A DNA stretch of 64,000 nt from Lachnospiraceae bacterium (GTDB lineage Bacteria > Bacillota > Clostridia > Lachnospirales > Lachnospiraceae). Below, piece after piece: positions 1 to 64,000 of the stretch (position 1 is the stretch's first letter; the number at the start of each line of letters is the position of its first letter). The position numbers and the translations under genes were made by a program. The stretch covers positions 1,364,001-1,428,000 of the forward strand of contig JAKVNF010000001.1 in NCBI GenBank assembly GCA_022483465.1, given 5' to 3'. The notes under the pieces are model-generated. The model was not told where the DNA came from, did no database searches, and saw only the letters and a program-made list of their open reading frames with translations.

Positions 1-554
1 GCGATCAGCGCCGGCCCGTGGTCCGAGAGCCACTTCTGCTGCACCCGGTAGTCCGGCATTACCTTCTCCACCTCGGCCCAAAACCGAGCGGAGTGATTCA
101 TCTGTTTTCTGTGGCAGAGCTCGTGGACCACCACATAGTCCCGAACCTGTTCCGGCGCCAGCATCAGCAGGCAGTTGAAGTTCAGGTTTCCCTCCCGGGA
201 ACAGCTCCCCCAGCGTGTCTTCTGGTTTCGCACCGTGATCCTGCCGTAGGTCACCCCCATCTGCTTCGCGTACCGCGCCACCCGGGGCGGCAGATCCCGC
301 ACCGCCTGGTTTCCCAGCTCCCGGATGTCCCTGGCGGAAAGGGGCGTCCTCTCCTCCTCGGAGAGGGAGGCCTGCCTTGCCGCCATCCGCTTTCTCGCGG
401 CGTCGATCCAGTCCGCGTGGGCGCTCACAAACGAGCGGATCTCCCGCTCCGACACCCACCTGGGTGCCCGCACAAGGACCCTGCCGCCCGCTCCCACCTC
501 GATTGCGAGCGTCCTCCGATCGGAGCGGCGCACCGCATAATTCAGCTCTTCCAA
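1..554 (-). CDS. YgjP-like zinc metallopeptidase (DUF45/M48-type), C-terminus cut by window edge
   Basis: The reverse strand reads from a TTG start at 554 (MEELNYAVRRSDRRTL) to the window edge without a stop. The C-terminal half holds HELCHRKQMNHSARFW, the HExxH zinc-binding helix of the YgjP/SprT-like hydrolase family, preceded by a TRWGSCS stretch that is also characteristic of it. The TTG has GGAG six bases upstream and overlaps the stop of the upstream HAD gene, so the two are translationally coupled. The family is predicted to be a metal-dependent peptidase, but the substrate is unknown. The last residues are outside the window. Confidence 0.85.
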   Translation of the reverse strand, partial: MEELNYAVRRSDRRTLAIEVGAGGRVLVRAPRWVSEREIRSFVSAHADWIDAARKRMAARQASLSEEERTPLSARDIRELGNQAVRDLPPRVARYAKQMGVTYGRITVRNQKTRWGSCSREGNLNFNCLLMLAPEQVRDYVVVHELCHRKQMNHSARFWAEVEKVMPDYRVQQKWLSDHGPALI

Positions 555-1051
555 TCTGTTCTCCTTTGTCCCGCGGCGCCTGCTTCCTCCCGCGTCAGGA
601 TGCGGACCGCCCGGAGGGCGTCCCAAAAGGTCAGCCCTAAGCTGCTTTTTGTCCGCACCAGGTGGGGCAGGATCCCCTGGGCTGCAAAGTCCGGAAACAC
701 CGTGTCGTCCAGCACCGCAAAGGGTGCCGCCTCCCCCTGCTCTTTCAGGAAAGCCCGGATCCCGGTGCCCCGGTCCCGTCCCGCATCCCTCGTCACACCA
801 AAGACCCGGACGGATGCAGAAGAAAACGCCTCCTGCAGCCGCTCCCCGAAGGGGTCGCGCCCGCCCCGGGCGACCGTCTCCCACTGGTCCTTCCAGGAGG
901 AGGTCAGAACCAGCCGGGCCCCGGTCCGCTGTAAAATCCAGGAGAGCAGCCGGACCTTTCGGTCCGAAATCCCCGGGCAGCCCAGAACCCTGTCCCTCGT
1001 ATGCCGGCCGTTGAGCACGCCGTCCACATCCAGAAAGAGAAATCCCGCCAT
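542..1051 (-). CDS. HAD-superfamily phosphatase-like protein
   Basis: A 169-residue protein beginning MAGFLFLDVDGVLNG. FLDVDGVLNG is HAD motif I (DxDxV/T) and LVLTSSWKDQWE is motif II with its Thr/Ser. A VLDDTVFPDF segment near the middle could carry the later acidic motif. The layout resembles the small HAD-like domain also found in Swiss-army-knife RNA repair proteins; that resemblance is family knowledge and does not prove function. An in-frame start further upstream at 1108 is possible, but the ATG at 1051 places motif I at the N-terminus as usual. The stop codon overlaps the TTG start of the downstream metallopeptidase gene. Confidence 0.75.
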   Translation of the reverse strand: MAGFLFLDVDGVLNGRHTRDRVLGCPGISDRKVRLLSWILQRTGARLVLTSSWKDQWETVARGGRDPFGERLQEAFSSASVRVFGVTRDAGRDRGTGIRAFLKEQGEAAPFAVLDDTVFPDFAAQGILPHLVRTKSSLGLTFWDALRAVRILTREEAGAAGQRRTDWKS

Positions 1052-1198
1052 ATGTTTTTGTCTTCTTTCAGAATCAGGAGGTGTATTCCGACTTTTCAGA
1101 TATTTCAAGTTGCGATTGACTTCTTTCTGACAGTGCAGTAAACTTACCTCATCAAAAAGAAGTGATGCATGACAACATCATACAACACTTCCGGATGA

Positions 1199-1273
1199 GA
1201 GGTACAGTCCAATGGAAAGGTAATCCCACAGCTGAAAAAATACGCAGATGAGGTCAGACCAATGGGACAGTGA
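1199..1273 (+). other. Possible remnant of a decayed coding region
   Basis: The 1052-1472 gap has no gene I can support and is less GC-rich than its surroundings. One forward frame, opened only by a stop at 1196, reads EVQSNGKVIPQLKKYADEVR and then PMGQ before a stop. It has protein-like composition but no start and no ribosome binding site. A 24-codon frame starting at the ATG at 1168 overlaps it in another phase, which would fit a frameshifted fragment. An AAGGAGG at about 1301 precedes a 10-codon ORF (MESTDESNRT) at 1315. I do not recognise the parent gene. Confidence 0.3.
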
Positions 1274-1348
1274 GCATGACAACTGAATACAGCCCAACAA
1301 GGAGGTAAGGTCCGATGGAGAGCACAGACGAGTCGAATCGCACTTAGG

Positions 1349-1388
1349 GAACACCGATCAGAATAAAACTGATGGGTGTTCTTTTTTT
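1349..1388 (+). terminator. Rho-independent terminator
   Basis: GAACACC and GGTGTTC pair around an inner ATCAG/CTGAT stem, followed at once by seven T residues. It is oriented on the plus strand, upstream of the alcohol dehydrogenase gene. It therefore ends whatever short transcript crosses 1200-1350, or acts as a leader attenuator for the next gene. Confidence 0.8.
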
Positions 1389-1472
1389 GCCCTCTGCTGG
1401 TCCCCGCCTTCCCAAGGATGGTATACTCACATCGCCCGCACCAGAGGGGTGCGCGGCGTTTGGAGGTTTGCG

Positions 1473-2567
1473 ATGCACTACATGATGCCGACAGAAGTAT
1501 TTGAGGAAGACCACGCGGTGGCAAATCACCCCGAGGTATTTGCCCGGGCAGGGCACACTGCCCTGATCGTGACGGGGGCCCACTCCGCGCGGGCAAACGG
1601 CTCCCTTTCCGACGTAACCGGCGTTCTCACCTCCCTGGGCATCCGCTGGGAGGTCTTTGACCGGGTGGAGGAGAATCCCTCCACCGACACGGTCTGTGAG
1701 GCGGCAGATCTCGTGCGCACCTTCGGCGCCGACTTTGTGGTCGGCATCGGCGGGGGCTCCCCAATGGATGCTGCCAAGGCGATCGCCCTGCTCCTTGCCC
1801 ATCCGGGGAAGGGAAAGGACTTTCTGGATGAGAAGGGCGCGGACAGCATGCGCGTTCCGCTGATCCTAATCCCCACGACCTGCGGCACCGGCTCTGAGGT
1901 GACCCCGGTCAGCGTCCTCACCAGGAAGGACTCCGGGATCAAGGGCTCCATCCCCCACCGGATCTTCGCCGACACCGCCCTCTTGGACGGCCGGTACCTC
2001 TCCTTTGCCTCGGCACGGATTCTGCGAAACACCGCCGTGGATGCCCTGGGGCATCTGTGGGAGTCCTGGCTGAACACGGACGCCACCCCCTACAGCAGGA
2101 TGTGCGCCGAGGCAGGTCTTTCCGCCTGGCGGGAAAACCGGGATCTTCTCTTCCGGGATCCAAAAGAGCTCACGATCGATGAGTGCGCCCGTCTTCTTCG
2201 GGCCTCCGCCTTTGCCGGCATGGCAATCGCCCAGACCGGCACCTCCCTGCCCCACGGCCTCTCCTACCACGTGACCGTGGCAGGCCGCATCCCCCACGGG
2301 CAGGCGATCGGCTACTTCGAGGCGGGGTATCTCGCCCAGGCGCCGGAGAACGAGCGAAAGAAGCTCCTTGCCGCGGCGGGCTTTTCGTCCCTTTCCGACT
2401 GGCAGGACTTCTACCAGAGGGCCTGCGGCGGGGAAAAGCTTCCCAAGGCGCTTCTGACCGAGGCGGTGGACGAACTCCTCGCTTCCCCCGGCAAGCTCAA
2501 AAAGGCTCCCTTTTTCGCGGACCGGGATGTGCTGCTTTCGATTGCTTTTTACGGGGGAGAGGACTGA
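1473..2567 (+). CDS. Iron-containing alcohol dehydrogenase family protein
   Basis: A 364-residue protein of the group III Fe-ADH family, which reduces aldehydes or oxidises alcohols with NAD(P)(H). GIGGGSPMDAAKAIA near residue 95 is the dinucleotide-binding glycine motif and PTTCGTGSEVTPVSV follows it. The metal ligands are visible: Asp and His in NTAVDALGHLWESW, and two His in SLPHGLSYHVTVAGRIPHGQ. The ATG at 1473 is preferred over an upstream GTG at 1449 because GGAGG lies six bases before it. The histidine phosphatase gene starts three bases after its stop, so the two form an operon. The substrate cannot be inferred from sequence. Confidence 0.93.
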   Translation: MHYMMPTEVFEEDHAVANHPEVFARAGHTALIVTGAHSARANGSLSDVTGVLTSLGIRWEVFDRVEENPSTDTVCEAADLVRTFGADFVVGIGGGSPMDAAKAIALLLAHPGKGKDFLDEKGADSMRVPLILIPTTCGTGSEVTPVSVLTRKDSGIKGSIPHRIFADTALLDGRYLSFASARILRNTAVDALGHLWESWLNTDATPYSRMCAEAGLSAWRENRDLLFRDPKELTIDECARLLRASAFAGMAIAQTGTSLPHGLSYHVTVAGRIPHGQAIGYFEAGYLAQAPENERKKLLAAAGFSSLSDWQDFYQRACGGEKLPKALLTEAVDELLASPGKLKKAPFFADRDVLLSIAFYGGED

Positions 2568-2570
2568 GCG

Positions 2571-3362
2571 ATGAGACTGATCTTCATCCGGCACGGTGAG
2601 CCGGACTACACCACCGATACGCTGACCGAGAACGGAAAGAAGGAGGCCGCCGCCCTTGCCAAGCGGACCAGCCGCTGGGACGTAGACGCGTTCTATGCCT
2701 CGCCTCTTGGCAGGGCGCAGGAGACTGCAGCCCCCACCCTGGAGGCGCTCCACCGGAGTGCCACCACGTGCTCCTGGCTCCAGGAATTCAACTTCCCGAT
2801 CCGGGATCCCCTGACGGGCGCCGACCACTGCCCCTGGGACCTGATGCCCCAGTACTTCACCGCCGATCCCATGCTCTATGACCGGGAGGAGTGGGTGCAC
2901 GCCGCCCTCTACCGGGACAACCCGGAGATTGCGGCGCGCTGGGAGGAGGTCAAGGCTGGCCTTGACGCGATCCTCGCAAAGTACGGCTACACGAGGACTG
3001 GGCTCTACTACCAGTTCGCTGAGCCCGACGGCTCTGTTCTCCCGGCAGAGGCCAAGGACCTGCAGCTCCACGGCACCCGGAATTACGTGGTCCGGGATGC
3101 GGACGACGAGAAGACCGTCGTCCTCTTCTGCCACCTGGGTGTCACCTGCGTCTGCCTCGCCTACCTGCTTGGCATCTCCCCGGTGATCCTCTGGCACGGG
3201 ACCTGCATCCCGCCCACCGGCGTCACCATCGTCAACGCGGAGAAGCGCCTCCACAATGCCGCCTTCTTCCGGATCCAAGCGTTGGGGGACTGCTCCCATC
3301 TTTTGGCCGCCGGCGTGCCGATTTCCGGCTACGCCTCCTTCGCCCCGCTGTTTCAGAAATAA
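2571..3362 (+). CDS. Histidine phosphatase family (phosphoglycerate mutase-like) protein
   Basis: A 263-residue protein starting MRLIFIRHGEPDY. RHGEP carries the nucleophilic histidine of the branch. YASPLGRAQETA contributes the conserved Arg, and VVLFCHLGVTCVCL near residue 190 carries the second catalytic histidine. It is longer than a minimal phosphatase (about 200 residues), with an insert after residue 75. It follows the Fe-ADH gene by three bases. A MITE begins only ten bases after its stop, and a plus-strand terminator at 3728 may now serve as its transcript end. The substrate is unknown. Confidence 0.9.
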   Translation: MRLIFIRHGEPDYTTDTLTENGKKEAAALAKRTSRWDVDAFYASPLGRAQETAAPTLEALHRSATTCSWLQEFNFPIRDPLTGADHCPWDLMPQYFTADPMLYDREEWVHAALYRDNPEIAARWEEVKAGLDAILAKYGYTRTGLYYQFAEPDGSVLPAEAKDLQLHGTRNYVVRDADDEKTVVLFCHLGVTCVCLAYLLGISPVILWHGTCIPPTGVTIVNAEKRLHNAAFFRIQALGDCSHLLAAGVPISGYASFAPLFQK

Positions 3363-3371
3363 CGAATGAAT

Positions 3372-3695
3372 AGAACAAAGGCGTTAGTAAAGAACCGGGT
3401 TGATGGGTTCCATACCACAACCTCCATGGTGAACTCTCGACGCGATAATGTCTGATGAAGATATAGAATCCCCATTTGGAGCTCTTTTCTTCTCTGCATA
3501 ATGCCTATCTTGTTATTTATAGTCACATGCTCGGCAAGTAGGTGTATGCTTTTAGGCAATCTAGGTGATACTTTGTTACATGATGCAACACAGCACGGAT
3601 AGAAGTGTACCCAGCTCGAGCTCAAAGTGAGGGATTAGTGGTCTCATGCTAGGCGATCGCTTATCAACCCGTTTCTTAACTAACGCCTAGAACAA
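3372..3695. mobile_element. 310-bp MITE with 26-bp terminal inverted repeats and AGAACAA target duplication
   Basis: Positions 3379-3404 and 3663-3688 are inverted repeats matching at 24 of 26 bases (outer AGGCGTTAG, inner CGGGTTGAT). They are flanked by the direct repeat AGAACAA at 3372-3378 and 3689-3695; one further T on the left matches the last element base, so 8 bp is also possible. The interior is less GC-rich than the surrounding DNA and has no credible ORF. These are the hallmarks of a non-autonomous miniature inverted-repeat element. Its ends do not resemble the ISL3-type ends elsewhere in the window, so its mobilising transposase is not here. The right end abuts the terminator of the small gene at 3750. 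Confidence 0.85.
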
Positions 3696-3726
3696 AAAAA
3701 GCGCTATCCCGCGCAGGGACAGCGCC
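3694..3726 (-). terminator. Rho-independent terminator of the 39-aa gene
   Basis: On the minus strand GCGCTGTCCC pairs with GGGATAGCGC around a TGCG loop and is followed by seven T residues. The MITE target duplication overlaps the end of the T tract, so the element landed exactly at this terminator. Confidence 0.85.
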
Positions 3727-3727
3727 T

Positions 3728-3758
3728 GACGGATCCCGAAAGGGGTCCGTCATTTTTT
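3728..3758 (+). terminator. Rho-independent terminator, plus strand
   Basis: GACGGATCCC and GGGGTCCGTC pair around a GAAA loop, followed by A and six T. It overlaps the last codons of the small minus-strand gene and would stop transcripts coming from the Fe-ADH/phosphatase operon. Confidence 0.75.
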
Positions 3759-3869
3759 CTTCTTCGCGGCCTTTTCGGCATTTCTGCGCTCGAGGGCAGC
3801 CAGCTGCTGCTTCATGCGCTTTGCCTCTGCCTCTCTGCTGTTCTTGTTCTTCCCGCCAAGCTTGCTCAT
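3750..3869 (-). CDS. Small Lys-rich protein, 39 aa
   Basis: The ORF encodes MSKLGGKNKNSREAEAKRMK followed by a Gln/Ala/Glu helix-forming stretch and a KAAKKKK tail. AAGGAG lies eight bases before the ATG, and a strong terminator follows the stop, so this is a complete transcription unit rather than chance. The protein is strongly basic with no hydrophobic segment and is likely a single charged helix. The sequence suggests nucleic-acid or ribosome association, but I do not recognise a characterised family. Confidence 0.75.
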   Translation of the reverse strand: MSKLGGKNKNSREAEAKRMKQQLAALERRNAEKAAKKKK

Positions 3870-3943
3870 TGTGGTTCTCCTTTGCCCTTGTGTTTCGATG
3901 GTTCCGGGAACAGTATAGTACAGCTGTCAACTTTCGGCAAAGG

Positions 3944-4645
3944 CTACATCAGGGTCTGTCCATTGATCACCAGGTGGAAGGCAAGGCCCAGAAATTCCGC
4001 CGCCTTCCGGCACAGCAGCATCCGGTCCATGAAGATCTCAAAGTACTCGCCGATCTCGCCGTAGCGGGTGTCGATGGCGAGGGAGAGGTCGATGCTGTCC
4101 TTCGCGTCGCTGATCTTTAAGTCGGAGTCGGTGACGGAGAAGTTCACCCGGTCGTGGATGTCAAACTTGTGCTCGTCCGCCTCCTGCACCCGGGAGCGGC
4201 GCACATCCGACTTGTCCGCCAGGATCAGCGCCGCGCTGATGCGGGAGACCGGCACGCCGTTTCCCTCATCGTGGTTTCCGATGGCGCAGATGATCGGGGC
4301 GATATCCTCCGGGGGAAAGCCCAGCCGATTCAGGATCTGAAAGGCCATCATCGCCCCGGACTGACTGTGGTCCACCCGGTTCACGATGTTGCCGATGTCG
4401 TGGAGCCAGCCCGCGCACAGCGCCAGGTCCGTCTCGTGCACATCCGCCCCCAGGGTGGTGAGGATGTAGTAGGTGCGCCGCGTGACAATGCCCACATGGG
4501 CAAAGCTGTGCTCCGTGTAGTGGAGCGCCTTCATCGACTTGTTCTGCTCCCCGATGTAGACCGATACCGCATGGTCCTGCCGGACTCTCTCATAGAGCGG
4601 ATAGGTACCGCCGTCAATTCTCATATCCTTTGTGCTTCCTTCCAT
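3944..4645 (-). CDS. HD-domain phosphohydrolase
   Basis: A 233-residue protein. HYTEHSFAHVGIV supplies the first His, CAGWLHDIGNIV is the HD doublet, and AIGNHDEGNG and ILADKSDVRR supply the remaining metal ligands of the HD fold. The C-terminal third (DLKISDAKDSIDLSLAID) is extra to the HD core. AGAGGAA lies seven bases before the ATG. HD proteins of this size hydrolyse nucleotides or phosphomonoesters; no domain here identifies the substrate. It is transcribed on the minus strand below the 170-aa membrane protein. Confidence 0.85.
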   Translation of the reverse strand: MEGSTKDMRIDGGTYPLYERVRQDHAVSVYIGEQNKSMKALHYTEHSFAHVGIVTRRTYYILTTLGADVHETDLALCAGWLHDIGNIVNRVDHSQSGAMMAFQILNRLGFPPEDIAPIICAIGNHDEGNGVPVSRISAALILADKSDVRRSRVQEADEHKFDIHDRVNFSVTDSDLKISDAKDSIDLSLAIDTRYGEIGEYFEIFMDRMLLCRKAAEFLGLAFHLVINGQTLM

Positions 4646-4708
4646 TCCGCGTTCCTCTATGCTATTCCCCTCGAATCAGAATCTTGTCAACGCCAGGTTA
4701 AGATCGGG

Positions 4709-5221
4709 TCAAAGGTTCTCCCGGATCTGGCGGATGTAGGCATCCACCAGCTTCTTCTCCTCGCCCTCCGCACAGGGGGCGAGGTGGTACAAGAGGTCCA
4801 GGGCATCCTCCGGCCGCCGCATCGCGTACAGGGCCACCGCCAGGTTGAAGTACCACATGCACTCCTGGGAGAAACACTGGGGCGTCTCGTGCATCGACGT
4901 GAGGGCGTTCCAGAGCTTCTGCCCGTTGTGGTCGTCCCGGTAGCGGCGGATGATCGCGTTGGACTCCTCCCGGAAGGCCGAGAGCCTCTTCTCAGACCGG
5001 TGCTGCGCAACGACAAAAAAGACGCCAAGAAGCGCCAGTGCCGCCGCAAGGCACAAAAGAGCCAGCACTCGCCAGTTTCCCCGGAAGCTCCGCACCATCA
5101 GGGCATCTACCGCGGCGAGCACCACCGCGTACAGGGCATCGATGGCCGCCCCGCGCCGCCGCTGCGCCCGCTGAAATTTCTTTTTGTCCTCCGGGATCTG
5201 CTCCGGTCTGTACTCCGGCAT
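4709..5221 (-). CDS. Membrane-anchored TPR-like protein
   Basis: A 170-residue protein from the ATG at 5221 (MPEYRPEQIPEDKKKFQRAQ), chosen because GGAG lies about six bases upstream; the longer frame to 5245 lacks a site. Two hydrophobic stretches (around 35-50 and 58-80) form one or two membrane segments. They are followed by a soluble helical region with a TPR-like pattern (MWYFNLAVALYAMRRPEDAL). It probably faces the cytoplasm as a scaffold. No enzyme motif is present. Confidence 0.75.
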   Translation of the reverse strand: MPEYRPEQIPEDKKKFQRAQRRRGAAIDALYAVVLAAVDALMVRSFRGNWRVLALLCLAAALALLGVFFVVAQHRSEKRLSAFREESNAIIRRYRDDHNGQKLWNALTSMHETPQCFSQECMWYFNLAVALYAMRRPEDALDLLYHLAPCAEGEEKKLVDAYIRQIRENL

Positions 5222-5343
5222 GGCCACTCCTTCCTGCCGGAACAACCGGCAGCAGTATCACTCTACCATGCTTTTCCCGCCGGGAAAAGAAAAGAGAGGG
5301 AGCTCTCAGCCCCCTCTCTGACACGCACCGCTATGTTCCGGCA

Positions 5344-5592
5344 TCACTTGGGTCCCAGGAGGTTCTGCCCGCCCCGGGTCCGCAGGATTTCCCGGTCAAT
5401 CGCGATCTGGGAATTCTCCTGCAGCGGCCGGTCGCAGGAAATCCGGGTCTTCGGGTCCGCCTTCCGCTCCGGCTTTTTCCCGCTGACCTGGTCCGCGAAG
5501 TCCTTCTTCCGGATCCAGGACAGCACCAGAGAAGACAGGATACTGATTCCCAGAAGAATGCCGAGTGTGAGAAACAACGCCGATCTGTACAT
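5344..5592 (-). CDS. Small single-pass membrane protein, 82 aa
   Basis: Residues 4-27 (SALFLTLGILLGISILSSLV) form one clear transmembrane segment. The tail is charged, containing IRKKDFADQVSGKKPERKAD and a C-terminal RTRGGQNLLGPK. GGGAGG lies five bases before the ATG. I do not recognise the family. Confidence 0.65.
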   Translation of the reverse strand: MYRSALFLTLGILLGISILSSLVLSWIRKKDFADQVSGKKPERKADPKTRISCDRPLQENSQIAIDREILRTRGGQNLLGPK

Positions 5593-5743
5593 ATGCCCTC
5601 CCTTTCCGCGGGCGCCCGGCAGGACAGCTCCTGCAGCGGGTTCCGCACCTGATCCGGAGGAATTTCATCCCCCCGCAGGAACATTTTAACATGGATCTGC
5701 GGCATACGGCAGTGTGTTTTCTGCAAATTTTAAATTTGTTTCC

Positions 5744-6133
5744 CTATTTATCGCTCTTCTTTGGTCCCTCCGCGATCTCGATTCCCGCCGCGGCGAGGGC
5801 CGCGAGGGCCCTTGCGAAGTTCTCCCGCTTCACCAGAATGTAGTCGGTGTTGTAGGTGGAGACCGCAAAGATGCCGATCTTCTGCTCCGCCAGGATGCCG
5901 CTGATCCGGGACAGGATTCCGATCAGGGAGAAGTCCAGCACCCCCTGAATCCGAAAGGCCCTCCAGCCGTCCTCCCGGGCCAGGGTGTGCGCGGGGACCT
6001 CTCCGGTCTCACAGACCAGGGAGATCTCCTCGTCGGTGCAGGAAAGGAAATAAAAGCCCTGCGCCGCCTTGACCTCTTCCAGCGATGGCACCTGGCAGAC
6101 CGTCAGTTCCCGGTCGATGGGTTCAATCCGCAT
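5744..6133 (-). CDS. ACT-domain protein
   Basis: A 129-residue protein of the two-ACT-module (CASTOR-like) type. The second half, FRIQGVLDFSLIGILSRISG then ILAEQKIGIFAVSTYNTDYI, is a typical ACT beta-alpha-beta ligand-binding unit. Such stand-alone proteins bind amino acids and act as regulators or enzyme partners. The ligand is not deducible. It lies just downstream of the arsenic operon but has no evident role in it. Confidence 0.85.
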   Translation of the reverse strand: MRIEPIDRELTVCQVPSLEEVKAAQGFYFLSCTDEEISLVCETGEVPAHTLAREDGWRAFRIQGVLDFSLIGILSRISGILAEQKIGIFAVSTYNTDYILVKRENFARALAALAAAGIEIAEGPKKSDK

Positions 6134-6168
6134 ATTCTCCTCCTTATGTCTTAACGTTTTTGCGATGG

Positions 6169-6405
6169 TTACAGCAGTGCCCCGATGTCCTTTGCCCGCA
6201 GCACCCTGCCCTCGGACACCACTTTGCCATCAACCATCAGGGCCGGCGTCTGCAGGATCCCGTATCCGGCGATGACCGCAAAGTCCGTGATGTACTCGAT
6301 GTCGGCATTGATTCCCCGATTCTGCACCGCCTCCTTTGCCGCGGCAAGCAGGGCCTCGCACTTTCTGCAGCCGCCGCCAAGAACACAGATCTTTCTCTTA
6401 TCCAT
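6169..6405 (-). CDS. Thioredoxin-like small redox protein of the arsenic operon
   Basis: A 78-residue protein beginning MDKRKICVLGGGCRKCEALL. The CRKC motif after the first strand and the cis-Pro in LQTPALMVDGKV match the MTH895-type small disulfide redox proteins that often sit in arsenic or metal operons. GAGGAGG lies six bases before the ATG at 6405, and the start overlaps the end of arsC by eight bases. Position suggests it supplies electrons to ArsC or ArsP functions; that is an inference from context. Confidence 0.85.
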   Translation of the reverse strand: MDKRKICVLGGGCRKCEALLAAAKEAVQNRGINADIEYITDFAVIAGYGILQTPALMVDGKVVSEGRVLRAKDIGALL

Positions 6406-6829
6406 TGCTTTCCTCCTCGTTATCTTCCTGCAGGATCCGCTCCCGCAGGTCAAGTACCTTCTCCCGGATCAGCCGGATCGTCTCCAGAAAGGCCGCATCT
6501 CCCTTTCCCGTCGGATCCTCCAGCCCCCAGTCCTCGCGGTGCCGGGCAGGGAGAGCCGGACACCGCACCCCGCAGCCCATGGTGACGACCCAGTCCGGCG
6601 CGGGGATCTCATCCAGCGTCTTGCAGTGCTGCCCTTCGGCGATCATGTCGATCCCGCACTGCGCCTTCACAAGGCGCACCGCATCGAGATTTGGCGCCTC
6701 TTTGATCTGCGTCCCCGCGGAATAACTGGTAAAGGCATCTGCGGCCAGCTGCCGCCCCAGGGCCTCCGCGATCTGGCTGCGGCAGGCGTTGTGGGTGCAG
6801 ACAAATGCAACAATGGTCTTATGCTTCAT
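6398..6829 (-). CDS. arsC: Arsenate reductase, LMW protein-tyrosine-phosphatase type
   Basis: A 143-residue protein with the N-terminal P-loop FVCTHNACRSQIAEAL (CX5R). Further Cys residues around ARLVKAQC and VVTMGCGVRCPALP are of the kind used in the thioredoxin-coupled ArsC catalytic relay. It converts arsenate to arsenite, which Acr3 then expels. The ATG at 6829 lies inside the end of acr3 (11-bp overlap), which indicates translational coupling. Confidence 0.92.
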   Translation of the reverse strand: MKHKTIVAFVCTHNACRSQIAEALGRQLAADAFTSYSAGTQIKEAPNLDAVRLVKAQCGIDMIAEGQHCKTLDEIPAPDWVVTMGCGVRCPALPARHREDWGLEDPTGKGDAAFLETIRLIREKVLDLRERILQEDNEEESNG

Positions 6830-7877
6830 ATCGAAACCATCCCTTCGTGGCATTGGCAATCCGGACCAGCGTCAGCATGACCGGCACCTCGGTCAGAACT
6901 CCGACGGTGGTCGCAAGGGCCGCCGGGCTCGTGGTGCCAAAGAGGGCAACGGCCACTGCCACCGACAGCTCAAAGAAGTTGGAGGCGCCGATCATCCCCG
7001 CGGGCGCCGCGATGTCGAACGGGAGCTTGAGCGCCCGGCAGGCAAGATAGCCGATCCCGAAGATGAAGAAGGTCTGCAGGATGAGCGGCACCGCAATCAG
7101 GACGATGTGCAGCGGGTTGGCAAGGATCACCGCCGCCTGGGAACAGAAGATGATCACAAGCGTCAAAAGAAGTCCCGCGGTGGTCACATGGTCAAACCTG
7201 TGCACGAAGACGTTCTCCAGGTAGTCTCTGCCCCGGCGCTTTGTGACCGCAAGGCGGGTCAGGATGCCTGCTGCCAGCGGGATCACCACAAAGAGGACGA
7301 TGCTGACAAAGAGCGTTCGGTAGGGGACATCCACCCGGGAGACCCCCAGCAGGAACTTGACGATGGGGACAAACGCCGCCAGGATGATCAGATCATTGGT
7401 CGCCACCTGGACCACGGTGTAGGCGGGATTTCCGTGCACCAGCGTGCTCCAGACAAAGACCATGGCCGTGCAGGGGGCCGCACCGAGGAGCACGGCGCCG
7501 GCCAGGTACTGAGTCGCCAGATCCGGCGCGATCGCATTCCGAAAGACCACAAACAGAAACAGATACGCAAACCCGTACATGGTGAAGGGCTTGATCAGCC
7601 AGTTCACCACCCAAGTCACAAACAGGCCCTTTGGATTCTCCCCGACCTTCCGGATGCTCTCAAAGTCCACCTTGAGCATCATCGGGTAGATCATGATCCA
7701 GATGAGGACCGCGATGGGAACCGAGATCCCCGCGATCTGAAGCCTTGCCAGCACCTGCGGGACGGCGGGAAAGGCATGGCCGATCAGGATGCCCGCCGCC
7801 ATGCACAGGAGCACCCAGACCGAAAGGTAGGTCTGGAAAAAGCTGATGCCGCGGTCTTCTCCGCTCTTATGTCTCAT
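6819..7877 (-). CDS. acr3: ACR3-family arsenite efflux permease
   Basis: A 352-residue membrane protein with about ten hydrophobic segments. LLGAAPCTAMVFVWS carries the essential conserved Cys of ACR3 carriers, and GASNFFELSVAVAVALFG near the C-terminus is the second family signature. It exports As(III) with proton exchange. The ATG at 7877 is preferred to one at 7898 because GGAGG is six bases upstream. It overlaps the arsR end by 11 bp. Confidence 0.95.
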   Translation of the reverse strand: MRHKSGEDRGISFFQTYLSVWVLLCMAAGILIGHAFPAVPQVLARLQIAGISVPIAVLIWIMIYPMMLKVDFESIRKVGENPKGLFVTWVVNWLIKPFTMYGFAYLFLFVVFRNAIAPDLATQYLAGAVLLGAAPCTAMVFVWSTLVHGNPAYTVVQVATNDLIILAAFVPIVKFLLGVSRVDVPYRTLFVSIVLFVVIPLAAGILTRLAVTKRRGRDYLENVFVHRFDHVTTAGLLLTLVIIFCSQAAVILANPLHIVLIAVPLILQTFFIFGIGYLACRALKLPFDIAAPAGMIGASNFFELSVAVAVALFGTTSPAALATTVGVLTEVPVMLTLVRIANATKGWFRYEA

Positions 7878-8202
7878 TTGATTCCTCCGTCTCCTCATTG
7901 CAACAGTCCCGATCCGGGGCGGCCTTTCCGCAGCAGCAGTTTAGGCTGTCAATGAAGCTGCGGAACGCGGTCAGGGTCTCGCAGTTTAGGGAGTAATAGG
8001 TGTTCTTCCACTCTCTTCTGGTAAGCACCAGTCCGCACTCCGTCAGGATCTTCATGTGGTGGGACAGGGTCGGCTGGGTGATCTGAAAGTGCTCCAGCAG
8101 CCGGCAGGCGCACATCTCACCGCCGGTCAGAAGTTCCACGATCTGGATCCGGTTGGTATCTCCCAGAGCCCGGCAGATCAAAGAGGCATCCATCGCATTC
8201 AT
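7867..8202 (-). CDS. arsR: ArsR-family metalloregulator
   Basis: A 111-residue winged-helix repressor. The DNA-recognition region is QPTLSHHMKILTECGLV and the wing contains TRREWKNTYYSL. GEMCACRLLEHF places a CxC pair at the start of the alpha-3 helix, the classical As(III) sensing site. Additional Cys clusters (NCCC, DCC) lie in the C-terminal tail. GGAAGG precedes the ATG. As(III) binding should release the operator and derepress the operon. It is the second gene, after arsP. Confidence 0.93.
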   Translation of the reverse strand: MNAMDASLICRALGDTNRIQIVELLTGGEMCACRLLEHFQITQPTLSHHMKILTECGLVLTRREWKNTYYSLNCETLTAFRSFIDSLNCCCGKAAPDRDCCNEETEESNET

Positions 8203-8225
8203 GTATTTCTTCCTTCCTCTCTTGG

Positions 8226-9224
8226 TCACAGCAGCACCGCCTGGATTCCGTTGAAGACGTAGCCGACAGCGATGATGCCCAGGGTGCACAGAAGAATAAA
8301 GACACCCAAAAGCTTTGGCTTTACCGCCTTGCGCAAAAGGATCAGCGAGGGGAGGCTCAGCGTGGTCACCGCCATCATGAAGCTGATCACAGTGCCAAGG
8401 AGTGCCCCCTTGGCAAGGAGCGCCTCCGCAACCGGGATCGTTCCGAAGATGTCCGCGTACATGGGCACCCCGATCAGCGAGGCCAGTACGACGCCGAGCG
8501 GGTTCCTGCTCCCCAGCACCGTCTCCACTGCGCCGGCGGGGATCCAGTTGTGGATCAGGGCGCCGACGCCGACACCCAAAAGCAGGTACGGGAACACCTT
8601 CCGCAGGGTGAAGGACACCTGCTCTCCCGCGTAGGAGAGGCGCTCCCGCACCGAGGGGGATGATTCGGCCCGCTCCGCCGGCGCTGCCGCGTTCCGGACC
8701 AGGTCCTCCAGCTCCTCCTCCATGTGCAGATGCTCGATGATCGTTCCCCCGATAACGGCCACCAGCAGCCCGAACAGCACGTAGGCGAGGGCCACCCGGG
8801 GACCAAAGGCACCCGCAAGAAGCACAAGGCTCCCCAGGTCCACCATCGGAGAGGAGATCAGAAACGAAAAAGTCACCCCCAGCGGCAGGCCCGCGCTGGT
8901 GAATCCCATGAAGATCGGGATGGAGGAACAGGAGCAGAACGGCGTCACCGTACCCAGCAGGGCGCCGACCGCATTTGCGCCGATCCCGTGGAAGCGTCCC
9001 ATGATCCGGCGGCTGCGCTGCGGCGGAAAAAAGCTCTGGATGTACGAGACGAAAAAGATGAGGACGCACAAGAGGATCGAGATCTTCACCACGTCGTAGC
9101 AGAAGAACAGGATGCTCCCGCCAATCCGGCTGTCTGTGTCCAGGCCCAGGGCAGTCAGCCCCCGGTTCATGAGCTCCCGGATTCCCTGCATGCCCAGGAT
9201 CTGCTCCTGTATGAACGTACCCAT
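8226..9224 (-). CDS. arsP: ArsP-type permease (DUF318 family)
   Basis: A 332-residue membrane protein with about eight to ten segments. TPFCSCSSIPIFMGF is the signature Cys motif of the SO_0444/ArsP permease family, whose characterised members expel trivalent organoarsenicals; related members are proposed to handle metals. A charged cytoplasmic loop (residues about 175-205) splits the two halves, and GVPMYADIFGTIPVAEALL is the matching motif in the second half. The start at 9224 has GGAG seven bases before it and is the first gene behind the ars promoter. Confidence 0.9.
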   Translation of the reverse strand: MGTFIQEQILGMQGIRELMNRGLTALGLDTDSRIGGSILFFCYDVVKISILLCVLIFFVSYIQSFFPPQRSRRIMGRFHGIGANAVGALLGTVTPFCSCSSIPIFMGFTSAGLPLGVTFSFLISSPMVDLGSLVLLAGAFGPRVALAYVLFGLLVAVIGGTIIEHLHMEEELEDLVRNAAAPAERAESSPSVRERLSYAGEQVSFTLRKVFPYLLLGVGVGALIHNWIPAGAVETVLGSRNPLGVVLASLIGVPMYADIFGTIPVAEALLAKGALLGTVISFMMAVTTLSLPSLILLRKAVKPKLLGVFILLCTLGIIAVGYVFNGIQAVLL

Positions 9225-9241
9225 CACTTCTCTCCCTCTCA

Positions 9242-9295
9242 TCACATTTATTCTCATCAATGTGACAGGATAGCAGTCAGATAGATCGTTGTCAA
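9242..9295 (-). promoter_or_regulatory. ars operon promoter and candidate ArsR operator
   Basis: On the minus strand a consensus TTGACA (9290-9295) is followed by a 17-bp spacer and TATCCT (9267-9272). Immediately downstream, 9242-9265 is a dyad with TCACATT and AATGTGA arms around ten bases. Its position over the transcription start fits repressor binding by the ArsR encoded in the operon. The promoter is directly visible; the operator assignment is inferred. Confidence 0.75.
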
Positions 9296-9436
9296 TATCA
9301 TTGCATACTTTTTTCGTTCGTGCCGCCTCTCCCGTTCGACAATTGCCTGCCCAAAAGAGGCATGTCATAATGGAGCTAGAGAGTTGTTTGAAGAGTCAGA
9401 TGCTTCAGGTCAGACAATTGAAAAAGGGGGAAATAC

Positions 9437-9697
9437 ATGAAAAGGGAAGATGTTACGGCTCTTGCGGTCCGGACGATTCTGCTCAGCGTCTTCGGACTCT
9501 GTGCGCTGCCGTTTTGCTGTGTCATCGTCCAGTATATCGACTCGGTGACCGGATTCAGCACGGGAAGCGGCTATTTCAGCGATCCGATGAGTTATCTCAC
9601 CAGGGGCCCTCTGATCTACCTTCTCATTATCCTCTGCGTCGATCTCACCCTCGCCGCAGGCTGCCTGATCTGGAACCGGCACCGCCGGTCCGAATGA
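9437..9697 (+). CDS. Small two-TM membrane protein, 86 aa
   Basis: Two hydrophobic segments (about residues 10-30 and 57-78) flank a short loop containing GFSTGSGYFSDPMSY, and the tail is basic (WNRHRRSE). GGGGG lies seven bases before the ATG. It runs divergently from the ars operon. I do not recognise the family; composition suggests a membrane accessory protein. Confidence 0.65.
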   Translation: MKREDVTALAVRTILLSVFGLCALPFCCVIVQYIDSVTGFSTGSGYFSDPMSYLTRGPLIYLLIILCVDLTLAAGCLIWNRHRRSE

Positions 9698-9844
9698 CAG
9701 GGGGAGGTGCCTGCACGGATATCCCAGCTCTGATTTTCTCACGAAAAGCTCCAAAAGCCGGGTGAGAATGACAAATCCTGTCCATCTGGTTCTCTACAAT
9801 GGGGAAGAAATCAGGGCGGGAAGCCGCAAGGAAGGGATAAGACC

Positions 9845-9991
9845 ATGGAAGAAGAGATCAAGAGCGATAAGATCGAGCGGATTCTTCACATCTACAACAA
9901 GCTCATCAATGGAGACATCCGAGGAGCCCTGAACCTGCTGCCTCTTACCTGCTGTTCTCTTCTGTCAGACGGCGCAGTGTCCCCTCTATAG
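9845..9991 (+). pseudogene. N-terminal stub of a WYL/HTH-type transcriptional regulator
   Basis: The ORF begins MEEEIKSDKIERILHIYNKL, followed by INGDI, the typical opening of YafY/WYL-domain regulators (D-x-I-x-R-I-L...LINGE). It departs from the family after about 25 codons and stops at 48. A GGAAGG ribosome binding site is still present. The opposite strand over 9945-10050 reads a stop-terminated tail with protein-like composition (REYVQIEGGAEAEMQNAIEG), which suggests two broken genes joined at this point. The stub could not bind DNA as a full regulator. Confidence 0.55.
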
Positions 9992-10056
9992 CATTCTGCA
10001 TCTCCGCTTCTGCGCCGCCTTCGATCTGTACATACTCCCTTGAAAATTCGGGGCAT

Positions 10057-10083
10057 AAAAAAACGGCCTGCACAGGCAGACCG
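10057..10083 (-). terminator. Rho-independent terminator
   Basis: On the minus strand CGGTCTGC pairs with GCAGGCCG around CTGT and is followed by seven T. It ends the LURP-one-like gene transcript. Confidence 0.85.
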
Positions 10084-10091
10084 CAAATTCT

Positions 10092-10562
10092 TCAGCTGCG
10101 GGAACACTTCTCCGCATCGATTGCCAGAACCAGCATCAGCGCATAGATGGCATCCCCGGGATCCCGGACATCGATGACGTAGGTGTCTGTCAAGTGGAAG
10201 AGTTCCTTGGTGATCACCGCCACGGTATCTCCCGCCTGGTTCCGAATCCGGTAATCCCACTCGGTGATGGAACCGGTCACACGCCACCCTCTGCAGTCGA
10301 TGTCGTACTCCGGCCGAAGCAGAGTCAGCTTTTTCGCAATGCTCCCCACCCGGTTCCCGGCAAGGTACAAATCGAACCGGGGAAGGAGCGTCACGACCTT
10401 CTCCTTCACCATGCCCAGTTCCCGTCCCGACGGGTCCAGGATCTTCAGGCAGTGCCCCCAGGACAGCTGCCCCTTCACCGTGTAGACCTTGCTGCCTGCC
10501 TCATCCCAGATGTCATAGCTGTCAAACCAGGAAAACATCCGCTGCCGGAATCGCAACTTCAT
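10092..10562 (-). CDS. LURP-one-related (YxjI-like) protein
   Basis: A 156-residue protein starting MKLRFRQRMFSWFDSYDIWD. The alternating strands and the pattern of a WxHCLKILDPSG and RPEYDIDCRGWRVTGSI give the twelve-strand barrel around a helix known for LURP-one/Tubby-C-like proteins. AGGAGG lies eight bases before the ATG at 10562. The function of bacterial members is not established. A terminator follows nine bases after the stop. Confidence 0.75.
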   Translation of the reverse strand: MKLRFRQRMFSWFDSYDIWDEAGSKVYTVKGQLSWGHCLKILDPSGRELGMVKEKVVTLLPRFDLYLAGNRVGSIAKKLTLLRPEYDIDCRGWRVTGSITEWDYRIRNQAGDTVAVITKELFHLTDTYVIDVRDPGDAIYALMLVLAIDAEKCSRS

Positions 10563-10772
10563 CTTTTCTTCCTCCTGCACCCTGTCGGCATCTTCGCCGT
10601 CTCCTCGCTGCCGCAGCACCTCACACCGCGGCGGCCGATAACCCAGGCATTTATCGGCAATCAGGTTTCGTAACCATGTTCCACTATGATATGATCATCT
10701 GACAGCATGACAGCTGTTTTCTGCGTTTCTTCGCTGTCTTGTCTGAGAAATCCACATAGGGGGGAATATTCC

Positions 10773-12179
10773 ATGAACGAAACCGCACCTGTCAAAGAAA
10801 ACAAGATGGGCACCCTGCCGATCCGCAGGCTTGTGCTCGGCATGTCGCTGCCGATGATGATCTCCATGCTTGTCCAGGCTCTGTACAACATCGTGGACAG
10901 CTACTTCGTCGGCATGTACGACGGCTCCTACGGGGTGGCGGCGCTGACCATCGCCTTTCCGCTGCAGAACCTGATGATTGCTTTCGGCGCCGGAACCGGC
11001 GTCGGCATCAATGCCCTGCTCTCCCGCTCCCTGGGGGAGAAGAGATTTGACCAGTCCGATGCGGCCGCAAACAACGGCATCTTCCTGGCGGCTGTCAATT
11101 ATGTCCTCTTCCTGCTTCTCAACCTTACCATCGCCGGCATCTTTGTCCGAAGCCAGCTCAACACCCAGGAGAGTGCCGTTGCCATCGACTATGCAGTCTC
11201 CTACCTGCGCATCGTCATGTGCCTCTCCTTTGGGCTGTTCCTGCAGATGACCTTTGAGCGGCTGCTCCAGGCCACCGGACTGACCCATCTCTCCATGATC
11301 TCCCAGATCACAGGTGCCGTTGCCAACATCATTCTGGACTACATGATGATCTTTGGCAAGGGACCCTTCCCGGTGCTCGGCGTTGCCGGTGCAGCCTACG
11401 CCACGGTGATCGGGCAGTGTCTCGCCGCCTGCGTCGGCCTGTTCCTGAACATCCGGTTCAACAAAGAGCTCCACCTCTCCCTTCCGCAGATCCTGCATCC
11501 GTCCCGGCAGGTCATCGGCAGGATCTACTACGTCGGCATCCCGACCATTGCCATGATGGCAATCGGCTCCGTCATGAGCTACCTGATGAATCTGATCCTC
11601 GGCCGCATCGGCGGCAGGAATGCGATTACGGTGTTCGGCATCTATTTCAAGCTGCAGAGCTTTTTCTTCATGCCGGTCTTCGGCCTGAACAACGGCATCA
11701 TTCCCATCCTGGCCTACAACCTCGGTGCCCGCAAGCCGGACCGCATCCGGAAAACGCTCCGGTTCGCGCTAAAGCTCGCCTTTGGCATCATGCTGGCCGG
11801 CACCATTGTGTTCTGGCTCTTTCCGGAGCAGCTGATGCACGTCTTCTCCGCGCCGGACGACGTCACAGCGATGGGGATTGTCGCGCTCCGCACGATCAGC
11901 ATTCACTTTCCCATCGCTGCCATCGGCATTGTCCTTGGCTCGACCTTCCAGGCATTCTCCGAGAGCATGTACTCCCTCTGGATCTCCCTCTCCCGTCAGC
12001 TGATCGTCCTGATCCCGACGGCCTTTCTCCTGTCGCTGACCGGCAGCGTTGACGCGGTCTGGTTCTGCTTTGTCATCGCGGAGATCGTCTCTCTGATTCT
12101 GTCTGTGACATTTTATAAAAAGGTGGCTGCCAAGTGCATTGCCCCGCTGGAGCGGGACGCGGCAGCAGCCTCTGCATAA
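10773..12179 (+). CDS. MATE-family efflux transporter
   Basis: A 468-residue protein with twelve hydrophobic segments in two homologous halves. SLPMMISMLVQALYNIVDSY and then FVGMYDG, near the N-terminus, and GIPTIAMMAIGSVMSYLMNL in the second half are the paired family motifs. Members exchange drugs or organic cations for Na+ or H+. The ATG at 10773 follows GGGGGAA and is preferred to an upstream in-frame codon at 10707. The gene is monocistronic with its own terminator. The substrate is unknown. Confidence 0.92.
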   Translation: MNETAPVKENKMGTLPIRRLVLGMSLPMMISMLVQALYNIVDSYFVGMYDGSYGVAALTIAFPLQNLMIAFGAGTGVGINALLSRSLGEKRFDQSDAAANNGIFLAAVNYVLFLLLNLTIAGIFVRSQLNTQESAVAIDYAVSYLRIVMCLSFGLFLQMTFERLLQATGLTHLSMISQITGAVANIILDYMMIFGKGPFPVLGVAGAAYATVIGQCLAACVGLFLNIRFNKELHLSLPQILHPSRQVIGRIYYVGIPTIAMMAIGSVMSYLMNLILGRIGGRNAITVFGIYFKLQSFFFMPVFGLNNGIIPILAYNLGARKPDRIRKTLRFALKLAFGIMLAGTIVFWLFPEQLMHVFSAPDDVTAMGIVALRTISIHFPIAAIGIVLGSTFQAFSESMYSLWISLSRQLIVLIPTAFLLSLTGSVDAVWFCFVIAEIVSLILSVTFYKKVAAKCIAPLERDAAAASA

Positions 12180-12198
12180 ACCTCACCAAAATCAAAGT

Positions 12199-12239
12199 GC
12201 GGCGGACTCCGGACCACTCCGGAATCCGCCGCATTTTTG
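12199..12239 (+). terminator. Rho-independent terminator of the MATE gene
   Basis: GCGGCGGACTCCGG pairs with CCGGAATCCGCCGC around six bases with one mismatch, then A and five T. Confidence 0.88.
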
Positions 12240-12392
12240 TGCACCTGCCCTCTCAGCGGAGGCGCTCCCCTGCGAGGTCCTCCCGCCGCACAGGCTCAGA
12301 ATATCCTATCGCCCCGGCTCTCCTGCCTGCAGGGCACCGCCCGCCGGGTTCGCGTGTCCTCTCTGCCCCCAATGCCATTCAATCATAGACAA

Positions 12393-12426
12393 CAAAAAAG
12401 GTGTCCGACAGATCGTGTCAGACACC
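12393..12426 (-). terminator. Rho-independent terminator of tRNA-Gln
   Basis: On the minus strand GGTGTCTGACA pairs with TGTCGGACACC around CGATC with one wobble, followed by six T. Confidence 0.88.
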
Positions 12427-12437
12427 ATAGCTTTTCG

Positions 12438-12510
12438 CTGGGATAGTTGGATTCGAACCAACGAAATGACGGAGTCAGAGTCCGTTGCCTTACCGCTTGG
12501 CTATATCCCA
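12438..12510 (-). tRNA. tRNA-Gln (CUG anticodon)
   Basis: The minus strand folds into a full cloverleaf. The acceptor TGGGATA pairs with TATCCCA, discriminator G. The D arm contains AGCCAAGCGGTAAGGCA, the anticodon stem ACGGA/TCCGT encloses CTCTGAC with anticodon CTG, and the T arm is GTTGGTTCGAATCCAAC. The 3' CCA is not encoded. CTG reads CAG codons, consistent with the GC-rich codon usage. It has its own promoter and terminator. Confidence 0.95.
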
Positions 12511-12556
12511 ATGGATTCCCGCAGTGGAGTGTGTTAGCTCTCCGCTACGAGAAATA

Positions 12557-12585
12557 AGTATAGACGCCTCTCCCAAATCTTGCAA
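12557..12585 (-). promoter_or_regulatory. Promoter of tRNA-Gln
   Basis: On the minus strand TTGCAA (12580-12585), a 17-bp spacer and TATACT (12557-12562) sit about 45 bases upstream of the tRNA. A GC-rich stretch just after the -10 could contribute to growth-rate control, which is common for tRNA genes but not proven here. Confidence 0.8.
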
Positions 12586-12650
12586 GTACTATTTTAGGGA
12601 AATATTTTCTTTGTTGTCTGACATTTTTGCCAGTTTCGAGGGTCCGCCCC

Positions 12651-14093
12651 TCAGTTCTTCTTCCAGACAGAGGGGACCAGGGTAATCAGCATCGGATAGA
12701 GCTCCAGGCGCCCCGCCAGCATGTCAAACATCAGGACATACTTGGACAGGAGCGAGAGCCCGTTGAAGTTCGCGGCGGGGCCGACGTCGGCAAAGCCGGG
12801 TCCGATGTTGTTGAAGGTCGCCGCGACGGCGGTGAAGTCGGTCATGAAATCCCACTTGGGATCGATCGTCAGGATGAACACCGAGAGGATGAACAGGAAG
12901 GTGTAGGTGGAGAGATACACCGAGGTGCTCTTGATCGTCTGCTTGTCCAGGGGCTTTCCGTCAAACTGCAGCGTGGAGACCGCCTTGGGGTGCAGGAACT
13001 CCCGAATCTGCAGCCGCATGCTGCGGAACAGGATCACCACCCGGGAGACCTTGATGCCGCCGCCCGTGGAACCCGCGCAGGCACCGCAGAACATCAGAAA
13101 CAGCAGGATCCCCTTGGAGAGGGTGGGCCAGGTGTCAAAGTCAAAGGTGCTGTATCCCGTCGTCGTGATGATTGAGGCAACCTGGAAGGCTGCGTTGTGG
13201 AAGGCGAGAAACAGGCTGTTGAAATAGCCGCGGACGTTGAAGGTGATCATCGCAATGGAGGCCGCAATGATGATCAGGTAGCAGCGCACCTCGTCCATCC
13301 GGAAGGCATCCTTCCTGTCATGCCGCAGCAGCAGATAGTAGAAGTTGAAGTTCACTCCGAACAGGATCATGAAGATCGAGAGGATCGCCTGCTGCAGCAC
13401 CGTGTAGGAGGCGGCACTGTCGTTTCGGACGCCAAAGCCGCCGGTGCCGGCCGAGCCGAACGACATGCACAGCGCGTCAAAGATCGGCATCCTGGCAAGA
13501 AGCAGGAGCACGATCTGCACGATGGTCATGCCGAAGTAGATCAGGTACAGGATCTTCGCGCTCTCCTTGAGCTTGGGCACCAGCTTCCCGAAGGAGGGGC
13601 CCGGGCTCTCCGCCCGCATCAGCTGGGCGCTGTAGCCGCCCGTCAGCGGGACGATGGCCAGCATGAAGACGATGACGCCCATGCCGCCCACCCAGTGGGT
13701 AAAGCTGCGCCAGAACAGGCTTGCGTGGGACAGCGCCTCCACATCGGTGAGAATGCTGGCACCGGTGGTGGTAAAGCCGGAGATCGTCTCAAACAGCGCG
13801 TTGGAGAAGTTCGGGATGTCCCCGTTGATCACAAAGGGAAGGGCGCCGAAGATGGAGATCAGCACCCAGGCCAGGGCGACACTGACAATGCCCTCCCTGG
13901 CGTAAAACACAAATTTCTTGGGCTTTCGCAGGGTCAGAAGAAAGCCGATGCCCAGGCACACCACTGCCATGATGAGGAAGGACCAGCCCTGCTGCTCCTG
14001 GTACAAGAGCCCTGTCAGCGCGGGAAGCAGCAGAAGCACTGCCTCCAGCTTGAGCACCATACCCTCGATATAGCGAACGATTGCGTAATGCAT
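12651..14093 (-). CDS. trkH: Trk/Ktr potassium uptake membrane subunit
   Basis: A 480-residue channel-like protein of the TrkH/KtrB superfamily. The four P-loop filter regions are visible as ISGFTTTGAS, FGSAGTGGFG, IITTTGYSTFD and FNNIGPGFADVGP. Each centres on the glycine that coordinates K+. The C-terminus ends after a last membrane segment. It is four bases downstream of trkA in the same operon, so K+ gating should depend on the RCK partner, which is interrupted here. Confidence 0.95.
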   Translation of the reverse strand: MHYAIVRYIEGMVLKLEAVLLLLPALTGLLYQEQQGWSFLIMAVVCLGIGFLLTLRKPKKFVFYAREGIVSVALAWVLISIFGALPFVINGDIPNFSNALFETISGFTTTGASILTDVEALSHASLFWRSFTHWVGGMGVIVFMLAIVPLTGGYSAQLMRAESPGPSFGKLVPKLKESAKILYLIYFGMTIVQIVLLLLARMPIFDALCMSFGSAGTGGFGVRNDSAASYTVLQQAILSIFMILFGVNFNFYYLLLRHDRKDAFRMDEVRCYLIIIAASIAMITFNVRGYFNSLFLAFHNAAFQVASIITTTGYSTFDFDTWPTLSKGILLFLMFCGACAGSTGGGIKVSRVVILFRSMRLQIREFLHPKAVSTLQFDGKPLDKQTIKSTSVYLSTYTFLFILSVFILTIDPKWDFMTDFTAVAATFNNIGPGFADVGPAANFNGLSLLSKYVLMFDMLAGRLELYPMLITLVPSVWKKN

Positions 14094-14096
14094 TGC

Positions 14097-15725
14097 TTAC
14101 TTCTCCAGAATGTCCTTGATATCCCCGAATCCCTTGTGCGTTGTCACGAGAATCACGCTGTCGCCCTCCTCGATGGAGGTCTGTCCGTTGGGGAGAATGG
14201 ACTTGCCGTTCCGGATGATGCAGGCAATCAGCACGTTGTCCTTGGTGTGGAGCTTTGCCAGGGGGATGCCTACCACAGAGGGCTCATTGTGAATGGCAAA
14301 CTCCAGCGCCTCCGCCTTGCCCTCCACGATGTAGTACAGGGTCTCCACGTTGCTGCCCAGGGAGTTCTGCATGGCGCGGGCATAGCGGATGATGGACTCC
14401 GCGGTGATGTTCTTGGGGTGGATCATGCTGCCCAGGTTCAGGCGGTCGATGATCGTGTCGATGGAAATCCGGTTTGTCTTGGTGATGACCTTGGCCGCCT
14501 GGTTGCACTGCTGGGCGAACAGGGACAGGAAGATGTTCTCCTCGTCGATGCCGGTCAGCGTGACAAAGGACTCGCAGGTCTCCACGCCCTCCTCCATCAG
14601 GATGTCCTGATCCGTGCCGTCCCCGTTGATGATGATGGCCTTCGGGAGGTTCTCGGAGAGCCACTCACAGCGGCTCCGGTCCTTCTCGATGATCTTGACC
14701 CCGATCCCGTAGGAGAGGAGCTGCTTCGCCAGGTAGTAGGCGATGGTGCCGCCGCCGACGATCATCGTGTTGGCAACCCGGTGGATCTCGACGCCGATCT
14801 TGGAGAAGAAATGGCCCTTTCACTTTTTTTGTGGGATGAGCCCCTCCTGACCTCCGCTCAGAGCCCTGGATCCGGCTTCTCCTCTGGTGCCCAATAAGCC
14901 TTTTGGGTTACTGTAATCTTTGCCGGACCGTGGGAGCATCGCCGAGGGGCCCACGGTCTCGGAGCTGTCTCTGCCAGTCCAGACTACCACTTGAAGTGGT
15001 AGTACTTTTTAGAAGGTATCCTCTATGGATTATCTCCTTCTGGTGCATCACACAAGAAAAATGAAAGACCCGAAGAAATTGCGGGCATGGGAGGGTTCCG
15101 CAATGACGCTGATGGTGTCCCCCGCGTGCAGCACAAAGGAGCCGCCGGGAATCACCACCTCGCCGCGGCGCTGGACCGCGCAGACGAGGACCTCCGCCTT
15201 GACCCTGCTGCCCAGCTCTGTCAGCGAGCAGTTGTCCAGGATGGACCCGTGGGGAATCACGAACTGCAGGAGCTCGACTCTGCCCCTGGCGAAGGTGTCG
15301 ATCTTGATCGCGGAGGGGAAGCGCAGCAGCCGGGAGATCTCCGAGGCCGCGGCCCGCTCCGGGTTGATCGTCATGGAAAGACCCAGCTCCTCCCGGATGT
15401 ACCCGATCTCGTCGTTGTACAAAGGGTTCCGGACCCGCGCCACCGTGCTGCAGTTGCCCGCCTTCTTGGCGAACAGGCAGCACAGGAGGTTGAGCTCGTC
15501 CGAATTCGTCACGGCAATGAGGAGGTTGGTGTCCTCAATGCCCGCTTCCTTCAGGACGGAATAGCTGGCTCCGTTTCCCACCACACCCATCACGTCAAAA
15601 TTGTCCGTGATGTCGGTGACCACATCGCTGTCCGTGTCGATGACCGCAATGTCGTGGCCCTCACCGCTCAGCCGCTCCACAATGGTCCTTCCGACCTTGC
15701 CGCAGCCGACTACTATGATGCGCAT
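14097..15725 (-). pseudogene. trkA: TrkA potassium uptake regulator, split by a MITE
   Basis: Two open segments together encode one normal-length TrkA. 15048-15725 (225 codons, MRIIVVGCGKVGRTIVERLS) carries the first NAD-binding RCK_N and RCK_C modules. 14097-14765 (222 codons from MIVGGGTIAYYLAKQLL) carries the second pair. Removing 14813-15079 (element plus one target copy) restores the frame: HARNFF continues directly into SKIGVEIHRVANTMIVGGG. With the insert, the first half ends in GSFIFLV and a stop. The second half has an in-frame TGA within the element and no ribosome binding site before its first ATG. The first module might still be made; loss of the second is likely. Confidence 0.92.
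14805..15079. mobile_element. 259-bp ISL3-type MITE inserted in trkA, with GAAGAAAT target duplication
   Basis: The element spans 14813-15071 and is bounded by GAAGAAAT at 14805-14812 and 15072-15079. Its ends, GGCCCTTTCAC... and the complement of ...GAAAGACCC, form imperfect inverted repeats of about 26 bp. Both ends match those of the complete ISL3-family element at 54839-56592. A 35-bp internal block with a CCGTGGG/CCCACGG hairpin (about 14922-14960) recurs almost unchanged in that IS at 56448-56482. There is no transposase, so it is a non-autonomous derivative. A second palindrome (ACTACCACTT/AAGTGGTAGT) followed by T's lies at about 14984-15011. Confidence 0.93.
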
Positions 15726-15762
15726 TCCTTATTCCCCTCCAAATGTATTGCCGATTCCGACC

Positions 15763-17874
15763 TTACAGTTCAAACAGCATGTCCTCGTAGGTCGGGAACG
15801 GCCATGCCTTCTTGTCCACCAGCGTCTCCAGCTCATCGCAGGGCTTGCGCAGCCGCTCCATGGCGGGATCGATGGTGTCCTTGTAGTAAAACGACTGCTC
15901 CTTGGCGTCCGTGATGCCCTGGGCCTTGTCCACCAGAGCCTGCAGCTCGTCCAGAGCCTCCTGGGCGGCGTCGATCCGGTCCACACACTTCTGGAGCTTC
16001 TCCGTCTCGTTGTGGAAGATCACGCCGGCATTCGCCGCAGCCGTGATGGTCTCCGCCTGCGCCTTCACGAACTTCATGCAGGCGGGCAGGATCTGCTTCT
16101 GCGCCATGTCGATCATCGTCATTGCCTCGATGTTCTTCGTCTTGGCGTAGTTCTCGTAGATGATCTCCGAGCGGGACTCCAGCTCGGGCTGCGTGAAGAT
16201 GTGGAACTTCTCAAACAGCTTCACGGCCTTGTCCGTGGTCAGAGACGGCACCGCCTCGATCGTGGAGGGGATGTTCGGAAGGCCGCGGCGCGCTGCCTCC
16301 TCCACCCACTCCTTCGAGTAGCCGTTGCCCTCGAAGATGATCCGCTGGTGCTCGGTCATGTTCTTCTTGATCAGGTCATGGACCGCCATGTCGAAGTCCT
16401 GTGCCCCCTCGAGCTCATCTGCCGCGTCGGAGAAGGCCTCCGCCACGATGGCATTGAGGGTCGTGGTGGACGTCGCCATGGAGTCGGAAGAGCCCACCAT
16501 GCGGAACTCAAACTTGTTTCCGGTGAACGCAAAGGGCGAGGTCCGGTTCCGGTCCGTGGCATCCTTGCGGATGTCCGGCAGCGCGGAGACGCCGGTGCGC
16601 AGCATGCCGCCCTTGATGTGGCGGTCGGCGATGCCGGTCTCCACCAGCTGCCGCACCACGTCGTCGAGCTGCTCGCCCAGGAACATGGACACGATGGCCG
16701 GCGGCGCCTCGTTGGCGCCCAGGCGCAGGTCATTGCCCACATCCGAGGCGCTCTGGCGCAGGAGATCAGCGTGGACGTCCACCGCCTTGACGATGCAGGA
16801 GAGAATCAGAAGGAAGCGGATGTTCCGCTCCGGGGTCTCTCCGGGATCGAGGAGGTTGACGCCGGTGTCCGTCGTCAGGGACCAGTTGTTGTGCTTGCCG
16901 GAGCCGTTGACGCCGGCAAAGGGCTTCTCGTGCAGAAGGACCCGCAGGCCGTGGTGCTCCGCCACCCGCTTCATGGTCTCCATGATCAGCTGGTTGTGGT
17001 CGGTGGCCAGGTTGGACTCCTCAAAGACCGGTGCCAGCTCGTGCTGTCCCGGTGCCACCTCGTTGTGCTGGGTCTTGGCCGGGACGCCGAGCTTCCAGAG
17101 CTCCGCGTTCAGGTCCTTCATGAACTCGCCGACCCGCTCGCGGATGACGCCGAAGTAGTGATCCTCCATCTCCTGTCCCTTCGGGGCCGGTGCGCCAAAG
17201 AGGGTGCGGCCGGTGAAGATGAGGTCTGTTCTCTGCAGGTACTCGTTTGCGTCGACCAGGAAGTACTCCTGCTCCGCGCCGGTGCTGGACGTGACCCGCG
17301 TGGACTCGGTGTCGCCGAAGAGCCGCACGATGCGCAGCGCCTGGCGGCTGATTGCCTCCATGGAGCGTAGGAGCGGGGTCTTCTTGTCCAGGGCCTCGCC
17401 CTTGTAGGAGTAGAATGCCGTGGGGATGCAGAGCGTGACGCCGGTTCCCGCCTCCTTCAGGAAGGCAGGGCTCGTCACATCCCAGGCGGTGTAGCCCCGC
17501 GCCTCAAAGGTGGAGCGCAGGCCGCCGGAGGGGAAGCTGGAGGCATCGGGCTCGCCCTTGATCAGGTCCTTCCCGGTGAAGGTGGTGACCATGCGGCCCT
17601 CCTCGTCGGGCATCCCCACAAAGGCATCGTGCTTCTCCGCCGTGATGCCGGTCAGCGGCTGGAACCAGTGGGTGTAGTGGGTTGCCCCGTTCTCCATGGC
17701 CCAGTCCTTCATCGCCTTTGCCATCACGTCTGCGTCGGACAGGGACAGGTCCCCGCCGTTCTTCATGACGCTCATGACGTTCTTGAAGACACTCTTGGGG
17801 AGCCGCTCCTTCATCTTGGCGACGGTAAAGACGTTCCTGCCGTACAGCTCATCAATTCTCACTTTTTCTTCCAT
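15763..17874 (-). CDS. glnN: Glutamine synthetase type III
   Basis: A 703-residue protein, the usual length of GSIII, which forms glutamine from glutamate, ammonia and ATP. Recognisable stretches are [20 protein letters not shown] near residue 60, [13 protein letters not shown] with catalytic Glu residues, [18 protein letters not shown] and [11 protein letters not shown] in the active site, and FRMVGSSDS downstream. Clostridia often rely on this type instead of GSI. GGAGAG lies before the ATG. It forms a minus-strand block with the U32-family gene 31 bases upstream. Confidence 0.96.
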
Positions 17875-17905
17875 GGTGTCATCTCTCCATTCTTTGTCGG
17901 ATTCA

Positions 17906-19168
17906 CTATGACTCTACATCATGTGGCACGGAAATTCTGAGAATATCCCCCTTCTCGGCCGGCTTGTCAAGTACTGCCCAGAGAACCTGCTGGGGATGCG
18001 GGCAGTCCGGGACGGATTCGTCCTCCTCGGTGAAGAGGCCGAGCACTCTGGTCGGGACATCTCTCCCGTCCGGCTTCATGATCTCGATCTCGTCCCCGAC
18101 CCGGAACTTGTTCCGCTGCGTGAACCGGACCCGCCCCGCCGCGTCGACCTCCTCGGCGATGCCGAGCCACACCGACTCAGCTACGTAGGTGTTGCTGTCG
18201 TAGACCATGGAGTCCGCATCGGGTTTGCCGAAGTAAAAGCCGGTGGTGAAGCGCCGGTAGGTGCACTTTTTGATTTCATTCAGGTACCAGGGAAGATTCG
18301 CCCGGTACTTCTCCTCGCTCTCCGTGCAGTCGTCGATGGCCTTCCGATAGGTCCTGGCCACCGTCGCGACGTAGAGCGCGGTCTTCATCCGCCCCTCGAT
18401 CTTGAGGGAGTCAAGCCCCGCATCCAACAGCTCCGGGATGTGGTCGATCATGCACAGGTCCCTGGAGTTGAAGATAAAGGTCCCCCGCTCATTCTCCTCG
18501 ATGGGGAGGTACTCCCCGGGCCTGGACTCCTCCATCACCGCGTATTTCCAGCGGCAGGGGTGGGTGCAGGCGCCCCGGTTGGCATCCCGCCCGGTGAAGT
18601 AGCTCGAGAGCAGGCACCGGCCGGAGTAGGAGATGCACATGGCACCGTGGACAAAGGCCTCGATCTCCAGATCCTGCGGCACATCCCGGCGGATCTGCCG
18701 GATCTCCTGGAGGGAGAGCTCTCTCGCGCAGACGACCCGCTTTGCGCCCTGCCGGGCCCAGAAGCGGAAGGTCCCGCTGTTGGTGTTGTTTGCCTGGGTG
18801 GAGATGTGGATGTCGACGTCCGGGCAGTTCTCCCTGGCAAGGTCAAACATGCCGGGGTCCGCCACGAGCACCGCATCCGGCCGAAGCTCCTCGAGCTCCC
18901 GGAAGTAGGCCGCCGCCCCCGCAAGGTCCGCGTTGTGGGCCAGGATGTTGGCGGTCACATGGACCTTCCTCCCCCGGGCGTGGGCATAGGCGATGCCCTC
19001 TGCCATCTCCTCCGGGGTGAAATTTCTCGCCTTGGCGCGCAGGCCGTAGGCTTCCCCACCGATATAGACTGCGTCCGCGCCAAAGTCCAAGGCGGTTTTT
19101 AAAACCTCCAGGTCCTTGGCGGGACATAAGAGCTCCGGTTTCTTCCGGGGCATGGCTGTCTCACTCAT
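17906..19168 (-). CDS. trhP: U32-family tRNA uridine-34 hydroxylation protein (TrhP/YegQ-like)
   Basis: A 420-residue U32 family protein. The signature is [20 protein letters not shown], then [20 protein letters not shown], with the cysteines that ligate an Fe-S cluster. Once called a collagenase-like peptidase, this branch (TrhP/YegQ) is now known to act in prephenate-dependent hydroxylation of uridine 34 of tRNA. The start overlaps the stop of the trmR-like methyltransferase gene by four bases. Coupling to TrmR supports the tRNA role, since TrmR methylates the product ho5U34. Confidence 0.88.
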
Positions 19169-19869
19169 ACATTTTTCTTTCTCACGGAGAGCGCTGCGCC
19201 GTCCCCTTCCTGCAAGAGGAGAGTCTGCAGCCTTTCGTCGTGCGTCAGCTGGTACAGGTAGTCCCGCATCCTCCGGTGGATCGTCCGGTCCCTGCGGCGC
19301 ACCGCAAAGCGGGACTCCAGGATTTCACCGTCCTGAAAGATGTTGTCGGAGAGGAGCACCCCGCCCGGGGCGAGGAGCCGGAGCACCTCCGGCAGAAAGG
19401 CCCCGTACTGGCCTTTGGCGGCGTCCATGAACAGAAAGTCCACGGGGCCCTCTAAGGTGGGCAGAAGCTTGGCCGCATCCCCCTCCAGCAGGGTGATGCC
19501 GTCCGTGCCGGCAAACACCTCTGCCTCTTTTGCCTGCTGGTAATGGAGTCTTGCCTCCATTGCCCGCTCCGGGTCCCGCTCGATCGTCGTGATCCTCGCC
19601 TCTTTGTCCGCGTAGGTGCGCAGAAACAGGGAGGAAAAGCCGGTTGCGGCCCCCACCTCCAGGATGTTCTTTGGATGGCAGAGCTCCAGCAAAAAGCGAA
19701 TCAGGCCCTGGGTCTGCACCCGAATGATCGGGATGCCTTCCGCCAGGGCCTCTTTTTCCCTTTCCTGAAGAAAGGGCGTATTGCTGCCGCCCATGGACTC
19801 CATGAACGTCAGAATGCGCTCTTCCAGCATGGTATCGGTATGACCAAATGTCTCTCGCAAATCTTCCAT
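19165..19869 (-). CDS. trmR: SAM-dependent O-methyltransferase, TrmR-like
   Basis: A 234-residue class I methyltransferase of the methyltransf_3 family. LEVGAATGFSSLFL is the SAM-binding motif I, ITTIERDPERA is motif II and VDFLFMDAAKGQY the metal-site region, as in catechol-type O-methyltransferases. In Bacillus the homologue TrmR makes 5-methoxyuridine at U34. The direct overlap with the trhP-like gene supports this assignment over a small-molecule role. Confidence 0.85.
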   Translation of the reverse strand: MEDLRETFGHTDTMLEERILTFMESMGGSNTPFLQEREKEALAEGIPIIRVQTQGLIRFLLELCHPKNILEVGAATGFSSLFLRTYADKEARITTIERDPERAMEARLHYQQAKEAEVFAGTDGITLLEGDAAKLLPTLEGPVDFLFMDAAKGQYGAFLPEVLRLLAPGGVLLSDNIFQDGEILESRFAVRRRDRTIHRRMRDYLYQLTHDERLQTLLLQEGDGAALSVRKKNV

Positions 19870-19872
19870 GTC

Positions 19873-20334
19873 TCAGCCTGAGAACAGCACCTGCCGCAGT
19901 GCCTTGCCGAGGTCGTTCTCCGCCCCGGTGTCCCCGTCCTCGTAATTCGCCGCCATCGTCTGGAGCAGCTCATCCGGCGTCATGTCGGAGGAGAGCTGGT
20001 AGGTACCCGGCATGATCTCCCCATGCCAGGAGGAAAAGCGCTCCTGGAACGGAAAAACCGAGCTGTCCCGGATGAGTCCGTCGCTCTCCAGAAGATCGCC
20101 GATGTCGTTGACGGTCATGGAGGAGGTGATCTCCACCGAAACCTCGGTACCGGACCCCGCCGGGTCCACGGTCTCCTCGGAGAAGACCGCGTAGCCGATG
20201 GCGTAGGCCTTCTGCGAAAAGCGGACGAAGATCAGAATCAGCACGATGATCAGGACATACTTGAGCATCGTTCCCATGATGTCCAGGAACGTCTTCCGGT
20301 CGTCATATCGGTTTCCCGCCTCAGGTCTTGCCAT
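19873..20334 (-). CDS. MltG/YceG-like membrane protein, short form
   Basis: A 153-residue protein with an N-terminal anchor (MLKYVLIIVLILIFVRF). A LysM-like YceG segment (SSMTVNDIGDLLESDGLIRD) and PGTYQLSSDMTPDELLQTM follow. It lacks the large catalytic part of full MltG (about 340 residues). This short form is common in Lachnospiraceae next to trmR, so it is not an obvious truncation. It probably acts at the cell wall; transglycosylase activity is doubtful. Confidence 0.75.
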   Translation of the reverse strand: MARPEAGNRYDDRKTFLDIMGTMLKYVLIIVLILIFVRFSQKAYAIGYAVFSEETVDPAGSGTEVSVEITSSMTVNDIGDLLESDGLIRDSSVFPFQERFSSWHGEIMPGTYQLSSDMTPDELLQTMAANYEDGDTGAENDLGKALRQVLFSG

Positions 20335-20350
20335 GTTGTGTGCTCCTTCG

Positions 20351-22039
20351 TCAGGTGTTCAGGATCACCGGGAGGATCATCGGACTGCGCTTGGTCTTCT
20401 TCCAGAAAAATTCCGAAAGGCTGTCCCGGACCTCGCTCCTGATCTTGTTCTCATCCGTCACGTCCGCGTCCAGGCAGCCGAAGATTGCCCGCTCTGCCAT
20501 GGCGGTGGCCTCGTTCATCAACACATCCGCCTCCTTGACGTAGACAAAGCCGCGGGAGGTGATGTCCGGTCCGGAGACCAGGTTGTGATCCGCGTCGATG
20601 GCAAACGCCACCACGACGATGCCGTCCTCGGCCAGGTGCTGCCGGTCGCGCATGACCACATTTCCCACATCGCCCACGCCGAGTCCGTCCACGAGGACGC
20701 CCCCGGTGGGGACCTTGCCGGTGACCTTGGCGCTCTTGTTGTTGAGCTCCAGGACGTCGCCAGACTGCAGGATGAAGATGTTCTCCTTCGGCACGCCCAG
20801 CTGCAGTGCGATCTTGCTCTGGGCAATCAGGTGGCGGTACTCGCCGTGCACCGGGATCGCATACTTGGGCTGCACCAGGGAGTAGATGAGCTTGAGCTCC
20901 TCCTGGCAGGGGTGGCCGGACACGTGCACATCCTGGAAGATGACGTCCGCGCCCTTGCGAAGGAGCTTGTTGATCACGTTGGTGACGCTCTTCTCATTGC
21001 CCGGGATCGGGTGAGAGGAGAAGATGATGGTGTCGCCGGGCTTGATCTTGACCTTCTTGTGGGTGTCCTCCGCCATGCGGGAGAGGGCCGCCATGCTCTC
21101 GCCCTGGCTGCCCGTCGTGATGATGACGGTCTTGTTGTCCGGGTAGGATCGGAGCTCGTCGATGCCCATGAGGGTGTTCTCCGGGATCTTGATGCAGCCG
21201 AGCTTCTGGGCGATGTCGATGATCTGGACCATGCTGCGGCCCTCGATCACCACCTTTCTCCCGTACTTGTAGGCGGAATTGATGATCTGTTGGACCCGGT
21301 CCACGTTGGAGGCGAAGGTCGCGATGATGATCCGGGTGTTCTGGTGTTCCTGGAAAATCCGGTCGATGGTGACGCCGACCGTCTTCTCCGACTGGGTGTA
21401 GCCCGGGCGCTCCGCATTCGTGGAGTCGCACATCAGGGCGAGAACGCCCTCCTTTCCGATCTCCGCAAAGCGCTGCAGGTCGATCGCATCCCCGAACACC
21501 GGGGTGTAGTCCACCTTGAAATCTCCGGTGTGGATCACCGTGCCCACCGGCGAGTAGATCGCCAGGGCCGCCGCATCCACAATGCTGTGGTTGGTCTTGA
21601 TGAACTCGACCTTAAACTTTCCCAGCGTCACCGTGTCTCCGAAGTTGACGACGTGGCGCTTCGTGCTGGCGAGGAGGCCCTTCTCCTCAAACTTTCTCTC
21701 AATGATGCCCATGGTCAGGCGCGTCGCATAGATCGGGACATTGATCTTCTGGATCACATAGGGGAGTGCCCCGATGTGGTCCTCATGTCCGTGGGTGATG
21801 ACGAAGCCCTTGACCTTGCTGAGATTGTTCTCCAGATAGGTGACGTCCGGAATGACCATGTCGATTCCGAACATGTCGTCCTCGGGGAAGGCGAGGCCGC
21901 AGTCGACGACAATGATGCTGCCCTCATACTCGAAGGCCGTGATGTTCATGCCGATCTGTTCCAGTCCCCCCAGGGGAATGATTTTCAGCTTGGCATTATT
22001 CTGCTGTTCCCTGCTCAGATGATACCTCCTTTGCTGCAT
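20351..22039 (-). CDS. rnj: Ribonuclease J
   Basis: A metallo-beta-lactamase/beta-CASP nuclease of about 555-562 residues, typical for RNase J. It processes and degrades mRNA in the cytoplasm. THGHEDHIGALPYVIQ is the zinc motif, followed by VIHTGDFKVDY and CDSTNAERPGYTQSE, and the CASP region includes VHVSGHPCQEE. The ATG at 22039 is used here, but an exact AAAGGAGG falls inside codons 3-5 and points to the in-frame CTG at 22018, seven codons later. The gene overlaps the end of ruvX. Confidence 0.95.
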   Translation of the reverse strand: MQQRRYHLSREQQNNAKLKIIPLGGLEQIGMNITAFEYEGSIIVVDCGLAFPEDDMFGIDMVIPDVTYLENNLSKVKGFVITHGHEDHIGALPYVIQKINVPIYATRLTMGIIERKFEEKGLLASTKRHVVNFGDTVTLGKFKVEFIKTNHSIVDAAALAIYSPVGTVIHTGDFKVDYTPVFGDAIDLQRFAEIGKEGVLALMCDSTNAERPGYTQSEKTVGVTIDRIFQEHQNTRIIIATFASNVDRVQQIINSAYKYGRKVVIEGRSMVQIIDIAQKLGCIKIPENTLMGIDELRSYPDNKTVIITTGSQGESMAALSRMAEDTHKKVKIKPGDTIIFSSHPIPGNEKSVTNVINKLLRKGADVIFQDVHVSGHPCQEELKLIYSLVQPKYAIPVHGEYRHLIAQSKIALQLGVPKENIFILQSGDVLELNNKSAKVTGKVPTGGVLVDGLGVGDVGNVVMRDRQHLAEDGIVVVAFAIDADHNLVSGPDITSRGFVYVKEADVLMNEATAMAERAIFGCLDADVTDENKIRSEVRDSLSEFFWKKTKRSPMILPVILNT

Positions 22040-22499
22040 CCTGCGGCGCAGCTGACCCCGAGAGGAGTGCTTTCATCTCCTCCCGGTGGTTTTCCATGTA
22101 CTCCTGCAGGATGATATTCGCTGCAACCTGATCGTTGTACTTCTTATGGTCCTCCCGCGGGATTCCCATCTTGTCGAGCATCTCATCCGCCTCCACCGTG
22201 GTGAGCCTCTCATCGCTCATCACCGTGGGAACCGAGGTGCGCCGCTCTACCCTGTCACGGAAGGCGAGTGCAGCTTCTGCCCGCTCCCCGACAGTATCGT
22301 TCATGTTTAAGGGAAGGCCCACCACAATCAGGCGCACATCGAACTCGGCGACGAGCTCCTCGATGCGCACCAGGGTCTTCCGGATCTTGCCCTCCCGGTC
22401 CCGCCAGATGGTCTCCTTGGGCTGGGCCGTGAGCAGCAGCTCATCGGACAGGGCAACGCCCACCGTCTTCGAGCCGTAATCCAATCCCATCACTCTCAT
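21996..22499 (-). CDS. ruvX: RuvX/YqgF, Holliday junction resolvase-like / pre-16S rRNA nuclease
   Basis: A 167-residue RNase H-fold protein. MRVMGLDYGSKTVGVALSDE is the first acidic strand, VVGLPLNMNDTVGERAEAA the family core and TVMSDERLTTVEADEML the second acidic motif. Homologues mature the 5' end of 16S rRNA. The C-terminal tail of about 25 residues (AAPQDAAKEVSSEQGTAE) extends over the RNase J start. It lies three bases downstream of ireB, in the usual Clostridia order. Confidence 0.93.
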   Translation of the reverse strand: MRVMGLDYGSKTVGVALSDELLLTAQPKETIWRDREGKIRKTLVRIEELVAEFDVRLIVVGLPLNMNDTVGERAEAALAFRDRVERRTSVPTVMSDERLTTVEADEMLDKMGIPREDHKKYNDQVAANIILQEYMENHREEMKALLSGSAAPQDAAKEVSSEQGTAE

Positions 22500-22502
22500 C
22501 GG

Positions 22503-22793
22503 TCAGTTCTCCGGTGCCCAGTGATTGTTGCGGATATAGTCCTCCAAAATTTCTTCCACGAGCTCGTCCCGCTCCACCTTCATGATCAGGCTCCGGGCGC
22601 CCATGTAGTTGGTGATGTAGGTCGGATCTCCGGACATGATGTAGCCCACGATCTGGTTGACCGGATCATATCCCTTCTTGGAGAGTGCCTCATAGACCAC
22701 GGAGAGCACCTTCTTGACGCCGCTCTCCTCATCGGGCTTCACCTTGAAATACTGGGTGCTGCCCAGATCCTCCTCTGACTCATACTGATTCAT
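22503..22793 (-). CDS. ireB: IreB-family regulatory phosphoprotein
   Basis: A 96-residue DUF965 protein. The family core is [20 protein letters not shown] followed by [20 protein letters not shown]. The N-terminal acidic tail contains a Thr in GSTQYF, the equivalent of sites phosphorylated by the IreK Ser/Thr kinase in enterococci. It links envelope stress signalling to cell-wall metabolism in that genus; here the role is inferred from family. It is the first gene of ireB-ruvX-rnj. Confidence 0.93.
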
Positions 22794-22902
22794 CTCTTCA
22801 CACTTCCTGCGGTATCTGCCGCTCTATATTCCCGGCTCCGGTCCCTCCGGAAGCCGCATTTCTCCATATACTTCGCTATTCTACAATAAACACAGGGGGG
22901 AT

Positions 22903-24261
22903 TCAATCATCCGGGTCAAGAAGGACGTAGGGCGTCCCCGCAACAAGCCCGGTGACCATACCCTGCACAAGGCGTCCCTCCCCGGCGCCGGGGATCTTCT
23001 CTGCCGGCACGAGGCCCTCCACATAGCGCTTCGTGTGCCCCGTGTAAAAGGTCTTTCCGCCCCGGACAAGGGGCTCCTCGAGAAGGAGCTCCTCCCGCTC
23101 CCCGACAAAGCGGGTGCGGTACGCCTTTGCCTGCGCCCTGGTGAGGGCGAGGAGCTCTTTGCTGCGCGCGGTCTTGATCTCATCGCTCTGCTGATTTGGA
23201 AGAGACGCCGCCACGGTCCCGTGGCGGACCGAATACTTGAACACGTGGATCTCGTAGAAGCCGATCTCCTCGCAGAACTTCCGGCTTGCCGCAAACTCCG
23301 CGTCGGTCTCCCCGGGAAAGCCCACGATCACATCGGTGGTGATGGCGGGGCGGTCAAAGTGGGCCCGCAGCCGCTCCACCCCCTCCCGGTACTCGGCCGC
23401 TGTGTAGTGCCGGTTCATGCGGCGGAGGGTCTCGTCACACCCCGACTGCAGGGAGAGGTGAAAGTGAGGACAGACCTTAGAGAGCCCCGCAATGCCGGAG
23501 ACGAAGCGCTCGGTCATGATCCGCGGCTCCAGGGAACCCAGGCGGATCCGCTCGATGCCTGCAACGAGCTGCAGGCGCTGCATGAGGTCCAGCAGTGCCT
23601 CCTCCGGGTCCTCGCCCCGGTCCTTTCCAAAGGAGCAGACGTGGATGCCGGTCAGGACCACCTCCTTCACCCCCTCGGCTGCCAGTCCCTTGACCTCCTC
23701 CGTGATCTCCTGGGGATCCCGGGAGCGGATTCTGCCCCGGGCGTAGGGGATGATGCAGTAGGAGCAAAACTGGTTGCAGCCATCCTGGATCTTGATGTAG
23801 GCCCGGGTGTGTCCGGGGGTGTCCAGGTGCATGGACTCAAAGGCGGGATTTTGGTTCAGCGCCCCGTCCACGGTCTCCCCGGAGAGGGTCTTGTCCTCCT
23901 CTTTTCCCGCCTGCCTGTCCGCAAGGTAGTCCATCAGGATCTTTGCGATCTCCCCCTTCCGGTTGTTTCCGATCGCCAGATCGATACAGGAGTCCTGCTC
24001 CACCTCCTTCGGGTCGGTCTCCACGTAGCAGCCCACCGCCACCACGACGGCGCCGGGATTCTGCTTCTTGGCCCGGTGGATCATCTGCCGGCTCTTCCGG
24101 TCCGCGATGTTGGTCACGGTGCAGGTGTTGATCACGTAGACGTCCGCCGGCTCCTCAAAGGGCACGATCTCGTACCCCGCCTGCCGCAGCTGCTGCGTCA
24201 TCACGTCCAGTTCATATCCGTTCACCTTGCAGCCCAGGTTGTGAAGGGCAGCTCTTCTCAT
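22903..24261 (-). CDS. mtaB: tRNA t6A37 methylthiotransferase MtaB
   Basis: A 452-residue radical-SAM methylthiotransferase. The N-terminal UPF0004 domain has NLGCKVNGYELD, NTCTVTNIADRKSRQ and GCYVETDP with the three auxiliary-cluster Cys. The radical-SAM motif is QDGCNQFCSYCIIPYARG (CxxxCxxC). A TRAM-like domain ends the protein (RTRFVGEREELLLEEP). The NTCTVT-type motif and length favour MtaB over MiaB. It methylthiolates t6A37 in tRNA-Lys. It is divergent from the HPr-like gene. Confidence 0.93.
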   Translation of the reverse strand: MRRAALHNLGCKVNGYELDVMTQQLRQAGYEIVPFEEPADVYVINTCTVTNIADRKSRQMIHRAKKQNPGAVVVAVGCYVETDPKEVEQDSCIDLAIGNNRKGEIAKILMDYLADRQAGKEEDKTLSGETVDGALNQNPAFESMHLDTPGHTRAYIKIQDGCNQFCSYCIIPYARGRIRSRDPQEITEEVKGLAAEGVKEVVLTGIHVCSFGKDRGEDPEEALLDLMQRLQLVAGIERIRLGSLEPRIMTERFVSGIAGLSKVCPHFHLSLQSGCDETLRRMNRHYTAAEYREGVERLRAHFDRPAITTDVIVGFPGETDAEFAASRKFCEEIGFYEIHVFKYSVRHGTVAASLPNQQSDEIKTARSKELLALTRAQAKAYRTRFVGEREELLLEEPLVRGGKTFYTGHTKRYVEGLVPAEKIPGAGEGRLVQGMVTGLVAGTPYVLLDPDD

Positions 24262-24295
24262 GCAGTTTCCTCCGCTTTTCCGTCCCCCCGCCGCA

Positions 24296-24324
24296 TTGAC
24301 AACCGGCCGATTCGACCGTAGTAT
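24296..24324 (+). promoter_or_regulatory. Promoter of the HPr-like gene
   Basis: A perfect TTGACA (24296-24301), a 17-bp spacer and TAGTAT (24319-24324), 39 bases before the ATG at 24363. This predicts strong, probably constitutive expression. Confidence 0.82.
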
Positions 24325-24362
24325 TAAAGAAAGCGATTCAGCACACCAAGGAGGTTGGCCTC

Positions 24363-24593
24363 ATGAAGACGGTTAAAATTTCATTGAATTCTATTGACAA
24401 GGTAAAGTCCTTTGTCAACGATATCACAAAGTTTGATTACGATTTTGATCTTGTGTCCGGCAGATATGTCATCGATGCCAAGTCCATCATGGGCATCTTC
24501 TCCCTGGATCTGTCCAAGCCGATCGACCTGAACATCCACGCAGAGGACAACGTCGACGAGATCATGGAAGTCTTAAAGCCCTATCTCGTCTGA
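24363..24593 (+). CDS. HPr-like protein lacking the phosphotransfer histidine
   Basis: A 76-residue HPr-fold protein starting MKTVKISLNSIDKVKSFVND. The position of the PTS active-site His (in GxHARP) is occupied by the unrelated stretch SIDKVKSFV, so it cannot carry phosphate for sugar transport. The regulatory region DAKSIMGIFSLDLS around Ser-46 is intact. It may be a substrate of the HPr kinase encoded at 45.7 kb; that is an inference. GGAGG precedes the ATG. It is monocistronic behind a consensus promoter with a terminator after it. Confidence 0.88.
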   Translation: MKTVKISLNSIDKVKSFVNDITKFDYDFDLVSGRYVIDAKSIMGIFSLDLSKPIDLNIHAEDNVDEIMEVLKPYLV

Positions 24594-24621
24594 GCATCCG
24601 TTCCACAATAAAAGCATGACA

Positions 24622-24650
24622 GACCTCTGCAGCGCAGGGGTTTGTTTTTT
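24622..24650 (+). terminator. Rho-independent terminator of the HPr-like gene
   Basis: CCTCTGC pairs with GCAGGGG (one wobble) around a short loop, followed by TTTGTTTTTT. Confidence 0.8.
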
Positions 24651-24668
24651 GCACCCTGAAACAGAAAG

Positions 24669-24705
24669 AGAGGGTCTCTCCCAAACCGAGAGACCCTCTT
24701 TTTTT
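24669..24705. terminator. Intergenic bidirectional terminator
   Basis: AGAGGGTCTCTC and GAGAGACCCTCT form a perfect 12-bp stem with seven T on the plus side. Towards the minus strand it directly follows the thiI stop, with a weaker CTTTCTGTTTC tract, so it probably also ends thiI. Confidence 0.85.
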
Positions 24706-25942
24706 ACATGCCTTCGGTCAGCGGGTCCTCCCGGTGCTTGAACACCCGGCTCCCGTTCTCGTCCACGATCAGGATCTCGTCCGTGTCCAGCGCCCGCTGG
24801 AACATCTCGTCGATCTTCTCCCGCAGGTTCCCCTCGTGGTCCTGGATGACCGACAGCAGGGGCTTGGTCACCGGATGCTTTGCCACAAAGATCGTGCAGC
24901 AGTCCTCGTAGGGGAGGATGGAGGTGTCATAGGTCCCGATCTTCTTGGAGATCGTGATGATGTCCTCCTTGTCAAAGGCGATGAGCGGGCGGAACACCGG
25001 CAGGGTCTCCACCGCCGCATTCGTCACGCCCAGGGCTCTCGTCGTCTGGGACGCCACCTGGCCGATGGACTCGCCGGTCACCAGCGCGTCGCACTTGGTG
25101 CGCTTTGCGATCGCCTCGGCGATCCGCATCATGTACCGGCGCATGATGATGGTCAGCTCATCGTGGGGGCACTTCTCGTAGATGTAGAGCTGAATCTCCG
25201 TGAAGTTGATGTTGTGCAGGTAGATGGGCCCGGTGTAGCGGGCGACAATGCTCGCCAGGTCGATGACCTTCTGCAGGGCGCGCTCGCTGGTGTAGGGCGG
25301 TGCGTTGAAGTAAGTCGCGTCGATCTTGAGTCCGCGCTTGGCCACCATCCAGCCCGCCACCGGGCTGTCGATGCCGCCGGAGAGCAGGAGCATGGCCTTT
25401 CCGCCGCTGCCGAGGGGAAGTCCCCCGGGCCCCGGAATCACATGGGTGTAGAGGTAGATCCGCTCCCGGACCTCTGCGTGGAAGAGGATCTCCGGGTTGT
25501 GGACATCCACCCGGGACTCCGGATAGGCGGACAGAATGGCCTCGCCGAGCTCCGCGTTGATCTCCATGGAGTCAATGGGATAGTTCTTGGCAAGGCGCCT
25601 GGTCTGGACCTTGAAGGAGTGGGCCCGGTCCGGGTACTCCTGGCCGAAGAAGTCCGCTGCAGCCTTCTTCAGCTCCGCGATCGGCATGACGGGCAGGATC
25701 ACCGTCGGGCAGATGCCGGCAATGCCGAACACCCGGCAGAGGTGCTCCACAACCTCGTCGTAGTCGTACTCCGACTCGCAGTTCACGAAGATCCGGCCGC
25801 TGGTGCGGTCGATCGTGAAGGTGCCCTCGCACTTCTTGAGCTGGAGGCGGATCTGCTGGCACAGGGCCTCCTCAAAGAGCTTGCGGTTCTTGCCCTTGAT
25901 GCCGATCTCCGCATATTTGATCAAAAAAGCATGGTATCGCAT
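24704..25942 (-). CDS. thiI: tRNA 4-thiouridine synthetase ThiI
   Basis: A 412-residue protein. It has an N-terminal ferredoxin-like and THUMP region (to about 165), then the PP-loop ATPase with LLLSGGIDSPVAGWMVAKRG and the downstream DALVTGESIGQVASQTTRAL. It adenylates U8 of tRNA and inserts sulfur. The length shows it lacks the C-terminal rhodanese domain of the E. coli form, as in Bacillus, where sulfur comes from a dedicated cysteine desulfurase. Such a gene lies 18 bases upstream. Confidence 0.95.
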   Translation of the reverse strand: MRYHAFLIKYAEIGIKGKNRKLFEEALCQQIRLQLKKCEGTFTIDRTSGRIFVNCESEYDYDEVVEHLCRVFGIAGICPTVILPVMPIAELKKAAADFFGQEYPDRAHSFKVQTRRLAKNYPIDSMEINAELGEAILSAYPESRVDVHNPEILFHAEVRERIYLYTHVIPGPGGLPLGSGGKAMLLLSGGIDSPVAGWMVAKRGLKIDATYFNAPPYTSERALQKVIDLASIVARYTGPIYLHNINFTEIQLYIYEKCPHDELTIIMRRYMMRIAEAIAKRTKCDALVTGESIGQVASQTTRALGVTNAAVETLPVFRPLIAFDKEDIITISKKIGTYDTSILPYEDCCTIFVAKHPVTKPLLSVIQDHEGNLREKIDEMFQRALDTDEILIVDENGSRVFKHREDPLTEGM

Positions 25943-25960
25943 ATTGGTATCTTTCTCGCC

Positions 25961-27121
25961 TCACTGGCGGGTGTACTTACGAAGGAACGGAAGGAGCTGC
26001 TCCAGGGCCGCCGCCGCGTCGTCCATGTCCTCATCGGTGTTCATCACCGAAGTGGAGAAGCGCAGGGTGGAATCCAGGTACTCCTTGGGCGTGCCGATGG
26101 CAAGGAGCGTCTCCGAGATGTGGGGCCGGTTGGAGCTGCAGGCACTTCCCGCGGAGACGTAGATGTTCTTCTCCTCCAGGGCGTGCAGGAGCACTTCTGC
26201 CCGCACCCCCTCGATGGAGAGGCTGATGACGTGGGGCGCGCTGTCGCGCCCGGTCTTTCCGTTGGCGTGCACGCCCTCGATCCGGGTCACCCGGTCCAAA
26301 AAGCGCTGCTTCATCTCATAGAGGCGGTCCCGGTCCTCGTCCAGGTGGTCATAGAGCATCTTGGCCGCGAGCGCCATGCCGGCAATGCTGGCCACGTTTT
26401 CGGTTCCGCTTCGCATGCCGCCCTGCTGGCCGCCGCCGAAGAGGATGTTCCGGACCTTGACCCCGTCGCCGATGTAGAGCAGGCCCACGCCCTTGGGAGC
26501 GTGGATCTTGTGGCCGGAGGCGGAGAGCAGGTCAATCTTCATCTGCTTCGGATGAATCACGTTCTTGCCAAAGCCCTGCACCGCGTCCACGTGGAACAGC
26601 GTCTTCGGGTTCTTCTCCTTGATCACCCGGCCGATCTCCTCGATGGGCTCCAGGGCGCCGATCTCGTTGTTGGTGTGCATTACGGAGACGAGGATCGTGT
26701 CCTCCCGGACCGCATTCTTCACGTCCTCCGGGTTGACCAGACCGTTCTCGTCCACCGGGAGGTAGGTGATCTCAAAGCCCTGGGAGGCCAGGTACTTGCA
26801 GGTCTCCAGGATTGCCGGATGCTCGATTTTGGTGGTGATCAGGTGCTTTCCCTCCCGCTGGTTGGCGAGGGCGCCCCCGATCAGGGAGATGTTGTCGGAC
26901 TCCGTGCCGCAGGAGGTGAAGATCAGGTTCCGGGGGCTGCACTTTAGGATGTCCGCCAGAATCTCCTTTGCCTTCCGGATCTCCCGCTCTGCCTCCACGC
27001 CCTTGTGGTGAAGGCTGGAGGGGTTCCCGTACTCCTCCAGCAGGATCCGATCCATCAGGGAAACCACCTCCGGGAAGCACCGGGTGGTTGCCGAATTGTC
27101 CAGATAGATTTCTCGTTCCAT
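25961..27121 (-). CDS. Cysteine desulfurase (NifS/IscS class), ThiI partner
   Basis: A 386-residue PLP enzyme beginning MEREIYLDNSATTRCFPEVV. SASGHKIHAPKGVGLLYIGD carries the Schiff-base lysine, and YVSAGSACSSNRPHISETLL carries the catalytic Cys loop. It releases sulfur from cysteine as a persulfide. Adjacent thiI without a rhodanese domain makes it the likely sulfur donor for tRNA thiolation (NifZ-type in Bacillus), rather than the main Fe-S assembly enzyme. Confidence 0.93.
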   Translation of the reverse strand: MEREIYLDNSATTRCFPEVVSLMDRILLEEYGNPSSLHHKGVEAEREIRKAKEILADILKCSPRNLIFTSCGTESDNISLIGGALANQREGKHLITTKIEHPAILETCKYLASQGFEITYLPVDENGLVNPEDVKNAVREDTILVSVMHTNNEIGALEPIEEIGRVIKEKNPKTLFHVDAVQGFGKNVIHPKQMKIDLLSASGHKIHAPKGVGLLYIGDGVKVRNILFGGGQQGGMRSGTENVASIAGMALAAKMLYDHLDEDRDRLYEMKQRFLDRVTRIEGVHANGKTGRDSAPHVISLSIEGVRAEVLLHALEEKNIYVSAGSACSSNRPHISETLLAIGTPKEYLDSTLRFSTSVMNTDEDMDDAAAALEQLLPFLRKYTRQ

Positions 27122-27179
27122 AGCCGTTCCTTACTCAAAAACTGCAGATTTTGACACGCTGACTACCTTAGTGCATTCC

Positions 27180-27944
27180 TCAGGAAATTTCAAGGAGGTA
27201 TGAAAGCCAGGAGAGCACACAAAGGCCCGCGGTCTCGGTGCGCAGGATCCTGCGGCCCAGGGAGATCGGAAGGATCCCGCTCTCCCTGGCCTTCGTCACC
27301 TCGTCCTCCTCAAAGCCCCCCTCGGGGCCGATGAAGATGGCAATCCCCTTGGGGGTTCCCGACGGGTCGGGTTCCTGCAGGGTCTCAAAGAGCGCCTTCG
27401 TGCCGCCTCTCTCCTGCTGGTTTTCATAGGGAAGAACCCGGACCGCGGCGTGCTCTTTCGCGTAGTCCATGGCCTCCTGCATGGTCATCGGCATGGTCAC
27501 CTTCGGGATCACCCGGCGCCTGGACTGCATCGCAGCCGCCTCTGCGATCTTCTGCCAGCGCTCCACCTTTTTGGCCGCGCGCTTCTCGTCGAGCTTCATC
27601 ACACACCGGTGCATCGACACCGGGATGATCTCGTACACGCCAAGCTCCACCGCCTTCTGGACGATGAGCTCCATCTTTTCCCCCTTGGGAAGGCCCTGAA
27701 AGAGGTAGGGCCGAACGGGAAGCTCCGTGTCTCCGGGGAGGATCTTGGTGCGGTGCAGGATGACCGCATCCTCCCGGTAGGATACCACCTCATAGCGGTA
27801 GTCCAGGTCCTTCTCGCCGTCGCTGACACTGACCTCCTCCCCGGGCCGCAGCCGGAGGACGTTTTTCATGTGGTTGACCTCCTCCCCCGTCACCACCAGC
27901 TCCTCTCCGACAAGATCTTCCGGTCTGGCAAAGATGTGCAGCAT
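27180..27944 (-). CDS. rsmE: 16S rRNA (uracil-1498-N3)-methyltransferase
   Basis: A 254-residue SPOUT-class enzyme starting MLHIFARPEDL. The start at 27944 has AGGAGG upstream. FIGPEGGFEEDEVTKARESG and ISLGRRILRTETAGLCVLSW form the knotted SAM site. It methylates U1498 of 16S rRNA. It is the last gene of the heat-shock/prmA operon, separated from prmA by a terminator-like hairpin. Confidence 0.95.
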   Translation of the reverse strand: MLHIFARPEDLVGEELVVTGEEVNHMKNVLRLRPGEEVSVSDGEKDLDYRYEVVSYREDAVILHRTKILPGDTELPVRPYLFQGLPKGEKMELIVQKAVELGVYEIIPVSMHRCVMKLDEKRAAKKVERWQKIAEAAAMQSRRRVIPKVTMPMTMQEAMDYAKEHAAVRVLPYENQQERGGTKALFETLQEPDPSGTPKGIAIFIGPEGGFEEDEVTKARESGILPISLGRRILRTETAGLCVLSWLSYLLEIS

Positions 27945-27972
27945 CGGTTGTCTCCTCCTGTTTTCCTGTGCC

Positions 27973-28004
27973 AAAAAAGGGACAGGAGTCTCTCCTCCTG
28001 TCCC
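27973..28004 (-). terminator. Intercistronic terminator-like hairpin between prmA and rsmE
   Basis: On the minus strand GGGACAGGAG pairs perfectly with CTCCTGTCCC around six bases, followed by six T. It starts about 20 bases after the prmA stop and leaves only about 30 bases to rsmE, so it should reduce rsmE expression from the upstream operon. rsmE would then need read-through. Confidence 0.8.
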
Positions 28005-28024
28005 GCCTTTGTCTTTCGTCTGCC

Positions 28025-29083
28025 TCAGATCTTTCTTCCGTACACGCAGCGCCACTCGCCCTGCTTTGCCGTCTCGACCTGGCCAAGTCCCTGGGCGCGC
28101 ATGGCGGCCTCGACCTCGCCCTCTCTGCCGGCGACAATCCCGGAGGTGATGATCACGCCCCCGTCCTTTGCCGCCTTCACCAGGTGCGGCATCAGCGGCA
28201 CCAGCACATCCGGCAGGATGTTGGCCGCCACGATCTCGTAGCGGTTTTCTCCGACCTCCTCCTGGGTCTTCGGATCATCGATCAGATTTCCCAGAATCAG
28301 CCGGAACTTCGAAGCGTCCACGCCGTTGGCCTCCAGGTTTTCCCGGATAGCGGGTTCCGCCATGGGATCCAGATCCGTCCCGACGGCGGAGGAAGCCCCC
28401 AGCATCAGGGCGAGGATCGAGAGGATGCCGCTCCCCGTGCCCACATCCAAGAGGTGGGTTTCGGGGGTCAGGTTCTTTCGGATCTCGCGGATGCAGAGCT
28501 GTGTGGTCTCATGCATGCCGGTTCCGAAGGCCGTGCCCGGATCGATGTGAAAGGTGACGGCCGGAACTGCCTCCGGCACCGCGGGCTTCTCCCAGGAGGG
28601 GAGCACCAGGATGTCGTCGATCCAGAACTGGTGGAAGTACTGCTTCCAGTTGTTCATCCAGTCCACGTCCTCGGTGATCTCGATGGAGACCGTGCCGTCG
28701 CCGATGGCGTCGCAGGTGGTCCGAAGCTCCCGAATCTTCTCCTCCATGGAGGCTTTCACCTCTTCCGGCGTCACCTTCCGTCCCGACTGCTCCGGGACAG
28801 AGGCCAGGGAGCCGCCGCTTTCAGCAGCGGAGCCGATCTCACCGGGCTCCTCCAGAAGGAGGGTTCCGTCCTCCTCCAGCGGCACGTAGAAGCTGACGAC
28901 GGCCAGGCCGTCGTCCGGCTTCTCCTCCGGCATGATGTCCACAAACATCTGCTCTTTTTCCTGTGCCGTCAGCGGCACGTGGTCCTCGATCTGGGCACCG
29001 TACAGGCCGACATCGGTCATCCCGGCAATCAGGATGTCCTCCGCCTCACTGGTGGTGCGCACCTTGAATCTCATCCAGCGCAT
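28025..29083 (-). CDS. prmA: Ribosomal protein L11 methyltransferase
   Basis: A 352-residue PrmA. The C-terminal catalytic domain has DPGTAFGTGMHETTQLCIRE, LDVGTGSGILSILALMLGA and AANILPDVLVPLMPH. The N-terminal L11-recognition domain (to about residue 170) contains an extra acidic/Ser-rich insert near residues 75-105 compared with the usual 300-315-residue protein. It trimethylates L11. It lies 43 bases downstream of dnaJ, an order common in Clostridia. Confidence 0.94.
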   Translation of the reverse strand: MRWMRFKVRTTSEAEDILIAGMTDVGLYGAQIEDHVPLTAQEKEQMFVDIMPEEKPDDGLAVVSFYVPLEEDGTLLLEEPGEIGSAAESGGSLASVPEQSGRKVTPEEVKASMEEKIRELRTTCDAIGDGTVSIEITEDVDWMNNWKQYFHQFWIDDILVLPSWEKPAVPEAVPAVTFHIDPGTAFGTGMHETTQLCIREIRKNLTPETHLLDVGTGSGILSILALMLGASSAVGTDLDPMAEPAIRENLEANGVDASKFRLILGNLIDDPKTQEEVGENRYEIVAANILPDVLVPLMPHLVKAAKDGGVIITSGIVAGREGEVEAAMRAQGLGQVETAKQGEWRCVYGRKI

Positions 29084-29126
29084 GCGCTTGTCCCTCTGTC
29101 TGGTTTTCTACCGGGCCTGCTGCTTC

Positions 29127-30308
29127 TCACTTCTTGCCGAAAAAGCCGCGCTTGCCCTTCTTCTTTTCCTTGCCTTCGCTCTCGCCCTCTTCCGGCTCCT
29201 CTGCCGCGGAGAGGCTTCCGCCGGTCAGGCGGTCAAACTCCATCAGCGCGTCCTTGGCCTCGCGGGAGAGCTTGGTCGGCGTCTCCACCACAAGGGTCAC
29301 GTACTGATCGCCGCGGACGTTCTTGTTCTGGAGCGTCGGCACGCCCTTGCTGCGAAGGCGGACCCGGGTACCCGTCTGGGTGCCGGGCTTGACGTCATAG
29401 GCCACCTTGCCGTCCACGGTCTCGATCAGGACCGTGGCGCCCAGTGCTGCCTGGGCGAAGGAGATCTTCACCTGGGAGTAGATGTCATACTCCTGGCGCA
29501 CGAACCTGGGATCGTCCGCAACGACCACCTCGACCAGAAGGTCACCGCGGGGGCCGCCGTTGATGCCAGGCTCACCCTTCTCGCGGATGCGCACACTCTG
29601 GCCGTTGTCGATGCCCGCGGGGATCGAGACGGAGATCGTCTTGCGGCTCGTGGTATAGCCGGTGCCGCCGCAGGTGGTGCACTTGTTCTCAATGACCTTG
29701 CCGGTACCGCCGCAGTCCGGGCAGGTGGTCACGTTCTGGACCGTGCCGAAGAAGGACTGCTGCTGGTAGACCACCTGGCCTCTGCCGTTGCAGCGCGGAC
29801 ACATCTTGGGGCTGGTGCCGGGCTTGGCGCCGGTGCCGCCGCAGGTGGGGCAGGGGTCCTTCATATTTAAAGTGACTTCCTTCTCGCAGCCGAACACCGC
29901 TTCCTGGAAGGAGACGCGGACCGAGGTGCGGATGTTGGACCCCTTCATGGGTCCGCTCCGGGCACCGCCCCGCTGCCGGCTGCCGGTGCCGAAGAGATCT
30001 CCGAAGATGTCCCCGAAGATGTCTCCGAAGTCCGCGCTGTTGAAGTCGAAGCCGCCGGAGCCGAAGCCGCCGGTCCCGTCGAAGGCGCTGTGGCCGTAGC
30101 GGTCATACTGGGCGCGCTTCTCCTTGTCACCGAGGACGGCATATGCCTCAGAAGCCTCTTTGAACTTCCTCTCCGCCTCCTTGTCCCCGGGGTTTACATC
30201 CGGGTGATACTTCTTGGCCAGGGTGCGGTAGGCCTTCTTGATCTCCTCTTCCGTTGCGGTTCTGGGCACGCCCAGTACCTCATAATAATCACGCTTTTGC
30301 TCTGCCAT
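29127..30308 (-). CDS. dnaJ: Chaperone DnaJ
   Basis: A 393-residue class I J-protein. It has the J domain with the HPD motif ([15 protein letters not shown]), a Gly/Phe-rich linker ([20 protein letters not shown]), four CxxCxGxG-type zinc repeats ([32 protein letters not shown]), then the substrate-binding C-terminal domain. It stimulates DnaK ATPase. The ATG at 30308 is preferred over an in-frame GTG at 30320, which overlaps the GAGG ribosome binding site. The C-terminus is a Lys/Glu-rich tail. Confidence 0.96.
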
Positions 30309-30324
30309 GTCTGTCCTCACTCAG

Positions 30325-30359
30325 ATATAGCCCAGTGCGGAAACCCGCCTGGGCTATAT
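30325..30359 (-). promoter_or_regulatory. Strong hairpin just upstream of the dnaJ ribosome binding site
   Basis: ATATAGCCCAG (30349-30359 side) and CTGGGCTATAT form an 11-bp perfect stem around a GC-rich loop. It ends only a few bases before the GAGG of dnaJ on the minus strand and lacks a T tract. It could be a translational control, mRNA-stability or processing element of the dnaK-dnaJ message. The structure is directly visible; its role is inferred. Confidence 0.6.
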
Positions 30360-30384
30360 GATTCTGACATTTCTCTTTTCATTT

Positions 30385-30424
30385 GTAAAGCCCGCGGCGC
30401 CTTTGACAGCGCCCCGGGTTTTAC
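30385..30424 (-). terminator. Hairpin after dnaK, weak terminator or processing site
   Basis: GTAAAACCCGGGGCGC and GCGCCGCGGGCTTTAC form a long imperfect stem 30 bases after the dnaK stop. The following tract is A-rich, not T-rich, so a partial terminator or 3'-end stabiliser is more likely than a full stop. Confidence 0.45.
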
Positions 30425-30453
30425 GAATCAGAAAGAATATTTCAATCTGCGGA

Positions 30454-32433
<1,980 letters not shown>

Positions 32434-32467
32434 TCATGTCAGGCAGCGCTGCGCGCTGCGGATTTTG

Positions 32468-33106
32468 TTATTTGACCACGCTCACCATGCTGTGGCGAAG
32501 CACCTGGTCGTGGTAGAGATAGCCCTTCTGGAGCTCCTTTGCCACGGTGCCAGATTCCTGCTCTTCGCTCTCCACCTGCATCACGGCGTTGTGGAACTTG
32601 GGATCAAATTCCTTGCCCTCGCACTCGATGGCCTTGACCCCCAGGTCCTCCAGCTGCTTGGTCAGCTGCTGGTAGACCTTTTCCATGCCCTGATAAAAGG
32701 CATCTTTCTTCTCCTCTTCGGTGACGGTGGCGAAGCCCCGCTCGAAGTTGTCGACAATCGGAAGGATCTTTTCGATGACGCTCTTCTCGCCCATCGAGAA
32801 CATCTGCTCCTTCTCCTTGTCTGTCCGCTTGCGGTAGTTGTCGAACTCTGCCATCTGGCGGACCACCTTGTCCTGCAGGGACTGCACCTGATCTTTCAGT
32901 GCCTGCTTTTCCTTGTCGGGCTTCTTCTTGAAAAAGCCCTTCGAATCCTCAGCGGCATCTGCTGCGCCGCTGTCGGCTGTTGTCTGCTCTTTGGTCTCGG
33001 CCTGCGGTGCGGCGGCCTTTTCCTCGGTCTCCTTCGCGGCCTTGCTCTCCTCGGTCTTCTTCTCCTGACCGGTGTTGTCCTGTTTTGTCTTTTCTTCTTC
33101 TGCCAT
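32468..33106 (-). CDS. grpE: Nucleotide exchange factor GrpE
   Basis: A 212-residue protein. The first 75 residues are a low-complexity Lys/Glu/Ala region. They are followed by a long coiled coil (ALKDQVQSLQDKVVRQMAEF, then DNYRKRTDKEKEQM) and the C-terminal beta domain (KFDPKFHNAVMQVESEEQE). It releases ADP from DnaK. The N-terminal tail is longer than in most homologues. It lies between hrcA and dnaK. Confidence 0.95.
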   Translation of the reverse strand: MAEEEKTKQDNTGQEKKTEESKAAKETEEKAAAPQAETKEQTTADSGAADAAEDSKGFFKKKPDKEKQALKDQVQSLQDKVVRQMAEFDNYRKRTDKEKEQMFSMGEKSVIEKILPIVDNFERGFATVTEEEKKDAFYQGMEKVYQQLTKQLEDLGVKAIECEGKEFDPKFHNAVMQVESEEQESGTVAKELQKGYLYHDQVLRHSMVSVVK

Positions 33107-33128
33107 TTAAAAAACTGCCTCCCTAAGG

Positions 33129-34154
33129 TCACTCTTTCTTGTACAATTCGTCCATCTGCTTCATGATCTGCTCGAGGACGCCAAACACCCTGTCGTAGTC
33201 CATGCGCTTGGGACCGATCACACCGACCGTTCCCTTCATGCCCTCGCCCAGGTCGTAGGTTGCCGTGACCACGCTGCAGTCCTGCATGGCCGCCACCGGC
33301 ATCTCGTTGCCGATGTAGACCTGGATGCCGTTGTTGTCCGGATCCTGCAGGGTCTCCTTGACGATGTTGCCCAGGTTCTTCTTATCCTCGAAGTCACTGA
33401 TCAGCTCCGTCGCATGCTCACCGGAGAGCTCCGGATACTTGAAGATGTTCGTGGCGCCGCTGGTGTAGATCTTGGGCTTGTCGTCCGGATGGATCGCCTC
33501 CGCGGCGGAGTCGATGACGTTCGCCACGATGGTGCTATGAATGCCGGCCTGCCGCTTGATCTCCGTGATCAGTCCCAGGTTGATGTCCTCCACTGAGAGC
33601 CCGCACAGGCTGTTGTTCAGCAGCATGTTCAGGCGAAGCAGTGTCTTCGCATCGAGCTCCTCGCCGATGTGAATCATGGTGTTGCGCACCAGGTTTCCCT
33701 CGATGACAATCACCGCCAGCACGGTCTCCGGGTCCACCTGGGAGAGCTGCACGAACTTGATCTTGTTCCTCTTGACCACCGGCGCCGAGATCATCGACGC
33801 GTAGTTCGTGTTCACCGCCAGGAGTTTTGCCACCTGCTGCAACAGGTTCTCCAGGTGATCCTGCTTCTCCAGCAGAACCTCCTTCAGGTCGCTGACTTCC
33901 TTCTTCTCATTGCGAAGCATGTCATCGACGTAAATGCGGTATCCCTTATCTGTCGGGATTCTTCCTGCAGAGGTGTGCGGCTGCATAATCAGCCCCATCT
34001 CCTCCAGATCCGACATCTCATTCCGGATGGTCGCCGAACTCAGATTCAGATCCGTGTACTTGGAAATCGTTCTGCTTCCTACCGGTTCACCGGTTTCGAG
34101 ATAGTTGCGGATAATGGCCTGCAGGATTTTCATTTTTCGTTCAGGCAGTTCCAT
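33129..34154 (-). CDS. hrcA: Heat-inducible repressor HrcA
   Basis: A 341-residue repressor. The N-terminal winged helix is MELPERKMKILQAIIRNYLE with GSRTISKYTDLNLSSATIRN as the recognition region, followed by the GAF-like dimer domain. It binds CIRCE, present just upstream, so the operon is autoregulated and released when GroEL is titrated by unfolded protein. The ATG at 34154 has GGAGGG six bases before it, whereas the longer frame to 34199 runs into CIRCE. Confidence 0.96.
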   Translation of the reverse strand: MELPERKMKILQAIIRNYLETGEPVGSRTISKYTDLNLSSATIRNEMSDLEEMGLIMQPHTSAGRIPTDKGYRIYVDDMLRNEKKEVSDLKEVLLEKQDHLENLLQQVAKLLAVNTNYASMISAPVVKRNKIKFVQLSQVDPETVLAVIVIEGNLVRNTMIHIGEELDAKTLLRLNMLLNNSLCGLSVEDINLGLITEIKRQAGIHSTIVANVIDSAAEAIHPDDKPKIYTSGATNIFKYPELSGEHATELISDFEDKKNLGNIVKETLQDPDNNGIQVYIGNEMPVAAMQDCSVVTATYDLGEGMKGTVGVIGPKRMDYDRVFGVLEQIMKQMDELYKKE

Positions 34155-34181
34155 TATTCCCTCCGTATCCGATTGGAGCTT

Positions 34182-34252
34182 GTTAGCACTCGCTTTCATT
34201 GAGTGCTAACATCTACAGTGCATAAGATAGCACCATTGCGAGACCATGTCAA
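34182..34252 (-). promoter_or_regulatory. hrcA operon promoter with CIRCE operator
   Basis: On the minus strand TTGACA (34247-34252), a 17-bp spacer and TATCTT (34224-34229) precede a perfect CIRCE inverted repeat at 34182-34210: GTTAGCACTC, nine bases, GAGTGCTAAC. This is the HrcA binding site, placed between the promoter and the hrcA start. Confidence 0.97.
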
Positions 34253-34850
34253 CACGGTCCCGGGGAAGAATTATGAACAAAGCGTGAAGGTTTTCAAAAG
34301 GAATTCCAAAGGCGATCCCGCTGTTTTGCCTCCTGCCGCCGTGTTTTCGCTTCGTCCCAAGGAGCGCGCAGGGCGACTAGCCTTTCCAAAACCGGTTCTC
34401 AGGCGCGCTCTTTTTTGCGCAGGAAGCGGACTGGAAATTCCCACAAAGAGCGCCAAAAAGGCAGGATTCTCCTGCCTTTCCGGGATGCTTTCCATGTCAC
34501 GGCCGGTGCCGCAATGTTGGAAATCTACATATTTAATTTGGATGACAGGATCTGCGCGAAAATCCCTCCCAAAGAGCTGCCGAGCGGGCAGTTCTTCAGG
34601 AGGGATGGAAAAAGCAGGAAATTTCGTGATCCAGAGTGGAAAATGAGGATTTTGTATTGACCGACAGTAAGGGTCTCTCGGTTGTTTCACTTCTCCGACT
34701 GTATATAGGAGGAATTTCCTGCTGCTGACAACAGCAGTTTGCAGGGCGCGTCCTGGCTGGAAACGCGGAGGGGGAAAAGGGGGAAACGAAAAGCGCTTCC
34801 AGCCCGGAACTTTCCTGCATCCAACATGGTATTCCGGTGCTGTTATCTTC
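34253..34850. other. Gene-poor region upstream of hrcA
   Basis: No ORF here has both a ribosome binding site and protein-like composition. On the minus strand a small terminator (GGCAGGA/TCCTGCC, five T) lies at 34455-34476, so a short minus-strand transcript probably crosses 34480-34850, perhaps the 3' part of the 35-aa gene's message. The plus strand has ACAGT/ACTGT arms at about 34664-34702, and CTGCTG/CAGCAG at about 34720-34736. I cannot assign a known RNA family. Confidence 0.4.
34455..34476 (-). terminator. Rho-independent terminator
   Basis: Minus strand: GGCAGGA, GAA loop, TCCTGCC, then TTTTT. It has no protein gene directly upstream, suggesting an untranslated transcript or the end of the small-protein message at 34958. 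Confidence 0.65.
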
Positions 34851-34958
34851 TCACACCGGCCTTTTCCAGCTTTCTTCCTTCCACATTTGCTGTCTCACAG
34901 CTTGGTGCGACCGTCCGTCCCGATAGAGATCGCTGTAGACTTCCGGATTGTCTGCCAT
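34851..34958 (-). CDS. Small protein, 35 aa
   Basis: The ORF encodes MADNPEVYSDLYRDGRSHQA followed by VRQQMWKEESWKRPV. GAGGAGG lies five bases before the ATG, and a TAGAAT hexamer about 20 bases upstream could be its -10. The composition is mixed charged and aromatic, with no membrane segment. I do not recognise it; it may be a genuine small protein or the N-terminus of a decayed gene. Confidence 0.5.
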   Translation of the reverse strand: MADNPEVYSDLYRDGRSHQAVRQQMWKEESWKRPV

Positions 34959-35249
34959 AGTCTCCTCCTCTTTCAAAAATTCTAGAGGGTTGCCCGTGTC
35001 ATTGTCCTTTGCTGTTTTCATCTGAATTTTACTGAGGCAGATTTCCATCCGAATTTCCGCGGTCTGCCTCCGCCTCCTTCACAGAGGGCCCGGAAATTTT
35101 CGCGTCCTTTTCTGCCTTTCCTCCTCCGGCGCCTTTTCCCCCATCCGCCGGATTCCGGAGACAACAAAGGCCAGCCTGGCGTCCATGCGGTATTTCATTC
35201 AGATTTGGTTACCCCGTCCTCCTGTCCGATCGGGAGGTTTCCGGGAGAC

Positions 35250-35282
35250 AAAATAAGAGGAAGCAGGCGAACCTGCTCCCTC
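35250..35282 (-). terminator. Rho-independent terminator of the DUF6465-like gene
   Basis: Minus strand: GAGGGAGCAGG, TTCG tetraloop, CCTGCTTCCTC, then TTATTTTG. Confidence 0.82.
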
Positions 35283-35307
35283 TCTCTGCTTAATATGCAG
35301 TGACAGC

Positions 35308-35784
35308 TCAGATATCGAAGCTCAGCTGCTCGGTCTCGTTGACCAGCACATAGGCCTTCTTCTCATCGGGCTTTGCATAGATCTTAACGGACTTGATGTC
35401 GTTGACATCTCTGCCCATGTCATACTGCCACACATCCTTTGCGGACTGAACCAGGCGCTCCTCAGTGTAGTCATTGCCATTGAACTGCAGGATGACTTCT
35501 GCCTTGAGCTCTGCCTTCTTCGGTGCAGCTGCCTTCTTGGCAGGTGCCTTTGCGGCCGGCTTCTTTGCGGTGGTCTTTGCTGCTGCGGTGGTCTTCTTCT
35601 CTTCCATTGCCTTCGCCTCTTTCTTCTCCTCTGTCTTCGCTGCTGCAGGTGTCACTGCAGCGGCTGCTGCTTTCTTCTCCGGTTCTGCTTTCTTTGCCTT
35701 TGCAGGCGCTTCCGGGGCTTTCACTGTCTCAGGGGTCTTGATGACTCCGGACTTGACCTTTGCGGTGGGCTTCTTTTCAGCCAT
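35308..35784 (-). CDS. Lys/Ala-rich protein with DUF6465-like C-terminal domain
   Basis: A 158-residue protein starting MAEKKPTAKVKSGVIKTPET. About 95 N-terminal residues are a Lys/Ala/Pro repeat region (PAAKAPAKKAAAPKKAELKA) resembling histone H1-like tails. The folded C-terminal part (VILQFNGNDYTEERLVQSAK to LSFDI) matches my recollection of the Lachnospiraceae DUF6465 domain. GGAG precedes the ATG and a consensus promoter and terminator frame it. DNA or envelope binding through the basic tail is possible but unproven. Confidence 0.75.
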   Translation of the reverse strand: MAEKKPTAKVKSGVIKTPETVKAPEAPAKAKKAEPEKKAAAAAVTPAAAKTEEKKEAKAMEEKKTTAAAKTTAKKPAAKAPAKKAAAPKKAELKAEVILQFNGNDYTEERLVQSAKDVWQYDMGRDVNDIKSVKIYAKPDEKKAYVLVNETEQLSFDI

Positions 35785-35853
35785 GACTCTCTCCTTTCGA
35801 CCGGACGATGCCATACTCAGCTGTCTAATCCTTGTCTTTTTGATCTGTGAGTT

Positions 35854-35882
35854 AAGTTAGCACACGGAAGAAGGGATGTCAA
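35854..35882 (-). promoter_or_regulatory. Promoter of the DUF6465-like gene
   Basis: Minus strand TTGACA (35877-35882), 17-bp spacer, TAACTT (35854-35859), about 70 bases before the ATG. Confidence 0.8.
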
Positions 35883-35893
35883 CAAAGTTTACT

Positions 35894-35968
35894 GAAAAAG
35901 AGCACGAACGTTTGGGCATATTGCTGATTTTGTGGAATCCTCTTGCAAAACGACATTTTTCGTGCTCT
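35894..35968 (-). terminator. Long-loop hairpin after uppP
   Basis: Minus strand: AGAGCACGAA and TTCGTGCTCT pair across about 50 bases, within which CGTTTTG and CAAACG can also pair, and four to five T follow. It fits a terminator for uppP with an unusually large stem-loop. Confidence 0.6.
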
Positions 35969-35980
35969 GTTTTGGGCAAT

Positions 35981-36826
35981 TTACCCTCTGAGAGCAAAGT
36001 ACAGGATGACGGCCGCGCCCAGGGCGATGCGGTACCAGCCGAAGACCTTGAAGTCGTGCCGGCGGATGTAGTTCATCAGGAACCGGATGATGAACATGGA
36101 CACCACAAAGGCGACCACCATGCCCACTGCCAGGATGAGCTTCTCATCCCCGGAAAGGGCGCCGTTGTACTTGACCATCTTGAGGAGGGAGGCACCTGCC
36201 ATGACGGGGATCGCCAGGACGAAGGTGAACTCCGCCGCGACCGTGCGGGAGACCCCGATGACCAGGCCGCCGATGATCGTAGAGCCGGAGCGGGAGGTGC
36301 CGGGCAGGCAGGCCGCAACCAGCTGGAACAGGCCGATGGCAAAGGCATCCTTGTAGGAGAGCTCGTCCAGGTTCTGGACCCGGGCCGGCTCATTCTTCTT
36401 CGCCTCGCGGTTCTCGACGACCAGGAAGGCCGCGCCCACGAGGATCAGCATGATGGACACCACCGCCCAGTTGTAGAGGTGCTCATCCAGCCAGTCGTCC
36501 AGCAGAACGCCCACCACAGCCGCCGGAATGCAGGCGACGATCGTCTTGGCCCAGAGCTGCAGGGTGTTCTTCTTCCACACGATCCGGGTGCGCTTGCGGT
36601 GCTTCTTAATGCCCAGGGGCCAGATGGTGTTCCAGTACAGGAGGATGACGGCGAGGATCGCGCCGAACTGGATCACCACCAGGAACAGGTTCCAGAACTC
36701 CTCCGAGACATCGAGTTTGACGAACTCGTTCAACAGGATCATGTGTCCGGTGCTGGAGACCGGAAGCCACTCCGTGACACCTTCCACCAGGCCAAAGAGG
36801 GCCGCTTTCAGCAGATTCAGACTCAT
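35981..36826 (-). CDS. uppP: Undecaprenyl-diphosphatase
   Basis: A 281-residue membrane enzyme. GLVEGVTEWLPVSSTGHMIL carries the catalytic (E/Q)xxxE motif and LVAACLPGTSRSGSTIIGGL the PGxSRSG phosphatase motif. It recycles the lipid carrier for peptidoglycan synthesis and confers bacitracin tolerance. Its start overlaps the aminotransferase stop by four bases. Confidence 0.97.
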   Translation of the reverse strand: MSLNLLKAALFGLVEGVTEWLPVSSTGHMILLNEFVKLDVSEEFWNLFLVVIQFGAILAVILLYWNTIWPLGIKKHRKRTRIVWKKNTLQLWAKTIVACIPAAVVGVLLDDWLDEHLYNWAVVSIMLILVGAAFLVVENREAKKNEPARVQNLDELSYKDAFAIGLFQLVAACLPGTSRSGSTIIGGLVIGVSRTVAAEFTFVLAIPVMAGASLLKMVKYNGALSGDEKLILAVGMVVAFVVSMFIIRFLMNYIRRHDFKVFGWYRIALGAAVILYFALRG

Positions 36827-38016
36827 CGATTCGGGTACTCCTTTTCCACAAATTCCCGGATGACCGGGAGCGAACGCTTCACTTTTTCGGTGGCAATGCA
36901 GTAGGCGACCCGGAAGTACCCAGGGGCGTGGAAGCCCTCACAGGGGACAAAGATCAGGTCATACTTCATGGCCTTTTTGCAAAAGGCCTCTGCGCTCTCC
37001 TCCAGTGCCTTCGGTATCAGGTAGAACGTTCCGCCCGGACGGGGGACCGTAAAGCCAAGCTCGACAAAGGTATCATACAGAAGGTTCCTGTTCGTCTCAT
37101 AGACGGACAGGTCGGAGGTCTCATCCGCCACCTCGGCCACGGCGCGCTGGATCAGAGAGGAGGGGCAGTTGTGTCCGATGCCGCGGGAGATCTGGCCGAG
37201 CATCGGGACCAGCACGTCCGCTCCCTCGCAGCCCGGATTCACCGCCACGTACCCGATTCGCTCTCCGGGGACGGAGAGGGACTTGGAGAAGGAGTAGCAG
37301 GTCAGCGTATCCTGATAGAAGGATGCCGGGTAGGGCACGGTCTTGTGGTCAAAGGCGATCTCCCGGTAGGGCTCGTCGGAGATCAGGAAGATGTGGTGGC
37401 CGAAGGCCTTCGACTTCGCCGAAAGGAGTTCTGCCAGGCGCGTCAGCGTCTCCTCCGAGTAGACCACGCCCGAGGGGTTGTTCGGGGAGTTGATCAGCAC
37501 CGCCGCCGTGTTCTCGTTCAGCATCTCTTCCAGGGCGTCAAAGTTGATCTGGAAATCCGGGTACTTGGCCGGGACGATCCGCATGCGGGCACCGGTCTCC
37601 CCGATGTAGGGGCCGTATTCCGGGAAGAAGGGCGCAAAGACCAGGACGTCCTGTCCGGGCTCTGTCACCGCCCGCAGGGCGTGGGCAATGGCGCCGGCAC
37701 AGCCGCTGGTGGGGAAGATGAGCTCCGGGGTGTAGGGGATGGAAAAGCGCCTGGCAAGGGAGGCGGCGAGCTTCTCCTTTACGTCCGGAAGACCAAGGCT
37801 CGGGCTGTAGCCGTGGAGCTGCACCGGGTCCATCGTGTCCAGGAGATTCTTTGCTGCTGCAGTAAAGTCCTCCGGCGTCGGAACGGAAGGATTTCCCAGG
37901 CTGTAGTCGAAGACATTCTCATACCCGATCTCCTTCCCCCGCGCGGTGGCGTACTCTGAGAGCTCCCGGATCACGGACTTGTGGCCCAGCATATCCAGGT
38001 AGTGCTGATTGATCAT
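36823..38016 (-). CDS. Class I/II PLP-dependent aminotransferase
   Basis: A 397-residue fold-type I enzyme. Its landmarks are DYSLGNPSVPTPEDF at the N-terminus, INSPNNPSGVVYSEETL, ISDEPYREIAF with the pyridine-binding Asp, and TCYSFSKSLSVPGERIGYVA with the Schiff-base Lys. It resembles aspartate/aromatic aminotransferases. The amino acid substrate cannot be fixed from sequence. It forms a two-gene unit with uppP. Confidence 0.92.
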   Translation of the reverse strand: MINQHYLDMLGHKSVIRELSEYATARGKEIGYENVFDYSLGNPSVPTPEDFTAAAKNLLDTMDPVQLHGYSPSLGLPDVKEKLAASLARRFSIPYTPELIFPTSGCAGAIAHALRAVTEPGQDVLVFAPFFPEYGPYIGETGARMRIVPAKYPDFQINFDALEEMLNENTAAVLINSPNNPSGVVYSEETLTRLAELLSAKSKAFGHHIFLISDEPYREIAFDHKTVPYPASFYQDTLTCYSFSKSLSVPGERIGYVAVNPGCEGADVLVPMLGQISRGIGHNCPSSLIQRAVAEVADETSDLSVYETNRNLLYDTFVELGFTVPRPGGTFYLIPKALEESAEAFCKKAMKYDLIFVPCEGFHAPGYFRVAYCIATEKVKRSLPVIREFVEKEYPNR

Positions 38017-38051
38017 GGCAGCCTCCTCTTTTCTTCTGCGAAAGTTTCGGT

Positions 38052-38900
38052 TTATTCTACCGCAGCGGGATTGGGAAATAAAGCATATCGGCAGATTCCG
38101 TCCTCCTCTTCCGGAAGTTCTGAAAAGCCCAGGGAGAGAAGAAGCCGCCGCGAGGGAAGGTTGTCCTTGGCGGTCTTTGCCGCAACGCCCGGAAACTGTA
38201 AGACGCGCCGCTCATAGGAAAGGGCTGCCTGCACCGCCTCCCTGGCATAGCCCTGCCCCCGCCGGTCCTTTCGGATGAGGTAGCCGATCTCCGCAGGTGC
38301 GGAGGCGCTGCCGGGGACCCCAAAGCCGGCCCGCCCCACCAGCTCCAGGGTCTTCTTCTCGATGACCGCCCAGTAGCCGTAGCCCGCAAGCCCGTACACC
38401 TTCTCGATGTAGGCGGCGAGAATCTTTTTCTCCTCCTCCCGATCTTCCGACAGGGGCGGGAGGTAGCGCTTTGCTACCTCGTCATAGCAGGCATAGAGGG
38501 CAGGCAGATCCTGCAGCGTCATCTCCCGCAGGTAGAGCCGCGGCGTCTCCTCAATGATCCAGGGGAGGTGGTAGAGCCTTCGGTAGATCCGCTCAAAGTC
38601 CGCCGCGTCGATGTCCCAGGGGGTGGAGACGAGCACCTTCGCCCCGGAAAAGTCCGGGGCATCCCCCTTTTCCGGCAGCACGCAGGCGCAGGGGATGCCC
38701 CGCATCCGGAGATCCTCAAAGGCGCGGTCGTCCAGGGCAAGATAGAGCGTCCCCTTTGCGCCCGCTTCGGGGGGCGCGAAGGAGAACGCCGGGTCCCCCG
38801 GGACCCGGCTTGCCTGAAGCTTTTCCAGGACCTCCCGGGCGCCCTTTCCCATGGGGGCGACCTGTCTCAGCAGTTGTTTGGTCAGCATGGATTCGTTCAT
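38052..38900 (-). CDS. GNAT-family N-acetyltransferase with N-terminal extension
   Basis: A 282-residue protein. The C-terminal half (from about 125, PRLYLREMTLQDLPALYACY) is a RimJ/RimL-type GNAT domain. IGYLIRKDRRGQGYAREAVQ is the acetyl-CoA loop, and LPSRRLLLSLGFSEL is motif B. The first 120 residues are a separate domain of unknown role. The ATG at 38900 has no good ribosome binding site, so the true start may be a little downstream. Confidence 0.85.
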   Translation of the reverse strand: MNESMLTKQLLRQVAPMGKGAREVLEKLQASRVPGDPAFSFAPPEAGAKGTLYLALDDRAFEDLRMRGIPCACVLPEKGDAPDFSGAKVLVSTPWDIDAADFERIYRRLYHLPWIIEETPRLYLREMTLQDLPALYACYDEVAKRYLPPLSEDREEEKKILAAYIEKVYGLAGYGYWAVIEKKTLELVGRAGFGVPGSASAPAEIGYLIRKDRRGQGYAREAVQAALSYERRVLQFPGVAAKTAKDNLPSRRLLLSLGFSELPEEEDGICRYALFPNPAAVE

Positions 38901-39222
38901 ATTTCGTTCACAAAACCGTTACGGTTTATTCAAAACCGGGTTAAACTTTGTCCATGAATGGAGGATACTATAAAAAGCGTAGAGATCAACAAGATCGATA
39001 CCTCATACAACAACTTTTTCATAATGTGCCGGGTATCTTCGGATACCCGGCATCCTCCCTTTTCAGGGGTTTTTCTTTCTGAGGGGATGTCACACAGCTT
39101 CTTGTTGGAAGCGTTCTTCGCTTCTTTTCTCCTTTTCTGCAAAGGCTCCCGGCGGGGCAGCAGATCCGATCTGCCGCCTCCGCCCGGGAGCCTTTGTGGT
39201 GGTCTTGTTCTGTTGTCTTTGC
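38901..39222. other. Intergenic region with two strong hairpins
   Basis: No supported gene. A 24-nt hairpin at 39028-39051 (GCCGGGTATC, TTCG, GATACCCGGC) and a larger one at 39141-39195 (AAAGGCTCCCGG/CCGGGAGCCTTT with GC-rich inner pairing) lie downstream of the ABC ATPase gene. The second is the likely transcript end of the transporter operon, though it lacks a good T tract. Confidence 0.55.
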
Positions 39223-40071
39223 TCAGGCGCCGGCGCCCTGCTTCTCCGAGGAGAGCAGGATTCGGTCGTTGTCGAGCTTTTCGCCTGCCCGCTGGGCAAA
39301 CTTCTCCAAAAGGTCCTGCACCGTCATCTGGCTGCGCTCGACGCCGGACACATCCAGTACGATCCGGCCGCTATCCATCATCAGGGTGCGGTTTCCCATC
39401 TCCAGCGCCTGGGTCATGTTGTGGGTGACCATCAGGCAGGTGATGTGCTTCTCCTCGACGATCTTCTTGGTGAGCTCCAGGACCTTGGCCGCCGTTGCGG
39501 GGTCCAGGGCCGCCGTGTGCTCATCCAGAAGCAGGAGTTTCGGCGTGACGATCGTCGCCATGAGGAGCGTCAGCGCCTGGCGCTGGCCGCCGGAGAGCAG
39601 CCCCACCTGGGTGGACATGCGGTCCTCCAGACCCATGTCGAGCAGGGAGAGCTTCTCCCGAAACAGCTCCTCGTCCTTTTTGCTGATCGTCGTGAAGCTC
39701 TGGGCAATGCGCCGGCCCAGGCTCTTCTTTTGGGGATCGGAGGCCCGAAGGTAGGCGATCGAGAGGTTCTCCTCAATCGTCATGTGGGGCGCGGTGCCCA
39801 TCAGGGGATCCTGGAACAGGCGGCCGATGACGCGGCTTCGCTTGTGCTCCGGCAGAAACGTGATGTCCTGCCCGTCCAGGATGATCGTGCCGGAGTCGGT
39901 CAGAAAGGACCCGGCGATCGCGTTGAACAGGGTGGACTTGCCGGCACCGTTGGAGCCGACAATCGTCGCAAAGTCCCCGTCCGCCAGGTGCAGGGAGAGG
40001 TCCACCAGGGCCCGCTTCTCGTTGACCGTGCCGGGGTGGAAGGTCTTACAGATGGAATCAATCTCGAGCAT
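39223..40071 (-). CDS. trpZ: ABC transporter ATPase, TrpZ-like
   Basis: A 282-residue ATPase. Walker A is VGSNGAGKSTLF, the signature LLSGGQRQALTLLM, Walker B PKLLLLDEHTAALDP and the switch His VTHNMTQAL. It energises the permease encoded four bases away (ATGA-type overlap). The assignment to tryptophan rests on the T-box in the operon leader, with established TrpXYZ family knowledge. Confidence 0.88.
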   Translation of the reverse strand: MLEIDSICKTFHPGTVNEKRALVDLSLHLADGDFATIVGSNGAGKSTLFNAIAGSFLTDSGTIILDGQDITFLPEHKRSRVIGRLFQDPLMGTAPHMTIEENLSIAYLRASDPQKKSLGRRIAQSFTTISKKDEELFREKLSLLDMGLEDRMSTQVGLLSGGQRQALTLLMATIVTPKLLLLDEHTAALDPATAAKVLELTKKIVEEKHITCLMVTHNMTQALEMGNRTLMMDSGRIVLDVSGVERSQMTVQDLLEKFAQRAGEKLDNDRILLSSEKQGAGA

Positions 40072-41033
40072 TACCGCATTCCCTCCTTTTCCCGGCTCTG
40101 CCTGGCCTTTGCCATGCGCTCTTTGCGCGTGCGGATCTTGCGGGACTCAAAGACGATGAGCCGCCTTGCCTCCGGCGCGGCGATGGCCACGGCGACGATC
40201 AGGGCCGAGACCAGCTTGAAGGCCTCGGTCGGGACATTGAGCCGAAGGGCAATCGCCATGATGAAGCGGTAGAGCACCGCACCGGCGACGACGCCGGCGA
40301 TGCGCACCAGCATCCTGCCCCGGCCAAAGAGCGTCTCCCCGATGATCAGGGAGGCCAGGGCGATGGTCACCATGCCGGTGCCCAGGTTGATGTCGGACAT
40401 CTTGTTGTACTGGGCGATCAGGGAGCCGGCAAGGCCGGTCAGCGCGTTGGACAGGCACAGCCCGATGATCACCATCAGGTTCGGATTGATCGAGGAGGCA
40501 CGCACCATGGGGCGGCTGTCGCCGGTCGCCCGGATCGAGAGGCCAAGCCGGGTCTTTAAGAAGAAGTTCAGGAGGATGACCACCACCGCCACAATGAGAA
40601 GCAGCAGGAAGAAGTCACTCCAGGACGACCAGACGGAGCTGTCCGAGAGGCCGCTCCACAGCGAGAACACCGTGTCCGTGCCGAAGATCGACACGTTGGA
40701 GGAAAAGCCCATCACCGCCAGGTTGATCGTGTAGAGGCCGGTGTTCACGATGATGCCGGCCAGAATCGAGGGGACTCCGAACACGGTCTGCAGAATGGCC
40801 GTCACAAAGCCGGAGCAGACGCCGGCCAGCATCGCGGCGAAGATGCCGGCGATGGGATGCCCCGACACCGTCATCACAGCGCCCACGGCGCATCCCAGGG
40901 TATAGCAGCCGTCTGTGGAGAGATCGCAGATGTCGAGGATGGAAAAGCTCACAAACAGGGACAGCGCGATCAGGGAGTAGATCAGGCCCACTTCCAGTGC
41001 CGTCTGCACGATGCCGACCGTAAAAAAGCCCAC
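40071..41033 (-). CDS. trpY: ABC transporter permease, TrpY-like
   Basis: A 320-residue membrane protein of the branched-chain/ribose-type permease superfamily with about eight segments. The cytoplasmic loop FFLKTRLGLSIRATGDSRPM is the ATPase contact. The C-terminus is basic (ESRKIRTRKERMAKARQSRE). Members of this subfamily pair with DUF534 binding proteins like the next gene upstream. Confidence 0.88.
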   Translation of the reverse strand: MGFFTVGIVQTALEVGLIYSLIALSLFVSFSILDICDLSTDGCYTLGCAVGAVMTVSGHPIAGIFAAMLAGVCSGFVTAILQTVFGVPSILAGIIVNTGLYTINLAVMGFSSNVSIFGTDTVFSLWSGLSDSSVWSSWSDFFLLLLIVAVVVILLNFFLKTRLGLSIRATGDSRPMVRASSINPNLMVIIGLCLSNALTGLAGSLIAQYNKMSDINLGTGMVTIALASLIIGETLFGRGRMLVRIAGVVAGAVLYRFIMAIALRLNVPTEAFKLVSALIVAVAIAAPEARRLIVFESRKIRTRKERMAKARQSREKEGMR

Positions 41034-41086
41034 GGTGTTACCTCCTTACCAGAGAACAGGTTACAGGAATGAAAGAGAGATTCAAC

Positions 41087-42238
41087 TCAGTCGGTGAAGT
41101 TCTCGCCGGTGGTGATCTCCTGGATGTCAGAGCAGTACGGTGCGAATGCCTGCTCCACGGTGTCGAGGTCGATGCCAAGCGCCGAAGCGGTGTCGGTGTT
41201 GATCGTCGCAATGCCGCTGTCGAGGGTCACAACCGGATAGGTGGCAGGATCTGCGCCGCCCAGGACGTCCACAACGATGTCACCGGTCTTGGTGCCCAGG
41301 TCTGCGTAGTTGATACCGAAGCCAAGGAATGCGCCGTTGAGGGCGAAGGAATCCGCGCCGGTGTAGTGCGGGATACCGGCATCGATGAACTTCTCATAGA
41401 TGGCGAGCTCGGCGTTCATGATGGTGTTGTCGGTGGGGGTGAAGACCGCATCCACGCCGTCTGCGATCAGCGCGTCCACTGCCTGGTTGATCTCATCCGT
41501 GGAGGTTCCAGTGCGCTCGGTGTAGGCAATGCCCTTGTCATCCAGGAAGGCCTTCGCGTCGGCGATTGCCTTGGTGGAGGAGTCCTCACTCTTGGAGTAG
41601 AGCAGGCCGATCTTGTCCGCATCCGGGTTCTGGGCGAAGATCAGGTTCATGATGGCGTCGGTGTTCAGCGCGTCGCTGGTGCCGGTGATGTTGGCGCCGG
41701 GGGCGTCATTGGAGGCGACCAGGCCTGCGCCCTCGGGATCGGTGACTGCCGAGAAGATGATCGGGGTGTCCGTTCCCTCAAACACGGACTGCATGATCTG
41801 CGCCGTGGGGGTGGCGATGGCGACCACGATGTCCACGCCGTCGTCCTTGAGCTGGGCACCGATCTGGTTCAGGGTCGTGGCGTCGCCCTCGCCGTTGAAG
41901 AAGTAATCCTGATAGTCATAGGTGGCACCGGTCTCGGCGGCCTTGGCATCCAGCTCCTTCTCGACGTACTCGGTGATCTGGTTCAGGGAGGCGTGGTCCA
42001 TGTACTGGACAATGCCGACCTTGTAAGTCTTGCCGGACTGGTCCGTGATCTGCGCTGTGGTCTGGGCCTCGGTGGCGGCTGCTGTCGTCTCCTCTGCGGC
42101 CGCCGCGGTCTGGGCCTCGGGGGCTGCCTGCGTCGAAGCCGTGGTGGTTTCCGTGGAGGAGCTGCTTGCCCCACAGCCTGCCAGAGCGGCACCGGAAATT
42201 GCCAGTGCGGTCATTGCTGCCAATGCTCTCTTTCTCAT
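41087..42238 (-). CDS. trpX: ABC transporter substrate-binding lipoprotein, TrpX-like (DUF534)
   Basis: A 383-residue lipoprotein. The signal peptide MRKRALAAMTALAISGAALA ends at a lipobox AGC, followed by a Ser/Thr/Ala-rich linker to about residue 65. The binding domain (YKVGIVQYMDHASLNQITEY to the C-terminus) is of the DUF534 type. The ATG at 42238 has GAGGAGG upstream. The T-box leader with Trp specifier makes tryptophan or a precursor the likely ligand. Confidence 0.9.
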   Translation of the reverse strand: MRKRALAAMTALAISGAALAGCGASSSSTETTTASTQAAPEAQTAAAAEETTAAATEAQTTAQITDQSGKTYKVGIVQYMDHASLNQITEYVEKELDAKAAETGATYDYQDYFFNGEGDATTLNQIGAQLKDDGVDIVVAIATPTAQIMQSVFEGTDTPIIFSAVTDPEGAGLVASNDAPGANITGTSDALNTDAIMNLIFAQNPDADKIGLLYSKSEDSSTKAIADAKAFLDDKGIAYTERTGTSTDEINQAVDALIADGVDAVFTPTDNTIMNAELAIYEKFIDAGIPHYTGADSFALNGAFLGFGINYADLGTKTGDIVVDVLGGADPATYPVVTLDSGIATINTDTASALGIDLDTVEQAFAPYCSDIQEITTGENFTD

Positions 42239-42267
42239 AATGCTACCTCCTCGCCTTTTCGGCAAAT

Positions 42268-42595
42268 GAAAAAGCGTCCCGGAACCATTTCCGGAACATT
42301 TTTCCGAAAATAATTCTGAGACGCTAAAGAAATCTTTAACGCGGTGCCACTCATCTTGGCATAAAGCCCACTCTGCACGCACTAACATGCGCTCCGGACG
42401 GATCACGGTGTCGGAAGCCGTCAGCTCCTACCTCCCTCGCGGGAATCGGGCTGCCCTCAAAAGTCCATTCAGCGGTGATCTCCATGCGGCATTCCCACCA
42501 GCTGCCGCTCTCTGCGATGTCCATCGGACCGCCTACTTCTCTTTCTCACAGGTTTGCTTATGTAATTTTCCTCCTCGGCCTGCCGGCTTCGGATT
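42268..42595 (-). promoter_or_regulatory. T-box riboswitch (tRNA-Trp) controlling the transporter operon
   Basis: On the minus strand the leader carries the Stem I AGAGAGCGGCAGCTGGTGGG region and GAA-TGG-ACTTTTGAG, with TGG at 42465-42467 in the specifier position (Trp codon). The T-box AGTGGCACCGCG lies at 42341-42352. The competing terminator AGCGTC/GACGCT with TTTTT ends at about 42268. Uncharged tRNA-Trp should stabilise the antiterminator and switch on transport when tryptophan is scarce. Confidence 0.93.
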
Positions 42596-42601
42596 GAGGT
42601 G

Positions 42602-42630
42602 ATTCTAGTACAGCTCACCGGGAAAATCAA
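42602..42630 (-). promoter_or_regulatory. Promoter of the T-box leader
   Basis: Minus strand TTGATT (42625-42630), 17-bp spacer, TAGAAT (42602-42607). The -35 lies just after the crh stop codon. Confidence 0.8.
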
Positions 42631-42638
42631 CCGGTTTC

Positions 42639-42905
42639 TTACTGCTTTGCCTTTCCGCCGGTCACAAAGGACGCAATGTCATCGATTGCGGCCTGCTCAT
42701 CGGCGCCCTCGGCAGAGACGTTCATCACATCCCCTGCGCCCAGATCCAGAGACATCATGCCCATGATGCTCTTTGCGTTGACGCGCTTGGTTCCGATCTC
42801 AATGTAGATCTTGCTGTCGTACTTGCTTGCCACCTGCACCAGCTCTGCAATCGGTCTCGCCTCAAGGCCGCCCTTGATCGCAACAACCATCGATTTCCTA
42901 ATCAT
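42639..42905 (-). CDS. crh: Crh-like HPr paralogue (His-15 replaced by Glu)
   Basis: An 88-residue HPr-fold protein. The active-site motif reads GGLEARPIAELVQ where HPr has GIHARP, so Glu replaces the phosphorylated His; Bacillus Crh has Gln there. The regulatory segment NAKSIMGMMSLDLG with Ser-46 is intact. Its place directly after whiA is the position of crh in Bacillus. It should be phosphorylated by HprK and act with CcpA in carbon catabolite control, not in sugar uptake. Overlaps the whiA stop by four bases. Confidence 0.9.
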   Translation of the reverse strand: MIRKSMVVAIKGGLEARPIAELVQVASKYDSKIYIEIGTKRVNAKSIMGMMSLDLGAGDVMNVSAEGADEQAAIDDIASFVTGGKAKQ

Positions 42906-43861
42906 ACTCCTCCTTCTTTCTCATCCTCCGCCCGACTGCGCTCTTCCTCTGCCAGCTCCGACAGCCGGCGCAGGCGGTGGTTGACACCGGATTTGCCGAC
43001 CGGGGGATTGAGAAGGGCACCGAGCTCTGTCAGGGACAGCTCCGGATGCGCAAGCCGCACCTTTGCCATCTCCTGTAGATTCTCAGGCAGCTTCGCAAAG
43101 GACGACCGCTCCATCAGAAAACGGATATCCTCGATCTGTCTGCCTGAAGCAGCGACCGTCTTCTGGATGTTGGCCGCTTCGCAGTTGACCTGCCGGTTCA
43201 CCTCGCCCCGCACCTGCTTCACCACCCGGAAGTTCTCAAATTTCAAGAGACTTCCGTGGGCGCCCAGGAGGGACAGGATGTCCGAGATGACTGCCGCATC
43301 CCGCGTGTACACAAATCTGCTCTTTTTCCGAACCGCGAGCTTGACCGGAATGCCCCGCCCCAGGAACAGATCCAGGACCAGGGAAGACAGATCCGATGCC
43401 GGGCACGCAAAGCCCAGCTGGTACTCCCGCGCCGGGTCCCCGAGGGTTCCCAGGCACAGAAACAGGTTCCGCAAAAAACTCCGCACCGCCTTGTCATTCC
43501 GCAGCGGAAGGCGGGACAGATCCCGCTTTTCCAAAAGCGTCCCTCTGGCATCCGCCGCGCCGCACAGCTGTGCCAGGCTCTTCACCTGGGTCTGCGGCAG
43601 CACATCGGACAGCACGAGGGGGCCGTTTTCCTCTTCGCCGCGCGATTCAGCAGTTATATTAGCGGTTTTCTGAAATAATGTAAAGCATTTTGTCAATGCC
43701 CTTCTGTCGTCCGTCTGCAATTCCAGCCGAAGCGCCCCGTCCGGCTGCCGGGAAAAGGTCCCGACGCACAGAAGCAGCGCCGCCAATCCCGCCTGCTGGG
43801 CGCCCCGGTCCTGGGAGACGTGCTGGAGGAGTTCCTCCTTTACTTCGTCCGCAAAAGTCAC
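42902..43861 (-). CDS. whiA: DNA-binding protein WhiA
   Basis: A 319-residue protein. The N-terminal LAGLIDADG-like domain (residues about 20-200) contains LCGAADARGTLLEK. The C-terminal HTH ends with VRLAHPELSLTELGALLNPP and VGKSGVNHRLRRLSELAE. In firmicutes it influences cell division and chromosome segregation. It lies between crh and rapZ; there is no yvcK between rapZ and whiA as in Bacillus. Confidence 0.95.
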   Translation of the reverse strand: MTFADEVKEELLQHVSQDRGAQQAGLAALLLCVGTFSRQPDGALRLELQTDDRRALTKCFTLFQKTANITAESRGEEENGPLVLSDVLPQTQVKSLAQLCGAADARGTLLEKRDLSRLPLRNDKAVRSFLRNLFLCLGTLGDPAREYQLGFACPASDLSSLVLDLFLGRGIPVKLAVRKKSRFVYTRDAAVISDILSLLGAHGSLLKFENFRVVKQVRGEVNRQVNCEAANIQKTVAASGRQIEDIRFLMERSSFAKLPENLQEMAKVRLAHPELSLTELGALLNPPVGKSGVNHRLRRLSELAEEERSRAEDEKEGGV

Positions 43862-43864
43862 CCT

Positions 43865-44738
43865 TTACTTCCTCATGGAATCATTCCGGATGTCCCGGTG
43901 ATAGAGCTTGATGCCGTAATCCCCCTTGTCCTTGAGCCGCCCATAGAGGTCATTGGCCAGCGTCACACTGCGGTGCTGGCCGCCGGTGCAGCCGATGGCG
44001 ATCACCAGCTGGTTCTTTCCCTCCTTGACGTAGTAGGGAATCAGGAAGGTGATCATGTCCTGGAGTTTCTCCATGAACTGCTTCGTCTGGGGAAAGCTCT
44101 CCACATACTCCTGCACCGGGGTATCGTTTCCGGTCAGGTGCTTTAAGCTGTCGATGTAGTAGGGGTTTGGCAGAAAGCGCACGTCGAAGACCAGGTCCGC
44201 GTCCGCCGGGATCCCGTACTTGAAGCCGAAGCTCATGACATTGATCATCAGGGAGTTGTAGTGCTTGTTGTCCTGAAAGATCCGGATCAGCTCCTGCCGA
44301 AGCTCCCTCGTCAAAAGGTTCGAGGTGTCGATCACGTAGTCGGACTTGGACTTGATGTTCTTTAGGATCTCCCGCTCCCGGTGGATGCCGTCCTCCACCC
44401 GCCCCTCCGGGGAGAGCGGATGGGCCCGCCGGGACTCCTTGTAGCGCCGCACCAGCACCTCATCGCTGGCATCCATGAACAGGATCTCGTACCGGTACCC
44501 CCCTCTCCCGCAGGGCCGTCAGCACCTCCTCCACGTAGGCAAAGGGCTTGTCTGCCCGCACGTCGAGGCCCAGGGCGACCTTGCTGATGTCGGAGGCGGG
44601 CATCATGACGAGCTCCATGAACTTGTCGATGAGGCGCACCGGCAGGTTGTCCACGCAGTAGTAACCCTCGTCCTCCAGTATCTTGATGGCGGTGGCCTTT
44701 CCGCCGCCGCTCATTCCCGTCACGATCACAAAGCGCAT
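43865..44738 (-). pseudogene. rapZ: RapZ (YvcJ) nucleotide-binding protein with a +1 frameshift
   Basis: Frame 1, 44738 down to 44460, gives MRFVIVTGMSGGGKATAIKI (Walker A GMSGGGKA) to LRERGV. Frame 2 continues from YRYEILFMDASDEVLVRRYK to NDSMRK at 43865, including the C-terminal GCTGGQHRSV glucosamine-phosphate-pocket motif. Together they make a full RapZ of about 290 residues. The switch lies in a run of six G (44498-44503 on the complement); five G restore one frame. Either an assembly error, a real mutation, or a slippery site. All other conserved parts are intact. Confidence 0.9.
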
Positions 44739-44755
44739 ATCGCCTCCGAGCTCTC

Positions 44756-45739
44756 TCAGAACTCTCCCAAAAAGATAACTTCCGGCTCCAGACGGATGCC
44801 GGAGTGTTCCTCCACGCGCCGCTGCACCTTTTGAATGACATTCCGGATGTCAGCTGAGGTGGCGTGATCTTTGTTGATCACAAAGCCGCAGTGCTTTTCG
44901 CTGACGCAGGCGCCGCCCACGCCAAAGCCGGCAAGGCCCGCCTCCTGGATGAGCTGCCCCGCAAAGTGCCCCTCGGGGCGCTTGAAGGTCGACCCGGCGC
45001 TGGGGTACTCCAGGGGCTGCTTGGCCTTTCGCCTTGCCGCATAGTCCGCCATCTTCGCCCGGATCTTCTCCGGATCCTCCGGGGTGAGCGCCATGGTGCA
45101 GGAGAGGGCAATCCAGCGGTGGGTCCGAAGCGCGCTCGTGCGATAGCCAAAGGCCATCTCCGCTGCCGGAAGGGTCCGCACCTCTCCGCTTTCCGTCAGG
45201 ACCGTCACCGATTCCACGACCTGCCGCATCTCTCCGCCGTAGGCGCCGGCATTCATCACCAGGCCTCCGCCGACAGAGCCTGGGATGCCGGCCGCAAATT
45301 CCAGGCCGGAGAGCCCTGCTGCCGCGGCCGCGCCGGCTGCCGCAGCCAGGGAGGCGCCGGCCCCCGCCAAGAGATGGGTTCCTGTGACCTGGGTGCGCCC
45401 CAGGGCGCCGGAAGCAGGCTCCCTCTCCTCCCGCCCGGTGTCCGTCACCGGGATGCTGCCGCCCGTCAGGGTGACAATGCACCCCCGGTAGCCGCCGTCC
45501 CCTACAAGGAGGTTGGTGCCGCGGCCCAGGACCGTCAGGGGCTCTTTCTCCTCCCGAAGGAGGGAGAGGACGCGAAGGAGCGTTTTCTCCTCCTGTACCC
45601 GCACGAAATAGTCCGCCGGGCCCCCGGTCCGGAAGGAGATGTGCCGGGCCATCGGTTCATTTTCCAAAAAGTTGTCCGGTCCTGCTGCCGCCCGGAGGGC
45701 AGCCGCAAGCCCGCTGTGTTCACTCATCGTCATCGTCAT
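44756..45739 (-). CDS. murB: UDP-N-acetylenolpyruvoylglucosamine reductase
   Basis: A 327-residue flavoenzyme for peptidoglycan precursor synthesis. Landmarks are SFRTGGPADYFV, VLGRGTNLLVGDGGYRG for FAD, GIPGSVGGGLVMNAGAYGGE, YPSAGSTFKRPEG with the catalytic Ser, and EPEVIFLGEF. It is the type IIa-like short form with an Ala-rich stretch after residue 125. Three in-frame ATGs (45739, 45733, 45727) overlap the hprK end, and none has a clear ribosome binding site, so translation is probably coupled. Confidence 0.95.
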   Translation of the reverse strand: MTMTMSEHSGLAAALRAAAGPDNFLENEPMARHISFRTGGPADYFVRVQEEKTLLRVLSLLREEKEPLTVLGRGTNLLVGDGGYRGCIVTLTGGSIPVTDTGREEREPASGALGRTQVTGTHLLAGAGASLAAAAGAAAAAGLSGLEFAAGIPGSVGGGLVMNAGAYGGEMRQVVESVTVLTESGEVRTLPAAEMAFGYRTSALRTHRWIALSCTMALTPEDPEKIRAKMADYAARRKAKQPLEYPSAGSTFKRPEGHFAGQLIQEAGLAGFGVGGACVSEKHCGFVINKDHATSADIRNVIQKVQRRVEEHSGIRLEPEVIFLGEF

Positions 45740-46661
45740 GCTTTGTCGTCAGCGCCTTCTGCACCCGGTTGTAGAGCTCCTGGGCGGCATTGTAGCCCAT
45801 CTGCTTCTGTCTGTGGTTGATGGCCGCAGATTCGCAGATGATGGCCAGGTTCCGTCCGGGGCGGATCGGAATCCGGTGGCAGACCACGCGGTTTCCGAGA
45901 TATTCCGTGTACTCCTCCTCGAGGCCGAGGCGGTCATATTCCTTGTCCTTGTCCCACTCCTCGAGCTGGATCACCAGATCGATGTTCTGGGTGTCACGCA
46001 CGCTCGCCACACCGAAGAGGGTCTTCACATCGATGATGCCGATGCCGCGCAGCTCGATGAAGTGCTTGGTGATATCCGGGGCCGAGCCCACCAGGGTCTC
46101 CTCACTGACCTTGCGGATCTCCACCACATCGTCGGATACCAGGCGGTGTCCGCGCTTGATCAGCTCCAGGGCCGCCTCGGACTTGCCGATGCCGCTCTCG
46201 CCGGTGATCAGAACGCCCTCGCCGTAGACATCCACCAGAACGCCGTGGATCGAGATGCAGGGCGCGAGGCGCACGTTCATCCAGCGGATCAGCTCCGCCA
46301 TGAAGACGGAGGTTGCCTGCTTGGTCATCAGAATCGGCACCTGGTACTGCTCTGCATACTTCAGAAAGATCTCATCCGGGTGCAGCTCCCTGCAGAAGAT
46401 GAAGCAGGGCTCGTGCATCTGGAACAGCTGATCGTAGATCTTCTCCTTCTGCTCGTCCGACATCTGCTGCATGTAGGAGTGCTCCACGAAGCCGATGATC
46501 TGAATGCGGGACGGGTCAAAGTGGGTGAAGTATCCCGTCAGCTGCACGCCGGGGCGGTTGATATCCGGCTGCTTGATCTTGATTCCGTCCGTTGCGATAT
46601 CCGGCGTGAGATTGGTCAGATGCTCCTTCTCAATCACTTCGGTCAGTTTTACCGTTGCCAT
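45720..46661 (-). CDS. hprK: HPr kinase/phosphorylase
   Basis: A 313-residue bifunctional enzyme. Walker A is ITGESGIGKSEAALELIK, the family signature FIELRGIGIIDVKTLFGVAS and the DD pair VSDDVVEI. It phosphorylates Ser-46 of HPr/Crh at high energy status and removes the phosphate at high Pi. It heads the hprK-murB-rapZ-whiA-crh operon. The C-terminus is Asp-rich (HDDDDE) and codes for the murB start. Confidence 0.96.
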   Translation of the reverse strand: MATVKLTEVIEKEHLTNLTPDIATDGIKIKQPDINRPGVQLTGYFTHFDPSRIQIIGFVEHSYMQQMSDEQKEKIYDQLFQMHEPCFIFCRELHPDEIFLKYAEQYQVPILMTKQATSVFMAELIRWMNVRLAPCISIHGVLVDVYGEGVLITGESGIGKSEAALELIKRGHRLVSDDVVEIRKVSEETLVGSAPDITKHFIELRGIGIIDVKTLFGVASVRDTQNIDLVIQLEEWDKDKEYDRLGLEEEYTEYLGNRVVCHRIPIRPGRNLAIICESAAINHRQKQMGYNAAQELYNRVQKALTTKHDDDDE

Positions 46662-46738
46662 ATCCTTTCCTTCCCCCGTTTTCCAGATGCCCCGGAAAAT
46701 CGGTCCCCATAGGTTGTATGCCCAAACGGGCTGATGAA

Positions 46739-46747
46739 ATTATAGCA
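46739..46747 (-). promoter_or_regulatory. Extended -10 promoter of the hprK operon
   Basis: Minus strand TGCTATAAT (TG-N-TATAAT), about 78 bases before the hprK ATG. The -35 match is poor, as expected for an extended -10 promoter. Confidence 0.6.
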
Positions 46748-46810
46748 TACCGCGCCCGGCCATACGGACACGATTTGCACCCATCGCCCGGATTCCGGGG
46801 CGTTTCCGGT

Positions 46811-47035
46811 CTAGCAGGGCTCTCCGCTCTGCCAGACGAGGACAAAGCCCCGGTCCGCATAGGCGTGAAGGAGTGCCTCCCACTCCTCTTCCGATTTTCC
46901 CCGCCCCGGGATCTGCACCCTCTGCCCCGCTTCCTCGCCCTCGATGCACCAGTGATCCCCGGTCACATAGTAGAGCGAATCCTGTGCCCTGGCCCCGGTC
47001 AGGGGGTAGACGAGCTTCTTCTCACTCGGCGCCAT
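46811..47035 (-). CDS. Hypothetical 74-aa protein downstream of uvrC
   Basis: Starts [20 protein letters not shown] and contains [19 protein letters not shown], with an acidic C-terminal half ending VWQSGEPC. It overlaps the uvrC end by 14 bases, with GAGG upstream, suggesting translational coupling. No recognised family or catalytic motif. Confidence 0.6.
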
Positions 47036-48950
47036 CTTCTGGGACCTCCTCTTTCTTTTTGGGCTCCTCCTCCCGGAAGTAGTCGTACACCGCCTGGGCA
47101 TCCTTTGCCGAGAGCTCCGGCACCTGCTCCAGGGTGTCCAGATCCGCCCGGATGATGTCGTCGATGGAGGCGAAATGCCGCATCAGCGCCTTCTTCTTCA
47201 CCGGTCCGATCCCCGGGATGTCGTCGAGCCGGGAGTGGACCTGGGCCTTGCTGCGCAGGGACCTGTGGTACTCGATCGCAAAGCGGTGGGTTTCGTCCTG
47301 AATCCGCGTGATCAGCTTGAAGCCCTCGCTCCTGCGGTCGATGGGAATCTCCACGTTGTGGTAGTACAGGCCCCGTGTCCGGTGGTTGTCATCCTTCACC
47401 ATGCCGGCCACCGGGATGGTGAGGTTGAGCTCCCGCAAAACGTCCAGGCAGATGTTCACCTGCCCTCTGCCGCCATCCATCAGGATCAGGTCCGGGAACT
47501 TTGTGAAGCTCCCGAAGGAGGCGTCCATGTCCTTTTCCTCCAGCTCCTCCCGCTCCTGCAGGCCGTGGGAGAAGCGCCTTGTCAGGACCTCCTTCATGCA
47601 GGCGTAGTCGTCTGGCCCCGCCACGGTCCGGATCCGGAACTTGCGGTAGTCCGATCGCTTGGGCTTTCCCTTCTCGTAGACCACCATGGAGCCCACGTTG
47701 GCAAAGCCGGAGATGTCGGAGATATCGTAGGACTCCATCCGGTCGAGATTGGGAAGGTGCAGCAGCGCCCCGATCTCCTTCACGGCGCCGATGGTCCGGC
47801 CCTCCTCGCGCTTTAGGCGCTCCCGGTCCTTGGAGAGGATGAGGGCGGCGTTCTCCATCGCGAGCTCCACGAGCTTCTCCTTCTGCCCCTTCTGGGGCAC
47901 TTTGATCGTGACCTTTCCCTCCTTGCGCTGGCTCAGCCACTCCTCGATGACCCCCCGGTCCTCCACGTCCTCGGGCAGGTAGATCTCCCGGGGGATGTAG
48001 GGGGTGCCCGCGTAGAACTGCTTCAGGAACTCGGAGAGGATCTCCGCGGTGGTCTTGCCGCCCACGTGGTTCATGTAGAAGTGCTCCCGGCCGATGAGCC
48101 GGCCGTCCCGGACAAAGAAGGTCTGGATGACGGCATCCGCATCCGCGTTCTCCGGCTCCAGGGCGATGCCGCAGATGTCCTTGTCCTCGCCGACGCCCTC
48201 GGTCATCTTCTGCCGCTGGGAGACCGAGCGGACGGACTGGAGCAGATCCCGGTAGTGCGCCGCCTCCTCAAAGTTCAGGGCCTCGGAGGCGGCCTGCATC
48301 TTCGCGGTCAGGTCCTTCGTGACGGTCTCGTAGTTGCCGGAGAGAAACTCCACCGCAAGGTCCACCCGGTTCCGGTACTCCTCCTTCGACACCGCGCCGG
48401 CAAGACAGGGGCCGGTGCAGCGCTTCATGTAGTAGTTGAGGCAGGGCCGCTCCTTCCCGATGTCCCGGGGCAGCACCCGGTTGCAGTCCCGAAGGCCGTA
48501 CATCCGATTCAGGAGCTCGATCGTGTCGTGCACCGCGTTGGCGCTCATGAAGGGCCCGAAGTACCGTGCCTTGTCCTTTTTACGGATCCTGGCCATCACG
48601 ATTCTTGGATACTCCTCCCCGGTGGTCACCTTGATGTAGGGGTAGGTCTTGTCGTCCACGAGGAGCGTATTGTACTTTGGCCGGTGCTCCTTGATCAGAT
48701 TGTTCTCGAGGATCAGCGCCTCAAGCTCCGAGTCGGTGACGATGTACTCAAAGTAGGCGATCTGCTTCACCATCTGGTCGATGGCGGGCCCCCGGCCGAT
48801 GTTGGCGCGGAAGTAGGACCGCACCCGGTTGTGGAGGATCTTGGCCTTGCCCACGTAGATGATCACGTCGTTCTTGTCGTGCATGATGTAGACGCCGGGC
48901 TTTTTCGGCAGCTTGTGCAGCTCCTCCTGAATATCAAATTTTTCCTGCAT
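47022..48950 (-). CDS. uvrC: Excinuclease ABC subunit C
   Basis: A 642-residue nucleotide-excision repair nuclease. It has an N-terminal GIY-YIG domain ([20 protein letters not shown]), a Cys-rich segment ([16 protein letters not shown]), a UVR motif near 205-240 that binds UvrB, an RNase H-like domain ([20 protein letters not shown] ... [11 protein letters not shown]) and C-terminal helix-hairpin-helix ([18 protein letters not shown]). It cuts both sides of the lesion. A short Lys/Glu tail overlaps the next gene. Confidence 0.97.
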
Positions 48951-48970
48951 GCCACTCGCTTTCTGACGTC

Positions 48971-48996
48971 AAAAAAAGGGTCGGTGCGCCCGGCCC
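48971..48996 (-). terminator. Rho-independent terminator of ftsH
   Basis: Minus strand GGGCCGG, GCGCA, CCGACCC (one mismatch), then seven T, 20 bases after the ftsH stop. Confidence 0.8.
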
Positions 48997-49018
48997 TTTT
49001 CGTGTCCTGTACCACTGC

Positions 49019-51247
49019 TCAGTTCTTCTTGTTCTCGTCGTCGGAGAGGTCGGAGAGGGGAACGCCGGAGAAGCGCCCCACCGGGCCCTTCTTGGAGGCA
49101 TCGGTCTCCTCCCCGGACGGGTTCTGCTTTGCCTCCTCTTTGGGAGCGGGAGATGGTGCCGGCGAAGGATCCGGGCCTGGGACCGGGTCCGGTGCAGGGG
49201 CTGCAGGCTCTGCCGGCGCCGTTTTTTCCTCCCCTGCCAGGTGATCCCTTGCCGGCTGTTCCCCTGCGGGCTCCTGGGGCAGGCCCTTGGCCTCCCGGTA
49301 GATGCGCATGAACTGCTTGCCGGTGATCGTCTCCTCCCGGATCAGATAGTCCGCAATGCGGTCCATGACATCCAGGTTCTGGGAGAGGATCTGCTTGGCC
49401 TCCTTGTAGCAGGCGTCGAGAATCTTGCGGACCTCCTCGTCCACCGCCGCTGCGGTGGCGTCCGCGCAGTTGAGGGCGGCCCGGCCGTCCAGGTACTGGC
49501 TCTCCACGGTGGCAAGGCCCATGATGCCGAAGCGCTCGCTCATGCCGTACTGGGTGACCATGGCCTTGGCGATGCCGGTCGCCCGCTCGATGTCGTTGGA
49601 GGCACCGGTGGTGATGCTCCGGAACTTGAGCTCCTCGGCAGCTCTGCCGCCCAGAAGGCCCACGATCATGTCGTGGAGCTCCTCCTTCGAGTTCAGGTAG
49701 TGCTCCTCCTCCGGGACCTGCATGACATAGCCCAGGGCGCCCATCGTGCGGGGCACGATCGTGATCTTCTGCACCGGCTCCGCGTTCTTCTGCACCGCGC
49801 TGATCAGCGCGTGGCCGACCTCGTGGTAGGAGACAATGCGCCGCTCCTCGGGGCTCATGATCCGATCCTTCTTCTCCTTGCCGACCAGCACCTGCTCCAC
49901 GGCCTCGAACAGATCTTTCTGGGAGACGAACTCCCGGTGGTCCTTGACCGCGTTGATGGCGGCCTCGTTGATCATGTTGGCGAGATCCGAGCCGACGGCG
50001 CCGGAGGTGGCCAGGGCGATCTCGTTGAAGTCCACGGTCTCGTCCATCTTGACGTTCTTGGCGTGGACCTTCAGGATTGCAATTCTGCCCTTTAAATCCG
50101 GCCGGTCCACGATGATGCGGCGGTCAAAACGGCCGGGGCGCAAGAGCGCCTTGTCCAGGATCTCCGGGCGGTTTGTGGCGCCCAGCACCAGGATGCCCTT
50201 CTGGGAGTCGAAGCCGTCCATCTCGGACAAAAGCTGGTTGAGGGTCTGCTCCCGCTCCTCGTTGCCGCCGCCGTACTTGGAGTCACGGCTTCTGCCGATG
50301 GCATCGATCTCATCGATGAAGATGATGCAGGGGGCGTTCTTTGTCGCCTCCCGGAAGAGGTCACGCACACGGGAGGCGCCAACGCCTACGTAGAGCTCGA
50401 TGAAATCCGAGCCCGTCAGGGAGAAGAACGGCACGTGGGCCTCTCCCGCGACGGCCTTGGCAAGGAGCGTTTTTCCGGTTCCGGGCGGGCCCACCAGGAG
50501 CGCGCCCTTGGGAAGCTTGGCACCGATCTTCGTGTACTTCTGGGGGTTGTGGAGAAAATCCACCACCTCCACCAGGGATTCCTTTGCCTCGTCCTCACCG
50601 GCCACATCCGCGAAGGTGACGCCGGTCTCGCGCTGCACGTACTCCTTGGCGTTGCTCTTGCCCACGCCGCCCATCATACCGCCGGAGCGGGACATTCTGC
50701 GGAAGAGCACCGAGAGCAGGGCCCACATCAGCAGGATCGGCAGGATGTAGGTCAAAATCACCGACAGGATCATGTTGGTGGAGTTGGGCACATCCGATGA
50801 GACGATGACGCCCGCGTCCAGCATCCGCTTCGTCAGCTGGTCATTGCTCTCCGCCAGTCCCGTGTAGTAGCGGAACCTGGCGTCGTCGTCCGACACCCCG
50901 CTCTGCTTGGGTGCGATATCAATGGAATTGGTCTCGATCACGACCCGGGCGATCTCGCCGTCGTCCACCATCTTCACGAACTGGGTGTAGGTGATCTCCG
51001 TCGTGGAGGTGGAGCTCGAGCCCATGAAGTAGCTCACAAACAAAAGGGTGACCAGGGCCGCAATCAGCAGAACCAGGAGGTTCTGTCCCTGCCGGCCCCG
51101 GCCGCCGCTGCCCTTTCCGCCGCTGCTCCGGTTATTGTCGTCATCATCATCTCCGTCCCCAAATCCGAAGAAATCCGACCGGCGGACCCGGTTCTGGAGA
51201 TCATGCTCTTTGCTGCGTGCCCGGAATCTCTCAAAAATTTTTTTCAA
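49019..51247 (-). CDS. ftsH: ATP-dependent zinc metalloprotease FtsH
   Basis: A 742-residue membrane AAA+ protease. A charged Asp/Gly-rich N-terminus precedes the first membrane segment ([20 protein letters not shown]). An extracellular domain and second segment (about 158-180) follow. Walker A is [17 protein letters not shown], Walker [16 protein letters not shown], and the protease motif HEVGHALIS (HExxH). The C-terminal 90 residues form a Pro/Ala/Asp repeat tail ([20 protein letters not shown]) not found in most FtsH. It degrades misassembled membrane proteins. Confidence 0.97.
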
Positions 51248-51318
51248 CTTTTTCTCCTCTGACCCTCCCGGCGCACGGGCATTCTGCCTTTGGGCCCATC
51301 GACGGGAGAATCTTTACT

Positions 51319-51347
51319 ATTATATAGAGTCCGGAACAGGCAGGCAA
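51319..51347 (-). promoter_or_regulatory. Promoter of ftsH
   Basis: Minus strand TTGCCT (51342-51347), 17-bp spacer and consensus TATAAT (51319-51324), divergent from the alanyl-tRNA editing gene promoter. Confidence 0.82.
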
Positions 51348-51355
51348 TTGGCGGA

Positions 51356-51384
51356 TTGTGAAAATCTCATGAAAAGCGTATACT
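51356..51384 (+). promoter_or_regulatory. Promoter of the alanyl-tRNA editing gene
   Basis: TTGTGA (51356-51361), 17-bp spacer, TATACT (51379-51384), divergent from and nine bases away from the ftsH promoter. Confidence 0.8.
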
Positions 51385-51395
51385 CGAGGCACCGG

Positions 51396-51426
51396 ATCCG
51401 GCCCTCTGGGCGCCGGATTTTCCTTT
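51396..51426 (+). terminator. Terminator-like hairpin in the 5' leader of the alanyl-tRNA editing gene
   Basis: ATCCGG-CCC and GGG-CCGGAT form a stem followed by TTTTCCTTT, only about 12 bases after the predicted transcription start. It might attenuate the gene, but no alternative fold is obvious. Confidence 0.45.
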
Positions 51427-51459
51427 GTCAGCTGATTTTCGTTCCGGGAGGGAACCGAT

Positions 51460-52632
51460 ATGGCAACCGAGAAGCTCTATGATGCAAGGCCCTATGACAC
51501 CGAATTCACCTCGGAGGTGGTCTCCTGCGCGCCGGGCAAGGCGCCGGGAACCTGGCAGCTTGTCCTCGCCGGCACCCTGTTCTTCCCCGAGGAGGGCGGA
51601 CAGACACCGGACCGGGGCACCATCGACGGGGCAAAGGTCTGCGACGTGCAGATTCAGGATGAGGTCATCACCCACACGGTAAAAAGAGCTGAACCCTTTG
51701 CTCCCGGCGCCAGCGTCCACGGCGTTCTCGACTGGGACCACCGCTTCTCCAACATGCAGAACCACTCCGGGGAGCACATCCTCTCGGGGCTCTTGCACAG
51801 CCTCTACGGCTTTGAGAACGTGGGCTTTCACCTCTCCGACCGCGAGGTGACTCTGGACACCTCCGGGCAGCTTACGAAGGAACAGCTCGATGACCTGGAG
51901 AGGCGGGCCAACGAGGTCGTGTACCGCAATGTCCCCGTCACCTGCGTCTATCCCCCGAAGGAGGCGCTCGCAAAGCTCTCCTACCGCAGCAAGAAGGAGA
52001 TCGACGGCCCCGTCCGCATCGTCACCATCGAGGGCGTGGACGTCTGCGCCTGCTGCGCGCCCCACGTAGCCCACACCGGGGAGATCGGCCTGATCCGGAT
52101 CCTGGACGTGATGCGCACCTCCTCCGGCATGCGCCTTACCATCCTCTGCGGCGGGCGGGCCCTGGCGGACACCAGAAAGAAGGAGGATGCCCTGGCTGCG
52201 ATCTCCCATCTGGTGAACCTCCCGAAGGAGGAGGCCGCCGCGGGCGTGCAGCGCTTTGCCGACGAGATCGCGGCAAAGAAGGAGGAGATCAAGTCCCTCC
52301 AGGTGGAGCTCACCGCGGTGAAACTCGCCGCGATCCCCGGCGGGCAGACGAAAAACCTCTTCCTGTTTGAGGGGCCGCTCCCCAACATCGTCCAGCGAAA
52401 CTTCGTCAACGGCCTGTGTGAGAAGACCTCGGGCCTTGCCGGGGTCTTTGCGGGCTCACCCCAGGGCGGGTACGTGTTTATCATCGGCGGCCGGGGACGG
52501 GATGCCCGGGAGGCGGCTTCCCTTTTGCGGGAGAAGCTCGGCGCCCGGGGCGGCGGAAAGCCCGAGATGGTGACGGGCTCCGTCCACGCAGAAGAAAAGC
52601 AGATCCGGGAGGCGCTCGCTGCGCTCTCCTGA
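51460..52632 (+). CDS. Alanyl-tRNA editing protein (AlaX/AlaRS editing and DHHA1 domains)
   Basis: A 390-residue trans-editing factor that hydrolyses mischarged Ser- or Gly-tRNA-Ala. FFPEEGGQTPDRG is the start of the editing barrel, NHSGEHILSG (HxxxH) and CACCAPHVAHTG (CxxxH) bind zinc. A coiled coil (IAAKKEEIKSLQVEL) and a DHHA1 domain (GGYVFIIGGRGRDAREAASL) follow. It is the long AlaX type. The ATG at 51460 follows GGGAGGG. Confidence 0.92.
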   Translation: MATEKLYDARPYDTEFTSEVVSCAPGKAPGTWQLVLAGTLFFPEEGGQTPDRGTIDGAKVCDVQIQDEVITHTVKRAEPFAPGASVHGVLDWDHRFSNMQNHSGEHILSGLLHSLYGFENVGFHLSDREVTLDTSGQLTKEQLDDLERRANEVVYRNVPVTCVYPPKEALAKLSYRSKKEIDGPVRIVTIEGVDVCACCAPHVAHTGEIGLIRILDVMRTSSGMRLTILCGGRALADTRKKEDALAAISHLVNLPKEEAAAGVQRFADEIAAKKEEIKSLQVELTAVKLAAIPGGQTKNLFLFEGPLPNIVQRNFVNGLCEKTSGLAGVFAGSPQGGYVFIIGGRGRDAREAASLLREKLGARGGGKPEMVTGSVHAEEKQIREALAALS

Positions 52633-52651
52633 TCCCAAGGAGGCGCATATC

Positions 52652-53533
52652 TTGACCAGAAAACTTCCATCCAGGCAGCAGATCCAGACGCTGCTCCTTC
52701 TCATCGCGGGCAGCACGCTGATCGCCCTGGCGACCTTTTACGTGTTTGACCCGGCGGGGCTCATCACCGGGGGCTTCTCCGGCCTGGCCATCATCATCAA
52801 GTCCGTGACAGCCCGGGTTTTCGGCAGGGGCGTTCCCCTCTGGCTCTCGAGCCTGCTCCTCAACATCCCGGTGTTCCTCCTTGCCTGGAAGACCGACGGG
52901 CTCAGGAGCATCCTCAAGTCCGCCCTCTCCTGGCTGATCATGACCGCGGAGCTGGCCCTCTTTCCGTCCCATCCGCTGCTTCCCGACAACCTGCTTCTCG
53001 TCTCCATCTACGGCGGCGCGATGTACGGGGTCGGCACGGGGCTTCTTCTGACCGCCCACGCAACCAGCGGCGGCACGGACATGCTGGGCAACTCCCTGCA
53101 CCACTTCCACTTCTTCCGGCGCTTCAGCATCGGGCGGATCATCCAGGTGTTGGACGGCACGGTCGTGATCCTCGGCCTTCTGGAATTCGGCCTGGAGCGC
53201 ACGCTCTACGCCATCCTGTCGGTGTACCTGTGCGGAAAGCTCACCGACTACGTGATCGGTCGGGGTCTCTCCGCAAAGATCGCCCTCATCATCTCCAACT
53301 GCAACGATGCCATCGCCAAGGACATCATGAACGACCTCTCCCGCGGCGTCACCGGCCTCCAGGGCCGGGGCATGTACTCGGGCAAGAATCGGACGATCCT
53401 GGTCTGCATCTGCTCCAACAAGGACATCGTGGACATCAAGGAGATCGTCCACCGCTACGACCCCAGGGCCTTCTTCATCATCGGCAACGTCAACGAGGCC
53501 ATGGGGGAGGGCTTTGTGGAGACCTGGAATTAA
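52652..53533 (+). CDS. YitT-family membrane protein (DUF161/DUF2179)
   Basis: A 293-residue protein. Five to six membrane segments (e.g. LIAGSTLIALATFYVFDPAG, GVGTGLLLTAHATSGGTDML) are followed by the soluble DUF2179 domain from about residue 215 with GRGMYSGKNRTILVCICSNK. The start is TTG, with AAGGAGG eight bases upstream and no nearby ATG. The family is widespread in firmicutes without a defined substrate. It lies 19 bases after the alanyl-tRNA editing gene. Confidence 0.92.
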   Translation: MTRKLPSRQQIQTLLLLIAGSTLIALATFYVFDPAGLITGGFSGLAIIIKSVTARVFGRGVPLWLSSLLLNIPVFLLAWKTDGLRSILKSALSWLIMTAELALFPSHPLLPDNLLLVSIYGGAMYGVGTGLLLTAHATSGGTDMLGNSLHHFHFFRRFSIGRIIQVLDGTVVILGLLEFGLERTLYAILSVYLCGKLTDYVIGRGLSAKIALIISNCNDAIAKDIMNDLSRGVTGLQGRGMYSGKNRTILVCICSNKDIVDIKEIVHRYDPRAFFIIGNVNEAMGEGFVETWN

Positions 53534-53576
53534 GTCTTCCGCTTCGGGATATCATCTGGCGCATTTTTCAGTACAC

Positions 53577-53617
53577 AAACCCACCGGGGAGAGCTCTCGC
53601 TCCCCCCGGTGGGTTTG
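53577..53617. terminator. Terminator after the YitT gene
   Basis: AACCCACCGGGG and CCCCGGTGGGTT form a perfect 12-bp stem around 14 bases, then TTGTTG. The symmetric stem could also end the SnoaL pseudogene transcript from the other side. Confidence 0.75.
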
Positions 53618-53712
53618 TTGTCTGGTTTGTCTGGTCTGGTTTGCGTGTTTGGTTCGTGTTACCTATTCGTGGTTGTCTGAAGCATGGAAACGGTCCATTG
53701 TGGGTGTATCGG

Positions 53713-54220
53713 TTACTGGTGCGGGAACGGGATGCCCGCGGACTGCATCTTTCTTGCGACGGCTGCCATGTACTCGTCGGCGCCGTTCCTGAAGGGGCCG
53801 TAGACGCCGAGCACCACGTCCAGGAAGTCGTTGTACTCGGGGCTCACGTGGGTCTTACAGTGGGTGATCTCGGCCTTCTCATTGGTCAGGACAAAGCCGT
53901 AGGCGTAGAAGTCGTGGAGCACGCCGTCCCGGTCATGGCCGCCGAAGTGGCTCTGCATGACAAAGCCGTTGTCGGATGGCCAGCACTGGAAGCCGAGGAT
54001 GGTCCAGTCCGGAAGGGTGATGCAGTAGGTCGGGGCCTCCATGGTGGCGGACTGCTGCACGGTCATCGGCGTGGTGTCGAGATCGATCTTGTTGTACTCG
54101 GCGTGGGGCGAATTTCCACTCCTCGTAGGTGGCGCCGTCCTCCACGGTCTTCTTCAGATAGGCGGCACGGTAGCTCTACGCCATCTTTCTGTGATGTGTG
54201 ATTCTCTCTCCAAGCGTCAT
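53713..54220 (-). pseudogene. SnoaL/NTF2-like protein with a nonsense codon and a frameshift
   Basis: The reading frame starts at ATG 54220 (MTLGERITHHRKMA) and meets TAG at codon 15, then runs SYRAAYLKKTVEDGATYEEW. At about 54110 it must shift by one base to continue PHAEYNKIDLDTTPMTVQQS and on to GIPFPHQ at 53713. The spliced product of about 168 residues looks like the SnoaL-type neighbour (LPDWTILGFQCWP ... LDVVLGVYGPFRNG). Total length is 1 mod 3, consistent with a single-base insertion. Two lesions make a sequencing artefact less likely. Confidence 0.75.
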
Positions 54221-54242
54221 TTCTGTTCTCTGCAGCCTCTTC

Positions 54243-54698
54243 TCAGAAATCTGTCAGGGCGACGTCGCTCAGTGCCCAGCCTTCCACGACACGGACGCCG
54301 ATGGGTTCCGGGTTCTCCTTAAACTGCACGAACTCCATCGTGTTCTGGGTGAACGCCTTCCCCGTCTCGATGTTCCGGATGGTAACCGTGTAGCGGATCG
54401 CGCACCAGTTGTCGCGGATGATCATGTTCTCAAAATTGCCCAGCTCCATGGTGTAGTGCTCAAAGAGCTTTCCCATTGCATCCTTGTACTGCTGAAGAGT
54501 CAGCGGGACCAGTCCCTTCGGCCCCGGGATGTTGTAGTGGGCATCGGGCTCATAGAGCGTGTTGCACCAGGTGAGCCATCCGTCGTAGCCGCCGTTCCAG
54601 TTGTTGAATCCGTCGAAGAGCCGGTCGCGGATCGCCTTCTCCGTCTCCGAGTTCACGGATGTCTCATATTTGACATGATTGACTTTTTCTGCTGCCAT
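54243..54698 (-). CDS. SnoaL/NTF2-like protein
   Basis: A 151-residue protein starting MAAEKVNHVKYETSVNSETE. It has the cone-shaped alpha+beta NTF2 pattern: helices FDGFNNWNGGYDGWLTWCNT, a loop with YEPDAHYNIPGPKG, then strands CAIRYTVTIRNIETGKAFTQ. AGGAGG lies before the ATG at 54698. It is upstream of a decayed relative. Substrate or binding ligand unknown. The ISL3 element has inserted 132 bases upstream of its start and may have cut off its promoter. Confidence 0.75.
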   Translation of the reverse strand: MAAEKVNHVKYETSVNSETEKAIRDRLFDGFNNWNGGYDGWLTWCNTLYEPDAHYNIPGPKGLVPLTLQQYKDAMGKLFEHYTMELGNFENMIIRDNWCAIRYTVTIRNIETGKAFTQNTMEFVQFKENPEPIGVRVVEGWALSDVALTDF

Positions 54699-54830
54699 AT
54701 TTCCTCCTGTTCCGGGCCGTTTCCTGTCGGCCTGCTCCCTGATTCCGGACCGGTTTCCTTTCCGGTCCTCTCTGTTCCTTACAGGGGGAAAGGTAGTTCC
54801 GTATGGTAAACGAAAAGTAAAAATCCGGGG

Positions 54831-56600
54831 CAAAATTTGGGTCTTTCATTTTTCTTGTGTGATGCACTAAAAGAAGGCAGCCTATAGAGAATATCTTCTA
54901 TTTACAAAAAGAGATTTCCTGATATCATCTCGATTGCACGTCGACCAAGATATGCAATACGGGATAAAAAGGAAACCTCTTATGAATCAGAATTATACAT
55001 ACACCGAGGCGAATGGGCAAATGTCTTTTGCTGCCCGGACTCAAAATGACTATCTGATGTTCCCAAGCCACCTGACGGGGTTCCATCAGGAGAGCGTTGA
55101 AGAGGTTCCTATTCGAGACGTCAGGCCCTTCCACTCCATGCGGAAGAGCAAACTGAGTGAGAATACCTTCAAAAGGGCTTATATTCTGCGCGGTAAATTG
55201 GACCAGCTGGACCATCCTGTATGCTCTTGCTGCGGGCGCAGAATGTACAAGAATCAGACCTACCACACGAAGATCAAACACATTCCCTTTCAGGCATGCC
55301 AAACCATCATTGAGTGCGACAAGTACCAGTGGAGATGCAATCTCTGTGGCAAGACCATCACACCGGATGTCGCGTTCAAGGCAGATGATTCGATGATTAC
55401 AAAGGAGCTTGAGCAGCTGATCATTCGCTATCTTTCTATGGATGAATTTACCCTTACGGACACGGCAATCATTACTGGCGTCAACATCAATACGATCAAG
55501 AAGATCGATCTTAAGCGTCTGAAGAGTCTTTACGCGGATGAGAATGGCAAGCTCAAAAAGCCTGCCGCCTATGCAAGGTATCTTGCCATTGACGAGTTCA
55601 AGCTGCATAACGGACACAAATATGCGACGCACATCATAGACCTGATAACCGGTGCGGTGCTGTTCATCCGAGCAGGCAAAACAAAGGCCGTTGTAGAAGA
55701 ATTCATGGAGCTGGTGGGTGACGACTGGATGCATCATGTAGAGGCCGTTGCCATGGATATGAACAGCGACTTCCAGGAGGCTTTCAAGGCAAAATGCGGT
55801 TGGATCCAGATCGTTTATGATCATTTCCACATCGTCAAGAACTTCAACGAGAAGGTCATTGCCGAGGTTCGGAAGGAGGAACAGATCCGCCTGAAGAAGG
55901 AAGGCCTGGTCGAGGAAGCTGCTATCCTGAAGGGGTCAAGGAAGATACTCTGTGCCAGCAGGGAGTCCCTGCAGAAACACGATCAGGAAGCCCGTGAGGG
56001 CAAGGTGTGCCGCAAGGGATCTGCGATCTTCGGTACGACCGATTACAGGCATACCCATGACGATTTCGAGCGGCGATACGACGACATCATCAACTCGAAC
56101 AAGCTGCTGTTCACCTGTGATCTGATCAAGCAGGCCATGCAGGAAGCATATGCCTCAGCCAATCAGGCGACGATGATCGAGAAGTTTACAGATATCATCG
56201 ACTGGTGCAGGGGCACGAAAAATAAGCACTTTCTCTGGTTTGCCAGGCTCATTGAGAACCACTTTGACGGCATTGTGGGATACGGGCTCTGTCCGATCAG
56301 CTCCGGGAAGATAGAGGGGATCAACGCACACATCAAGGTCATCCGCAGGAAAGCCTATGGCCTTCCAGATGATGAGTACTTTTTCCTAAAGATCATGGAT
56401 GCATCCAGAAATCCGTACAAGCGGATCTGATGGAGAACGCTGTTCCGAGACCGTGGGCCCCTCGGCGATGCTCCCACGGTCCGCCCGGGAGTACAGATAC
56501 ACGGAGAGCAGAGGGCACCTGTGGAGGACCGGGGGCAGAGGACCTCGGAGACGGTCAGGAAGGGCTCATCCCACAAAAAAAGTGAAAGGGCCCAAAATTT
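54831..56600. mobile_element. Complete ISL3-family insertion sequence with CAAAATTT target duplication
   Basis: The element spans 54839-56592 (1754 bp), with CAAAATTT at 54831-54838 and 56593-56600. Left end GGGTCTTTCATTTTTCTTGT and the complement of the right end GGCCCTTTCACTTTTTTTGT are imperfect inverted repeats. It encodes one intact transposase on the plus strand. After the transposase, 56448-56482 carries a CCGTGGG/CCCACGG hairpin block shared with the MITE in trkA. An 8-bp duplication is typical of ISL3. Confidence 0.95.
54982..56430 (+). CDS. ISL3-family transposase
   Basis: A 482-residue DDE transposase from the ATG at 54982 (AAGGAAA upstream); in-frame ATG 54952 or TTG 54934 are less likely. 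The N-terminal zinc finger reads CSCCGRRM ... CQTIIECDKYQWRCNLCGK. The catalytic core has AIDEFKLHNGHKYATHIIDL (first D), AVAMDMNSDFQEAFKAKCGW (second D) and KIEGINAHIKVIRRKAYGLP (E). No frameshift or stop is present, so it is probably active and able to mobilise related non-autonomous copies. Confidence 0.95.
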   Translation: MNQNYTYTEANGQMSFAARTQNDYLMFPSHLTGFHQESVEEVPIRDVRPFHSMRKSKLSENTFKRAYILRGKLDQLDHPVCSCCGRRMYKNQTYHTKIKHIPFQACQTIIECDKYQWRCNLCGKTITPDVAFKADDSMITKELEQLIIRYLSMDEFTLTDTAIITGVNINTIKKIDLKRLKSLYADENGKLKKPAAYARYLAIDEFKLHNGHKYATHIIDLITGAVLFIRAGKTKAVVEEFMELVGDDWMHHVEAVAMDMNSDFQEAFKAKCGWIQIVYDHFHIVKNFNEKVIAEVRKEEQIRLKKEGLVEEAAILKGSRKILCASRESLQKHDQEAREGKVCRKGSAIFGTTDYRHTHDDFERRYDDIINSNKLLFTCDLIKQAMQEAYASANQATMIEKFTDIIDWCRGTKNKHFLWFARLIENHFDGIVGYGLCPISSGKIEGINAHIKVIRRKAYGLPDDEYFFLKIMDASRNPYKRI

Positions 56601-56785
56601 TCGGGTCCTGATCTGCCGCCTTCCCGCGGCACGGATTGCAGCATTTCCGCAAGTGTATAGGTAGAAACGCACAAAAGGACCGGGTGTCCCGCCGAATTCA
56701 CAGGGGAAAATTGCGAAATGGCACGAAAAGTCTTATGATGGACACATCAAAAAAGCGGCTGCACGGGCAGCCGCGGGAGGGAAAC

Positions 56786-57604
56786 ATGGCAGAGCGGATT
56801 GCGATCATCACAGGCGCCTCCTCGGGCCTTGGCAGGGAATTCATCCGGCAGCTGGATCACTTCGGGGAGGATCTCTTCCCCGCAGAAAAGGACGGGATCC
56901 CGGTGCGCCCCTTCGACGCCTTCTGGGTGATCGCAAGGAGGCGGGACCGGCTGGAGGAACTGGCCAAAGAGACGAAGACCCCGGTGCGGGTGCTCCCCAT
57001 GGATCTCACCGACAAACAGGCCATCGAAGACCTCTCTGCCCTTCTGGACAAAGAGGATCCCGACGTGCGGCTTCTCATCAACGCCGCGGGCTTTGGCAAG
57101 ATCGGGAGCTGGCGGGACATCCCCCTCGCCCAGGTGGACCAGATGATCGACCTCAACTGCCGGGCGGCGGTGGACGTGACCCAGATCTGCCTTCCCCACA
57201 TGCAGGCCGGCGGCCACATCATGGAGATCTGCTCCACGGCGGCCTTCCAGCCCTTCCAATACCTCAACGTCTATGCGGCCTCCAAGGCCTTTTTGTACCG
57301 CTACTCCCGGGCGCTCTCGACAGAGCTTCGCAAAGACCGGATCCGGGTGACCGCGGTCTGCCCCTACTGGATCCGGGACACGGAGTTCATCCCGGTGGCC
57401 CAGAAGACCGGAGACGCTGCCTACATCCACGGCTTCCCCTTCTCCGACACGGTAGACCATGTCGCGGCGAGGTCCCTCTCGGACGCCTCCCTGGGCCTTT
57501 CAGTCTCCACCCCGGGCCCCGTGTGCACGCTGCACCGGTTCTTCTCGAAACTCCTCTCCTCAGATCTTCTCATGTGGATCTTCGAGGGAATCCGGCGGCT
57601 CTGA
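56786..57604 (+). CDS. Short-chain dehydrogenase/reductase
   Basis: A 272-residue SDR starting MAERIAIITGASSGLGREFI. TGASSGLG is the nucleotide-binding motif, LINAAGFG the structural NAG-type motif, and STAAFQPFQYLNVYAASK gives the catalytic Ser, Tyr (Y-AAS-K) and Lys. The C-terminal region is longer than the 250-residue core. GGAGGG precedes the ATG. The substrate is not determinable. Downstream of the IS, it may be expressed from read-through. Confidence 0.9.
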   Translation: MAERIAIITGASSGLGREFIRQLDHFGEDLFPAEKDGIPVRPFDAFWVIARRRDRLEELAKETKTPVRVLPMDLTDKQAIEDLSALLDKEDPDVRLLINAAGFGKIGSWRDIPLAQVDQMIDLNCRAAVDVTQICLPHMQAGGHIMEICSTAAFQPFQYLNVYAASKAFLYRYSRALSTELRKDRIRVTAVCPYWIRDTEFIPVAQKTGDAAYIHGFPFSDTVDHVAARSLSDASLGLSVSTPGPVCTLHRFFSKLLSSDLLMWIFEGIRRL

Positions 57605-57611
57605 GCAGGGC

Positions 57612-57833
57612 TCAGGCGGGAAAGAGCTGGTGATCCTTTGCGATCACCCGGCTTCCCACTAAGATCCCGCGCTCGTAGAGGAGCGCATCCTCCACCCGGA
57701 CGATGCGCTGGGTGCCGTCCCCTGCCCGCAGGGTGACCAGGACCTTCACCTTCTCGCCCTCCGGCAGCTCCTCGCAGCCGTAGTCATCCTCCCGGATGTC
57801 CTCCACCGTCCAGACTGGCATGTCCTGTTCCAT
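57612..57833 (-). CDS. Small acidic protein, 73 aa
   Basis: Starts MEQDMPVWTVEDIREDDYGC and shows a beta-rich pattern (KVKVLVTLRAGDGTQRIVRV, then EDALLYERGILVGSRVIAKD). GGAGGG lies five bases before the ATG. It converges with the SDR gene, separated by seven bases. Not recognised. Confidence 0.65.
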   Translation of the reverse strand: MEQDMPVWTVEDIREDDYGCEELPEGEKVKVLVTLRAGDGTQRIVRVEDALLYERGILVGSRVIAKDHQLFPA

Positions 57834-57926
57834 CGCGCCCTCCTTTCTGCTGCCCTGAGCATACTCCGTTTTCCTTGGAGTGGCCAGATTTTAGGGCGCA
57901 TTGTTAAATTTTTAACATCACTGATC

Positions 57927-57955
57927 TTGCATTCTCCCCCGCCCGGTGGGATACT
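57927..57955 (+). promoter_or_regulatory. Candidate promoter of the oligopeptide transporter operon
   Basis: TTGCAT (57927-57932), 17-bp spacer, GATACT (57950-57955), about 235 bases before the first gene. The long leader contains a GC-rich hairpin near 58055 (CCTCC/GGAGG), but no T tract and no recognised riboswitch. Confidence 0.5.
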
Positions 57956-58189
57956 CACCTTGCGCTATATCCGGCCCGGACCTGTTTGCCCCGCACAGCG
58001 CGGGACAGCCCCCCCGGAACAGCAGCAGGAGAGATCATGAAATCAAAGTCCGTCCCCTCCGGTCGGAGGGACGTTTCCCGGTATATCCACAGCATTGTTT
58101 GACAAACACGCCACTCTGCACCCCGCCTGCCGCGGGAACAGAGTTTTTGTGCTGCCGGTGATTTCGGCTCTCCGAGGGAGGAACTCCAT

Positions 58190-59761
58190 ATGAAAAAGAA
58201 ACTGTTGACCGCTGTCGTTCTGGGCACCCTTTCCGCCTCGCTTGCCGCCTGCGGAAGCGGCGCCTCGACCACTGCCACCACTGCTGCCACTGCGGCAGCG
58301 GAGGGGAGCACCGCCTCTGCCACCCAGAGTGCCGACACCGGCACCCCGGCCCAGGGCGGCTCCTTCATCTACGGCCTTGCCACCGAGGTGGACAACCTCG
58401 ATCCCTTCGCCTCGACCACCGCGGATGCCCGGAGCATCTACTTCAACATCTACGAGGGTCTCTTAAAGTGCAATGAGGACGGCAACTTCCAGCCCGCCAT
58501 CGCCTCGGACTACCAGGTCTCGGACGACGGTCTCACCTACACCTTCACCCTGCGGGATAACGTCCTCTTCCACAACGGCAATCCCGTCACCACGGACGAC
58601 GTGCTCTACTCCATCCAGCTCGCCATCGACAGCAAGATCACCGGCTATGACAACATCGACACCTTCACCGCGCCGGATGACAAGACCATCGTGATCACCC
58701 TGAAGACCCCCGACGGGGACTTCCCGGCGGAGGTCTGCCAGGCCATCGTCCCGAAGGACTCGGACAACAATGGGGAGCTCGCCACCGCGCCCATCGGTAC
58801 CGGCCCCTACGAGCTCACCGACTTTGCCGTGCAGGATCACCTGACCCTGACCCGGAATGACAACTACTGGGGGACCCCCGCCTACCTCGACACCGTCACC
58901 GTGAAGTTCATCGACAGCTCCGCGGACCTTCTGGTGAACTACCAGTCTGGGGCCATCGACGGCTTTGTCGCCAACGGCGCCATCACCGAGCAGGTGGACA
59001 AGTCGACCTCGGTCATCAACGTCGGCAACTCCAACGCGGTCCAGATGCTGGCCCTGAACAACACCGCCGCCCCCTTTGACAACCCGGTGGTCCGGCAGGC
59101 CGTCTCCTACGCCGTGGACTCCGACGAGATCATCGACACCGCCTGCTATGGCTACGGCGTCAAGCTCGGCACGGCCATGATCCCAGGCCTGAAGGACTAC
59201 TTCGACGACTCCCTGACCGACACCTACGACGTCGACGACGACAAGGCCAAGGAGCTCCTGGCGGATGCCGGCTATGCGGACGGCTTCACCTTCACCGTGA
59301 AGGTCCCCAGCGTCTATCAGGTGCACCTGGACACCGCCCAGATCATTGTGAACGAACTGGCCAAGGTCGGCATCACGATGAACATCGAGCAGGTGGACTG
59401 GGCGACCTGGCTCGAGAACGTCTACACGAACCGGGACTACGAGGCGACCATCATCTCCGTAGACGGCTCCATCGCAAGCCCCACCTCCTTCCTCTCCCGC
59501 TATGTCTCCGACGCGGGCAACAACTTTGTCAACTACAGCTCCGCCGACTTTGACGCGGCCTATGAGAGCGCAGCCTCTGCCCTCTCCCAGGACGATCGGA
59601 TCGCGGGCTTCAAAAAGTGCGAGCAGATCCTGACACAGGACGCCGCCTCGGTCTACATCCAGGATATCTCCAACATCCTGGTCTACACGGACCGCTTCGG
59701 CGGCTTTGCCTCCTATCCGCTGTACGCGACGGACTTTGCGGCGATCTATCAGGTGCAGTAA
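58190..59761 (+). CDS. Oligopeptide/dipeptide ABC transporter substrate-binding lipoprotein
   Basis: A 523-residue family 5 binding protein. The signal peptide MKKKLLTAVVLGTLSASLAA ends at a lipobox Cys, followed by a Thr/Ala linker to about 45. The domain opens GLATEVDNLDPFASTTADAR and includes AIASDYQVSDDGLTYTFTLR, the family core. GGAGG lies before the ATG. Ligand could be peptide, nickel or a small metabolite; family members vary. Confidence 0.93.
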   Translation: MKKKLLTAVVLGTLSASLAACGSGASTTATTAATAAAEGSTASATQSADTGTPAQGGSFIYGLATEVDNLDPFASTTADARSIYFNIYEGLLKCNEDGNFQPAIASDYQVSDDGLTYTFTLRDNVLFHNGNPVTTDDVLYSIQLAIDSKITGYDNIDTFTAPDDKTIVITLKTPDGDFPAEVCQAIVPKDSDNNGELATAPIGTGPYELTDFAVQDHLTLTRNDNYWGTPAYLDTVTVKFIDSSADLLVNYQSGAIDGFVANGAITEQVDKSTSVINVGNSNAVQMLALNNTAAPFDNPVVRQAVSYAVDSDEIIDTACYGYGVKLGTAMIPGLKDYFDDSLTDTYDVDDDKAKELLADAGYADGFTFTVKVPSVYQVHLDTAQIIVNELAKVGITMNIEQVDWATWLENVYTNRDYEATIISVDGSIASPTSFLSRYVSDAGNNFVNYSSADFDAAYESAASALSQDDRIAGFKKCEQILTQDAASVYIQDISNILVYTDRFGGFASYPLYATDFAAIYQVQ

Positions 59762-59834
59762 CCATCGCAGTACCCGTTTTCCGGCCCAGGCAGGTTCTCC
59801 CTGCGTGGGCCTTCCTCTTCGGGAGGGAACTTTC

Positions 59835-60779
59835 TTGAGATATCTGGTCAAAAAACTGGTGATCCTGATCGTGACGATGTTTCTGATCTCGCTGCTCACC
59901 TTCTTTGCGTTTCACATCCTGCCCGGCGACCCGGCCCAGCTGATCCTGGGCACCTCGGCATCGCCGGAGAAGCTGGACGCCCTCCGGGCGCAGCTTGGCA
60001 CGGACAAGCCCCTCCTTGTCCAGTACCGGAACTGGATCACCGGGTTTGTGCACGGCGACTTCGGGACCTCGATCCGCTACTCCATGCCGGTGAAGGACCT
60101 TCTGCAGGACCGGATTCCGGTGACGCTCCTTTTGGGGCTCATGGTCCTTGTGCTCACGATCGCCGTCTCGATCCCCCTGGGGGTCCACGCGGCAAGGATC
60201 CGGGGCCGTGCCGGGGAGCACGTCATCAACGTGCTGACCATGCTGGGGATCTCCTTCCCCGGGTTCTTTCTCAGCATCCTGTTCATGTGGATCTTCGGCC
60301 TGGTTCTGCACCTGTTCACGCCGGGGCGGTACGTGGATCTTGCCACGGATCCCCTGGGGTTCTTCCGGTTCATGTTTTTCCCGGCCCTTGCGATCGCCGT
60401 CCCGCAGATCGCGATCCTGACCAAGTACATCCGCGCCGCCATGCTCGATGAGCTCTCGAAGGACTACGTCCGCACCGCCCGGGGAAAGGGCAGGAGCCGA
60501 ACCGGCATCCTCTACGGCCATGTGCTCCGAAACGCGATCGTCTCCGTGGTGCCGCTGATCGGCATGATGATCGGGGAGATCTTCTCCGGCTCCATCATCG
60601 TGGAGCAGGTCTTCGGCATTCCCGGCATCGGGCGGCTCCTCATCGCCTCGGTGACGGGCCGGGACTTCCCGCTCACCCAGACACTGGTCATGTACGTGGC
60701 GCTCGTCATCGTCGTCACGAATTTTGCGGTGGACATCCTGATCCAGGTCATCGACCCCAGGATCCGCCTGCAGGGATAG
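59835..60779 (+). CDS. ABC transporter permease, DppB-like
   Basis: A 314-residue permease with six segments. LTFFAFHILPGDPAQLILG is the N-terminal DppB motif and the EAA loop contains DYVRTARGKGRSRTGILYGH. The start is TTG at 59835, eight bases after GGGAGG; no ATG is suitably placed. It follows the binding protein gene by 73 bases. Confidence 0.92.
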   Translation: MRYLVKKLVILIVTMFLISLLTFFAFHILPGDPAQLILGTSASPEKLDALRAQLGTDKPLLVQYRNWITGFVHGDFGTSIRYSMPVKDLLQDRIPVTLLLGLMVLVLTIAVSIPLGVHAARIRGRAGEHVINVLTMLGISFPGFFLSILFMWIFGLVLHLFTPGRYVDLATDPLGFFRFMFFPALAIAVPQIAILTKYIRAAMLDELSKDYVRTARGKGRSRTGILYGHVLRNAIVSVVPLIGMMIGEIFSGSIIVEQVFGIPGIGRLLIASVTGRDFPLTQTLVMYVALVIVVTNFAVDILIQVIDPRIRLQG

Positions 60780-60788
60780 GAGGCACCC

Positions 60789-61595
60789 ATGAAAAAGGGA
60801 AGATCTGATTTCATCCTGGGCTTTCTCCTGACCGGCCTCATCGTGGCCCTCGCCCTGCTGTCTCTTGTCTGGACGCCCTATGACATCAACGCCACTGACG
60901 CTGCGGCGCGGCTTCTGCCGCCGTCCCTGCTGCACCCCTTCGGGACCGACAGCATGGGCCGGGACGTCTTCTCCCGGGCCATCACAGGAGCCCGGTTCAC
61001 CCTCTTTGTCGCGGCGGCGACCGTGGGTTGCACCACGGTGATCGCCTCCCTCCTGGGGCTTGCCGCCGGGTACCTTGGCGGCGCCGTGGACGAGATCATC
61101 ATGCGCCTCGTGGACGCCCTGAGCAGCTTCCCGGGGATTTTGACCGCCCTCATCATCGTGACGGTCATGGAGTCCGGAAAGTACACCATCATCCTGGCCC
61201 TGACCATCATGTTCATCCCCAGCTTTACGAGGATCGTGCGCACGGGGACGCTCCAGTACAAGGACGCGGACTTTGTCCGCAGCAACCGGGTCTTCGGGGA
61301 CTCGGGCCTGCGGCTCCTTCTGGTGCACATCTTTCCCAACACCTTTCCCCTGCTCCTCTCCTCGATCGTGGTGGGCTTTTCCAACGCCATCCTCGCCGAG
61401 TCATCGATGAGCTACCTGGGGCTGGGCATCCAGCCCCCCGCCCCCTCCTGGGGACGGATGCTCTATGAGGCCCAGAGCACCATCTTCACGGCGCCCTGGT
61501 GCGCCCTGGCGCCGGGCCTGATGATCGTCGTCACCATCATCGGCTTCAACTGCCTGGGAGAGGGCATCCGCAAGCGGTACCTGGACCGGGAATAA
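60789..61595 (+). CDS. ABC transporter permease, DppC-like
   Basis: A 268-residue permease. LLHPFGTDSMGRDVFSRAIT is the DppC N-terminal motif and DFVRSNRVFGDSGLRLLLVH the EAA loop. The start follows the previous gene by nine bases with AGGAGG. It pairs with the DppB-like subunit to make the channel. Confidence 0.93.
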   Translation: MKKGRSDFILGFLLTGLIVALALLSLVWTPYDINATDAAARLLPPSLLHPFGTDSMGRDVFSRAITGARFTLFVAAATVGCTTVIASLLGLAAGYLGGAVDEIIMRLVDALSSFPGILTALIIVTVMESGKYTIILALTIMFIPSFTRIVRTGTLQYKDADFVRSNRVFGDSGLRLLLVHIFPNTFPLLLSSIVVGFSNAILAESSMSYLGLGIQPPAPSWGRMLYEAQSTIFTAPWCALAPGLMIVVTIIGFNCLGEGIRKRYLDRE

Positions 61596-61618
61596 GCCAT
61601 GCCGGAAAGGAGGGCCTG

Positions 61619-62620
61619 ATGGCCAATACCCAAAATGAAAATCAGGACGTCCTGCTGTCGGTGGAGAACCTCTCCATCGGCATCCGGGAGGGAAAGCGCG
61701 TCTACCCCGCAGTGGACGGGGTGAGCTTTCAGGTTCACCGGGGAGAGGTCCTGGGCGTCGTGGGGGAGTCGGGCTGCGGCAAGACCGTCACCAACCTGGC
61801 GGTCATGGGGCTGCTCCCGCCCTCCCTGTCGGTGACCGGCGGCCGGATCCTCTTTGCGGGGCAGGACCTGACCGCCCTGTCGGAGAAGGAGCGGAACCGG
61901 GTCAACGGGAGCCGGATCTCCATGATCTACCAGGAGCCCCTGACCTGCCTGAACCCGCTCTTGAAAATCGGCACCCAGGTGGGGGAGTCGCTGCGCATCC
62001 ACGAGTCGCTCCCGAAGGAGGAGATCCGGGCGCGGGTGGAGAAGGCCCTGGCCGAGGTGGGTCTTCCCGACCCGAAGGCCCTGATGGACTGCTATCCCCA
62101 CCAGCTCTCCGGCGGACAGCGCCAGCGGGTCATGATCGCCATGGCGACGATCTGCCGGCCGGATCTGATGATCGCCGACGAGCCCACCACCGCCCTGGAT
62201 GTGACCGTGCAGGCAAAGATCCTGCGGCTCTTAAAGCACATCTCGGTGAAGCACCACATGTCCATCCTGTTCATCTCCCACGACCTCGCCGTGATCTCCC
62301 AGATCTGCGACCGGGTCATGGTGATGTACGCGGGAAAGATCTGTGAGGTGGCGGGCACCGACGAGCTCATGCGCGCGCCCCTCCACCCCTACACCAAGGG
62401 GCTTCTTCGCTCCATCCCGACCAGGGACTGCCGTGGGCAGGACCTGCCCGCCATCGGCGGCCACGTGCCCGCCGTCACCGAGCCCCGCACCCCCTGTCCC
62501 TTCGCGGACCGGTGCCCGCTCGCCGTTCCCCTCTGCCGGGAACAGGCGCCGGTGCTCGCCGAGACGGCCCCGGGGCATTTCGTCAGCTGCCACGTCATCC
62601 AGAAGGGAGGCAGGTTATGA
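61619..62620 (+). CDS. ABC transporter ATPase, DppD-like
   Basis: A 333-residue ATPase. Walker [19 protein letters not shown], signature [15 protein letters not shown], Walker [15 protein letters not shown], and the C-terminal oligopeptide-type extension with a Cys motif ([15 protein letters not shown]). GGAGG lies before the ATG at 61619. Its stop overlaps the start of the next gene (ATGA). Confidence 0.93.
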
Positions 62621-63627
62621 GTCAGAAGGTTAGTGCGCCCGTCCCCGCAGCGACCGATATCCTGGAGGTGCGGCATGTGTCCGTCTCCTACCAGGACAAC
62701 GGGCTTGGCATCTTCGGAAAGCGCAAAGAGCAGGAGGTGCTGCACGACGTGTCGTTTTCCGTGCACCGGGACGAGTTCTTCGGCCTTGTCGGAGAGTCGG
62801 GCTGCGGCAAGTCGACCTTAGGCCGCGCCATCCTGGGGCTTCTCCCCTTCTCCGGGACCATCCTGGTGGACGGCATGGCGCACAAGACGGCAGGCCGGGA
62901 AGCCTTCACCCGGAAGATCCAGGCGGTCTTTCAGGATCCGATGAGTGCCCTGGACCCCCGAAAGACCATCGGCTTTACCATGGAGGAGCCGCTGAAGGTC
63001 CACCACATGGGGGATAAGGCGGCGCGCAGGGCGGCGGTCAGCCGCATGCTCGAGCAGGTGGGCCTCGATGCCTCCTACGCAAGCCGCACCCCGGAGGAGC
63101 TCTCCGGCGGACAGCGCCAAAGGGTCTGCATCGGGGCAGCCCTTCTGGCAGAGCCGGAGCTTGTCATCGCGGACGAGTGCGTCTCCGCCCTGGATGTCTC
63201 CGTCGGCGCCCAGATCCTGAACCTGTTTCGGGAGATTGACGCGGCCAAGGACTTCGCCATGCTGTTCATCTCCCACAACCTGTCCGTGGTCTACTACCTC
63301 TGCGACCGGATCGGGGTGATGTACCGGGGGCGGATCGTGGAACTGGGGACCGCGGACGACATCTGCCTCCACCCGCTCCACCCCTACACCAAGCTCCTGC
63401 TCCACGCGATCCCGGACTTCTCCGCCAAGATCACCGGAGAGACGGATCCGAAGCAGGAGGCGGAATTTGAGACCCCGCGGGAGGACCCGCCGGGGGCCTG
63501 CTGCTTTTACCACCGCTGCCCCCACGCGGGGCCCTCGTGCCTCGCCCAGCCGGCGCTGCGGACCATTTCGGGAGAACACGCCTGTGCCTGCGTTCTTGCT
63601 GGCACCGGCAGGGAGGAAACACCATGA
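62617..63627 (+). CDS. ABC transporter ATPase, DppF-like
   Basis: A 336-residue ATPase. Walker [18 protein letters not shown], signature [13 protein letters not shown], Walker B ELVIADECVSALDVS (Cys instead of the usual Pro), and the C-terminal Cys region CCFYHRCPHAGPSCL. It completes the two-ATPase oligopeptide-type importer. It overlaps coaX by four bases (ATGA). Confidence 0.93.
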   Translation: MSQKVSAPVPAATDILEVRHVSVSYQDNGLGIFGKRKEQEVLHDVSFSVHRDEFFGLVGESGCGKSTLGRAILGLLPFSGTILVDGMAHKTAGREAFTRKIQAVFQDPMSALDPRKTIGFTMEEPLKVHHMGDKAARRAAVSRMLEQVGLDASYASRTPEELSGGQRQRVCIGAALLAEPELVIADECVSALDVSVGAQILNLFREIDAAKDFAMLFISHNLSVVYYLCDRIGVMYRGRIVELGTADDICLHPLHPYTKLLLHAIPDFSAKITGETDPKQEAEFETPREDPPGACCFYHRCPHAGPSCLAQPALRTISGEHACACVLAGTGREETP

Positions 63628-64000
63628 TACTTGCACTGGACACCGGAAACACCCATACCATCATGGGCTGCATTGAAAAGAAGGGGAGCGGGATCGAGGT
63701 CACGAAGACCGTGCAGATCAGCACCACGCCCACCAAGACCGCCTACGAGTACGCGGTGGAGATCAAGTCGATCATGGAGCTGGCGGGGATCGACCCCACC
63801 GGCTTTGAGGGGGCCATCATCTCCTCCGTGGTGCCGCAGATCAACATCGTGCTGCAGAAGGCGGTCCGCCTGGTCACCGGGTGCGACGCCTTGCTCTTAG
63901 GCGCGGGCGTTCGGACCGGCCTCAACATCCGCCTGGACGATCCCGGCACCATCGCCGGGGACCTGGTCGCCACGGCCGTCGCCGCCAAGATGGAGTATCC
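63624..64000 (+). CDS. coaX: Type III pantothenate kinase, 3' end beyond window
   Basis: The visible 125 residues begin MILALDTGNTHTIMGCIEKK, with DTGNTH as the phosphate-binding motif. GAGVRTGLNIRLDDPGTIAG is close to the GVRTGL...DNPxxVGAD pantothenate-binding region. It phosphorylates pantothenate in coenzyme A synthesis. It overlaps the transporter operon by four bases, so it is co-transcribed with the importer, an unexpected pairing. Confidence 0.93.
   Translation, partial: MILALDTGNTHTIMGCIEKKGSGIEVTKTVQISTTPTKTAYEYAVEIKSIMELAGIDPTGFEGAIISSVVPQINIVLQKAVRLVTGCDALLLGAGVRTGLNIRLDDPGTIAGDLVATAVAAKMEY

What the first reader, a model, noticed from the sequence alone, without database searches (positions are those of the whole stretch)
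14805..15079. An ISL3-type MITE splits trkA exactly between its two RCK modules
Excising 14813-15079 rejoins HARNFF to SKIGVEIHRV without any change of frame, and the GAAGAAAT target duplication is still exact, so the insertion is recent. The first half remains a complete RCK_N+RCK_C unit, like a KtrA-type single-RCK regulator. The second half has lost its ribosome binding site. trkH downstream stays intact. Either K+ uptake is deregulated in this strain, or half a TrkA is sufficient.
Basis: seen in the sequence. Interest (0 to 1): 0.78.

Follow-up and report, generated by a model that had tools for sequence, protein, structure and literature searches.

The report
Jumping DNA element splits potassium-uptake gene
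A short, recently moved piece of mobile DNA has cut the gene for a potassium-channel regulator in two in one relative of rumen bacteria; it looks like an ordinary gene disruption, although the cut falls neatly between the protein's two similar halves.

Summary
Window 14813-15071 is a 259-bp non-autonomous element with 22-nt imperfect terminal inverted repeats and an exact 8-bp duplication, GAAGAAAT. At least 13 full-length copies lie in the same genome, two identical to this one. The likely mobilising partner, an intact 1754-bp ISL3-family IS with the same ends, lies at 54839-56592; at least 18 full copies exist genome-wide. The joined flanks align gap-free over 1361 nt (91%) with uninterrupted trkA of a related species, the empty site. 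All 38 of 39 named loci that reach the junction are uninterrupted. The cut lies between TrkA_C of RCK1 and TrkA_N of RCK2.

The neat position is explicable by AT-rich target choice plus luck. Half 1 stays translatable. Half 2 has no recognisable ribosome-binding site and, by published Vibrio structures, carries the lasting TrkH contact. I infer a Trk system that is inactive or unregulated, with polarity on trkH. An intact single-RCK plus TrkH-family pair elsewhere probably carries K+ uptake. A working split TrkA, as in Thermotoga TM1088, is possible but unlikely. MITE disruption of genes is well known.

The parts
14805..14812 (.). left copy of the 8-bp target duplication, GAAGAAAT
14813..15071 (.). 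259-bp ISL3-type MITE inserted in trkA; stop codons in all six frames
14817..14838 (+). left terminal inverted repeat (22 nt, 86% complementary to the right one)
15046..15067 (-). right terminal inverted repeat
14926..14958 (.). internal hairpin (16-nt arms, 81% complementary), sequence shared with the full ISL3 element
14983..15003 (+). internal perfect hairpin (10-nt arms); terminator-like on the plus strand only, i.e. antisense to trkA
15072..15079 (.). right copy of the 8-bp target duplication, GAAGAAAT
15048..15725 (-). trkA half 1: TrkA_N + TrkA_C (RCK1), 225 aa, last 7 residues coded by the MITE
14097..14765 (-). trkA half 2: TrkA_N + TrkA_C (RCK2), 222 aa, no recognisable Shine-Dalgarno sequence
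12651..14093 (-). trkH, 480 aa, open; starts 3 nt after the end of half 2
54839..56592 (+). intact 1754-bp ISL3-family IS, probable source of transposase; first 31 and last 29 bp identical to the MITE ends; same 8-bp sequence (CAAAATTT on the plus strand) on both sides
54979..56430 (+). ISL3 family transposase (PF01610, NF033550)

Best explanation
A 259-bp ISL3-type MITE, probably moved in trans by the abundant full-length ISL3 IS of this genome, recently inserted into a normal two-RCK trkA of a bacterium whose relatives are Lachnospiraceae. Shown: the insertion, its target duplication, the empty site in relatives, and the domain border. Inferred: it landed at an AT-rich octamer that happens to lie in the inter-RCK linker. 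Ribosomes stop after seven codons of the element and release RCK1 alone. RCK2, which lacks a start signal, is made little or not at all, and about 0.95 kb of untranslated mRNA lies in front of trkH. TrkH is therefore made in reduced amount and without its anchored gating ring, so the Trk system is lost or unregulated, and the intact single-RCK/TrkH-family pair elsewhere in the genome carries K+ uptake. It is an insertional inactivation, not a new kind of regulator.
For: 13 full copies in the genome; 11 of 13 exact 8-bp duplications; zero differences to two other copies over 259 bp. Same-ended intact IS in the window (31 and 29 identical end bases), at least 18 full copies at 99-100%. Gap-free 91% match of the joined flanks to the empty site in G031. 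29 of 29 unnamed relatives aligned, and 38 of 39 named loci (the 39th starts downstream of the junction), are uninterrupted. TrkA_C ends at residue 217 of half 1 and TrkA_N starts at residue 1 of half 2. Half-2 start: best anti-Shine-Dalgarno pairing -3.2 kcal/mol, equal to the median of 1000 random 22-mers, against -9.8 for trkA and -6.4 for trkH. No sigma-70-like site between 14050 and 16050. The N2 contact with TrkH is preserved in all structures (PMC6987127, passages and section 9). Second system: 216-aa single RCK and 451-aa TrkH-family protein; the RCK protein has a match at E 1e-30 in 50 of 62 genomes of the genus, own included.
Against: No expression, growth or transport data. Both halves and trkH are still open and most of the few functional residues I checked are kept, so use in two pieces cannot be excluded. 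trkH has a moderate start signal of its own (-6.4; the most stable tenth of random 22-mers begins at -6.8), so it may be translated. TrkH not assembled with TrkA has an open probability of about 0.7 (PMC6987127, section 9), so loss of TrkA may open it, not silence it. The promoter scan covers one promoter type, and Rho-type polarity is assumed, not tested.
Confidence: 0.8

Rival explanations
1. Split but working TrkA: both halves are made and reassemble in trans into an eight-RCK gating ring on TrkH, as the two proteins of the Thermotoga maritima TM1088 locus form a ring.
For: The cut is clean at the domain border. Half 2 matches TM1088B (3l4b_C, E 1.1e-20). TM1088A/B form an octameric ring from two chains (PMC4380455, passages). 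Both halves are open.
Against: [quoted passage not shown] Here half 2 has no recognisable Shine-Dalgarno sequence and 282 nt, with a strong RNA fold, lie between the stop of half 1 and its ATG. No two-gene form among the relatives aligned.
Confidence: 0.08
2. Half a TrkA is sufficient: RCK1 alone acts as a KtrA-like single-RCK regulator of TrkH.
For: Half 1 is a complete TrkA_N + TrkA_C unit with a strong start signal. KtrA has one RCK domain and forms a ring of eight (PMC6987127, introduction passage).
Against: The TrkH contact preserved in all structures, HN2, lies in the N-domain of RCK2 (PMC6987127). Half 1 matches the TrkA chain 4j9u (E 6.7e-47) far better than any Ktr chain (KtrC 1.6e-12, KtrA 1.6e-10 or weaker).
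Confidence: 0.07
3. RNA-level effect: the folded MITE in the trkA-trkH transcript is a cleavage site (RNase III type) that separates trkA half 1 from trkH in expression, the protein split being secondary.
For: The sense-strand MITE RNA folds at -99.1 kcal/mol, z -3.5, none of 200 shuffles as stable. RNase III cleavage of transcripts with Correia elements is described (PMC10969869, passages).
Against: An element with inverted repeats is expected to fold like this. No cleavage data. It does not replace the translational stop. Rfam gives only one match, far below its gathering score.
Confidence: 0.15
4. Assembly artefact or natural two-gene arrangement.
For: Repeats can mis-join assemblies; no reads were available to me.
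Against: Exact target duplication here and at 10 other copies. Short element within a 4-contig assembly. Empty site in a related species and only fused genes among the relatives aligned.
Confidence: 0.02

Closest known systems
[quoted passage not shown]
   Same: Ends identical (31 and 29 bases) to an ISL3 IS of the same genome, 8-bp target duplications, AT-rich targets.
   Different: This 259-bp family is not a simple deletion of the abundant IS (left 151 bp 79%, right 62 bp 84% identical). Its left 168 bp is 94.6% identical to a relic IS on contig C3, about 769.9-770.55 kb, whose transposase fragment is 85.6% identical over 167 residues to the abundant one.
Chunjie MITE of Geobacter uraniireducens (as described in the review PMC10969869, passages)
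   Same: A MITE of similar size (235 bp) interrupts one of two ion-uptake operons of a genome.
   Different: Different element and transporter. The title of the primary paper, seen only in the review's reference list, says the operon structure was not disturbed; here a coding frame is cut.
Two-RCK TrkA of the TrkA-TrkH system (Vibrio, PDB 4j9u, 4g65)
   Same: The two halves match its first and second RCK units in order; trkH follows.
   Different: The chain is interrupted in the inter-RCK linker.
Thermotoga maritima TM1088A/TM1088B two-subunit TrkA ring
   Same: TrkA parts on two chains from one locus.
   Different: [quoted passage not shown] TM1088A lacks the C-domain (PMC4380455, passages). 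Neither coupling nor site was found here.

Membership tests
ISL3-type MITE | terminal sequences shared with an ISL3-family IS | tested here: met
   First 31 and last 29 bp identical to the IS at 54839-56592, whose product matches NF033550 above cut-off (222 vs 180 bits)
ISL3-type MITE | 8-bp target duplication | tested here: met
   11 of 13 copies exact, one 7 of 8, one none
ISL3-type MITE | short, no transposase, multi-copy | tested here: met
   259 bp; stops in all six frames; 13 full copies
ISL3-type MITE | movement by the ISL3 transposase | not testable with these tools
   inferred from identical ends only
TrkA (two-RCK regulator) | RCK_N-RCK_C twice in one chain | tested here: not met
   both units present but in two frames; fused in the relatives aligned
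KtrA-type single-RCK regulator | single RCK_N+RCK_C protein | tested here: met
   half 1 by domain content
KtrA-type single-RCK regulator | closer in sequence to Ktr than to TrkA proteins | tested here: not met
   best PDB match TrkA 4j9u 6.7e-47; KtrC 1.6e-12, KtrA chains 1.6e-10 or weaker
TM1088-type two-subunit TrkA | internal start signal or stop/start overlap for the second chain | tested here: not met
   no Shine-Dalgarno pairing above the random median; 282 nt between stop and ATG
TM1088-type two-subunit TrkA | the two chains assemble into a ring | not testable with these tools
   needs protein work

The most novel reading that the evidence does not exclude
The insertion has turned a fused TrkA into a working two-piece gating ring (or left a working single-RCK TrkA): a transposon-made gene fission at a domain border, caught within very recent time, retracing in reverse the duplication and fusion thought to have made TrkA.
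Probability: 0.08. Interest if true: 0.55.

Novelty: new member of a known kind. Interest (0 to 1): 0.22.

Why it matters
It is a clean, recent example of a MITE landing at a domain border of a regulator whose two halves are each complete domain pairs. If the halves still worked, it would be a natural test of whether TrkA needs its covalent linker. If not, as I expect, it suggests that a strain of this group can lose Trk while keeping a second K+ system, and it adds one more MITE family with ISL3 ends.

Tried and rejected
Site choice: I tested whether the position between the modules needs an explanation. All 13 left-flank octamers have at least 6 A/T of 8, against 4.5% of octamers in the window. 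trkA has 28 such octamers of 1355; 4 of the 28 overlap residues 216-232, as do 58 of all 1355. So about 1 in 7 given the target preference, about 1 in 23 without it; no selection for the border is needed. One of the 13 (L013) has no duplication, so its octamer is weak evidence. A 30-bp window around the site is not extreme in A/T (14.8% of windows are as rich).

Promoter or terminator inside the element: no sigma-70-like site; the only terminator-like hairpin of the element is on the plus strand, antisense to trkA. A weak terminator-like match on the minus strand lies inside half 2 at 14586-14573; two were found in 14050-16050 where shuffles give 1.2 on average. Rfam: one chance-level match far below its gathering score (18.3 vs 63 bits). 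Translation through the element: stops in all six frames. Other K+ importers: KdpA and Kup families not found in the genome at E 0.001 (controls rang in 5 and 6 of 14 named genomes); further importers were not tested.

Literature, listings only unless said: ISL3 with MITE 9 papers; TrkA with insertion sequence and split 8 papers, none seen from title and abstract start to describe a split trkA of this kind; Lachnospiraceae/MITE/ISL3/rumen, 10 listed of 16, nothing relevant seen; TrkA with N-terminal half, 2 listed of 3, passages of one, nothing on half proteins; TrkA mutants, 10 listed of 15. The 2013 TrkH-TrkA paper is not held.

Full report
What is there. On the minus strand the order is a glutamine synthetase-like gene (15763-17874; name and type III label recalled from size and sequence, not searched), trkA half 1 (15725-15048), the element (14813-15071), trkA half 2 (14765-14097) and trkH (14093-12651). 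The element is 259 bp with 22-nt terminal repeats of 86% complementarity, flanked by GAAGAAAT on both sides. It has stop codons in all six frames. Read from half 1 it adds GSFIFLV and a stop.

The element is mobile and recent. A search of the genome (4.3 Mb, 4 contigs) found 13 full copies, one further copy interrupted by another insertion, and a left-end fragment that proved to belong to a relic IS; 40 of 83 candidates were scored, so these are lower bounds. The copy in trkA is identical over 259 bp to two others; eight more differ at 3-5 positions, one at 8, and one is a base shorter and more diverged. Eleven of 13 have exact 8-bp duplications, one 7 of 8, one none (in one search one of the eleven was first misaligned by two bases). 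In the genus, 3 of 62 genomes, own included, had a match; in the other two it was partial or weak.

Its partner. At 54839-56592 lies an intact 1754-bp element with the same 8 bases on both sides, whose first 31 and last 29 bases equal those of the MITE. Its protein matches the ISL3 transposase models PF01610 and NF033550 above their cut-offs. Eighteen full copies at 99-100% were found (40 of 76 candidates scored). The MITE is not a plain deletion of this IS: the shared left 151 bp are 79% and the right 62 bp 84% identical. A relic IS on contig C3 has a left end 94.6% identical to the MITE over 168 bp, leading into a transposase fragment 85.6% identical over 167 residues to the abundant one. 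One relative, G074, has a similar left end (94% over 104 bp) leading into a related transposase. I infer that the MITE came from that sister lineage and is moved now by the abundant IS.

The empty site. Joining the flanks with one duplication gives an open frame for 453 residues. It aligns without a gap over 1361 nt, 91% identical, with trkA of G031. Of 60 relatives searched, 42 had a match to half 1 at E 1e-20; in 40 of the 42 it lies in an open frame of 437-499 codons. The exceptions are G034 (match at a contig edge, 351 codons) and G039 (a 234-codon frame at 31% identity). The 29 relatives for which loci were returned were aligned to the joined protein; 29 of 29 cover both halves in one frame. 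Of 39 named loci, two of them from one assembly, 38 cross the junction uninterrupted and one (L070) starts downstream of it. The two sets overlap. The closest named relatives, both 97.6% identical, are records titled Lachnospiraceae, RUG433 and UBA2734; that RUG stands for rumen genomes is recalled.

Position. The element prefers AT-rich octamers, of which trkA has few, and one cluster of them is at the linker. This makes the place unsurprising.

Consequences, inferred. Half 1 keeps a strong start signal (-9.8 kcal/mol with the anti-Shine-Dalgarno). Half 2 has none above chance (-3.2, the random median), and trkH has a moderate one of its own (-6.4). No sigma-70-like site lies between 14050 and 16050. 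So RCK2 should be made poorly, and 954 nt of untranslated mRNA lie before trkH. In Vibrio TrkH-TrkA, the N2 domain of RCK2 keeps its TrkH contact in all structures, while the N1 contact, which likely constrains the pore, is lost with ATP (PMC6987127, passages and section 9). Read by eye from the alignments, with residues checked, half 2 keeps an Asp and a Glu at the places of Asp286 and Glu293 (HN2), and half 1 keeps an Arg at the place of Arg100 (needed for ATP-induced opening) and the Asp of Asp44 (HN1), but has Thr for Gln40 (HN1). The halves look freshly separated, not decayed. In E. coli a trkA deletion depolarises the cell (PMC6987127), and an in-frame 84-bp trkA deletion behaves like a full deletion (PMC4900610, passages; its place in RCK1 is my reading). 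I therefore expect loss or misregulation of Trk.

Backup. The genome has a 216-aa single-RCK protein next to a 451-aa TrkH-family protein, which I read as a Ktr-like pair. A match to the RCK protein at E 1e-30 is present in 50 of 62 genomes of the genus, own included. KdpA and Kup were not found.

Known or new. MITE inactivation of genes, and Chunjie in one of two phosphate uptake operons, are described in the review PMC10969869 (passages). A two-chain TrkA ring exists in Thermotoga, but with an internal ribosome-binding site and overlapping codons (PMC4380455, passages), which I did not find here. I file this as a new member of a known kind, with low interest unless half 2 proves to be translated.

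Noticed in passing
L017 1581-1888 (G000 C1:449485-449792); L122, L123, L124, L014, L011: A second short non-autonomous element of 308 bp (ends GGCGTTAGT.., 8-bp duplication) sits inside one copy of the 259-bp MITE and inside three copies of the ISL3 IS examined; in two of these (L122, L123) it lies at the same IS octamer, nt 1601-1608, in opposite orientations, so probably two independent insertions at one site; in L124 it lies at nt 1592-1599.
   Followed up: partly
L002 833-2536 (G000 C3 near 368475): A MITE copy identical to the one in trkA also splits another gene, with an RRXRR domain on one side and an HNH domain on the other; the label IscB-like is recalled.
   Followed up: partly
L121 (G000 C3:769900-770552): Relic ISL3 IS with a left end 94.6% identical to the MITE and a transposase fragment 85.6% identical to the abundant IS: likely parent lineage of the MITE; a full copy of the abundant IS (C3:766230-767982) ends about 1.9 kb away.
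   Followed up: yes
G000, whole genome: High load of one ISL3 IS: at least 18 full copies at 99-100% identity.
   Followed up: partly
G031 contigs C25 and C29: The closest relative has two trkA genes in full-length frames, 96% and 73% identical to half 1; paralogue or contamination not resolved.
   Followed up: no
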